Positions 1 to 33,956 of a stretch of 33,956 nucleotides of DNA are shown piece after piece. The notes under the pieces are model-generated. The model was not told where the DNA came from and did no database searches. It saw nothing but the letters and a program-made list of their open reading frames with translations. Origin of the DNA: a virus. The DNA lies in the IMG/VR virus record IMGVR_UViG_3300034071_002683, positions 1-33,956 of that record. One strand, given 5' to 3'. How positions within the stretch are numbered: the stretch's first letter is position 1; each line of letters starts with the position of its first letter. The position numbers and the translations under genes were made by a program.

Positions 1-6
1 AACTGT

Positions 7-462
7 TTAGGCTGTTAGGACTGCTTGCTGTATCTGCGGTAACTCAACTAAGCCATGTAGCCCAAATTCTTGTATCCACCGGGGTCGTTCTACTTCTGGT
101 AATGTGGACTTGATATAGAAAGCTAATGCCCGCTTAGAATCAATCTGAGTTCGACACTGCTCAAAGGCAAAAGACCCTTTAAGTTGATTGTTGACAATAG
201 CTAGATTTGCCTGTTCTATGGAGTTGTAGAATTTTTCTTTTTGCTTCCTGCGATAAGATTCTCCAGTAAAACAAATACCTGAAAATAATCCAAATATTTG
301 CTGAACCAACTTAACTGAGTTATTTTGATGGGAAAATAATACAGGGGAAAAAGTACCTGCTATGGCTGTAATTGCCAGCGTTCCCATTAATAATCGTTCT
401 GTCATCATTAATGGGAGAAAGTTGTCTCTATCCTTGGTAAAAGGGGTTTCACGAATCTGCAT
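7..462 (-). CDS. small membrane protein, last gene of left minus-strand cluster
   Basis: A 151-aa protein of unknown function. Two hydrophobic stretches are visible (about residues 25-43 and 53-68), followed by a basic segment (YRRKQKEKF) and a soluble C-terminal half, so it is probably anchored in the membrane with a cytoplasmic tail. Its ATG lies inside the last codons of the upstream P-loop gene (14-nt overlap). No Shine-Dalgarno sequence is visible, so translation is probably coupled. The stop codon is at the extreme left of the window, so any further genes of the cluster lie outside. I recognise no family. Confidence 0.7.
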   Translation of the reverse strand: MQIRETPFTKDRDNFLPLMMTERLLMGTLAITAIAGTFSPVLFSHQNNSVKLVQQIFGLFSGICFTGESYRRKQKEKFYNSIEQANLAIVNNQLKGSFAFEQCRTQIDSKRALAFYIKSTLPEVERPRWIQEFGLHGLVELPQIQQAVLTA

Positions 463-952
463 AAGGTTTTGGTAGGTTAGGTGCTAATGTTATGTAAGGG
501 TCTTTATTCGTGGGAATTACCAATGCACAAGGAATGTATTTGTTGTCAAGTAAATCCCGTACTTCTTCAAAAAGCACACCTAATTCTGGATTAATATTCC
601 AGTAATTAAGACTGCCTAGTAAGTACCGCATCACGCGAGTTCCCATTGCAATAAAAGAGATGTTTTCTCGCTGTTTTTTGGTAAGTCCAATATCCAGTGG
701 GCTTTGTCTTTCCAAGATGTCGTCTCTGTGGAAACCAGTTTTTCCCTGAATCATTTTAATTAAACTTGATTTACCAATGCCAAATTCCCCGGTTACTATT
801 AGTTGAGGATACTGATTTTGACTTGAGTTTTGTTTTTGTGCTACCAAACTACTGCATAGATTATCTAACCAGGAATCATCAAGTATGATGTGTTCAGGGT
901 TGTCTAAAGCCAAGGTTTCTAATCGTTTTAAAATTCTCTCAAGATGCTGCAT
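449..952 (-). CDS. P-loop NTPase-like protein
   Basis: A 167-aa protein with a clear Walker A motif, GEFGIGKSS (about residues 56-64), preceded by a hydrophobic strand (QLIVT), as in P-loop NTPases. No convincing Walker B is seen, though IPCALVIPTNKD near residue 145 is a second hydrophobic strand. The N-terminal 45 residues look helical. At 167 aa it is short for an AAA+ or Zot-type ATPase, so it may be a minimal nucleotide-binding subunit. An AGGGA ribosome-binding site precedes the ATG. It overlaps both neighbours, which encode membrane proteins, so it may energise or switch a membrane complex. That role is inference; the P-loop itself is seen directly. Confidence 0.75.
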   Translation of the reverse strand: MQHLERILKRLETLALDNPEHIILDDSWLDNLCSSLVAQKQNSSQNQYPQLIVTGEFGIGKSSLIKMIQGKTGFHRDDILERQSPLDIGLTKKQRENISFIAMGTRVMRYLLGSLNYWNINPELGVLFEEVRDLLDNKYIPCALVIPTNKDPYITLAPNLPKPYADS

Positions 953-1226
953 AAATCCCTACCATGACTGCAAATAAAGCTAAACTTCCTAGTGTGTAAA
1001 TAGGTGCAAAACCTACTATGTTTTGTGTTTTATTGAGAATTCCGTGATGTTTGTAGTACAAACCTAACCAGTTATTAATGCCACTAATTATTATTAGTAA
1101 TAATCCTAAAAATATTAGTGCGATCGCCCCTCCAGTGGTAACAGGAAATGCTTTTAACAAAAAGCTTAGAAGCTGAAAGGTTGCGTAACCACAGAATAGT
1201 AACCCCCCGTAAAATTCTTTATCCAT
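939..1226 (-). CDS. polytopic membrane protein (three predicted segments)
   Basis: A 95-aa, strongly hydrophobic protein with about three membrane segments (residues 6-27, 30-55 and 70-94) and short loops. It has almost no soluble part. The stop codon overlaps the start of the P-loop gene, and the reading frame begins four bases after the end of a 31-aa membrane peptide gene. Small size and compact hydrophobic packing recall holins, conjugation pilot proteins and coat-like proteins, but nothing in the sequence decides between these. Function unknown. Confidence 0.7.
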   Translation of the reverse strand: MDKEFYGGLLFCGYATFQLLSFLLKAFPVTTGGAIALIFLGLLLIIISGINNWLGLYYKHHGILNKTQNIVGFAPIYTLGSLALFAVMVGIYAAS

Positions 1227-1229
1227 TAC

Positions 1230-1325
1230 TTACCTTCTCATGTCATATTGCAAGTACAAAATCATGCCTAAGAACAGTGCAATTAATAGTATTGTAATTA
1301 TACCTGTGATGTCTGGGATTAACAT
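1230..1325 (-). CDS. 31-aa single-span membrane peptide
   Basis: A 31-codon frame exactly fills the gap between the 160-aa and 95-aa membrane protein genes. It encodes a peptide that is almost entirely one transmembrane helix (residues 2-26, rich in I, L, G and F) with a short basic end, DMRR. A good ribosome-binding site (AGAGGAAG, about 8 nt before ATG) and the tight fit between neighbours support it as real. It could be a small subunit or stabiliser of a membrane complex. Function unknown. Confidence 0.6.
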   Translation of the reverse strand: MLIPDITGIITILLIALFLGMILYLQYDMRR

Positions 1326-1326
1326 C

Positions 1327-1809
1327 TTAGTCTTCCTCTTTGCTTGCTAAATAAAAGACATTTGCACAACCAAAAGCTAATTCACTACCAACAACAAATA
1401 CCCCACACAAAACCTTTAAAAACATCAAGGAAGGATTGCCTAACTGTTTTAAATTGATTTGATAATCAGTCCAGAAAGTGTAGGCTGCTATTAGCAAAAA
1501 AGCTGTTATACCAACAAAAAACACTGCATCAAATATTTGCTTCACCTCTTTATCTGCTCTAGGTTTTTCTAAAATCTTAACTAATATTTTGGGGTCAAAT
1601 AAAACCGTGGTTACAGATAATTCAATCCCCAAAATCAAAGCAACTGTTACTGCACTTGCAAAGATTCTTTGCCAATATTCCGCACTCTTTAATAAGTTAT
1701 AAAAGTGTGGGTACAGGGTGTAAGCATTGTACAAAAGCACACCCCAGCCAACTTTATTAAAGAATCGGAATAGAGTAGCGTCGGCTTCACTATTCCTCTT
1801 GAATATCAT
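1327..1809 (-). CDS. polytopic membrane protein
   Basis: A 160-aa protein with three to four predicted membrane segments (about residues 18-35, 48-70, 93-112 and 128-152) separated by short polar loops, one of them charged (KPRADKEVKQ). Its ATG overlaps the stop of the upstream coiled-coil gene as ATGA, typical of translational coupling. I do not recognise a family. It sits in the middle of the co-directional cluster of small membrane proteins and probably belongs to the same complex. Confidence 0.7.
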   Translation of the reverse strand: MIFKRNSEADATLFRFFNKVGWGVLLYNAYTLYPHFYNLLKSAEYWQRIFASAVTVALILGIELSVTTVLFDPKILVKILEKPRADKEVKQIFDAVFFVGITAFLLIAAYTFWTDYQINLKQLGNPSLMFLKVLCGVFVVGSELAFGCANVFYLASKEED

Positions 1810-2246
1810 GAAAATATCTCCGTAGCTTGAACTGTATAGACTGTTTCGTAGGCGTTTAAGTTAACTTGAGTTTCTGCTGCGCCTAGTTGATACCTAGATA
1901 CAACTTTACCGTGACTAGCTTCAATCCCTCTTAAACGTTCATCAACTTGCATCACTTTTTGAGTGTGCTGAACATTTAATTCATGAAGCCTTAGTAGCTG
2001 ATCCATTTGCTGACTTCTGCTGGTAACTATTTCTTTTGCTAATTGTAGTTGGGCTTCTATTTCTCCAGTGTGTTTAGCTTCGTTTAAAACCTGTTGGGCG
2101 GAAACTGATTCTGGAAGGATCATTCTCTCTTTAATTCTTGCTAAAGAACTACCCATGTCCCCAATTTTTGTGACATTAGTTCCAATTCCTTTTAGATCAG
2201 TTTTATTATTGCTGGAGGCAAGTCCCCCGAATATGTTGTCTAACAT
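1806..2246 (-). CDS. helical, coiled-coil-like protein
   Basis: A 146-aa soluble protein with a glycine-rich N-terminus (MLDNIFGGLASSNN) and a long alpha-helical stretch rich in E, Q, L and R (about residues 45-115) that looks like coiled coil. No membrane segment. An AGGA ribosome-binding site lies about 9 nt before the ATG. The start overlaps the end of the upstream repeat-containing membrane gene, and the stop overlaps the next start (ATGA). Role unknown; a structural or adaptor part of the same cluster is plausible. Confidence 0.7.
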   Translation of the reverse strand: MLDNIFGGLASSNNKTDLKGIGTNVTKIGDMGSSLARIKERMILPESVSAQQVLNEAKHTGEIEAQLQLAKEIVTSRSQQMDQLLRLHELNVQHTQKVMQVDERLRGIEASHGKVVSRYQLGAAETQVNLNAYETVYTVQATEIFS

Positions 2247-2607
2247 TTTGATGTTCCTGGTTGGTTGATTTGTTGATACTTAAATATGCACAGAGAATTA
2301 ATACAAGAAAGGTCAATCCCAAAAAACTAATAGTGAAAATATTAGTTATGGTTGCGTCGCGCTGAATCTGTTGTTCAATGCGATACTGCTGATCTTTGTG
2401 GTACTTTGCGTCGCGCCGACTTTGCTCTTCAGCGCGATACTGTTTATCTTTGTGATAGTCAGATGACGTGATGATCCTGTCAAGGATATCTTCAGGAATA
2501 GAACCTTTGACTGCAAACTCACCACCGGGCTTCACGGTAAGTTCTAGTGGGTTCTTCTGGGTTTGTTGGATATCCTCCTGTGTCTCTAGATGGCTGGGAA
2601 ACTGCAT
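2206..2607 (-). CDS. single-span membrane protein with tandem 18-residue repeats
   Basis: A 133-aa protein with an acidic/polar N-terminal region, two adjacent 18-residue repeats (YHKDKQYRAEEQSRRDA and YHKDQQYRIEQQIQRDA, about residues 52-87), then one strong transmembrane helix (about 89-111) and a short tail. The repeats are charged, helical and probably form a stalk or coiled coil next to the membrane. An AGGA ribosome-binding site is upstream. It overlaps the genes on both sides. Function unknown. Confidence 0.7.
   Translation of the reverse strand: MQFPSHLETQEDIQQTQKNPLELTVKPGGEFAVKGSIPEDILDRIITSSDYHKDKQYRAEEQSRRDAKYHKDQQYRIEQQIQRDATITNIFTISFLGLTFLVLILCAYLSINKSTNQEHQNVRQHIRGTCLQQ
2351..2458 (-). 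repeat. two tandem 54-bp in-frame repeats
   Basis: Two head-to-tail 54-bp units (2351-2404 and 2405-2458) share most bases, including the cores TGCGTCGCG and GCGATACTG. They keep the reading frame of the membrane protein, giving the duplicated YHKD...RDA peptide. The differences show the duplication is not brand new. Confidence 0.8.
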
Positions 2608-2719
2608 AAATTACTATTCCTGATGCTATGAACAATTGAGCAAATATGGCCGCTACCAGCCAATAGGAAGGGCTAATAATGCCACTAATTACCCCATGCC
2701 TCGTCAAAAGCTGACTCAA
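2519..2719 (-). CDS. small single-span membrane protein
   Basis: A 66-aa frame with one hydrophobic segment (about residues 19-41) followed by a polar, proline-rich tail (SQPSRDTGGYPTNPEEP). It overlaps the 3' end of the upstream 181-aa gene and the 5' end of the repeat-containing membrane gene. No ATG exists in the frame; candidate starts are TTG at 2719 or TTG at 2707, so the N-terminus is uncertain. Position in the operon and the clean membrane segment support it. Function unknown. Confidence 0.5.
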   Translation of the reverse strand: MSQLLTRHGVISGIISPSYWLVAAIFAQLFIASGIVIYAVSQPSRDTGGYPTNPEEPTRTYREARW

Positions 2720-3230
2720 ATTCTTCGAGAAAGTTTTTGTTTTCTTCCGACCTCTTCTTGAGTTCTGCCGTAAACTTTCCTACAATATTTGACTCCATGT
2801 TGTTAGTCAGCCCAACTAAATCATCTACAATTAAATTTTCTTTTTCTTCAACTTTTCTGGCAACAATATTTTTCATGGTTGTTGCCCGTGAAGATATTGT
2901 TTGATTTAGTTGTATGATAACTGGCTTTAAATCCTCAATAGGATTATGCCCGGTGCTTTTATTCTTGGTATTTCGGGTTTTCTTTCCTGGTTTTTCAGTC
3001 ACTAAATCAATTGAGTTGCTGTTAGGAATTAATGCTATTGACCCGGATTGTTTATCAATTTCCTCAGCAATAAATTGGACGTTTGGCTCATTAAAGGTTT
3101 CAGATTCAGGGTCGTAAATACTGGTTAAATCTAGCCCGACTTCATTAGCGATCGCTATGGCCTTTGCCTCTAATTCTTCATCAGAAATATCTTGAGTTAA
3201 GTAAGTTCTGATAATATTAAATACGCTCAT
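2685..3230 (-). CDS. soluble helical protein of unknown function
   Basis: A 181-aa protein starting at an ATG with a good TAGGAG site 6 nt upstream. The N-terminal half is acidic (ISDEELEAKAIAIANEVGLDL), a lysine/asparagine-rich linker follows near residue 85, and the C-terminal 80 residues look helical and coiled-coil-like, ending in ESAFDEAWGN. It overlaps the 49-aa gene upstream and the small membrane gene downstream. No membrane segment or known motif is seen. Confidence 0.7.
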   Translation of the reverse strand: MSVFNIIRTYLTQDISDEELEAKAIAIANEVGLDLTSIYDPESETFNEPNVQFIAEEIDKQSGSIALIPNSNSIDLVTEKPGKKTRNTKNKSTGHNPIEDLKPVIIQLNQTISSRATTMKNIVARKVEEKENLIVDDLVGLTNNMESNIVGKFTAELKKRSEENKNFLEEFESAFDEAWGN

Positions 3231-3366
3231 TGGTGACTCCTAGTTTTTGTTTGATTTCTTTTTTGGCCTTGGCTGTAAAGATGCTTAACGGTGCATCTGT
3301 TCTCCACTCTATATAGCCGTCTCCTTCTGGTTTACGGATTAAAATTATCACTTGTGCATTGCTCAC
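3217..3366 (-). CDS. 49-aa protein, GTG start
   Basis: A 49-codon frame begins at GTG with an AAGGAG site 7 nt upstream and ends overlapping the start of the 181-aa gene. The product starts MSNAQVIILIRKPEG, with a beta strand followed by a basic helix (FTAKAKKEIKQKLG). It overlaps the end of the helix-turn-helix-like gene by 35 nt. Strong ribosome-binding site and coupled spacing support it. Function unknown; the strand-helix pattern and basic charge would suit a small nucleic-acid or partner-binding protein. Confidence 0.6.
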   Translation of the reverse strand: MSNAQVIILIRKPEGDGYIEWRTDAPLSIFTAKAKKEIKQKLGVTNERI

Positions 3367-3622
3367 TATCAAACTCCTTTTTGATTTGTTGATGACTGTT
3401 TCTTACGTTTTTGTACTTACGTATTAACTGCTGTATCTTAGTTAGTTCGGCAAGTTCTTTTTCTGTTAGAGGAAAGCCATTTAGTTCCTCTGATTGGGCG
3501 TTAAAAAAGTTTTCAAACACCCCTAAAACTTCAAATCCAAACCGGATATATCGCTGTATTTGTCTTTGGCTTACGCTTAAAGTTACTCCCGCCTCTTTTC
3601 GGCTGATCTTTGGTAGATTCAT
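3332..3622 (-). CDS. helix-turn-helix-like regulator candidate
   Basis: A 96-aa protein whose N-terminus (KISRKEAGVTLSVSQRQIQRYIRFGFEVLG) resembles a MerR/excisionase-type or plasmid-control helix-turn-helix: a short helix, a turn (LSVS) and a recognition-like helix (QRQIQRYIRF). The rest is helical and charged. The start is the ATG at 3622, just after two copies of the decamer TCATGTCCGG (plus strand) and a minus-strand promoter, so autoregulation is likely. It heads the operon that continues into the membrane genes. Family assignment is tentative. Confidence 0.6.
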   Translation of the reverse strand: MNLPKISRKEAGVTLSVSQRQIQRYIRFGFEVLGVFENFFNAQSEELNGFPLTEKELAELTKIQQLIRKYKNVRNSHQQIKKEFDSEQCTSDNFNP

Positions 3623-3625
3623 CTC

Positions 3626-3646
3626 TCATGTCCGGGTCATGTCCGG
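3626..3646. promoter_or_regulatory. two direct repeats TCATGTCCGG, candidate operator
   Basis: TCATGTCCGG occurs at 3626-3635 and 3637-3646, an 11-bp period (one helical turn), between the promoter at 3656-3684 and the ATG at 3622. This is a natural place for an autorepressor site covering the ribosome-binding region of the helix-turn-helix gene. Confidence 0.55.
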
Positions 3647-3655
3647 TATGTACTT

Positions 3656-3684
3656 ACTATAAAACCCCTCTAATAGAGCGTCAA
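3656..3684 (-). promoter_or_regulatory. sigma70-type promoter of the left membrane cluster
   Basis: Read on the minus strand: -35 TTGACG (3679-3684), 17-bp spacer, -10 TATAGT (3656-3661). The spacer contains the near-palindrome CTCTATTAGAG, a variant of the CCCTCTAAT motif at the 4012-4040 inverted repeat. It would transcribe the gene starting at 3622 and the overlapping genes after it. Confidence 0.65.
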
Positions 3685-3690
3685 TAGATA

Positions 3691-3706
3691 TGTGGGATTT
3701 CCCACA
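3691..3706. promoter_or_regulatory. 16-bp palindrome next to the -35 box
   Basis: TGTGGGA and TCCCACA separated by two bases form a dyad 7 bp upstream of the minus-strand -35. It lies inside a wider imperfect inverted repeat whose arms begin AAAACCCCT (3661) and end AGGGGTTTT (3728). A regulator-binding site is the likely role. Confidence 0.55.
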
Positions 3707-3733
3707 TTTGCTGACAATTAAAGGGGTTTTGGA

Positions 3734-3979
3734 TTAGTTATTTTTAGCTAGATTCAGAAGGAAAACAGCCACCCAGTCCGGTAATTCGTCGGCGTAGAAC
3801 CATTTCTGGACGGTTGCGGTTACAGGTGGTTGTAGCCCAGTTCCTTCATAATATTTAGATATTTTTTGCTCAACCCAGTTGATACAAAACTTTTGGTAGC
3901 CGCGATCGCCGGGATTTAGTCCGGCTGCTTTTGCCTCTTTTTGGGGTAAAACTGGTTCAATTAGCTTCATTCGTGCCAT
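3734..3979 (-). CDS. 81-aa protein, unknown
   Basis: An 81-aa protein starting MARMKLIEPVLPQKEA at an ATG with CAGGAGC about 10 nt upstream. It has a compact, mostly helical look with conserved-looking aromatic positions (INWVEQKISKYY, VQKWFYADELPDW). There is no membrane segment. It is separated from the downstream cluster by 111 bp that contain a promoter, so it may be its own unit, read divergently from the gene at 4112. It could be a small regulator, but no DNA-binding motif is clear. Confidence 0.65.
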   Translation of the reverse strand: MARMKLIEPVLPQKEAKAAGLNPGDRGYQKFCINWVEQKISKYYEGTGLQPPVTATVQKWFYADELPDWVAVFLLNLAKNN

Positions 3980-4011
3980 AATTAGTTAGCTCCTGTGCGG
4001 GGGTGACATAT

Positions 4012-4040
4012 CCCTCTAATTGCTCTCAACAATTAGAGGG
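4012..4040. promoter_or_regulatory. 11-bp inverted repeat in divergent intergenic region
   Basis: CCCTCTAATTG (4012-4022) and CAATTAGAGGG (4030-4040) form perfect arms around 7 bases. Related half-sites occur at 3664-3676, 3713-3726 and 4066-4076 (CCTCTATTAG), around the promoter of the left cluster. An operator controlling both divergent units fits better than a terminator, because no plus-strand gene ends here. Confidence 0.6.
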
Positions 4041-4111
4041 ATTTTAATTTTAAAAATAGCATATTCCTCTATTAGTGTGCTATTAGTGGAAATAATAGTT
4101 TTAGGTTCTAT

Positions 4112-4480
4112 ATGACTAAGCCACGGACAAGAGAAGAGATTGAGAAGGATATTGCCACCCATCCTGACCGGGGGTTGATCAACGGCAAAAAAGTAGTTAG
4201 TGACGAACCCAGGGAAGTTCGCGCTAAAATCTCTAGTGCGTTAAAGCGCAAGGTGTTAAGAATAGGTGCGTGCTATGGCATGGACATAACGGACGTAATC
4301 AAAATGGCCGTAGCGACTTTATGGAGACAGGAACAGCAAGTAGTTGAGTCTCACGAAAAAGAGAAGGCTGCTGAGTTTGGAGTATCAGTACAAGATATCC
4401 AGATGAAATCTTTTGGTCACTACAAAAATGTCAGCAGACGAAAAAGATTAAACTTCACAAAATCTAAAGAAGATGAGTAA
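4112..4480 (+). CDS. ribbon-helix-helix-like DNA-binding protein
   Basis: A 122-aa basic protein. Its middle (about residues 37-72, KISSALKRKVLRIGACYGMDITDV then IKMAVATLWRQE) fits a ribbon-helix-helix fold: a short strand, a basic helix and a second helix, as in small plasmid and phage repressors. The N-terminus is charged and probably flexible; the C-terminus is lysine/arginine-rich (SRRKRLNFTKSK). It is transcribed divergently from the 81-aa gene across an inverted repeat that it might bind. The family call is an inference from pattern. Confidence 0.6.
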   Translation: MTKPRTREEIEKDIATHPDRGLINGKKVVSDEPREVRAKISSALKRKVLRIGACYGMDITDVIKMAVATLWRQEQQVVESHEKEKAAEFGVSVQDIQMKSFGHYKNVSRRKRLNFTKSKEDE

Positions 4481-4958
4481 AATATTATTTTTGTCCCTAA
4501 ACGCCATTAGGCAGTCTAAATCAGGAAGTAGTATTATTCTCAACCCACGAGACCAGGAATTAATACCAGGTGTCATAGACATCATTAGTAAATATTCAGA
4601 TTGGGATATTACTGGAATTACGAACCAAGTGGGAATACAAGGGCGCAAAAAGACATTATCATCTTGTATTCAGGAACAAATCTACACAATGGAATTGTTA
4701 CCCAATTTGAGTTCTGTTAATTTCTGTACAACCTTTGATGGAAGTACGGCTTATAGGTGTCATCGTGATACTGCTTGGGTTGAGTTACCTTTTGGGCGTA
4801 ATTACCGCAAGCCCGCGCCTGGTATGATTCACCAATTTATTGAGGATTATACATCACTACCACTAACCCATGCTTTAATGGTAGGTGTAAACAGAGATGA
4901 TCAGCAATGCGCCTTGTCTGCTGGTATTGATTTTATTTGGGCTGATGAGTGGAGGTAA
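4473..4958 (+). CDS. HAD-like hydrolase with lost catalytic aspartates
   Basis: A 161-aa protein aligning by eye with small HAD phosphatases of the histidinol/heptose-bisphosphate phosphatase type: LNPRDQELIPGVIDII, WDITGITNQVGIQG, then RKPAPGM (motif III lysine) and ALMVGVNRDDQQCALSAGIDF (motif IV region). The nucleophile motif, normally DxDGT, reads SLNAI near residue 8, and the first motif IV aspartate (normally VGD) is valine. The fold is probably kept while phosphatase activity is lost. Its ATG overlaps the upstream stop (ATGAGTAA). A binding or regulatory role is possible. Confidence 0.7.
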   Translation: MSKILFLSLNAIRQSKSGSSIILNPRDQELIPGVIDIISKYSDWDITGITNQVGIQGRKKTLSSCIQEQIYTMELLPNLSSVNFCTTFDGSTAYRCHRDTAWVELPFGRNYRKPAPGMIHQFIEDYTSLPLTHALMVGVNRDDQQCALSAGIDFIWADEWR

Positions 4959-4960
4959 GT

Positions 4961-5188
4961 ATGTGGAAAGTTCCATTGTTGACTATGTTGCAATACCTGA
5001 ATAGTGAGTGCAATGATCTCAAGAATCAAGAAAAACAGGTAATCAAGGTTTTAGAAGCATTGGTTGTTATTTGCGAAAACGAATATATAGCTGAGAAAAT
5101 TCTAGACACTGCGGAAAAATACCGTAGCAATTCTCACAGTTTTACTACATTACAAGAACTAATGGAGGCAATTGTAGTTTATGAATGA
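4961..5188 (+). CDS. 75-aa helical protein, unknown
   Basis: The best start is the ATG at 4961, with GGAGG 5 nt upstream; an in-frame ATG at 4949 lacks such a site. The product (MWKVPLLTMLQYLNSE...) is mostly helical and acidic, with a cysteine (VVICENE) and no membrane or DNA-binding signature. It overlaps the next gene by 8 nt (ATGAATGA) and follows the HAD-like gene directly, so the four genes from 4112 to 5672 look like one operon. Confidence 0.65.
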   Translation: MWKVPLLTMLQYLNSECNDLKNQEKQVIKVLEALVVICENEYIAEKILDTAEKYRSNSHSFTTLQELMEAIVVYE

Positions 5189-5672
5189 AGGATACCCTGA
5201 GCGTTGGGTACGGGCTAATTGTGTAGAACTCTATAATGGTGCAATATGCGATCGCACCTGGCGGAAATACAAGCGTATATGTCGAGTACCGGACGGTCGC
5301 AAAAACCCAAAAGACACTGAACCAATGGTTGACAAGACTTATGCCCAGCGGTTATTCATGCTTGCATATATGCGGTGTGAGCAAAAGCGAGGGAACAAAC
5401 ACCCTGCTGGTTGGCAGTCCCGTATTAGTTTAAAAGAAATAATTACACGCCTAAACCAACCTGCAACAAAAGTAGCATTGGATCAAGCGTTGGGAAATGG
5501 GGTACGCATTGATGGTGTACTAGGAAAGGATGTACCGAACTGGCTACAGAGACAGCTAGGTAAGTCTGTATCTGTGCGGACACTAAGAAGATGGGCAAAG
5601 AAAAACGGGGTAGACTTTTGCTCTCATCTCCCCGTGCCTATTCCCACATTAAACTTGTTTCTTCAGATTTAG
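5181..5672 (+). CDS. basic protein with helix-turn-helix-like C-terminus
   Basis: A 163-aa basic protein. The C-terminal third (WLQRQLGKSVSVRTLRRWAKKNG, about residues 124-146) looks like a helix-turn-helix: helix, turn GKSVS, then a basic recognition-type helix. The N-terminus (ERWVRANCVELYNGAICDRTWRKYKRICRV) also contains a basic helix pair that could bind DNA. It overlaps the upstream gene and ends just before a strong terminator, so it closes the operon. A transcriptional regulator is likely; the family is not recognised. Confidence 0.6.
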   Translation: MNEGYPERWVRANCVELYNGAICDRTWRKYKRICRVPDGRKNPKDTEPMVDKTYAQRLFMLAYMRCEQKRGNKHPAGWQSRISLKEIITRLNQPATKVALDQALGNGVRIDGVLGKDVPNWLQRQLGKSVSVRTLRRWAKKNGVDFCSHLPVPIPTLNLFLQI

Positions 5673-5681
5673 CCCGCTTTT

Positions 5682-5709
5682 TGCCAGGTCTGCTTTCCTG
5701 GCATTTTTT
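5682..5709 (+). terminator. rho-independent terminator
   Basis: TGCCAGG and CCTGGCA arms (5682-5688, 5697-5703), 8-base loop, then six T. It ends the plus-strand unit that begins at 4112. Confidence 0.85.
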
Positions 5710-5732
5710 GATTTTAGCACAAACATAACCAG

Positions 5733-6242
5733 GTGACAAATATGTTATTAAAAACACTAGGAATTGGAATATCAGCTTTACTGTTGATCGCAGCACCAGC
5801 AAAAGCTGAATGGGGCGGTGCTAAATGGGGAATGACCCTGGAGCAGGTGTCTAAAGTTGCACCAAACAAGCTTGAGATCATGAAAGGTACTTGCGGTGAA
5901 GACTTTAAGTTAGGCAGAGAAGTTTACAATACTTACTGGACTGGCTATAACGCTGTTTACGTTGTTTGCTATATTTTTGACAGCAATAAATTAAATGAAG
6001 TAATATTATTGTCTACTGATGTTAGCACCCATTTGGAATACTTAACCAAAAAGTACAAAAATGCTCCGGTAAAAACAAATTCTGTGGGTGATACGATTAC
6101 TCCCACAGGAGCGCTTAGAAGGTACGTTAGAAGAAGCTGGAAAACCAAAGAAAAAGAGGTGACATTTAAAACTGTTCACGATGACGGTAAGCTTAAATTA
6201 GAAATGGTTATCTTTTCAAAAAACCAGGAAACAGATGATTAA
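5733..6242 (+). CDS. secreted or periplasmic protein with signal peptide
   Basis: A 169-aa protein with a textbook signal peptide: basic start, hydrophobic core (LGIGISALLLIAAP), and probable cleavage after AKA at about residue 25 (AKA-EW). The mature part has the pattern WGGAKWGMTLEQVSKVAP seen in many small exported bacterial proteins of unknown role, two cysteines (GTCGED, VVCYIF) that could pair, and a beta-rich C-terminus. It stands alone after a terminator. Secretion by a phage gene could serve host-surface change or superinfection exclusion, but nothing here shows that. Confidence 0.7.
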   Translation: MTNMLLKTLGIGISALLLIAAPAKAEWGGAKWGMTLEQVSKVAPNKLEIMKGTCGEDFKLGREVYNTYWTGYNAVYVVCYIFDSNKLNEVILLSTDVSTHLEYLTKKYKNAPVKTNSVGDTITPTGALRRYVRRSWKTKEKEVTFKTVHDDGKLKLEMVIFSKNQETDD

Positions 6243-6327
6243 AAATGATATTTGGATCAAGTCTCAAGAGGGCATGATTAAATATCAACATTAGAAGTTG
6301 TAACTGTAGCTAAAGTTTGATTTTTGT

Positions 6328-6389
6328 GATATAATTGTAGATGTCAAACTCTGATAAATTAAGGGTGCTGTTGGTTAATAACCAACAGC
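6328..6389 (+). promoter_or_regulatory. extended -10 promoter and leader hairpin
   Basis: TGATATAAT (6327-6335) is an extended -10 box without a clear -35. About 30 nt downstream, GCTGTTGGTT (6367-6376) and AACCAACAGC (6380-6389) form a perfect 10-bp hairpin with a 3-base loop, only 9 bases before the ATG at 6399. The short TTTAT after it makes a weak terminator; an effect on translation of the gpM-like gene is equally possible. Confidence 0.5.
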
Positions 6390-6398
6390 TTTATCATT

Positions 6399-6728
6399 AT
6401 GTATGCAGTTGCACCAAGTTCTTTAAAATTAAAGTGGGATAATGCAGTACAGTATGAATCTTTTTTCCTTTCTCAGAATTACCAGGGTGGGGTTGACGAG
6501 AGAGGAAACAGGAATCAACTTAATCAAACCACGGCAACCCAAACTTTAACCCTGACCATAGACAATCTGTTTGAATATGTAGAAATAGATGAATTTTTAA
6601 CAGAAAATTTAGGTAGACCATTCTATTTTGATTCAGTTCTTTATCGTTGCGAGACATTCAAATTTACTTATTTAAGCGCAGTTGTTTTTGAGTTAGAACT
6701 AAGCTTAATTCAAGTATTCAGACCTTGA
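6399..6728 (+). CDS. phage minor tail protein, lambda gpM-like
   Basis: A 109-aa protein, the same length as lambda gpM, with the same layout: an N-terminal strand region with an aromatic/glycine patch (YQGGVDERGNR), a beta-strand TLTLTIDNLFEYVEIDEFL, a short helix ending before GRPFYFDSVLYRCETF, and a final strand pair (FELELSLIQVF). gpM-type proteins sit at the tail tip where the tube meets the central fibre. The gene is more than 20 kb from the other tail genes of this window and has its own promoter-like leader. No Shine-Dalgarno site is seen before the ATG. Confidence 0.65.
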   Translation: MYAVAPSSLKLKWDNAVQYESFFLSQNYQGGVDERGNRNQLNQTTATQTLTLTIDNLFEYVEIDEFLTENLGRPFYFDSVLYRCETFKFTYLSAVVFELELSLIQVFRP

Positions 6729-6792
6729 CGTTATCCGTAATTTGATATATGATAATAATTAATAAACAGGAAACCAAAAGGGAATTTAAACT

Positions 6793-7023
6793 ATGAAAAC
6801 TTGGAATTTAGAAATTAATATTATGGTCACTCCAAACCTTTCAGAGGAGGAGATTGTTGCCATACTTCAGACAGAGCTTGATCATCCAGAAATAGAGTCA
6901 CTGCAAGTTTCCGAAATCAAAGAAGAAGAAGAAGAAGAAGAAGAAGCAGTGCTTAAAGAGATTTTCCTTTATCAAAAAACTTTGCCTGGTAGCTGTATCA
7001 CATTAATACAGCCCTGCAACTAG
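6793..7023 (+). CDS. degenerating paralogue of the next gene
   Basis: A 76-aa product whose first 40 residues (MKTWNLEINIMVTPNLS, EEIVAILQTELDHPEIE) closely match the gene at 7088. After a glutamate run (about nine E) the two diverge in protein, although the DNA still aligns (ATTTTCC, CATCACATT/TATCACATT blocks). This shows indels and frameshifts that truncated this copy. An AAGGGA site precedes the ATG. It may still yield a short protein; function unknown. Confidence 0.6.
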   Translation: MKTWNLEINIMVTPNLSEEEIVAILQTELDHPEIESLQVSEIKEEEEEEEEAVLKEIFLYQKTLPGSCITLIQPCN

Positions 7024-7087
7024 AAAGATGATGCTTTGTCCATAGTTTGATATACACAATAAGCAGGAAATTAAGAAAGGTTAAAAC

Positions 7088-7381
7088 ATGAAAACTTGGA
7101 ATGTAAAGATCAACGTTATAGTTAATCCAAGTCTCTCACAAGAAGAGATTGTTGCCATACTTCAGACAGAATTTGATCATCCAGATATAGAATTTTTGGT
7201 AGTTTCAAAAGCCAAAGAAGAGAAGGAAAACAGGTTTTTAAGGGGATTTTCCCTTATTAAAAATAATTTTACTTGGTGGTTGCATCACATTGATACGACC
7301 CCTCGCAATTGGAGAGATGATACTTTTCTTTGGAATCTTCTTAGCAGCCAAATAGAGGAAAATGAGTGTTTGGTTAACTAG
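7088..7381 (+). CDS. 97-aa protein, intact copy of a duplicated gene
   Basis: Starts MKTWNVKINVIVNPSLS and contains EEIVAILQTEFDHPDIE; an amino-terminal strand-helix-strand pattern is likely, which could be a small regulatory or binding fold. The C-terminal part (FTWWLHHIDTTPRNWRDD) is tryptophan-rich. It has an AAAGG site upstream and its 3' end overlaps the next gene by 20 nt. The truncated neighbour at 6793 arose by tandem duplication. Function unknown. Confidence 0.65.
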   Translation: MKTWNVKINVIVNPSLSQEEIVAILQTEFDHPDIEFLVVSKAKEEKENRFLRGFSLIKNNFTWWLHHIDTTPRNWRDDTFLWNLLSSQIEENECLVN

Positions 7382-7973
7382 TTATACGAACAGTCAGAAA
7401 TACGCAGGAGAAGCAGAGTATCTGCGTAAGACACACAGAATAGAGGAGTCTACGCAGATGTTCCTTTTGGCTGCCCAAGAAGAGGAACGGGCATTAAACT
7501 CTGTTGATCCTGACAATATCAAAAGGGTTGCAATCATAGCAGTTAAATGTGCGTCCCTGTACGTAAAAGCTGACAACCTTGAAAAAGCAAAAGAGATTGC
7601 GGAAAAATACTTAAACGATAAGCTGCCAGTTTTTGTATCAAAGCAATTAAAAGAAATTGTCCGTTGGTGCAACAAGAGTATGAAGTTGTCTATCAGTGAA
7701 GAATTGATTTTAAGAGCTATCTGCGATCGCACAATGTACGGACTTGAGATCAAACAAGCACTTAGCAAATGCTGCGGACATGACATTGGTTATGGGAGTT
7801 TGTACCCATCTCTGAACAAGCTGACTGAAAAAGAACTTATTGAAAAGGTTAGTAGCGTGGTAGTCAAGGGCAAAAATCGGGACTACTACCGATTAACCAA
7901 GTTAGGCACTGATGTGATGAGTAGCATAGAAGAGAATTACGTAAAGCTTAAATATTGGAAACAAAATAAATAA
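7362..7973 (+). CDS. TPR-like/PadR-type winged-helix regulator
   Basis: A 203-aa protein of two parts. The N-terminal ~100 residues (YAGEAEYLRKTHRIEEST, FLLAAQEEERALNSVDPD, IIAVKCASLYVKADNLEKAK) look like a pair of TPR-type helical hairpins common in cyanobacterial accessory proteins. The C-terminal ~90 residues are a PadR winged helix: ISEELILRAICDRTMYGLEI, GYGSLYPSLNKLTEKELIEK, and the wing NRDYYRLTKLG. It probably binds DNA, with the helical part sensing a partner. It overlaps the preceding gene and is followed by a terminator. Confidence 0.75.
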   Translation: MSVWLTSYTNSQKYAGEAEYLRKTHRIEESTQMFLLAAQEEERALNSVDPDNIKRVAIIAVKCASLYVKADNLEKAKEIAEKYLNDKLPVFVSKQLKEIVRWCNKSMKLSISEELILRAICDRTMYGLEIKQALSKCCGHDIGYGSLYPSLNKLTEKELIEKVSSVVVKGKNRDYYRLTKLGTDVMSSIEENYVKLKYWKQNK

Positions 7974-7985
7974 CAAGTATTGAGT

Positions 7986-8017
7986 AAGCGGGCTGGGTTA
8001 ACACTTGACCCGCTTTT
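7986..8017 (+). terminator. rho-independent terminator
   Basis: AAGCGGG (7986-7992) and CCCGCTT (8009-8015) with inner GGGT/ACCC pairing, followed by TTTATTTATT. It ends the unit containing the PadR-type gene. Confidence 0.75.
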
Positions 8018-8128
8018 ATTTATTAATTATGCTTAAATAAAATATTGTATTAAGATTAATAAAAAAGCAGAGCAATTAACTAACATATATGTATGATTAC
8101 CAGAAATTAAAATAAGAGGGGTCTTATT

Positions 8129-8692
8129 ATGAAATGGGAAAAACTACCAAAGCCGTGGACAAAAGAGCAGTGTCGTCGTCGTTACGTTGAGAGCGAGGAG
8201 GATATAGGTATCAGAAAACTAGCTGTCCAGGCTGGCTTGAGTAAGGGAACTGTTGAAGGATGGGTAAAGCGAGAATTGTGGGTAGACCAAAGAAGACGCT
8301 ATCAAGACACTTTGCAGACAACTATTCAGGTTAAAACTATACACAGGGTATCCGAGAGAATATCAGATGAATTGTCTCAAATTATCATCGAAAACTACAA
8401 AGTACACAAACTCACTAGGGATTATGTAGCTAAAATAATTGAGCAAAAAGCTAGGCAACTAGCAGAAGATTTGGAACTGCCGGGAGAAGAAAGAAAGAGG
8501 GCAATTTCCCAACATAGCGCACCTGAAACAAACCAGTGGTCACAAGCCCTACAGCGGTCAACAAATGCCATTAACGAGACTAGAGGAATAAAATATTATG
8601 TTGATGTTAATGCGGCTGTTGACAAACTAGCTAAAGAAGGCTACCAAATCATTGATCCAAGCAAGAATGAAGATGATGATGAAGATATATAA
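8129..8692 (+). CDS. terminase small subunit-like protein
   Basis: A 187-aa protein with an N-terminal helix-turn-helix: RRRYVESEEDIGIRKLAVQ, turn AGLSKG, recognition helix TVEGWVKRELW. This WxxR...Y...LA...G.S..TV..W...E.W pattern is typical of PBSX-type small terminase subunits, which bind packaging sites on phage DNA. The middle is helical (oligomerisation) and the end is acidic (NEDDDEDI). A GAGGGG site precedes the ATG. The large subunit is 12 kb away on the other strand, which is unusual, so a related DNA-binding role is also possible. Confidence 0.55.
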   Translation: MKWEKLPKPWTKEQCRRRYVESEEDIGIRKLAVQAGLSKGTVEGWVKRELWVDQRRRYQDTLQTTIQVKTIHRVSERISDELSQIIIENYKVHKLTRDYVAKIIEQKARQLAEDLELPGEERKRAISQHSAPETNQWSQALQRSTNAINETRGIKYYVDVNAAVDKLAKEGYQIIDPSKNEDDDEDI

Positions 8693-8996
8693 AGTTTTTG
8701 ATGTCACTGGACATGGCGCGATCGCGCCAGCGATCGCTATTGAACACGGACAAAGATTGTACAGATTAGTTCATCCCCATTTGTTAAATGGGGAATCATT
8801 GCAATTAGATTTTACGGGAATAGAAACATTGACTGATGTTTTTATAGGTCAATCACTTGGGCAATTATTCAGAGATATTCCTGCCCAAAAAATCAGAGAA
8901 TTGATTGACTTTAAGGGATTAGATAATGACAAATATGGTATGATACAACGTACAATGAACAGAGCCTACAGGTGGTATTTCAATGAGCAAAATTAA
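8667..8996 (+). CDS. STAS-like DUF4325-type protein
   Basis: About 109 aa from the ATG at 8667; the frame also allows TTG at 8652 and ATGs at 8673-8679, none with a strong ribosome-binding site. The core GESLQLDFTGIETLTDVFIGQSLGQLF followed by a strand-helix (IRELIDFKGL, MIQRTMNRA) matches the STAS-like DUF4325 fold, which resembles anti-sigma antagonists. In other systems such proteins pair with ATPase or DNA-modifying partners. It overlaps the small-terminase-like gene upstream and the ParB-like gene downstream, so the three are co-translated. Confidence 0.55.
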   Translation: MKMMMKIYKVFDVTGHGAIAPAIAIEHGQRLYRLVHPHLLNGESLQLDFTGIETLTDVFIGQSLGQLFRDIPAQKIRELIDFKGLDNDKYGMIQRTMNRAYRWYFNEQN

Positions 8997-9519
8997 ACGT
9001 GGACAAATTGAAGAATGGGATATTGACGAATTAACTCCCTATGGAAATAATGCTAAGTTGCACCCTGATTTCCACATTGAACAAATAGCTAATTCCATTG
9101 AGGAATTTACTTTTCTTGACCCAATAGCGGTAGATGAGAATGGTGAAGTATTAGAAGGTCACGGACGGCTTTTAGCAGCCAAGAAACGAGGTGACAATAC
9201 AATTCCCGTAATTCAAATTACTGGGCTGTCAGATGCTCAAAAAGTGGCATATCGGTTAGCACATAACAAACTGACCATGAACACTGGATTTGACCCGGAA
9301 ATGTTAAAGATTGATTTTGAGTTTCTACAGGATAGTGAATTTGAGTTAAGTTTAACGGGTTTTGGGGAATTGGAATTGAGTTTTTTAGATGATGAACCGG
9401 AAGAGGAAGTTGACAAACCTACCCCAAAATCGTCAACCAAGGAAGTTGATGTAGATGAGTTTGAATTTGACCACAAGTGTCCTAAATGTGGTTTTCAGTA
9501 CAATGATAAAAATGAATAA
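8983..9519 (+). CDS. ParB/Srx-like domain protein with C-terminal zinc finger
   Basis: A 178-aa protein. The first ~100 residues are a ParB-N fold: IDELTPYGNNAKLHP, IEQIANSIEEFTFLDPIAVD, then the signature GEVLEGHGRLLAAKKRG and a closing strand with AYRLAHNKL. Single-domain ParB-like phage proteins next to DNA methyltransferases are common and may act as nucleases, CTPases or DNA-modification partners. An acidic linker leads to a CPKCGF knuckle (with only one Cys pair visible). It overlaps the DUF4325-like gene and the methyltransferase. Confidence 0.8.
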   Translation: MSKIKRGQIEEWDIDELTPYGNNAKLHPDFHIEQIANSIEEFTFLDPIAVDENGEVLEGHGRLLAAKKRGDNTIPVIQITGLSDAQKVAYRLAHNKLTMNTGFDPEMLKIDFEFLQDSEFELSLTGFGELELSFLDDEPEEEVDKPTPKSSTKEVDVDEFEFDHKCPKCGFQYNDKNE

Positions 9520-10555
9520 TCCCCACGCTTGGTACTTAAAAGATTTAAAGTTCGTACCCCAAAATGGACTAAAAGTAATGTCTACTTTTAGTTGCGGTGG
9601 TGGTAGTTCATTAGGTTACAAACTAGCAGGGTGTGATGTCATTGCTGCTAATGATATTGACCCGGAAATGGCTTATCATTACAAGCTAAATCTTAACCCT
9701 CAACATTATTTTTTATGTCCAGTTAAGGACTTGGTTAAGAAGTCATTGCCCAGTGAACTCCATCATTTAGACATATTAGACGGCAGCCCGCCCTGTTCTA
9801 ATTTTTCAGTATCAGGTAATCGGGAAAAGGATTGGGGAAAGAAGAAACACTTTCGGGAAGGTCAGGCTGTACAAGTTTTGGATGACCTGTTTTTTGACTA
9901 TTTAAACTTAATTGAAAAACTAAAACCTAAAGTTGCGATCGCTGAAAATGTCAAGGGGTTGATATTAGGTAATGCTAAGGGTTACTGCAAACTCATTATT
10001 GACAGGTTCAAAGCTATTGGTTATAGTCCGCAACTATTCTTAGTTAATGCTGCTGACTGTGGCGTACCGCAGAGACGGGAACGGGTATTTTTTATTGCAT
10101 TACGCAACGATATCTACAAACCTAAGCTGATGTTAGCACCTAAACACCGATGGATTAGTGCAGGAGAAGCCACTAGTGATTTGCAAGTGCTTACACAGGA
10201 TGAAATCAAGGAAACCCGTCCTAGTCTCAATGATATTAAGTGTTGGGAGCATACACGCAAAGGTGATATGTACAGAACTTTCTTATTAAAGACAGAGAAG
10301 CGTAATGCCTGCTTTAACAATATTAGGCTTAATGATAGTTGCCCCGCAAACACGCTTAGTTCTACACCGGAACTATATACGCATTGGGATGTATGCAGAA
10401 AATTAACTTATAGAGAATATAAACGCTTAGGCTCATTTCCAGATGATTACAAGGCTAGAAGTACAAGAATAGGTAAATATATGGTAGGTATGAGTGTACC
10501 ACCGCGCATGATGGAAAAGGTGGCACAAGCGGTAATTAGTCAGTGGTTATTGTGA
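9512..10555 (+). CDS. DNA (cytosine-5) methyltransferase
   Basis: About 347 aa from the ATG at 9512, which overlaps the ParB-like stop; earlier in-frame ATGs at 9455 and 9503 lie inside that gene. Conserved motifs are in order: STFSCGGGSSLGYKLAG (motif I, SAM binding), DILDGSPPCSNFS (motif IV, catalytic Cys), AENVKGL (motif VI), VPQRRERVFFIAL (motif VIII), and LTYREYKRLGSFPDDY near the end (motifs IX-X). The target-recognition region is short. It transfers methyl groups to cytosine C5 and probably protects phage DNA from host restriction. No partner nuclease is visible. Confidence 0.92.
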   Translation: MNNPHAWYLKDLKFVPQNGLKVMSTFSCGGGSSLGYKLAGCDVIAANDIDPEMAYHYKLNLNPQHYFLCPVKDLVKKSLPSELHHLDILDGSPPCSNFSVSGNREKDWGKKKHFREGQAVQVLDDLFFDYLNLIEKLKPKVAIAENVKGLILGNAKGYCKLIIDRFKAIGYSPQLFLVNAADCGVPQRRERVFFIALRNDIYKPKLMLAPKHRWISAGEATSDLQVLTQDEIKETRPSLNDIKCWEHTRKGDMYRTFLLKTEKRNACFNNIRLNDSCPANTLSSTPELYTHWDVCRKLTYREYKRLGSFPDDYKARSTRIGKYMVGMSVPPRMMEKVAQAVISQWLL

Positions 10556-10560
10556 GTTTT

Positions 10561-10590
10561 TTGTCAATGTATTAAAAACTGTGCTATAAT
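10561..10590 (+). promoter_or_regulatory. sigma70-type promoter of the KilA-N gene
   Basis: -35 TTGTCA (10561-10566), 18-bp spacer, -10 TATAAT (10585-10590). It lies 75 bp before the KilA-N start and gives a leader with a strong fold. Confidence 0.75.
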
Positions 10591-10601
10591 TACTATGTAA
10601 T

Positions 10602-10642
10602 CCCCTCGCCGGGTGGTGCGACTAACACCAAGTCCGCAGGGG
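10602..10642 (+). promoter_or_regulatory. folded leader of the KilA-N mRNA
   Basis: Near the expected transcript start, CCCCT (10602-10606) pairs with AGGGG (10638-10642), TGGTG (10614-10618) pairs with CACCA (10626-10630), and GC/GGG bases between them can also pair. This gives one nested hairpin with a 7-base loop. It may protect the 5' end or regulate translation; the gene has GAGG only 4 nt before its ATG. Confidence 0.55.
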
Positions 10643-10665
10643 AAGTAACCTAACGCTGAGGTCAC

Positions 10666-11367
10666 ATGAATAATTTAGCAGTTTTTGATTATAACGGACA
10701 AACGATTTCTCGCCGTCAAAACGGATTCATCAACCTTACCCAGATGTGTCAAGCCAACGGGAAACGACTTGACAACTGGACGCGACTAAAGCAAACTCAA
10801 GACTACATAAGGATTTTAAGCCGATCCCTCAGTTGTGAGGTAACGGAAATAGTGCAAGGTGGAGACCCTGGCTTACAAGGAACTTGGGGACATCCTAGTT
10901 TAGCTATCAACTTAGCTAGATGGATTAGTCCAGAATTTGCTGTGTGGTGTGATGGACATATTTTTAACCTGATGTCAACAGGTAGTACAGCGATCGCACA
11001 CCAAATACCAAAAACCTATTCTCAGGCGTTGCTAGAAGCCGCAAAGTTGGCAGAAGAGAACGAACGACTAGAAGCACAAAACATCCTTTTAGAACAACAA
11101 AATGAGTGCCTATCCGAAGCGGTTGATGAGTTATTCAACTATTCCTCTATTGTCCGCATAGCCAAGTTTAACGGTATTTCAGAAACTCGGTTTAAGTGGT
11201 GCAGACTCAAAGCAGTATCCGTAAAAATGGGATTGGAAATTAAAAAAGTGCCATGCCCAAGATTTGTTGAGAAAAATTTATACTCTCACGATGCTTGGCG
11301 TGTCGCTTACCCTGGTATTGCTCTACCTGAAACAACTACACTTGTTATTCAGTCAGTAAAGGGCTGA
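10666..11367 (+). CDS. KilA-N domain protein, phage antirepressor-like
   Basis: A 233-aa protein with a KilA-N domain over about residues 1-105: ISRRQNGFINLTQMCQANGK, LDNWTRLKQTQDYI, GTWGHPSLAINLARWIS, FAVWCDGHIFNLM. A coiled-coil linker follows (EENERLEAQNILLEQQNECL), then a basic C-terminal domain reminiscent of antirepressor C-termini. KilA-N binds DNA in phage and large-virus regulators. The gene is a single-gene unit with its own promoter, folded leader and terminator, the same plan as the next gene. Confidence 0.85.
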   Translation: MNNLAVFDYNGQTISRRQNGFINLTQMCQANGKRLDNWTRLKQTQDYIRILSRSLSCEVTEIVQGGDPGLQGTWGHPSLAINLARWISPEFAVWCDGHIFNLMSTGSTAIAHQIPKTYSQALLEAAKLAEENERLEAQNILLEQQNECLSEAVDELFNYSSIVRIAKFNGISETRFKWCRLKAVSVKMGLEIKKVPCPRFVEKNLYSHDAWRVAYPGIALPETTTLVIQSVKG

Positions 11368-11385
11368 TTTAATTAGTCAAAAACA

Positions 11386-11421
11386 AAACCCCTGGACTAG
11401 CAACAATCCAGGGGTTTTTAG
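11386..11421 (+). terminator. rho-independent terminator, copy 1 of a repeated element
   Basis: AACCCCTGGA and TCCAGGGGTT arms with a 10-base loop, then T. The 33 bp from 11386 to 11418 are identical to 12397-12429. Confidence 0.9.
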
Positions 11422-11439
11422 TCAATACGTCAATAAAGA

Positions 11440-11468
11440 TTGTTATATTTGCGATTGCGTGCTATAAT
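11440..11468 (+). promoter_or_regulatory. sigma70-type promoter of the second antirepressor-like gene
   Basis: -35 TTGTTA (11440-11445), 17-bp spacer, -10 TATAAT (11463-11468). It lies between terminator copy 1 and a folded leader. Confidence 0.75.
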
Positions 11469-11474
11469 AATTCA

Positions 11475-11547
11475 AACCAGCACCGTAAAGAGTGTGTCAC
11501 CACTCAGAACGGTTGTATCACTGGTTAACATTTCACCCGGCAAAGGC
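11475..11547 (+). promoter_or_regulatory. long nested hairpin leader
   Basis: Three nested perfect stems: AACCAG/CTGGTT (11475-11480, 11521-11526), ACCGT/ACGGT (11482-11486, 11509-11513) and GAGTG/CACTC (11490-11494, 11501-11505), with a 6-base apical loop. A second hairpin, ACCCG/CGGGT, follows at about 11531-11547. The ATG at 11561 has no Shine-Dalgarno site, so the leader probably sets translation or stability, or binds a regulator. Confidence 0.6.
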
Positions 11548-11560
11548 GGGTTAATCTGCT

Positions 11561-12382
11561 ATGACTAATTTAGCATTAATCGTTGAACAAATCAAAAATG
11601 AAATTACCGTCGACCCCGAAGGTAAAGGTAAAGCCTCTATTCGTGCGGTCGCTAGACTGATGGATATTGACGAAAAGTCTTTGAGAGCGGCTTTTCAGAG
11701 TGCGGAACAAAATCCCTCTAAATTAGCTGAAATGCTTACAGAGTATGGATTTGAGTATGCGGAACAAATCTCATGGTCAGAAACAGGAATACCAGATGTA
11801 GCGATCGCCGTCATAGCCAAATACTACGCATATAAAGCTGGTAGGTATTGCAAGAAACAAGCTGAACTCGTGGATACTGTTTTTACGTCCATTGGTGTCC
11901 GGGTATGGATGCAAAAACAGGTGGGTTGGGAAAAACAAGAATCTAAGGATAGGGGACTTATAGGCTTGTGTCAGGATGCAGGTATACTTATAGATTTAAT
12001 ACTTGATGGTACTGACGTTCACCCCAACTTAAAAGCCGCAGTGAAGGCTAACCAAATAGCCAAGATTTACCCGGCGCTCGCTTCGGCGATGGAAGAATCA
12101 AAGTCGCTGCTAAGTATTCCCATTGAAGACAAGCTGATCAGACCAGGCAAACTAGCGGAGCTATATGAAGCTAAAACCGGGGTGAAGTTGTCAGCGCAGA
12201 AGATGAACTCATTACTAGCGGAAAGGGGCTTACAGGTCAAAAACACTGCTAACAATAACCCTTTATGGCTGCCCACAGAGGAGGGGAAACAATACTCCCA
12301 AATAGTCTTAGACACTGCAAAGGGACATAACAAAACCGTCCAGTCGTTACAGTGGCATCCATCTGTGGTTGACGTAATTTAA
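11561..12382 (+). CDS. antirepressor-like phage regulatory protein
   Basis: A 273-aa protein. The N-terminus (KASIRAVARLMDIDEKSLRAAF) is a helix-turn-helix-like segment. The middle (ISWSETGIPDVAIAVIAKYYAYKAGRYCKKQ, VDTVFTSIGVRVWMQKQVGW) is shared in style with cyanobacterial phage antirepressors. The C-terminus (LAELYEAKTGVKLSAQKMNSLLAERGLQ, NNPLWLPTEEGKQYSQIV) matches the wing-type end of KilAC/antirepressor proteins. It probably counters or replaces a phage repressor. Same cassette plan as the KilA-N gene upstream. Confidence 0.65.
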   Translation: MTNLALIVEQIKNEITVDPEGKGKASIRAVARLMDIDEKSLRAAFQSAEQNPSKLAEMLTEYGFEYAEQISWSETGIPDVAIAVIAKYYAYKAGRYCKKQAELVDTVFTSIGVRVWMQKQVGWEKQESKDRGLIGLCQDAGILIDLILDGTDVHPNLKAAVKANQIAKIYPALASAMEESKSLLSIPIEDKLIRPGKLAELYEAKTGVKLSAQKMNSLLAERGLQVKNTANNNPLWLPTEEGKQYSQIVLDTAKGHNKTVQSLQWHPSVVDVI

Positions 12383-12396
12383 TCCACAACAAAAAC

Positions 12397-12430
12397 AAAC
12401 CCCTGGACTAGCAACAATCCAGGGGTTTTA
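12397..12430 (+). terminator. rho-independent terminator, copy 2 of a repeated element
   Basis: AACCCCTGGA/TCCAGGGGTT with a 10-base loop and TTTTAA after it. It is identical over 33 bp to the terminator of the preceding KilA-N gene. Confidence 0.9.
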
Positions 12431-12431
12431 A

Positions 12432-12596
12432 TCAGGAATTAGCGATCGCTCTCAATTCTTCATCTGAGAAGAATTTGGAGTACGGAGTGAACTGTTCAGA
12501 GCAAACCCACCCCGGTACTTGCTTTGTTATATGGCATTCGATTTTTGTGTGGAAAATATACACCACCCCGTCAAAAGTAAATTGTTGTCCTTTCAT
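12432..12596 (-). CDS. 54-aa protein, translationally coupled to a leader peptide
   Basis: A 54-codon frame starting MKGQQFTFDGVVY and ending FFSDEELRAIANS. Its ATG overlaps the stop of a 13-codon upstream frame (ATGA), so ribosomes finishing the leader could restart here. It looks like a small beta-strand protein followed by an acidic helix. It converges with the antirepressor terminator. Its own Shine-Dalgarno site is weak (AGAG). Function unknown; it belongs to the early small-gene group. Confidence 0.6.
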   Translation of the reverse strand: MKGQQFTFDGVVYIFHTKIECHITKQVPGWVCSEQFTPYSKFFSDEELRAIANS

Positions 12597-12634
12597 AATT
12601 TTATCTCTTTTTTGTTTTCAAATTCAATGAACAT
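12593..12634 (-). CDS. 13-aa leader peptide
   Basis: ATG at 12634 has the group's hallmark ribosome-binding site (CACAGGAGACACAA before ATG) and encodes MFIEFENKKEIKL. Its stop overlaps the next start. The strong site here and the weak one at the 54-aa gene suggest translational coupling, or that the peptide is only a translation initiator. Confidence 0.5.
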   Translation of the reverse strand: MFIEFENKKEIKL

Positions 12635-12660
12635 TTGTGTCTCCTGTGTTTTTTTGTTTA

Positions 12661-12694
12661 TATATAAACTATCTTACTATTTATTTATTGCTAA
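12661..12694 (-). promoter_or_regulatory. decayed member of the early promoter family
   Basis: On the minus strand: TTAGCA (12689-12694), a spacer containing ATAGTAAGATAG, and TATATA (12661-12666). Compared with intact members it has an extra AATA in the spacer, which makes it 22 bp. It may be weak. Confidence 0.5.
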
Positions 12695-12712
12695 TAAGTT
12701 TTAGAAAAATAT

Positions 12713-13138
12713 TTATTTAAGAGTTACTACACCATTGCTGCAAACATAATCCATGACATTACTGTAATCGCGTGTTCTGTTTTCACCAATTCTCACCTTT
12801 ATTTCTTTTCCTTCAATTCCCAAGAAATAATAATCTTTTCTTCCTACTCTAAATTGAGTATGTCCTTCACTTAAAAGACCAGATTCAAGAATAGACTTTA
12901 TAGCCTTAATTTCTACCGATGTAAAGTGAATATTGCCCTTCACGGACTTAATCATGTTTTTTGTGATTTTACCCAATGCAGCTAACGAAGGTGCTAGAGA
13001 TGCTTCTAATTTTTCTAAATCACCCTCTAAAGTAACCAACTGGTCAACATAAGATTTAATGCCGTCTGCAATAAGTTTTAATGTAGCTTTTATTTGGTGC
13101 TTGATAGTGCGGATTTGAAAGTTGATTGTAAATTTCAT
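12713..13138 (-). CDS. early protein with shared coiled-coil N-terminus
   Basis: A 141-aa protein. Residues ~13-46 (IKHQIKATLKLIADGIKSYV, DQLVTLEGDLEKLE) form an amphipathic helix closely related to the N-terminus of the 142-aa protein encoded at 19620. The C-terminal half is unrelated to that protein and beta-rich (TQFRVGRKDYYFLGIEGKEIKVRIG). The shared helix probably mediates oligomerisation or binding to a common partner. Driven by an early-family promoter at 13171-13200 with AGGAGACA before the ATG. Function unknown. Confidence 0.7.
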   Translation of the reverse strand: MKFTINFQIRTIKHQIKATLKLIADGIKSYVDQLVTLEGDLEKLEASLAPSLAALGKITKNMIKSVKGNIHFTSVEIKAIKSILESGLLSEGHTQFRVGRKDYYFLGIEGKEIKVRIGENRTRDYSNVMDYVCSNGVVTLK

Positions 13139-13170
13139 TTGTCTGTCTCCTGTGTTTTGTGTATGTAACT

Positions 13171-13200
13171 ACTATAGTCTATCCTACTATTTATTGTCAA
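13171..13200 (-). promoter_or_regulatory. early-family promoter
   Basis: Minus strand: -35 TTGACA (13195-13200), 18-bp spacer ATAAATAGTAGGATAGAC, -10 TATAGT (13171-13176). It drives the gene starting at 13138. Confidence 0.8.
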
Positions 13201-13351
13201 TAGGTTTATGTACTGAACTTTTAAAAATATCTTTGTGTAGCTATTTTACGGCTGGGGATTTGAGCGATCGCTAGACTATTGCACCTCAATAATCCTCAAA
13301 CTCTTGTAAATCAAGGGTTTTAAGAATTTAAAAAATCTTTCCTAAAACCAC

Positions 13352-13381
13352 TTGACAATAAATAGTGGAATAGACTATATT
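13352..13381 (+). promoter_or_regulatory. early-family promoter
   Basis: -35 TTGACA (13352-13357), 18-bp spacer with ATAAATAGTGGAATAGAC, -10 TATATT (13376-13381). It drives the 66-aa gene at 13415 and is divergent from the promoter at 13171-13200. Confidence 0.85.
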
Positions 13382-13414
13382 AAGAGTATCAACAAAACAC
13401 GGGAGACACAGACA

Positions 13415-13615
13415 ATGACAGACTTATTTAATTTATGCGAAGTTCGCTTCCGGTTATACCGGAAAAGACTATGCGCAATAAAACTGCCTTTTATGAGAAT
13501 TGAATTTTTTGTACCGAAGGTTTACACAACCTACATAGAAACATACCAAGAGGCTTGGTATGACTGTTGGGCGGAGTATGAGAAGTCAGGCGACCCTGAC
13601 GACATTCCATTCTAA
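13415..13615 (+). CDS. 66-aa early protein ending in an SSB-like C-terminal peptide
   Basis: The start is the ATG at 13415, behind GGGAGACA; the longer frame upstream runs through the promoter. The 66-aa product begins MTDLFNLCEVRFRLYRKRL and ends SGDPDDIPF. The terminal DDIPF is the conserved acidic tip by which bacterial SSB recruits replication and repair proteins. The rest is too short and basic/aromatic to be an SSB OB fold. It could compete with host SSB for partners such as RecO, RecG, PriA or the clamp loader, or act as a small single-strand binder. The tail is seen; the role is inferred. Confidence 0.7.
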   Translation: MTDLFNLCEVRFRLYRKRLCAIKLPFMRIEFFVPKVYTTYIETYQEAWYDCWAEYEKSGDPDDIPF

Positions 13616-13633
13616 AATATCAAACAATCACTT

Positions 13634-13667
13634 AACCCGGTTAAATTAAGTTTTAACCGGGTTTTTT
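13634..13667 (+). terminator. rho-independent terminator
   Basis: AACCCGGTTAAA (13634-13645) and TTTAACCGGGTT (13652-13663) with a 6-base loop, then a T run. It ends the 66-aa gene. Confidence 0.9.
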
Positions 13668-13700
13668 ATTATCATTGGTAGTAGTTATCTATTTGTCAAA

Positions 13701-14042
13701 ATGACTAACTATCAAGTTCGATATGGGAACAATGTCAAAAAGCACAAAAAAAAGTGCCGTAACGCACACACAAGAACCTATGGTATTTGCTGTGTGTGCA
13801 TGATTAATAAATCTGAACAGGTGCATCACTCCAGTTATAGGCGGTCAGGAGACAGGTATGGGATTAATATTTTCCCTGTTTGTAAGCACTGTCATAAAAA
13901 CGCCTGCCATAGTCCTAAAAACTGGATTGTTCACCCCATAAATCCAGAATGGAAGAATCATAATACCCCTGAGTTTACAGCCCGCTTAAAACGAAATTAT
14001 CAACGGCTGCGGAAATTAAAACTCAATAAAAAACCCTCTTGA
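13701..14042 (+). CDS. HNH-type endonuclease-like protein
   Basis: A 113-aa basic protein with a zinc-ribbon HNH layout: CCVCMINKSEQVHH (first Cys pair, then the HH of the catalytic strand), a short helix, and FPVCKHCHKNACH (second Cys pair and last His). Ends are lysine-rich. Phage HNH proteins of this size nick or cut DNA, often helping packaging, or act as homing nucleases. It starts 34 bp after a terminator with no clear ribosome-binding site or promoter, so expression is unclear. Confidence is good for the fold, low for the role. Confidence 0.75.
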   Translation: MTNYQVRYGNNVKKHKKKCRNAHTRTYGICCVCMINKSEQVHHSSYRRSGDRYGINIFPVCKHCHKNACHSPKNWIVHPINPEWKNHNTPEFTARLKRNYQRLRKLKLNKKPS

Positions 14043-14056
14043 TTGTCAAGAGGGTT
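14032..14056 (-). terminator. bidirectional rho-independent terminator
   Basis: AACCCTCTTGA and TCAAGAGGGTT around TTG. The T run is on the minus-strand side (TTTTTTATTG), so it ends the 58-aa gene at 14071 and also covers the end of the HNH gene. Confidence 0.8.
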
Positions 14057-14070
14057 GTGTTTGCTATGGA

Positions 14071-14247
14071 TTAATATTCGTCATCGTCTTCTTTATTGTC
14101 TTCATCGTCTTCATCGTCTTGATCATCTTCATCATCACCACCATACAGTTCATGAATGCTACTAGCTTCACGAACTACTGCACATCTGCCCAATGCAGGT
14201 ACATAACTGATGGCTTGTGCCTTTCCATTTTTCCATCTATACTTCAT
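14071..14247 (-). CDS. 58-aa protein with a very acidic tail
   Basis: A 58-codon frame starting MKYRWKNGKAQAISYVPALG; from about residue 36 it is almost only Asp and Glu (GGDDEDDQDDEDDEDN). The ATG has AGGAGACA about 6 nt upstream and an early-family promoter at 14274-14302. A short basic/beta head with a long acidic tail recalls DNA-mimic inhibitors and histone- or polymerase-binding phage proteins; this is a hypothesis only. It converges with the HNH gene. Confidence 0.7.
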   Translation of the reverse strand: MKYRWKNGKAQAISYVPALGRCAVVREASSIHELYGGDDEDDQDDEDDEDNKEDDDEY

Positions 14248-14273
14248 GGTTGTTGTCTCCTGTTGATATTATC

Positions 14274-14302
14274 AATATAGTCCATCTACTATTTATTGTC
14301 AA
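14274..14302 (-). promoter_or_regulatory. early-family promoter
   Basis: Minus strand: -35 TTGACA (14297-14302), 17-bp spacer with ATAAATAGTAGATGGAC, -10 TATATT (14274-14279). It drives the acidic 58-aa gene. Confidence 0.85.
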
Positions 14303-14320
14303 TAGGTTTTAGAAAAATAT

Positions 14321-14947
14321 TTATAGAGACAAGTGTTTCTGCAAAATCTCTTGTACAACTTCTTGTACAACTTCTTGGCTACCACTGCCATCTACTTGGA
14401 TAGTTGAAGATGGATGAGACAAGTACAAATCTGCATAACCCGCTTGTACCCGACGGTGAAAAGCAATTGTCTCTTGTTCAATACGATCTAATTTAGCTTG
14501 TCCGCGCTTACGCAGTAACCCTACCTCTACATCCACGTCTAACCAAATAGTTACATCACTCAGTAAACCTCCTGTGGCAATCTGATTGAGATTATTAATT
14601 AGACTCATATCTAAACCCCTACCATAACCTTGGTAGGCAATAGTAGAGTCTGTATAGCGATCGCACAGAATATATTTTCCCGTAGCCAAGTTTGGTTTTA
14701 GCTCCTCTTGGATATGCTGCACTCTGTCAGCAGCATACAATAGAAGTTCTGTAACTTCATTTATGGGCTTATCTACTGGCTTTGACAGTAATAACTCTCG
14801 TAAGCTTTTCCCTAATTCTGTTCCTCCTGGTTCACGGGTTAGCATTACAGGTATACCTAGACTTTCTAGCCATTGGGAGCAAAGGTGCATCTGGGTAGTT
14901 TTCCCACAACCCTCTACCCCTTCAAAAACAATTAACTTACCATTCAT
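14321..14947 (-). CDS. tmk: thymidylate kinase (dTMP kinase)
   Basis: A 208-aa bacterial-type thymidylate kinase, full length. The P-loop FEGVEGCGKTTQ is at the N-terminus, then LTREPGGTELG (DR/E substrate motif), CDRYTDSTIAYQGYGRGLD (dTMP binding) and the LID region after TIWLDVDVEVGLLRKRG. It phosphorylates dTMP to dTDP in the cytosol for dTTP supply during phage replication. It starts at the ATG at 14947, about 100 bp after the primase gene, and is probably co-transcribed with it. It could be of host origin. Confidence 0.95.
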   Translation of the reverse strand: MNGKLIVFEGVEGCGKTTQMHLCSQWLESLGIPVMLTREPGGTELGKSLRELLLSKPVDKPINEVTELLLYAADRVQHIQEELKPNLATGKYILCDRYTDSTIAYQGYGRGLDMSLINNLNQIATGGLLSDVTIWLDVDVEVGLLRKRGQAKLDRIEQETIAFHRRVQAGYADLYLSHPSSTIQVDGSGSQEVVQEVVQEILQKHLSL

Positions 14948-14976
14948 ATTAGTAGATGTAGGCGCAGCCCAAGAGA

Positions 14977-15043
14977 GACACCAGTATTTAAGGTGTCGTT
15001 TTTTAGATTTTTACCAGACATCTAGTGGGTTGCTCCCACTAGA
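14977..15043. promoter_or_regulatory. two hairpins between primase and tmk
   Basis: GACACC/GGTGTC (14977-14982, 14992-14997), with a T run only on the plus side, and TCTAGTGGG/CCCACTAGA (15021-15029, 15035-15043) with a 5-base loop. Neither has a T run on the minus strand, so they may shape mRNA processing between primase and tmk rather than terminate. Confidence 0.45.
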
Positions 15044-15051
15044 TTATTCCA

Positions 15052-18000
15052 CTAAACCTTAGTAGCCCGCTTTAGTATGCGAATAATAAGGTGGGCGGGG
15101 ATAGGTAAAAACTGTCTGGTTTTTGTTCCGTTAGGATTTTTTTGGAGAACGCTGATCACATAACCCGTTTCATTGACCTCTTTAACTGGTCCTTGGATTG
15201 GGTGATTGAGTTCTTTTGCCCGGTCATTCACAAAAAATTCAACCACATCATCAGGTGATGGGTTGCCTTGTGGAACAGGTGACGGGTCGGAAGTATTGTC
15301 CTGGGTAGGGTTTGGGGAAAGTGACGGCAGATCCAATACTGCATCCCCTCTATATATAGGATCTATGTTCTTATCCTCTATTGGGGACATGGGAGAAGAG
15401 AGACTAGAATTATTATTTCTAATTTCCATTGGAGTATAAGAGTTCTCGTCACTACCCTCAAAAGCCTTATCTAGCAAGACTTCTGACCCGTCACTGCCTT
15501 CTAAACTTTTCCCGTCATGTGTCAAGGAACTGGACAAAAGTAGTTCGTGAGTGGGAATTTCGTCGTCTAAACCTGTCTGCCGCAACCGCAACCCGACAAT
15601 AAATTTGCCAGTATTTGTGGCTTTGTGTTTCACCCCCCAACCCAGAACTGAGTTGCACAACTCAATTAAGTCAGGGCTAAAGGTCTTAGACGCTTTGGCT
15701 TGGCTACCTGTCTCTGCACAGTGTCTAGAATAGCTGCCGAAGAGGGTCTTAATGAGACCACCATCAGCACCTTCATTCTTGTTACTGCCTACAGGGGTCA
15801 TGGCTGTAGGATCGTAAATCACTTTCTCGTTTAACCAGTCAGCTAACGAGTCTACACGCATTCGGTTAACCCAGAACTCAAGGGTGCATTCTGGTATCTC
15901 TTGGATACCAGACAACACCTTTCTTACATAGTCGTCATCAAGACTCAGAACGTGATTGGTGAAAGCTGCTAATTCCGGCTCAAACAGTTCCTCAAGATTT
16001 TTCCGCTTGGCTATCCCAACAGTGTTGTTACATGGTACTGTAATCACTCGCCGCTTAACCCTACTAGCACTGTCACCTGCAAATACAGGTAAGTTAGAAC
16101 AGACTGCCACCATGCCGTCATAGCGGTAGCTAAAGGCCTTTTGACCTTTGTTCTCAGCACGTAGCAAATCCTCCCCGGTTAAAGAGAGGAATTTCCCTAG
16201 TTTTCCGGTTGCTTTATCTTCATCAGGAAACAACACAAGCCGCTTCTGGTAGGCATTAGCAGCTTCAAAGTTGTTATTACACCAATCATCAAGGGTGCTG
16301 GTATGCACGTTCTGAGAACCGATTAAGGACACGAGTAACCGGGTAAACGTACCCTTGCCTGTGCCACCTAAACCAATTAAGTGCAAAAACTTCTGTAGGT
16401 CTGAGCGACCTTTGATGACGGCGTTGCAATAGCACATCAAAAGATCCTTGATCTGTTGATTGCCACCGCTTAAATGGTTCAAAAACTCATTGATGTTATC
16501 CCAGCTCGTAGCCTCTCTGTCATATTCCCTGGGTAGTTGCCATGTCAATCTGTATCCAGGAGCATGAGGCATTAACTTTCCAGTTTGAATTTCTAGGACA
16601 CCATTTCTAAATGGGAGTAGTTCTTTAGGCGATCGCTCTACCCAAGTACGCTGAATCAAATGATGCCTAAGCATTCTGGTAACGTTAGTGATGTACCCAT
16701 CACCACCGTAGCCAGTGTATCCTTTGCCTTCAACAATATTCATTACTGCACTGGCAATGAACTGATCGGTTTCCACAGCCCAAACACCTGGGGAGTCCGC
16801 CTGGTAGCGCATCCAACGCAAGCTGGCATTGTTGAATGCAAGAATATCTCGGTATTCTTCGGCGATTTCCGCTGCCAAAATATCAGGAGTAGGGATTTTC
16901 CGCTTCTCCTGAAAGTGTAATTCGAGTTTTAGCTTGTCCAACCTTGTTTTTACCTCTTTGAGAGATTTTTTTAGTTCCTTGGGGTTTTTGGTGATTAAAT
17001 CATCTAAACCCTTACCATGTTCAGGTTTCCACCGCATTTCCAATAGATAGGTCTCACTATCTTTTAATAGATAGTGAAATCTTCTATTAGCTTTCAGAAC
17101 AGCCTTGACGGCTGTTTTTTTGGTGTCTCTGTCCATTGCCAGGATCATAGCAGATCCGTCTCCAGTAAATTGCTCAAGGGCTGGGTTAATCTCTTTTTTC
17201 CCCCCACAGGAACATCCATAGACAGCGATCGCGCATAACCCAGTGCTTAAACCTGACAACGCTTTTTTACCACCCTCTGTCAAGAATCTAGGCACTTCTG
17301 GCATTTCTTTAATAGCATCCCAGAAGCTACCGCCCATGGGAATATCAGTTCCCCACAATTTATTAATTTTTTCCCTGATGGACTTAGGCACGGGTGGTAA
17401 GTATGGTTTATCCCCAATTCCCTTGGGAGCAAAATATGAATATTCCCTGTGCTTAGACGGGATGTTGACAATCACCTGCCAAATACTCCCATCTTCATTT
17501 TTCAAGAATGCTCCTAATAATTCATTCTTGGAAATATTGTGTGTGAATCGGGTTTTTTTCCATCCCAAGGTCTCATGAATAGGGTATGAAGCGTCCATTC
17601 CATCAGACCATTCGCACTCTCGATGGAACTCAACAGCACTTTCAAATAGTGCCGGGTCAATTCCACTCCCTGTAGTAAAATCCGTAAAAACTTTTTTCTT
17701 AAATTGTTCAAAAATGTCTTGACAATTGTTATTTGATTGCGCTATATTAATAGCATGATTTGAATTATTCATATCATTCTCCATTGTGACACTGTTTAAT
17801 TTATTCATATTGTTCTCCTTAGTAATGGTAGTGTTTAAGTTATTCATGTCATTCTCCTTAGTAATGGTAGTGTTTAAGTTATTCATGTCATTCTCCTTAG
17901 TAATGGTAGTGTTTAAGTTATTCATGTCATTCTCCTTAGTGATGGTAATGTTTGAATTGTTCATGTCATTTTCGATTGTGGCACTGTTTAAATTTAGATT

Positions 18001-18156
18001 ATTCATTTGATACTCCTTAGTATCGGTAGTGTTTAAATTATTCATGTCATTTTCTACTGTGGTAGTAGTGTTTTTCACTTGATACCCCTTGGTATCGGTA
18101 AGATTTAATTCAGTTGAGTTCATGGTGTTCTCTGTGTTTAATTGAGTTAAGTTCAT
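15052..18156 (-). CDS. phage/plasmid primase-helicase (DUF3854 TOPRIM-like + D5/SF3 helicase)
   Basis: A 1034-aa replication protein. Residues 1-130 are low-complexity repeats (MNNLNTTITKEND units). A DUF3854/TOPRIM-like primase region follows (FLTEGGKKALSGLSTG near 290, AMILAMDRDTKK near 340), then a D5-N-type region (WVERSPKELLPFRNGVLE, near 510) and an SF3 helicase: Walker A GLGGTGKGTF (near 600), Walker B VLFPDED, sensor VCSNLPVF, arginine region RVKRRVITV. The C-terminal 250 residues carry a winged-helix-like part and a polar tail. It probably primes and unwinds the phage replicon. The true start among ten in-frame ATGs is uncertain. Confidence 0.9.
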   Translation of the reverse strand: MNLTQLNTENTMNSTELNLTDTKGYQVKNTTTTVENDMNNLNTTDTKEYQMNNLNLNSATIENDMNNSNITITKENDMNNLNTTITKENDMNNLNTTITKENDMNNLNTTITKENNMNKLNSVTMENDMNNSNHAINIAQSNNNCQDIFEQFKKKVFTDFTTGSGIDPALFESAVEFHRECEWSDGMDASYPIHETLGWKKTRFTHNISKNELLGAFLKNEDGSIWQVIVNIPSKHREYSYFAPKGIGDKPYLPPVPKSIREKINKLWGTDIPMGGSFWDAIKEMPEVPRFLTEGGKKALSGLSTGLCAIAVYGCSCGGKKEINPALEQFTGDGSAMILAMDRDTKKTAVKAVLKANRRFHYLLKDSETYLLEMRWKPEHGKGLDDLITKNPKELKKSLKEVKTRLDKLKLELHFQEKRKIPTPDILAAEIAEEYRDILAFNNASLRWMRYQADSPGVWAVETDQFIASAVMNIVEGKGYTGYGGDGYITNVTRMLRHHLIQRTWVERSPKELLPFRNGVLEIQTGKLMPHAPGYRLTWQLPREYDREATSWDNINEFLNHLSGGNQQIKDLLMCYCNAVIKGRSDLQKFLHLIGLGGTGKGTFTRLLVSLIGSQNVHTSTLDDWCNNNFEAANAYQKRLVLFPDEDKATGKLGKFLSLTGEDLLRAENKGQKAFSYRYDGMVAVCSNLPVFAGDSASRVKRRVITVPCNNTVGIAKRKNLEELFEPELAAFTNHVLSLDDDYVRKVLSGIQEIPECTLEFWVNRMRVDSLADWLNEKVIYDPTAMTPVGSNKNEGADGGLIKTLFGSYSRHCAETGSQAKASKTFSPDLIELCNSVLGWGVKHKATNTGKFIVGLRLRQTGLDDEIPTHELLLSSSLTHDGKSLEGSDGSEVLLDKAFEGSDENSYTPMEIRNNNSSLSSPMSPIEDKNIDPIYRGDAVLDLPSLSPNPTQDNTSDPSPVPQGNPSPDDVVEFFVNDRAKELNHPIQGPVKEVNETGYVISVLQKNPNGTKTRQFLPIPAHLIIRILKRATKV
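17772..18060 (-). repeat. tandem 39-bp in-frame repeats with ribosome-binding sites and ATGs
   Basis: In-frame ATGs lie at 18156, 18123, 18045, 18006, 17964, 17925, 17886, 17847, 17808 and 17772, mostly 36-42 bp apart. Three units (17925 to 17809) are identical, 39 bp each. In at least six, GGAG or GGAGA stands 5-8 nt before the ATG (AAGGAGAATGAC then ATG), so each repeat is both coding sequence and a translation start region. Confidence 0.85.
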
Positions 18157-18189
18157 GGTCTTATCCTTTTGATTTTGTTTTCGTCTGTG

Positions 18190-18278
18190 TCCACAAAGTT
18201 TCTCTTGTGGATCTTCGGTTCAAGAAGAGTTTGTTTTGTTCCTGGACTCTTCTTAGTCAACAATTAACAAGATTGTTG
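18190..18278 (-). promoter_or_regulatory. three leader hairpins of the primase mRNA
   Basis: Perfect stems: CAACAAT/ATTGTTG (18258-18264, 18272-18278), AAGAAGAGT/ACTCTTCTT (18222-18230, 18246-18254), and TCCACAA/TTGTGGA (18190-18196, 18205-18211). They lie one after the other between the leader peptide and the first primase ATG. Confidence 0.55.
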
Positions 18279-18294
18279 TTTTCACTGTTATATA

Positions 18295-18354
18295 TTAACA
18301 AATTATTTTTAAACGTCCAAACCTGTAATTGTTCACTTTTTTCTGGATTTGCAT
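18295..18354 (-). CDS. 19-aa leader peptide of the primase transcript
   Basis: ATG at 18354 behind GAGGAGACA encodes MQIQKKVNNYRFGRLKIIC, a basic 19-aa peptide, then TAA. Good ribosome-binding site, position inside the structured leader, and a similar leader peptide at 12593 make it credible. It may couple translation to folding of the downstream hairpins. Confidence 0.45.
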   Translation of the reverse strand: MQIQKKVNNYRFGRLKIIC

Positions 18355-18379
18355 TTTTTGTCTCCTCTTTTTGTTTGAT

Positions 18380-18444
18380 AAAGCCGATGTTTGCCGCATC
18401 GGCTTTTATGTGTTTATTATATCATGCCCAAGCCTAAATGGCAA
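18380..18444 (-). promoter_or_regulatory. primase promoter and 5' hairpin
   Basis: Minus strand: -35 TTGCCA (18439-18444), 17-bp spacer, -10 TATAAT (18416-18421). The transcript would start near 18409 and fold at once into AAAGCCGATG/CATCGGCTTT (18397-18406, 18380-18389), which may protect its 5' end. It has no early-family spacer. Confidence 0.65.
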
Positions 18445-18561
18445 TAAGTATCTGGTAATAATTTAAGTATAAATAGTTAAGCGTGGCTGCTTATAAGTAT
18501 TCAACAAAAAGTGCTATTTCCCACATTTTCCACATTTCCCAAAAACTTAAAATATTTAAAA

Positions 18562-18592
18562 ACCCATTGGTGGTTGTTGTCCACCAATGGGT
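18562..18592 (-). terminator. rho-independent terminator
   Basis: ACCCATTGGTGG and CCACCAATGGGT around a 7-base loop; on the minus strand it is followed by TTTTTAAATATTTT. It ends the repeat-protein gene at 18614. The 18357-18561 stretch holds only the primase promoter and a few AT-rich bases with TTTCCCACA-like motifs. Confidence 0.85.
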
Positions 18593-18613
18593 CTTGTTTT
18601 TTGATGTCGTTTC

Positions 18614-18970
18614 TTATTCCCCTTTTTTAGCTTGTTTATTTTGCAACCTTTTTAGCCGTCTTTTTTCGTTGTACTTACGCATATATTCGCGCTGCTTTTC
18701 CTTCTGCTCTTCTGTCATGTTTTCTACCCATCTTTGCCTAGACTCGCGCTGCCTTAGTAGCTGGTCTTCCGTCATGTTAGCAGCCCACTCACGATTGGCT
18801 TTACGCTGCTTTTCTTTTTGTTCTTCTGTTAAGTTGGCAAGCCATTCTCGTTTAGCGTGCCGCTGTTTTTCCCGTTGTTCCTCACTTATGTTCTTTGCGT
18901 ATTTGCGTTTACGCGCCTTCCCTTTTTCAGTTGCGTTGTAGCGGGCTTGGGCTTCTGGATAGTAAGTCAT
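18614..18970 (-). CDS. basic helical protein with 19-residue repeats
   Basis: The best start is the ATG at 18970 behind GAGGACAAC (118 aa); the frame extends five codons further. The head (TYYPEAQARYNATEKGKARKRKYA) is shared with the 61-aa protein at 20203. Four consecutive ~19-residue repeats follow, each N-(I/L/M)-(S/T)-E-(E/D)-Q...RQR...R.W...N, giving an arginine/lysine/glutamine-rich single long helix. Such proteins may coat DNA or RNA or act as rulers. Driven by the early-family promoter at 18998-19026. Confidence 0.7.
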   Translation of the reverse strand: MTYYPEAQARYNATEKGKARKRKYAKNISEEQREKQRHAKREWLANLTEEQKEKQRKANREWAANMTEDQLLRQRESRQRWVENMTEEQKEKQREYMRKYNEKRRLKRLQNKQAKKGE

Positions 18971-18997
18971 GTTGTCCTCTTTCAATCTGCAAATATC

Positions 18998-19026
18998 ACC
19001 ATAGTCTATCTATTGTTTTTTGTCAA
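18998..19026 (-). promoter_or_regulatory. early-family promoter
   Basis: Minus strand: -35 TTGACA (19021-19026), 17-bp spacer with ATAGATAGAC, -10 TATGGT (18998-19003). It drives the repeat-protein gene. Confidence 0.75.
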
Positions 19027-19050
19027 CGCGACTAAGAATTGTGCTTAAAC

Positions 19051-19084
19051 ACAAAAAACCACTTAGACAAAAATCTAAGTGGTT
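19051..19084 (-). terminator. rho-independent terminator
   Basis: AACCACTTAGA and TCTAAGTGGTT around CAAAAA; on the minus strand it is followed by TTTTTTGTG. It ends the two-gene unit 19439-19085. Confidence 0.85.
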
Positions 19085-19249
19085 CTATTTTTGCTCCCAT
19101 CTCACAAAACACCCATTAAACTCAGGGTGACTTTCTAGAAAGTCGTCTTTGAGCGCGATCGCACTCATCAAATCTTCAGTAATCCAGGGACTACAAAAGA
19201 TTATCTTGCTGGTCTTGTGTTGACCAGCCTTTAATTTAAATCTGTACAT
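19085..19249 (-). CDS. 54-aa early protein, unknown
   Basis: A 54-codon frame starting MYRFKLKAGQHKTSKIIF, then CSPWITEDLMSAIALKDDF and ending CFVRWEQK. Its ATG overlaps the 3' end of the RMF-like gene by 14 nt, so translation is coupled. The size and the ending (strand, acidic helix with EDL.SAIA) are similar in style to the 54-aa protein at 12432 (DEELRAIA), so the two may be distant relatives. Function unknown. Confidence 0.6.
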   Translation of the reverse strand: MYRFKLKAGQHKTSKIIFCSPWITEDLMSAIALKDDFLESHPEFNGCFVRWEQK

Positions 19250-19439
19250 TGTCCAGGCTTTTTTCTAAAGCAGCCACCCTGACTGCTCTCATTTGTTCGC
19301 CACAAATCCAACCATCCCTTAAGGGAGAATGTTCTATGGGGCATGACACCCCAGAATTGAAAAGATCAATTCCTTGGTTAAACATTTTCAAATGTTTTTT
19401 ATGAGATTTGTGGTTGGCTAATGCTTCTTCTTTTGTCAT
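19236..19439 (-). CDS. RMF/CrpP-like small protein
   Basis: A 67-aa protein. The pattern FNQGIDLFNSG, then CPIEH, LRDGWICGEQMRA resembles ribosome modulation factor and the phage/plasmid CrpP group: two helices, a glycine turn, CP, then R..W..G...A. If right, it may bind ribosomes and lower host translation, or modify another target. AAGGAGACA precedes the ATG, behind an early-family promoter. The match is by eye and modest. Confidence 0.5.
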   Translation of the reverse strand: MTKEEALANHKSHKKHLKMFNQGIDLFNSGVSCPIEHSPLRDGWICGEQMRAVRVAALEKSLDNVQI

Positions 19440-19469
19440 ATTGCCTTGTCTCCTTTTGTTCGTATTAAT

Positions 19470-19498
19470 AATATAGTCTATCCTACTATTTATGTCAA
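19470..19498 (-). promoter_or_regulatory. early-family promoter
   Basis: Minus strand: -35 TTGACA (19493-19498), 17-bp spacer TAAATAGTAGGATAGAC, -10 TATATT (19470-19475). It drives the RMF-like gene and the gene after it. Confidence 0.85.
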
Positions 19499-19571
19499 TA
19501 GGTTTAAAGAATATTTTGTACTGAATTTTTATTAACTTTTTATACGGTGCAAATAAGTAAGTAGGACAAAG

Positions 19572-19600
19572 AACCGCTTAGACAGAACGACTAAGCAGTT
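19572..19600 (-). terminator. imperfect rho-independent terminator
   Basis: AACCGCTTAG and CTAAGCAGTT pair with one mismatch around a 9-base loop; TTCTTTGT follows on the minus strand. It ends the gene 20048-19620. Confidence 0.6.
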
Positions 19601-19619
19601 ATAGTTGAATGGCATTTGT

Positions 19620-20048
19620 TCAAAACAAACTTAACTGGGTAAACCTTTTCGGTTTTTGCCGTTGCCTAAGCAGCCAGTCAGCCGCTTCTATGCAGTATTT
19701 GATATGGCGATCGCGCCACCCCAGTCTTTCCATTTCCTGGACTTCTGGGAACTGAACCATCCAGTCCCACGCACTTATCGGGATATTTTTTCCAATTAAT
19801 TTGGGAATAACTGTAGCCATTTCTGGTTTCCAATATCGTTTCAAGCAGCCACCAACGGCTACAAAACTTTTTTTCACTTCATCCTCAGTAATACAAGAGT
19901 CCGGTGTTTCCATGCTTTCTAGTCTTTCCAGTTCAGTCTCCAAGCAAATCAGTCTGTCTACGTACATTTTTATCTTTTTGCTTATTAATTTTAAGCACGC
20001 TTGGATTTGGTGTTTTAGCACCTTTATTTTATTTTTTAAAATACTCAT
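19620..20048 (-). CDS. early protein with shared coiled-coil N-terminus (second copy)
   Basis: A 142-aa protein. Residues ~10-45 (LKHQIQACLKLISKKIKMYV, DRLICLETELERLES) match the N-terminus of the 141-aa protein at 12713. The remainder is different: ITEDEVKKSFVAVGG, WDWMVQFPEVQEMERLGWRDR, IEAADWLLRQRQKPKRF, mostly helical with several tryptophans. The common helix with swapped C-terminus suggests domain shuffling between early genes. Driven by the promoter at 20075-20103. Confidence 0.7.
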   Translation of the reverse strand: MSILKNKIKVLKHQIQACLKLISKKIKMYVDRLICLETELERLESMETPDSCITEDEVKKSFVAVGGCLKRYWKPEMATVIPKLIGKNIPISAWDWMVQFPEVQEMERLGWRDRHIKYCIEAADWLLRQRQKPKRFTQLSLF

Positions 20049-20074
20049 AGTCCCACCCTTTGTTTGTTGACTGT

Positions 20075-20103
20075 AACATAGTCTATTTACCGCAAGTTGT
20101 CAA
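20075..20103 (-). promoter_or_regulatory. early-family promoter
   Basis: Minus strand: -35 TTGACA (20098-20103), 17-bp spacer ending TAAATAGAC, -10 TATGTT (20075-20080). Confidence 0.75.
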
Positions 20104-20159
20104 CAAAATTATAAAAAATATTTCTTACGATACACTTCTAAGCACATCCCTATTCTTAA

Positions 20160-20175
20160 CTAAATAGACTATATT
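20160..20175 (+). promoter_or_regulatory. early-family promoter, -35 degenerate
   Basis: CTAAATAGACTATATT matches the conserved spacer end plus -10 (20170-20175), but no TTGACA stands 17-18 bp upstream. It probably drives the 61-aa gene at 20203 weakly or with help. Confidence 0.55.
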
Positions 20176-20202
20176 AATGTGTGCCGTTAACCAAAGATTC
20201 CT

Positions 20203-20388
20203 ATGGCTTATTATGCTGAATGTCAATCTTGCTACAACGCAACCGAAAGAGGTAAACAGCGCAAACGCAGATGGACACAAAACCTAACTGATCAACAAAT
20301 AGAAGAAAAACGCGCATATATCAGGGAATATATGCGCCAGTACAGAAAAAATAAAATACACGAAAAGACTAAGCAAACGGATTGTTGA
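20203..20388 (+). CDS. 61-aa paralogue of the repeat protein
   Basis: Starts MAYYAECQSCYNATERGKQRKRRW, matching the head of the 118-aa protein at 18614 (TYYPEAQARYNATEKGKARKRK), then contains a single NLTDQQ...REYMRQYRKNK repeat. It lacks the extra repeat units, so it is a short family member or a contracted copy. It overlaps the end of the large terminase gene tail to tail by 20 nt. Function unknown; basic and helical. Confidence 0.7.
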   Translation: MAYYAECQSCYNATERGKQRKRRWTQNLTDQQIEEKRAYIREYMRQYRKNKIHEKTKQTDC

Positions 20389-21841
20389 TTTTTCCGCCAA
20401 CAAACATACCCTTGGGTGCAGAAATACCCAACTCACCAAAAGCACCGTCGGCACTATCTACAATGTCGTTGGTGAGCGGTTTTTTGCTACCATCAAATTC
20501 ATGTACCGCAGCTAGAAACTGATCGTTCCACGCACCTCTGAGTAACTTGATTTTGCCTTGCTTGGCTGCTAATGCCATAGGTAATGCACGGGTCACTTTA
20601 TCTCCCAAGGGCTTTACGCCTTTAGCATCAAAACCAGCTAATTGCTTCCGTAAGGATGCTTCGTAGCGTTTACCCGCGCTACCACCTTCCAGTTCCCATC
20701 GGACTTTACAATCTCGCCCGTCTTGATAGGCTATTTTCACTACAGAAGCATCACCCTGATCCGCCGAAACCTGTTCCCAGTGACAGTCCAGAACGTAATA
20801 AGTATCTTGATGTAAGTACATTTTGGTGCGTACACTGTAAAAACTGGACTTGGTGGCCACCGCTGCTGATGTGGCCGCAAAATCCCAAAAAGCCACTGTA
20901 GTACCACCACTAGGCACGCTACCAACGACCTCAAACCATTGCCGATTAAAGATAGTCCCTGCTTCGTATTTAATTTTCCAATTCCCTCTCAGTAGTCGTT
21001 CCATCTCTACTGGATGCAACGACAGTAAATTTTGTAAGTATTGGGGATTGGTCTCTAACAGTATCGGATTATCATAAATCGTTGCACTAATAAAGCTGAA
21101 ACTCTTAGGTGGTGCTATTTCCGCTAAATCAGGAAACTCTATCATCAATTCCTCTTTAGTATTACCCCAGTGCAATTTTTTGTTGACTCGATAGAAATAC
21201 CGTATTGCTCCTGATCTTTCTTCTATCGGGTATCCTGTTTGCGGATCAATATACCAGTCAACTAATTTGGCCACCCATGAATCAGCGTCCGGGTTGCAGG
21301 TTGCATCTATGCGCGGCTTGACACCACATACGGAACGGTTACGAGAAAATAGAAACCAGAATTGACGCTCTGAAAACTTAGTTAATTCATCAAAACCAAT
21401 ATGACATATCTGCGACCCTGGGTATTTGTCTTCTACATCTTTGTCGTACTGGGCGTGACCAAAACTGATGGCTGTACCGTTGGGAAAAGTCCAGTCTAAC
21501 TGATGTTCCCGTCCTACTGAGTTTTTTATTCTTTTGTACAAAAGCCTTGATTCATCCCATAAGCCACCTTCATTGGTTATTTCCGGTCGGGTTCGCCTAA
21601 ATATTACTGAACCATACCCAGGCGTGTTTAGATACTTAGCTGCTTTTAGCAATAACGCAAAGCTTTTCCCGCCTCCGGCTGCTCCACCGTATATGCACAC
21701 ATCAGCCTGAGTGTCATAAAATAATTCCTGCGCTCCTATCTGTGGTTCTGGTAGTTCAACATAAACCGCTTGGTTAGTTGATGACCTGGCTTTAGTGGCC
21801 TCTCTAATTTTAATTGTGTTTTTGGGATTAAGTTTGTTCAT
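20369..21841 (-). CDS. phage terminase large subunit
   Basis: About 490 aa from the ATG at 21841 (MNKLNPKN); the frame extends to 21886, but that end lies inside a hairpin with a T run. The N-terminal ATPase has Walker A CIYGGAAGGGKSFALLLK, Walker B ICHIGFDELTKF, and the coupling region TCNPDADSWVAKL. The C-terminal nuclease has TVAFWDFAAT, WELEGGSAGKRYEASL and NDIVDSADGAFGELG with the metal-binding aspartates/glutamate. It drives DNA into proheads and cuts it. Its minus-strand position, apart from portal and capsid genes, is unusual. Confidence 0.93.
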   Translation of the reverse strand: MNKLNPKNTIKIREATKARSSTNQAVYVELPEPQIGAQELFYDTQADVCIYGGAAGGGKSFALLLKAAKYLNTPGYGSVIFRRTRPEITNEGGLWDESRLLYKRIKNSVGREHQLDWTFPNGTAISFGHAQYDKDVEDKYPGSQICHIGFDELTKFSERQFWFLFSRNRSVCGVKPRIDATCNPDADSWVAKLVDWYIDPQTGYPIEERSGAIRYFYRVNKKLHWGNTKEELMIEFPDLAEIAPPKSFSFISATIYDNPILLETNPQYLQNLLSLHPVEMERLLRGNWKIKYEAGTIFNRQWFEVVGSVPSGGTTVAFWDFAATSAAVATKSSFYSVRTKMYLHQDTYYVLDCHWEQVSADQGDASVVKIAYQDGRDCKVRWELEGGSAGKRYEASLRKQLAGFDAKGVKPLGDKVTRALPMALAAKQGKIKLLRGAWNDQFLAAVHEFDGSKKPLTNDIVDSADGAFGELGISAPKGMFVGGKINNPFA

Positions 21842-21854
21842 GGTTGCGTGCATA

Positions 21855-21891
21855 ATAAAAAAACTATTGAACTTGTCTGGGTTCAATAGTT
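21855..21891 (-). terminator. terminator-like hairpin just before the terminase gene
   Basis: Minus strand: AACTATTGAAC, 8-base loop, GTTCAATAGTT, then seven T. It ends only 3-14 nt before the two nearest ATG codons. It either ends the regulator unit upstream or acts as an attenuator of the terminase gene. Confidence 0.8.
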
Positions 21892-21973
21892 GTGTAGGAT
21901 GGGTTTTTCTACTTTTAAATTTTAGCTTAATTCTGGCATTTAATGGTAATATATTTCCATACCCTAGTAACCA

Positions 21974-22000
21974 CCCGGCAACTTGTCCATGCCGGGTTTT
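21974..22000 (+). terminator. rho-independent terminator on the plus strand
   Basis: CCCGGCA and TGCCGGG around a 9-base loop, followed by TTTT. No plus-strand gene ends nearby, so it would stop transcripts running from 20203 antisense to the terminase gene. Confidence 0.6.
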
Positions 22001-22277
22001 ATGCTATAGTAGAATCTCCAACCTTGTTAAACCTGGTGGCATTTGCAGGAACGCTGCCGGGTCTTATTTGCAATTCATCTGCTATTAATTCTGCTATTTT
22101 TCTTGCAGTTCATTCACTGTCAAATGTGTTTAACACAGGATCGTTGCCAACAATAATATTATACCATTTTCCTGTCGGAATTAGTGCTATTGATACATCT
22201 TCGTAATTGTATTTTCCATTTTTCACCTTTTTGTCATCAAAAGTATTACACCATTTTACGGAAACCAGCGATCGCAT
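21999..22277 (-). pseudogene. small gene interrupted by an in-frame TGA
   Basis: From the ATG at 22277 (TAATG overlap with the regulator gene) 55 codons read MRSLVSVKWCNTFDDKK to NTFDSE, then TGA at 22110-22112. The same frame continues for 36 codons as TARKIAELIADELQ...GDSTIA to TAA. The downstream part looks like real protein (helix RKIAELIADEL), so a TGG-to-TGA change, or use of a shorter protein, is likely. Function unknown; probably co-expressed with the regulator. Confidence 0.5.
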
Positions 22278-22534
22278 TACCTGGGCAATAGGCAATCCAC
22301 GGGAATGTTGAGTGCATCGGCTATTAATTCAATTTCGCTGTAGGTAATTGTTTGCCTGCGTCCATCTTTTTCCTTAAATAAATCTTCAATAGCAATAATC
22401 ACGTTTACTGACAGTCCGGTCTTTGCGGCTAATGCCTTCCTTGACATCCCCTGTTTTTCCCGTGCCAGGAAAATATGTATTCCTATCTTTCCTTCTGATG
22501 TCAAAGTGTCATAAATCGTAGGATCTGAAATCAT
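22277..22534 (-). CDS. XRE-type helix-turn-helix regulator
   Basis: About 85 aa from the ATG at 22534 (GTG at 22540 is also possible); no Shine-Dalgarno site is seen. It has an XRE/Cro-CI fold: IHIFLAREKQGMSRKALAAKTGLSVNVIIAIED, then YSEIELIADALNIPVDCLLP. It probably represses phage genes; the 18-bp palindrome at 22646 in the divergent region is a candidate operator. It is followed by an overlapping small gene. Confidence 0.85.
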   Translation of the reverse strand: MISDPTIYDTLTSEGKIGIHIFLAREKQGMSRKALAAKTGLSVNVIIAIEDLFKEKDGRRQTITYSEIELIADALNIPVDCLLPR

Positions 22535-22645
22535 AGTCACTGGTTGGTATTAAGTTACTAATAATATATCAAAGAAAATTGCATATTTCTACAATTATCA
22601 TTTATTTTACTATTTAAAAAATATTGAAACCCTTGATCTATTGGC

Positions 22646-22663
22646 TAAACTAAGCTTAGTTTA
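22646..22663. promoter_or_regulatory. 18-bp perfect palindrome, candidate operator
   Basis: TAAACTAAGCTTAGTTTA lies 12 bp before the ATG of the prohead protease gene, in the divergent region with the XRE regulator. It would overlap the promoter/leader of the head operon, so repression of late genes is plausible. Confidence 0.65.
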
Positions 22664-22675
22664 TATTTTTTAGAT

Positions 22676-23806
22676 ATGCCAACCGCAACTAGAAATAAAA
22701 CTATTTTAACTAAATTCTTAAATTCTGATTTGCAATTAAATCAGGATGAAAGAACAGTTGGGTTTTCGTTTTCCTCGAAAGACAATATCTGCGAAAGATA
22801 TTCTTTCTCAGAAAACTTACCCGAAGGCGCTAGTGTAGTTTTTGATGAGCGTCTATCCCACGACCCCAGCCATTGGGACTTAACCAGAGTTCTTAATAAA
22901 ACCTGTCCGTTTTTGAGAAACCATCAACGCGGACAAAAATTAGGCATGGTTTCTCAAGTGGTACTAGATGGCGATAGAGGTGTTGCCACGGTTAAGCTTT
23001 CTAGAAACGCTTTGGCAAATCAATTCATATCTGATCTTGAGGACGGCACTTCTGGTGGTATTAGTTTTGGTTATTTTGTGGAAGAATACCGAGTCATTAC
23101 CCCGGCGGAATATGTTGTTAATAAAGATGGGTATCGTTCCCTGAAAACCAAGGCACTATTAGAAGCTACTAAAATAGTTTTATTTGAAGTTTCTGCTGAA
23201 GATATTCCTGCCGATCCTACCGTGGGTTACGAGAAGTCTGAAGTATTTTTTGATCAAATTTCAGTTAAGGGAGATCCAAATTTTTACCCCATGAACAAAG
23301 ATTTAGAAGCTGAATTACTAGCCACTAAAACTGCCTTAGAAGAGGTTAAATCTAGTAACGGCATCCTGTCAGAAAAACAGGCTTTGTTGATTGCTGAAAA
23401 CAATAGATTGATTGAACAAATTAAAAGTTTAAGTCAGTCTATTGAGGAAAAAACCGCTATTATTTCTGCGTTTGAGCAGCGCGAAACCATAGTATCTCAG
23501 TATTACAGCCTGCGTCAAAAAGCAGATGGATTAGTATCAGAAGGTAAATTATCTTCTGTTGAGTTTGGTGATTTATTCTCAGAAAATGCCACCGAAGATA
23601 TCAACAAACATCTCAAATCCAATAAGTTGGGCTACATGGAATTTCACCTCGATTTAATTGAGAAAAGAACCGCACTTTTACTTAATTTGAAGCAATCAAT
23701 CAGTGAACCCGTGACTAACCCTACCCCTACTGTTAATACTGCTGATATAGAATCTCGTGCTGCTCGGATTGTAGGCTCTTTATCTCAAATTAGGAGTGAA
23801 ATCTAA
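22676..23806 (+). CDS. prohead maturation protease with scaffold-like C-terminus
   Basis: A 376-aa protein. The N-terminal ~200 residues fit the HK97-type prohead protease: FLRNHQRGQKLGMV (catalytic His region), GTSGGISFGYFVEEY (Ser), and VLFEVSAEDIPADPTVG (the conserved E.S...IPADP end). The C-terminal ~170 residues (from about 210) are coiled coil-like (LLATKTALEEVKSS, LLIAENNRLIEQIKSL) and probably act as scaffold during shell assembly, then are removed. First gene of the head operon, downstream of the operator-like palindrome. No Shine-Dalgarno site. Confidence 0.88.
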   Translation: MPTATRNKTILTKFLNSDLQLNQDERTVGFSFSSKDNICERYSFSENLPEGASVVFDERLSHDPSHWDLTRVLNKTCPFLRNHQRGQKLGMVSQVVLDGDRGVATVKLSRNALANQFISDLEDGTSGGISFGYFVEEYRVITPAEYVVNKDGYRSLKTKALLEATKIVLFEVSAEDIPADPTVGYEKSEVFFDQISVKGDPNFYPMNKDLEAELLATKTALEEVKSSNGILSEKQALLIAENNRLIEQIKSLSQSIEEKTAIISAFEQRETIVSQYYSLRQKADGLVSEGKLSSVEFGDLFSENATEDINKHLKSNKLGYMEFHLDLIEKRTALLLNLKQSISEPVTNPTPTVNTADIESRAARIVGSLSQIRSEI

Positions 23807-24747
23807 TGCGTCACGAATCTTATCGTTACGATGATGAGGAATCAGGCTTTTATCCTGTATTGGCACGTAACAACTGTGCAGAAGCTACTCGCTATACCCT
23901 ATTGAACCATAACTACGCTACAGGTACAACTGGGGCAATACGCAAGTTAGTTAAAACATTTGCACCTGGTTTCTTTGCTGGTAGTGGTACATCTGTTAAC
24001 CTCCCTGGCAATCGCATTTTGCCACGGATGACCACAAGACTTGCTACCGCTGCCAATGCTACCTCTATTAGTTTTCCTGTAGGAACGGCTGGTATTTTTA
24101 TCCCCGGCGATGTATTATCTATCATCGCACCTTCAGTGCGCTTGACCGTGACATCTACCGGAAGTGGTTGGCTTGCTAATGACACCATTACTGTCACTAT
24201 TAATGGCGTATCCGTAGTCTATACTGTTGTTTCCGCAGATATTGGTGCTTCACTAACAGCAACTAACGCTAACATTGCTACTAAAGTTATTAGTGCGATC
24301 GCATCCAATTCTTATACCTCTAGATTGGTATCTGCATTGTCCGTAGCTGGCACGGCACCCGCCTCTACTATTGTTTTTTGGGCAAAAGACTTTACCAGCC
24401 TCTACAGCTTTACCGCTAGTGCCACCGCCACCAATGGTAGCGTTACCGCATCTGGTGCTGTGTTTGTCCCCAATGTTAGCATCGGTACTATTTCTGCGGT
24501 TGACCCGGTTACTGATACCGTTACCATCAGTGCGGCTGCTGTGTCTGTACCCTTGGGTATGCCTATAGGGGTCGCTGCTAGTTCACCGGAAAATTTAGGT
24601 ATGCTATCTCCTGCTGTACCTATTGATTTGCTGTACAGAGAAAGTCAAGACTACGCTTTGTACTTAGAAGCAGACGTTTACCGCGATCGCCTACCATACA
24701 TAGACGGACAGTTGATTGCTTTGTATCCTGAAATTCGTTTGGTGTAA
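23806..24747 (+). CDS. head decoration or accessory capsid protein
   Basis: A 313-aa protein whose start overlaps the protease stop (TAATG). The middle (about residues 95-250) is a threonine/serine/alanine-rich beta domain (VRLTVTSTGSGWLANDTITV, INGVSVVYTVVSADIG) typical of phage surface or Ig-like domains. The ends (ARNNCAEATRYTLLNHNY; DALYLEADVYRDRLPY-like SQDYALYLEADVYRDR) are conserved-looking. Position between protease and major capsid protein matches lambda gpD, so a decoration protein with an inserted domain is my best guess. Confidence 0.55.
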   Translation: MRHESYRYDDEESGFYPVLARNNCAEATRYTLLNHNYATGTTGAIRKLVKTFAPGFFAGSGTSVNLPGNRILPRMTTRLATAANATSISFPVGTAGIFIPGDVLSIIAPSVRLTVTSTGSGWLANDTITVTINGVSVVYTVVSADIGASLTATNANIATKVISAIASNSYTSRLVSALSVAGTAPASTIVFWAKDFTSLYSFTASATATNGSVTASGAVFVPNVSIGTISAVDPVTDTVTISAAAVSVPLGMPIGVAASSPENLGMLSPAVPIDLLYRESQDYALYLEADVYRDRLPYIDGQLIALYPEIRLV

Positions 24748-24750
24748 TTT

Positions 24751-25926
24751 ATGGCTTCTATTATTGAATTAATTAATTCACAGCCGGGGGTAGTCCAGCG
24801 CACTATTGATTTGCAGCTTGCAACTGTTAGCAGCACTGGCGAAACCTACCTAGACGGCTACCCTGATCCGGCTCTCAATCGCTTTTTCCCTTTTGTCCAA
24901 TATTCTGATCCGGTTTTAGCACTACTCAAGATGCGGGCATACACCCCAACTCTTGCTTACGTAGTTGCTACTGATGGTACTATTCCTCAGGACGTAGATC
25001 GAATTAGTGTTACCCAGGAAACTTTTGGCAACTTTAAAATAGCTAAAAGTAGATTAATTACAGAAGAGGACTTCATGGTAATGCAGCAAGCTGAAAGGCT
25101 TGCTATGTCTGGCAATGCTGAAGCTGCTGAAAGGATTAAAGATACTTACTTAGGCATACCCGCCTCTCTGTATCAAGGATGTATTAACTTGCATACTGTG
25201 CTAACACTACAGGTCGCTTGTACCGGACAATGCAACTATGTTGATCCTACATCTCGCGCTTCTGCTATCCTTAGCTACTCAAACCAAGTCCCCACTTCCC
25301 ATTTACCAGCCGCATTAACTGGAACTGCTAGATGGTCACAGTGGACAACCGCTACTGGCATTGACGACTTAGTGAGTCATATAGAGTCCTACTATCTTAC
25401 TCTACACAAGTTCCCACCTTTTATCATTATGGGTCGGGTGACTGCTAACAATCTTAGAAACCAGACTAGCACTAAAGAATCGGTAGGGCGTGCTAAGGGT
25501 ATGATTACAGAAGTAGGAGCAGCTAACCCAGCCGCTGTCGCTGCTATGCCACCTCCATCTTTATCTGAGATTTCTGGACTGATTGGTCAACGGCTTTTAG
25601 CGGGTGGTGGTCAAAATGCAAATACGCAGATTATTGTATCCGATGCTGTCTACTATCAGCGCGGTGGCGGACGTAATGGTACTGTCGAGTTGCCTTATAT
25701 TCCCAGTGGCTACTATTTCTTTGCTACCGATAATTTTATCGAAAGAGCCATTGTCCCCACCGCAAGCAACAACTTCAGAGGCGGACTAGTTACTACCACT
25801 GATATTCTCAGTAAAGAACCACCTCAAGAAAGCATTACCGTGGCGGGTCGTGGTTTTCCGTTGGCAATGGACCCCCGATTTATTGCTGCTAGGAACGTTG
25901 AGAATACTGCGATCGCTACTATTTAG
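24751..25926 (+). CDS. major capsid protein
   Basis: A 391-aa protein after the protease and decoration-like genes. The N-terminus (LNRFFPFVQYSDPVLALLKM, RAYTPTLAYVVATDGTIPQD) has the F.PFV..DP and A-Y pattern of gpE-like capsid proteins; the C-terminus (PQESITVAGRGFPLAMDPRF) resembles their end with P.E......G.PL.....PR. Length and position also fit. No N-terminal delta domain to cleave is obvious, in keeping with a gpE-like rather than HK97-like shell. Its last 8 nt overlap the end of an oppositely oriented connector gene. Confidence 0.75.
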   Translation: MASIIELINSQPGVVQRTIDLQLATVSSTGETYLDGYPDPALNRFFPFVQYSDPVLALLKMRAYTPTLAYVVATDGTIPQDVDRISVTQETFGNFKIAKSRLITEEDFMVMQQAERLAMSGNAEAAERIKDTYLGIPASLYQGCINLHTVLTLQVACTGQCNYVDPTSRASAILSYSNQVPTSHLPAALTGTARWSQWTTATGIDDLVSHIESYYLTLHKFPPFIIMGRVTANNLRNQTSTKESVGRAKGMITEVGAANPAAVAAMPPPSLSEISGLIGQRLLAGGGQNANTQIIVSDAVYYQRGGGRNGTVELPYIPSGYYFFATDNFIERAIVPTASNNFRGGLVTTTDILSKEPPQESITVAGRGFPLAMDPRFIAARNVENTAIATI

Positions 25927-26332
25927 ACTGTGACCACTTGATCTGGCTTTGACCTCTAGTCCCAAAAAAAGATGTTCCTTTGGTTGTTGATGCTGATTCT
26001 GGACTCGTATTTGTGACAATCTTTAGCAGTCGTTGATACTCAAGTCCGTACTTACTTTGTCCATAACTATTAGGAATACTTTGAAGTTCCACATTGTAAG
26101 ACTCATCATCCACTTCTAATTTTTTTAGGACTCCTGTACTATAATCACTACCTACATTTTGCTTAGTAAGTGTGATTTTGTGAGCGGTCAATAACTCAAT
26201 TGCTACGTTTTTCAAGTTCCCCCAATGGTACAGTTCCACCTCTAGAATTGCTTCTGAAAGGAATAAGTTGAACTTAGTTTCCTCACCTGTAAATTCTGGA
26301 TATTTGATAATAAAGTTGCTGAATAAAATCAT
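25919..26332 (-). CDS. DUF4054-like head-tail connector protein, on the opposite strand
   Basis: A 137-aa protein: FIIKYPEFTGEETKFNLFLSE then AILEVELYHWGNLKNVAIEL and LTAHKITLTK. This F..(Y/F)PEF...L..A......W......A..LLTAH pattern is that of DUF4054 neck proteins. GGAGG stands 5 nt before the ATG, the best site in the region, so the reading is real. It fills the space between capsid and next gene exactly, but is inverted; its ATG and the plus-strand ATG at 26331 share CATG. It would have to be transcribed from within or beyond the gene at 26331. Confidence 0.75.
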   Translation of the reverse strand: MILFSNFIIKYPEFTGEETKFNLFLSEAILEVELYHWGNLKNVAIELLTAHKITLTKQNVGSDYSTGVLKKLEVDDESYNVELQSIPNSYGQSKYGLEYQRLLKIVTNTSPESASTTKGTSFFGTRGQSQIKWSQSK

Positions 26333-26753
26333 GATTTCCTCCTATGTAAACCAGACAATTGGCTATGTAGAACCCTTTAATTCTAACCTAAGTTTGACCT
26401 TTCAAACAGGTAGTGGCCAGTTTGTTGAGGATGCTGTAGGAAATATCATTGAGTCGGTTTCTACCGTCATTGTTCACGCTTCTGTCTCTATCAAAAAAGA
26501 CTTTAAGCCTCTTTATGAAGATGCTCAAATGGGTCAAAATATCATTTATTTAAAGGGTCGTAAAATTGGCAATTGGGGTAACTTAGATATTGACTATCAA
26601 ACTACCGCGATCGCAGTTTTAACCGATTTAATGGGTGATGCAGTTACAGGTCAATGGCAATTTATTCCTGTGGTTCAAAACAGAATAAATGGATATTTAG
26701 AAGGAAGAAATAAGTACATTGAGGGTCGTTTAACAATAGCAGGTAAGGTGTGA
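26331..26753 (+). CDS. head-tail joining region protein
   Basis: About 140 aa from the ATG at 26331 (MISSYVNQTIGYVEPFN); the frame extends further upstream but would overlap the opposite gene. No Shine-Dalgarno site is visible. It is beta-rich (LSLTFQTGSGQFV, ASVSIKKDFKPLY) and ends YLEGRNKYIEGRLTIAGKV. Position between capsid/connector and a gp10-like protein suggests a neck component. No family recognised with confidence. Confidence 0.65.
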   Translation: MISSYVNQTIGYVEPFNSNLSLTFQTGSGQFVEDAVGNIIESVSTVIVHASVSIKKDFKPLYEDAQMGQNIIYLKGRKIGNWGNLDIDYQTTAIAVLTDLMGDAVTGQWQFIPVVQNRINGYLEGRNKYIEGRLTIAGKV

Positions 26754-26755
26754 TT

Positions 26756-27151
26756 ATGGTTTCAGTTAAATGGCAACGATTCAAAGTTCCTCGCAAACTC
26801 ACGGCTACCCACGCCTGGACTGCCCCTCACGCGGTAATTGTTCATGAAGGTGTTACTTTGTCTAATGGCACGGAAAACCCCGCCCGCCCTTGGGTAGATG
26901 TAGCCATTGATGAGTACGACTTCCTGGGCGAGTACACTGGTAAGTTCTCCCAATCTCAAAACTTTAAGGATGCGTTTGTATCCATGTCTGAAGGATTTGG
27001 TGAAGCTTGTCAGTCCAATCTTGAGGATGATCGGTGGCAGTGGCCACGTCCCACAGTCCGCAGAAATGGTAGAACTGTCACCTCACCTCGTAACATCGTT
27101 GATACAGGTGAATTAAAAAATTCTTATCAGGTGCAGTATGAAGGTGTTTAA
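26756..27151 (+). CDS. HK97 gp10-like neck/tail completion protein
   Basis: About 131 aa from the ATG at 26756 (a GTG lies two codons earlier). APHAVIVHEGVTLSNGTENPARPWVD, DFKDAF-like NFKDAFVSMSEGFGE, and NIVDTGELKNSYQV match the gp10-like family, with the conserved HEG, PARPW and D(T)GEL(..)S blocks. These proteins sit at the neck, joining head to tail. It overlaps the next small gene by 14 nt. Confidence 0.75.
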   Translation: MVSVKWQRFKVPRKLTATHAWTAPHAVIVHEGVTLSNGTENPARPWVDVAIDEYDFLGEYTGKFSQSQNFKDAFVSMSEGFGEACQSNLEDDRWQWPRPTVRRNGRTVTSPRNIVDTGELKNSYQVQYEGV

Positions 27152-27296
27152 GCGCAAACCTACTGTTGTTGAGTTTAAAGATATAACTAGCGCATTGAGT
27201 AACTTAGTAGATAAATCTCGCGCACAAGCGGCTTTTGTTGAGTTACAAGATGCACTCAGTAAGTTAAGAAAAACACCTTCTCATGAAAGTATCTGA
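27138..27296 (+). CDS. 52-aa protein in the connector operon
   Basis: A 52-codon frame, MKVFKRKPTVVEFKDITS to KTPSHESI, that overlaps the gp10-like gene (14 nt) and the next gene (14 nt). AGGTG precedes the ATG. It is helical (FKDITSALSNLVDKSRAQAA). The interlocking overlaps on both sides make it likely to be translated. Function unknown. Confidence 0.65.
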   Translation: MKVFKRKPTVVEFKDITSALSNLVDKSRAQAAFVELQDALSKLRKTPSHESI

Positions 27297-27651
27297 TTTA
27301 AGAAAGCGTTTAAGTGCATTACTTGCTACTGAGTTAGGCACTTACACAAACGGACTACCTTCTATTTGGGTGTACGGTAGTTCATCTCAGCCACCATCAG
27401 CAAGTAACGGACTTGAGTGCTTAATCAAAGAAGTTCCCAGTGTCGCCGCTAAGGTTGTCAGCAGTGGCTCTAAGTACAAGCCGCAGCAATGGGAAATTCT
27501 ATTACGCAACTGGACTAAAAATTCAAATCTACCTATTGCTCTCAATAAGATAGAAACCGGATTTATTGTCTTGCGTTACACGCACATTCCCGCAACTTCT
27601 GATGTACTAGAACAAGCCAGGATTTTCATCTTTGACCCTGTAGTGATTTAA
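27283..27651 (+). CDS. putative tail terminator/head-tail joining protein
   Basis: A 122-aa protein with the plan of gpU-type tail terminators: N-terminal helix (SDLRKRLSALLATELG), then PSIWVYGSSSQPPSASNGLECLI, strands ending QWEILLRNW, a helix (LPIALNKIETGF) and a final strand pair (IVLRYTHIPATS, ARIFIFDPVV). Position after the gp10-like gene and before the tail protein genes agrees. Match is by plan, not by signature residues. Confidence 0.5.
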   Translation: MKVSDLRKRLSALLATELGTYTNGLPSIWVYGSSSQPPSASNGLECLIKEVPSVAAKVVSSGSKYKPQQWEILLRNWTKNSNLPIALNKIETGFIVLRYTHIPATSDVLEQARIFIFDPVVI

Positions 27652-27655
27652 ACTT

Positions 27656-28267
27656 ATGCCGATTACCATAGATTTTGCCAGACTAAAATCTGTCACAACC
27701 AATGCTACCAACGCAGTCATTAACCCCGGTGCTGCGGTAGAAGTAGACACTAGTCTTGAGGAGTCTCAATTTATTCCATTCACTCATGCCAGTATCACCC
27801 CTGCCACATTTAACGTTTCTGGATGTAACATCACCACTGGCAGCGCAACCATTACGACGACTACTGCTAATGGTTTTGCTAACGTCCGTATAGGTGACGT
27901 AGTTACTGTTTCTTCTGGTGGTGGCACAATTGCTGCTAACACTGTTACTGCTATCGACAGTACCACTTCTATTACCATCAGTGTTAACGCTACTGCACCC
28001 AGTACGACAGCAAACAGCACTGTACTTACTTTTGTACCACCTGCTATTGCTCCAACCACTTGGGGTATTCGGTTGCTCTATGAAAAAAGAGGTTCAGTAG
28101 TTGTTATTCGTCCCACTTTATACCTGTACGACGGCACTCTTGGTGGTACAACAGGAACTCCCGCCAACGCAACCACGGCAATCAACCTTGTGGATTCCCA
28201 GGGCAACGTTCCTAGTGTAGATTTAGACGCACTCTACAATACCATCCGTGTTGGTCGTAGCGCGTAA
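27656..28267 (+). CDS. tail-region structural protein
   Basis: A 203-aa protein. Residues 48-125 form a Thr/Ser-rich beta domain (FNVSGCNITTGSATITTTTA, IGDVVTVSSGGGTIAANTVTAI), flanked by parts that look like a tail or connector protein (MPITIDFARLKSVTTNATNA; WGIRLLYEKRGSVVVIRPTLY). The inserted domain resembles those in the genes at 23806 and 28302. It is probably a virion protein; its exact role is unknown. Confidence 0.55.
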   Translation: MPITIDFARLKSVTTNATNAVINPGAAVEVDTSLEESQFIPFTHASITPATFNVSGCNITTGSATITTTTANGFANVRIGDVVTVSSGGGTIAANTVTAIDSTTSITISVNATAPSTTANSTVLTFVPPAIAPTTWGIRLLYEKRGSVVVIRPTLYLYDGTLGGTTGTPANATTAINLVDSQGNVPSVDLDALYNTIRVGRSA

Positions 28268-28301
28268 TTAAGTTAATTTATTTTCTTTTGAGGTATTAAA
28301 A

Positions 28302-29060
28302 ATGGCTTTAGCGACCCGTCCCATTGAGTCTATTGTTCTTCAAAATTTTAGCCTTGATCTAAAATTACTTCCCCCCGGCACTGATTCAGTTACGTTCACC
28401 ACTTTGACCTGTCCTGCCGGTGCTTTAGAGGGAGCTACTACTATCAGTGTTACCGCAACAGCAGGCGTTACTTATACTATTGCTGCTGGTACTTCCTTGT
28501 CTTTTGCTGCTCAAAGCAATCCTTTGGGTCGTCAGCACGTACTTTTGCTGGCTAACGCAACTTTAGCGGGTACTACCGCAGTATCCTTGACAGTTGCTCC
28601 TTTGTTTAGAGCTATTCCTGCTAATGCTACTTCTCGCTTAGTTCAGGATATGTTTCCGCTACAGGGACTCACTAACATGACCCCACAATTTGGACCAGTT
28701 GTTGTGGATACCACCAATAACATGAATGGTAGCGGTACTAGTTCTGCTGTTGTCCGTGTGAAGCGAGAAATTACTTTTGAAGGAACTGAATTTAGAGACG
28801 ATCAGTGTTTGATGCACTTCATCAAAGCACCGTATAACAACCCGGTGCTAATGAACCGACCCTTATGGGCGATCGCTACACTCCCTACTGGCGAAAGATA
28901 TGAAGGTGTAGCAAAAACCACGGCGTTAACTATGCCAGTTACGGTGCAAGAAGTCATGAAATACACTGGCACTCTAGAGTTTCAAGGTGAAATTTCATGG
29001 CTTCCTGGTTACTACGCAACTGGTGGTTCTTCCAGTGGATTCCCTGCCTATAACCTCTAA
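28302..29060 (+). CDS. major tail (tube) protein
   Basis: A 252-aa protein with a GAGG site upstream. A small beta insertion (GATTISVTATAGVTYTIAAG) near residues 43-105 is followed by a tail-tube core: AVVRVKREITFEGTEFRDDQ, NRPLWAIATLPTGERYEGVA, TALTMPVTVQEVMKYTGTLE, FQGEISWLPGYYATG. Position right before a chaperone pair and tape measure is the standard place of the tube protein. It polymerises into the tail tube. Confidence 0.7.
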   Translation: MALATRPIESIVLQNFSLDLKLLPPGTDSVTFTTLTCPAGALEGATTISVTATAGVTYTIAAGTSLSFAAQSNPLGRQHVLLLANATLAGTTAVSLTVAPLFRAIPANATSRLVQDMFPLQGLTNMTPQFGPVVVDTTNNMNGSGTSSAVVRVKREITFEGTEFRDDQCLMHFIKAPYNNPVLMNRPLWAIATLPTGERYEGVAKTTALTMPVTVQEVMKYTGTLEFQGEISWLPGYYATGGSSSGFPAYNL

Positions 29061-29299
29061 TGAAAATTCTCAAGGATAGCACTGGACTATTAGCTGTCCT
29101 GATCAACTGCCGCATCGACGATGATAGGTTGCTTTGCGGTGCGGCAGTTTTTAGAGGGGGGTTGTCAGGTGAAATAACTGTTTCCAGTCACAATTCCTCT
29201 TTTAAAATCAAGATTCCTGATTCTGTTAAGCAGGTGGCAACCTATCAACTTTTAGCCGATTCCCATGATAATTTAGAAATCGAATTATGCGCCCAATAA
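29060..29299 (+). CDS. 79-aa protein between tail tube and chaperone genes
   Basis: Begins MKILKDSTGLLAVLINCRI directly at the stop of the tail protein (TAATG) and overlaps the next gene by 13 nt. It is beta-rich (GEITVSSHNSSFKIKIPDSV) and soluble. It may be a small virion or assembly protein. No family recognised. Confidence 0.6.
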   Translation: MKILKDSTGLLAVLINCRIDDDRLLCGAAVFRGGLSGEITVSSHNSSFKIKIPDSVKQVATYQLLADSHDNLEIELCAQ

Positions 29300-30150
29300 T
29301 TAGCAAGAAATCCAATTTTGAGATCATTCCTGTAGGCAACGAAAACACCGGAATTATTTATTTAGAAAAACGCGGTTCATTGACCACGGGTGAATCTATG
29401 GACATTGGATCTATAGATGCAAAAAGACAAAGAGCCGCTATTATTGCCTCTAAATTAGTTAAGAAAATCTCTGTAGATCGTGGGGTGACAATTGCAGAAG
29501 CCCAGGAACTACTTTCCCCTACTCGTTCTGCTGACGGAACTTCTGAAATAGATAACTCTGATGTCATTTACGACTACATTGAGGACTTCACCGAATTAAA
29601 TGCCCTGAGTGCCACAGATAGTACCTCTGTGTCCATTGCTATAGCCACTCTATTGATCAAAAAGCGAGTGGCTTTCCCAGTACAATTGATTGCACCTGTG
29701 ACTTTCAATTCCACAAGCATCTCTGTACACCCGTTTCAACTCACATTGCAGGACAAACAAGTGATCCGCTTCGGCGATTGCTTGGTAACAGTGGTTGGCA
29801 ATTACGCATCATGCCCTGACCATGAATCACTCTTGGTTCAGGTTGAGCCTGTGACTGAAAACTTACCAATTTCCACAGGGTTCTTGTACGACAAATCAAC
29901 CAAGTCTTACGTAGTTGGTACGGATAACTGGACTGAAGAAGACACCAAGGATTGTAGCGATGAATTTGTATCCGCTATTTATGAGTTTTACGAAAAAGAA
30001 CGTAGTAGATGGCAGGTAGAAGTTGAGCCTCCATCCGCACCTGTTGAGGGGGAGCAACCAGTTCCCCTGTTGACTGGGGAGACATCTACTGGCGTATCCA
30101 ATCCTACCGAATTGCCGACCCTAGATTTAGAGACTGGGATACCTTCCTAG
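29287..30150 (+). CDS. tail assembly chaperone, first frame (gpG-like)
   Basis: A 287-aa protein just before the tape measure gene: MRPIISKKSNFEIIPVGN, EKRGSLTTGESMDI, RAAIIASKLVKKISVDRG, DFTELNALSATDSTSVSIAI. It ends in a proline/glutamate-rich tail (EPPSAPVEGEQPVPLL) that covers the overlap with a second frame. Position and two-frame arrangement are those of lambda G/GT, whose products coat the tape measure while the tail assembles. It is larger than lambda gpG. Confidence 0.65.
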   Translation: MRPIISKKSNFEIIPVGNENTGIIYLEKRGSLTTGESMDIGSIDAKRQRAAIIASKLVKKISVDRGVTIAEAQELLSPTRSADGTSEIDNSDVIYDYIEDFTELNALSATDSTSVSIAIATLLIKKRVAFPVQLIAPVTFNSTSISVHPFQLTLQDKQVIRFGDCLVTVVGNYASCPDHESLLVQVEPVTENLPISTGFLYDKSTKSYVVGTDNWTEEDTKDCSDEFVSAIYEFYEKERSRWQVEVEPPSAPVEGEQPVPLLTGETSTGVSNPTELPTLDLETGIPS

Positions 30151-30443
30151 ATCAGCCAGTTCACGTGGTGTTTGAGTGTATTGAAGCACTTGAACGCTAC
30201 CGCAGGGAACAGGCTAATGTTGAGGGTCGGGTTCATGCGATCGGTTGGACAGGGCTTTTTAACGGGTTCAAAAAGGAAACTGACCCCAATATGGACTTTG
30301 TTGATTTATTGCCCTTTCCTGATGATATTAAGGACAATTCCCGTAAGATTAGCCAAGTAACTGAAAGTATCCTCAAGGATATTATTAAAAACAATCGGTT
30401 GCCACCTGCTATTTTATCAGCTTTGAATTTGCTACTGTCTTGA
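30048..30443 (+). CDS. tail chaperone extension, -1 frame (gpT-like)
   Basis: This frame is open from just after a TGA at 30045-30047 to 30443. The GTG at 30165 has no ribosome-binding site, and the codons before it already read like protein: PVDWGDIYWRIQSYRIADPR, then FRDWDTFLDQPVHVVFECIE. So it is most likely reached by -1 frameshifting from the upstream gene, giving a long G-T fusion. A G run at 30048-30052, where a Gly-GGG tRNA could slip back with full pairing, lies at the very start of the overlap. No lambda-like GGGAAAG heptamer is present. Confidence 0.7.
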   Translation, partial: GGATSSPVDWGDIYWRIQSYRIADPRFRDWDTFLDQPVHVVFECIEALERYRREQANVEGRVHAIGWTGLFNGFKKETDPNMDFVDLLPFPDDIKDNSRKISQVTESILKDIIKNNRLPPAILSALNLLLS

Positions 30444-30477
30444 TTACAGATTAATATTCTTGGTCTGTAATCTTTTT
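30442..30477 (+). terminator. rho-independent terminator or attenuator before the tape measure gene
   Basis: GATTACAGA (30442-30450) and TCTGTAATC (30464-30472) around 13 bases, then TTTTT. The arm overlaps the stop of the chaperone. There is no room for a new promoter before the ATG at 30497, so it should reduce rather than stop expression of the tape measure gene. Confidence 0.75.
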
Positions 30478-30496
30478 CTTTATAGGAGTTAGTATT

Positions 30497-33400
30497 ATGA
30501 ATTTAGGCGAATTAATTGTAGAGTTGTCTGCTGATTCCTCTGAATTAGAAAAGACCTTGGAACGGGCTAAGAAGAAAGCTTATGAAGCTGCTGTATCTAT
30601 AGAAAATAGTTTTAATAAAATTAATTTAGAAATTGGGGTTGACGACGATCAACTTACTGGTTTAAATAAGCATTTAAACCTTAAAGTAGAACACCTTAAA
30701 CAAGTTAATAAATATTTTAATAGTAATCCTATTGTTGTCAATGTAGATGATAGCAACTTAACTGATTTAAATCAACACTTAAATCTCAAAGTACAACACC
30801 TTAAACAAGTTAATAAGTATTTTGATAGTAATCCAATTAAAGTTAACACTGATACTAAAAGTCTTGATGAATTAGAAGAAAGATTAGGCGGACTTTCTAG
30901 CAGAACTATTACTATTACCGTTGAATCTGATTTAAGCAAGCAACTAGAAAAAAGTTTAGCTGATGCTGTCAAAGAAGCTGTCAAAGAAGGAATGTCAGGA
31001 CAGACATCAACGGTACAGCAAGAAGCATCTAAAGAGTCCTCACAAGCAAGTAAAACACAAAATGTAAATGTAGTCGCTAGTCCTAGTCGTGCTATCTTGG
31101 ACGGGATTTTTGAGGGACTTGGTAACGGTTTCACCAATGGAATTAACCAAAGTATTGAGGATGCTGTCGGTGTAGATATTCCTACTATGACCAGAATATC
31201 TAGCAACATGATGTTGCGTTATTTTGGTGTGGGTAAAAAAGCGCAGTCAGATCCTAAAAATGAAAAAAAACGAGTAGAAGCAATTGTGACGGACGGCGTT
31301 AAAGCTTTTGTACAAGCACATGATTCAAACACTAAAGCTTTTTATACTAATACGTCTCCCGCCCGCAATACGAGTACAAGTACAGGTTCATCTGTGTCTA
31401 CCACAAGCAAAGTAAGTCAAAAGCGCAATTATTCAGCCATAGAAGATGATTTAGGCGTAGATTTTGATGCTGCTGGTAGATCGGCTTCTAAAGGGTTGCT
31501 GCGTTATTTTGGTGTGGGTAAAAAAGCGCAGTCAGATCCTAAAAATGAAAAAGCAAGAATAGAAGCAATTATACGAGGAATGGTTGATGATTATGCACCG
31601 CCACAGCCAATCAAGTTGCCTGGTTTTGTTTCCAAAGCTTTAAATACTATTGGCAATACTTTTTTACTCAGTGTTGATGAAACAATTAATGGTTTAGCCA
31701 GGCAATCTAAATCCGCTATATCTCAGGCTATTCGCAAAGGTTCACAGAGTGCATTGTCTCGATCCCCAGTCCAGGTTCAAAAAGTAGTTACTGCTTTGTT
31801 TGATGAGATGGAAGGGAAAGAAGGTGAATCATTTACAGTAGTTGCAGGCAAGGAGTTAGCAACTTCAGCCAAAAAGGGTGTTAATAGCTTATTAAAAACC
31901 ATACTTCCAAATACTTACGGTGTTGCCAAAGATTTTCTGGCAACAGGAATCAAGAAAACCTCGACAAGCACTGCCTCTCCTGTGCTTAATAGCAATACTC
32001 AGCCACCTCATATATCCAATGCAGTTTTAACACCAGATTTGGTAACAACTCAAGCACCTGTAGAACAGCCATTAAATATTCCTGTAAATATTCCTAAAAA
32101 AGCCAAAAAACCACAACCAGAACTTGAACTATTGCCTATTGAAACTACCGCAAGTCAAGTACCACAGCAGTTAAAGCAGCACTTTGAAACCATAAAAACT
32201 AATACATTAAAAAATATTGATTTGTCTAAGCAGTATGCTGAAGCAACTGCTAGAGAGAACGGTGAAGAATTAGTGCCATTACAAAAAGGAAAACCCAAAA
32301 AATCAGATGAAATAAAACTGCAAAAAGAAATATCTTTAAAGGGTGTTAGTGATTCATTTACAGGCATAAATCAATATTTTAATGCAGAATATAAAAAATT
32401 AAAATCTGAGTTTGACATAGTTAAATTAACGGGAACTCCAGCAGAAATTAAAGCTACAAAAGAGAAAATTAAAAAATTTATAGATAATACCAAGCTTGCG
32501 GTACAAGACATAGATACTATTGCCAAACAAGCCCAAGATGCTGGTTTTGACAAAACAATTAACAGCGATCTTAGTAAAGTTCATGCTGGGGGTAAGTCTC
32601 AACTCAAATCCAGACAAACAAATGCCAAGGGATTGTTGGGCAAATTAAACACAGAAGAAAAAAAAGTTTTTGATAAGCAGCTTACCCACTATACACCTTT
32701 AGCTCAACAGTTAGGTATTGATATTGATGCGGGATTAGCAAAAGGTGTTAAACATGGCTCTGATGGCGTGTCAACTGCTGCCAGACAGATGCTTGATGAT
32801 TTAATTGAAACTGTTGAAGCTAAGATGAAAATCCAGTCTCCATCTTTGGTGATGTTTGAGATTGGGATGATGATAGCTTCTGGGTTGTTTCTTGGGATGC
32901 AGAAGGGGAACAGCAAAGTTGCAGTAGGGGCTAGACAGCTTGTAAGCACTGTTAAAGATGCTGTGGGTTCAGCTAAGGAAATTCTTGAACCAGCGTTGGC
33001 TATTGGTAGTCTTATACCGGGTGTGTCTACTGCGGCCACTTATGGGGGTGTAGGACTAGCCGCATCTAATTCTGGGCTAAAGATGCTTGACAAAGTAGGG
33101 GAACGGCACGCTGCTAATCCTACACAAACATTATTTCAGTCTGCGTTTGAGTCTGGAAAAGATTTTATTACTGAGTTAAAGGCTGACAAGACACTTACCA
33201 AGCCTAGAGAAGCATTTGATCATTTTATTAATTTAAGCAAAGCAGGTGCAGCTACTTTTGGTGTAAACTCATTTACTGCTTTTGATGCGGCTCAGTCTGG
33301 CATGACAGCACTTTTAAGAAGTGGTGCAACAGGAAAAGCAGTAACCCAATCTCATGGGGAAGCTAAGACCAGGTTAGCAAAAGATCCGTCTCTTGATTAC

Positions 33401-33956
33401 ATGACTACTTATAAAGCGGTTCTTACGGAGAAATTAAAAGACTTAAAGTTGACTAAACCTGAAATTGTCAAAGCTATTGGTAGTGCATTAAAAGTAGTTC
33501 CTACTGGTTTTGGTACAGCAGCTAATTCTGTTGCTGCAACCGCAGGGATGGTACTTGCTGATGGCATAGATGCTTTGACTATCCCCAGAGATTTATACAG
33601 GAATATTGCAACAAAAACTGCTAAAGGTGCAACTTATCAACAGGCGATCGCAGGATCAATTACTGACTTAGGCGCACCCACTCAAGTAGCTGATGCCATT
33701 GGTAGCTTTGGGGACAAGCACAGTGTTTCCTTAAATGCTTTTGCTCGCATGAGTGGCAACGTAGTTGAAAACATTAGTAGAAGTCTTATTGATACCGTTG
33801 CAGCTTCATCTAAGGTTGTAAGTGTTAGCTCCAATGCTGTAAATAATCAAGTTAAAAAGAATATGGGTCATTTGCCTAGTCAGCAACCAATAAGCAAACC
33901 TGACCCAAGCAATGTTAGTAGTGCTGCTATAGTTTCTGGTAATGTTTCTCCCAAGC
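30497..33956 (+). CDS. tape measure protein (partial, runs off the right edge)
   Basis: Open from the ATG at 30497 (AGGAG 8 nt upstream) to the end of the window, more than 1150 codons. It starts MNLGELIVELSADSSELEKT, the usual tape-measure beginning, is alpha-helical and Lys/Gln/Ala-rich, and contains the family hallmark SPSLVMFEIGMMIASG with glycine-rich hydrophobic helices around it (about residues 785-805). Two internal direct repeats lie near the N-terminus. It sets tail length and probably passes through the host membrane at infection. Confidence 0.85.
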   Translation, partial: MNLGELIVELSADSSELEKTLERAKKKAYEAAVSIENSFNKINLEIGVDDDQLTGLNKHLNLKVEHLKQVNKYFNSNPIVVNVDDSNLTDLNQHLNLKVQHLKQVNKYFDSNPIKVNTDTKSLDELEERLGGLSSRTITITVESDLSKQLEKSLADAVKEAVKEGMSGQTSTVQQEASKESSQASKTQNVNVVASPSRAILDGIFEGLGNGFTNGINQSIEDAVGVDIPTMTRISSNMMLRYFGVGKKAQSDPKNEKKRVEAIVTDGVKAFVQAHDSNTKAFYTNTSPARNTSTSTGSSVSTTSKVSQKRNYSAIEDDLGVDFDAAGRSASKGLLRYFGVGKKAQSDPKNEKARIEAIIRGMVDDYAPPQPIKLPGFVSKALNTIGNTFLLSVDETINGLARQSKSAISQAIRKGSQSALSRSPVQVQKVVTALFDEMEGKEGESFTVVAGKELATSAKKGVNSLLKTILPNTYGVAKDFLATGIKKTSTSTASPVLNSNTQPPHISNAVLTPDLVTTQAPVEQPLNIPVNIPKKAKKPQPELELLPIETTASQVPQQLKQHFETIKTNTLKNIDLSKQYAEATARENGEELVPLQKGKPKKSDEIKLQKEISLKGVSDSFTGINQYFNAEYKKLKSEFDIVKLTGTPAEIKATKEKIKKFIDNTKLAVQDIDTIAKQAQDAGFDKTINSDLSKVHAGGKSQLKSRQTNAKGLLGKLNTEEKKVFDKQLTHYTPLAQQLGIDIDAGLAKGVKHGSDGVSTAARQMLDDLIETVEAKMKIQSPSLVMFEIGMMIASGLFLGMQKGNSKVAVGARQLVSTVKDAVGSAKEILEPALAIGSLIPGVSTAATYGGVGLAASNSGLKMLDKVGERHAANPTQTLFQSAFESGKDFITELKADKTLTKPREAFDHFINLSKAGAATFGVNSFTAFDAAQSGMTALLRSGATGKAVTQSHGEAKTRLAKDPSLDYMTTYKAVLTEKLKDLKLTKPEIVKAIGSALKVVPTGFGTAANSVAATAGMVLADGIDALTIPRDLYRNIATKTAKGATYQQAIAGSITDLGAPTQVADAIGSFGDKHSVSLNAFARMSGNVVENISRSLIDTVAASSKVVSVSSNAVNNQVKKNMGHLPSQQPISKPDPSNVSSAAIVSGNVSPK
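30653..30850 (+). repeat. tandem 105-bp repeat in the tape measure gene
   Basis: The unit from 30653 (LTGLNKHLNLKVEHLKQVNK) recurs from 30758 (LTDLNQHLNLKVQHLKQVNK), exactly 35 codons later, with a few substitutions. It lengthens the coding region in frame. Confidence 0.8.
31215..31267 (+). repeat. exact 53-bp direct repeat in the tape measure gene, copy 1
   Basis: The 53 bp at 31215-31267 are identical to 31500-31552, 285 bp (95 codons) apart and in the same frame. They encode LRYFGVGKKAQSDPKNEK both times. The exact identity suggests a recent duplication or gene conversion. Confidence 0.9.
31500..31552 (+). repeat. exact 53-bp direct repeat in the tape measure gene, copy 2
   Basis: Second copy of the repeat at 31215-31267. 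Recombination between them would delete 95 codons in frame and shorten the tail. Confidence 0.9.

Follow-up and report, generated by a model that had tools for sequence, protein, structure and literature searches.

A fast-changing in-frame array of start-like modules at the 5' end of a phage primase gene resembles an engineered tandem initiation array

Ahead of the conserved coding region of its primase-helicase gene, this phage carries an array of repeated in-frame units, each resembling a ribosome-binding site with a start codon (17772-18156, minus strand, in the window, by which we mean the whole 33,956-nt stretch of DNA that was analyzed). Judged from sequence, the array looks real, unusual and fast-changing, and on paper it resembles an engineered tandem initiation array. 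It apparently grew through duplication of the gene's own start region. Whether it is a natural tandem translation-initiation array, with internal starts in use, we regard as close to an even call, falling just on the doubtful side.

The gene (15052-18156, minus strand; 1034 aa counted from the first ATG) fits the DUF3854/D5_N/DUF5906 primase class, with DUF3854, D5_N and DUF5906 all above the Pfam cut-off, a PHROGs match to 'DNA primase' and a PDB match to primase 7ola (E 3.7e-12). Its DNA gave no match in a search of phage records, and a search with its protein returned distant matches only; the protein encoded at 24751-25926 had no match in a protein search, and an Rfam scan of 17500-19000 found no family above its gathering score. 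The host is likely a freshwater member of the Nostocales, because the thymidylate kinase encoded in the window is 84% identical to a copy in an Anabaena MAG and 83% identical to that of Dolichospermum circinale.

The array comprises about 11 degenerate units of 11 to 15 codons, commonly 13. It holds 11 in-frame ATGs (A at 18156, 18123, 18045, 18006, 17964, 17925, 17886, 17847, 17808, 17784 and 17772), where a first-pass annotation of this DNA had counted ten, and one in-frame GTG (18078) with GGGG ahead of it. The same annotation had placed the ATGs mostly 39 bp apart; this is exact for five of the ten successive gaps, which measure 33, 78, 39, 42, 39, 39, 39, 39, 24 and 12 nt, and not for the other five. 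TRF assigns the array a 39-bp period, with 6.6 copies and a score of 302. Two further claims were borne out: three identical 39-bp units of the MNNLNTTITKEND type occupy 17821-17937 (minus strand, AAGGAG phase), and GGAG, said to precede at least six ATGs, lies 6 nt upstream of six (18006, 17925, 17886, 17847, 17808 and 17772). The conserved protein was also correctly said to begin only after the last ATG, which is residue 129; similarity to homologues, tested from residue 147, begins there. The array consists of repeated in-frame units of binding site and start codon ahead of one coding region, and it is equally an in-frame coding minisatellite, with tandem units, a frame that is kept and a make-up that varies among close relatives.

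The first and real start (18136-18168, minus strand), consisting of an AAGGAT-type Shine-Dalgarno (SD) sequence, the ATG at 18156 and the first codons, was located by alignment of the relatives described below; it is present and in frame in all eight sequences with upstream DNA (the window and seven relatives). The second module (18103-18135, minus strand) is homologous to it across the boundary between untranslated and coding sequence, with 26 of 33 nt matching in the window. For this comparison seven of the eight arrays with upstream DNA were used, with L009 omitted, and 26 to 27 of 33 nt, including the untranslated binding site, matched in each of the seven phages; the best other match to the first start was 21/33 among 6304 ATG contexts (window, G002 and G005). 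In L007, the 12 nt ahead of the first ATG and of the unit-2 ATG agree at 10 of 12 positions. A fixed profile of the later units, from -18 to +18, gives the first start a low score (-2.2 bits), and the first start is therefore tied to the array via unit 2. The 26-27/33 match between the two therefore indicates that the gene's binding site was copied and turned coding; the copied site now encodes a peptide ending in KEND. On this comparison, the in-frame duplication took in the ribosome-binding site of the gene together with its start codon and opening codons.

A search with the primase returned eight related IMG/VR contigs (L002-L009; 95-100% identity across the matched stretch), collinear with the window across much of their shared length; L009 contains part of the primase gene only, and the array of L006 is incomplete, cut at the contig end. 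All eight carry the array in frame, no array contains a stop codon, and wherever upstream DNA is present the first start, recognized through the conserved leader, shares the reading frame of the enzyme. The window has 11 in-frame ATGs, and L002 to L009 have 11, 9, 10, 7, 9 (L006, contig cut), 5, 9 and 7, respectively. Since the L009 array is the same as that of L005, there are eight distinct arrays, and L009 was for this reason excluded when units were counted and from the recoding and parsimony tests; a pair of units in L007 was left unsplit, so that one L007 context is absent from the unit, profile, codon, parsimony and recoding counts. The comparison of repeats among related phages proposed in the first-pass annotation thus found variation in both unit number and make-up, with 5 to 11 ATGs per array. 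The pair formed by the window and L002/G001 gives the sharpest picture: across 14129-24917 (10.8 kb) a single substitution separates the two outside the array, whereas 42 alignment columns differ within 17740-18160, and the 2664-bp conserved part of the primase gene is identical. Two more clusters of differences between them lie beyond this tract, at 14107-14128 and 24918-26264. The middle block of the window has two MNNLNTTITKEND units more than L003 or L008, consistent with a recent tandem duplication.

Between the window and L003, 8 synonymous and 19 non-synonymous changes fall in 135 array codons, as against 65 and 11 in 888 core codons, and between L003 and L008 there are 4 and 5 in 135 array codons as against 62 and 11 in the core; the array pairs in both counts may include non-orthologous units. 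On these figures the N-terminal tail is tolerant of change, and the amino acids of the array drift. The same phages carry many further tandem repeats, with periods that are nearly all multiples of three (the five TRF rows with other periods fall in one region of G002).

An SD is called strong here if its anti-SD pairing reaches -5 kcal/mol or better. The window array has strong SDs at 8 of its 12 ATG/GTG codons, and the relatives have them at 7/12 in L002, 7/11 in L003, 8/12 in L004, 7/10 in L005, 5/5 in L007 and 6/11 in L008, together with 6/9 in the cut array of L006. Each of the seven complete arrays (window included, GTG counted) therefore holds 5 to 8 strong starts, and in the shortest array all five are strong; as baselines, 16 of 112 internal ATGs are strong by this measure, as are 18 of 38 gene starts, the latter chosen by hand from the list of open reading frames with the primase start among them. 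These values support the original description of each unit as both coding and start-like. The annotation had also reasoned that relatives retaining the peptide while losing GGAG and ATG would speak against its idea; the relatives keep both. Synonymous recoding of 24 distinct contexts with phage codon usage gave a mean of 6.0 strong contexts (sd 2.1, maximum 13 in 1000 recodings) against the 17 observed. GGAG takes its first G from a Lys codon, which is AAG in all 20 contexts with zero inferred changes, while ten other third positions in the array contexts have 2.0 to 7.2; at its other places in the array, Lys is encoded by AAA 10 times out of 12 (distinct unit types). This Lys test was picked after the data were seen. 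The codon tests depend on one another because the array units share descent, and the bias towards AAG and a strong SD may be inherited, not selected. Parsimony across 34 contexts gave no clear excess of conservation at the SD (4.1 inferred changes on average in SD columns versus 4.8 in the 27 columns outside SD and ATG). The ATG columns had 4.1, 0 and 1.0 changes, with ATG becoming GTG about four times and ATA once, and a strong SD is missing from the IEND, TKND and TENT contexts and from one of the two VEND contexts. Codon choice thus appears to favor SD strength beyond the needs of the peptide, which suggests selection on the start signals; selection is suggested rather than proven because single units lose their signals. 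The message is also predicted to be open here, with a mean unpaired fraction of 0.62 over the array and 0.46 in the following coding region; 9 of the 12 array starts lie at 0.59-0.71 and the remaining three at 0.44-0.46, and 35 other starts have a median of 0.50 (range, 0.20 to 0.62).

Outside this phage group, a primase match (E <= 1e-60) was found in 64 of 217 genomes of one cyanobacterial family, centered on G010 and taken as that of Dolichospermum. Among the matches listed, 36 loci (L118-L153) were read: 27 reach the gene start, six match only further in, and L120, L122 and L153 have no match. The array is absent from all 27 homologues that reach the gene start (41-56% identity; among the matches listed); their leaders are short, with one or two ATGs ahead of the conserved region, and their upstream peptides have no repeat. 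A short repeat ahead of the ATG in L142 is unrelated to the array. The single 35-bp match to the repeat DNA in the 217 genomes, in L153, was set aside as chance: L153 lacks a tandem repeat, and the matching stretch is not part of any comparable gene start. A search of viral_contigs for three AGGAG-N5/6/7-ATG modules at 23-55 bp spacing returned 86 stretches with 90 matches, and in fourteen of them at least 150 codons follow the last module. One of the fourteen (L016) is this phage, seven sit 92 to 388 codons into an open frame, and the place of six (L176, L203, L209, L250, L252 and L255) could not be judged because their frames run beyond the stretch read. On open frames, and with those six undecidable, viral_contigs held no further clear array at the 5' end of a long gene, and the array has so far been seen only in this phage group.

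A promoter-like sequence, TTGCCA-17-TATAAT with a TG extension, lies some 260 nt ahead of the first start (18416-18444, minus strand); its -10 hexamer is exact in five of eight aligned upstream regions and has one change in the other three. Between this site and the array, alignment by eye and a fold of the window indicate that the 5' leader can form two hairpins (at about 18254-18222 and at 18210-18191, minus strand), both stems of which are kept among the relatives while the loop of the second varies. Transcription from 18444-18416 could yield one transcript bearing all modules, on which ribosomes would initiate at the first ATG and, at some rate, at several strong internal modules. This would produce a ladder of N-terminal tail lengths together with robust primase synthesis. 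As all modules lie ahead of the conserved enzyme, no product would lack any part of it: starts at the first ATG, and probably also at internal positions, would give N-terminal variants of one complete enzyme.

The main rival to internal initiation is that the array is a neutral in-frame minisatellite in a dispensable tail, in which only the first ATG is used and the internal SDs and ATGs are passengers. We consider this a serious possibility, though one that falls clearly short of even. The free change of array amino acids in both pairs compared, the short array-free leaders of the 27 homologues among the matches listed, the many other tandem repeats with mostly multiple-of-three periods and the loss of SD or ATG from individual modules all agree with neutrality; the constancy of the SD-defining synonymous site in 20/20 contexts beside variable neighbors, and the retention of at least five strong starts by every complete array, argue against it. 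A role at the protein level, with the Asn/Thr-rich repeat tail acting as a spacer or binding segment, would account for the kept frame and for a unit peptide that is still recognizable, but it fits poorly with so much non-synonymous change, with the large variation in length and with the lack of the tail in the same 27 listed homologues, and we hold it to be very unlikely; an AlphaFold2 model from 8 close sequences (mean pLDDT, 29) was uninformative on tail structure. Slighter still is the chance that short-read metagenome assembly collapsed or chimerized the repeats and so created false variability. The eight relatives are IMG/VR contigs and the window is the same kind of virus record, but the arrays differ in unit types and not just in the count of identical copies, all are in frame, and the same array occurs in two records (L005 and L009). 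Least probable is a role in the DNA itself, as origin iterons or protein-binding repeats within a replication gene: direct repeats in such a gene, within a 400-bp window that ranks in the top 2.5% of the window for AT-richness, would suit an origin, but units of 11 to 15 codons in no fixed phase, with 5 to 11 ATGs per array, would not, and cumulative GC skew has no extremum at the array in the window, G002 or G006.

A further proposal, compatible with the others, is control of primase translation by a cis-antisense RNA that would run over the array, its target zone, and over the first ribosome-binding site. This RNA would start from a promoter-like TTGACA-18-TATATT sequence directed across the array (17719-17748, plus strand), which matches the consensus at 11 of 12 positions, a score that no background window of the gene reaches (0 of 48). 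The site is identical in the window and seven relatives and falls within a 32-codon run of invariant DNA (17757-17662), the longest after the array; the longest run wholly within the core is 23 codons. Its TTGACAAT and CTATATT ends are shared with a recurrent family of phage promoter-like sequences that has four more members in the window, and terminator-like stems lie past the array on the plus strand at 18380-18406, which doubles as a 5' hairpin of the sense transcript, and at 18562-18592. Against this, the site is a consensus match whose spacer is unlike that of the family, the gene holds 8 promoter-like sites of at least 9/12 versus 6.2 (sd 2.4) in shuffles, and the 27 homologues among the matches listed have no comparable antisense site (best, 9/12). 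Gene starts are not less variable in general: in 19 genes aligned of 24 tried, variable codons make up 108 of 608 within the first 32 positions and 712 of 3614 beyond them. In 2 of these 19 other genes, though, the first 32 codons include a single variable one, so the invariant run is notable and not unique. We rate antisense control as improbable. The most elaborate version of internal initiation would combine these elements, with a self-copied array that draws several ribosomes to a single message, sets the dose of primase through the number of modules, yields tails of graded length and is opposed by the cis-antisense transcript from the conserved promoter-like site at the downstream edge of the array, as a fast-evolving translational dosage dial; as a whole this is unlikely.

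If the internal starts work, the phage would provide a natural tandem initiation array and would show that a gene's ribosome-binding site can be turned, by copying, into part of its coding sequence. The closely related phages, with 5 to 11 ATGs, would form a ready-made series for the study of multi-ribosome loading along a cyanobacterial message.

Several known systems share features with the array. In-frame coding minisatellites and VNTRs have units in multiples of three whose number and make-up differ between close relatives, and the array shares both properties. The DUF3854/D5_N/DUF5906 primases of cyanobacterial plasmids and genomes belong to the same enzyme family (the closer set is about 50-56% identical) but differ at the 5' end, the 27 among the matches listed having a short leader and no array. 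Gene 4 of phage T7 (gp4A/gp4B) has one internal start and is not known to carry repeats, and its short form, gp4B, lacks the zinc-binding domain, a functional domain, whereas the products of the phage array would all retain the whole conserved region. What the two have in common is a primase-helicase gene of a phage that contains a further start in frame, and in the present gene several internal starts come, by sequence, with SDs of their own. In T7 the second start lies at codon 64 and yields gp4B (PMC12658067, PMC7073461). The first-pass annotation knew of no phage primase with such an arrangement: as regards an in-frame second start, T7 is a precedent, and as regards a repeated array, the claim stands against T7.

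The closest likeness is to engineered constructs, in which several units of ribosome-binding site and start codon also precede one coding sequence, and each unit can extend the product, as the phage units could by sequence. A literature search that covered few subscription journals found no natural array of several start units, and the accessible text of Zhang et al. 2022 (PMC9723656) describes multiple-RBS genes as rarely reported, citing two Streptomyces leaders with two potential RBSs each. In that study, tandem RBS-start units in B. licheniformis gave one protein band per unit, and six units raised output 5-fold; of the SD-SD distances tested (12-24 nt), only 15-21 nt were effective, and in E. 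coli the last start alone was used in DH5alpha and the first and last in BL21(DE3) (PMC9723656). The accessible part of Connor et al. 2024 reports tandem units without benefit in B. megaterium (PMC10821235). The engineered arrays are synthetic, have 15-21 nt as their effective SD-SD distance and were shown in Gram-positive hosts, whereas the phage array is natural, mostly spaced at 39 nt and found in a phage with a probable cyanobacterial host. Across these differences, our best reading of the array is as the natural equivalent of tandem initiation sites built by engineering.

Antisense to the array of repeated start-like units, the window holds a hydrophobic open frame of 74 codons (17786-18010 (+)), which is probably a by-product of the array's 39-bp period, since that period is a multiple of three. 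Tandem repeats occur elsewhere in these repeat-rich phages, at 30650-30838 (+) in the window and at many sites in L154-L173, and their periods are almost all multiples of three (105, 51, 57, 39, 15 bp, and others). In a small gene whose tail is an acidic repeat (14071-14247 (-)), alignment showed that the repeat is not the same in the window and its near-identical relative, G001, and the counterparts in two further relatives (G003 and G006) carry an in-frame 168-bp duplication.

Upstream of primase, a leader open frame, MQIQKKVNNYRFGRLKIIC (18354-18295 (-)), has a strong Shine-Dalgarno-type sequence, AGAGGAG. As judged by eye from the alignment, this frame is common to the window and L002, the primase locus of G001; in the 6 other aligned relatives, a 1-base difference converts it into two short overlapping frames, which retain NNYRFG. 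Promoter-like sites of the recurrent family TTGACAATAAATAGTAGGATAGACTATA(T/G)T number 4-12 per contig, including the array's antisense site, with further members in the window at 13200, 14302, and 19498 (-) and at 13352 (+). In the relative G002, 12/12 lie within 51.6-63.3 kb, surrounding primase.

Alignment with G001 also revealed densely clustered substitutions at 24918-26264. Because this cluster adjoins 10.8 kb with a single substitution (array excepted), the sequence pattern suggests recombination. The thymidylate kinase gene (14321-14947 (-)) was possibly acquired from the host, its product being 83-84% identical to that of Anabaena/Dolichospermum.
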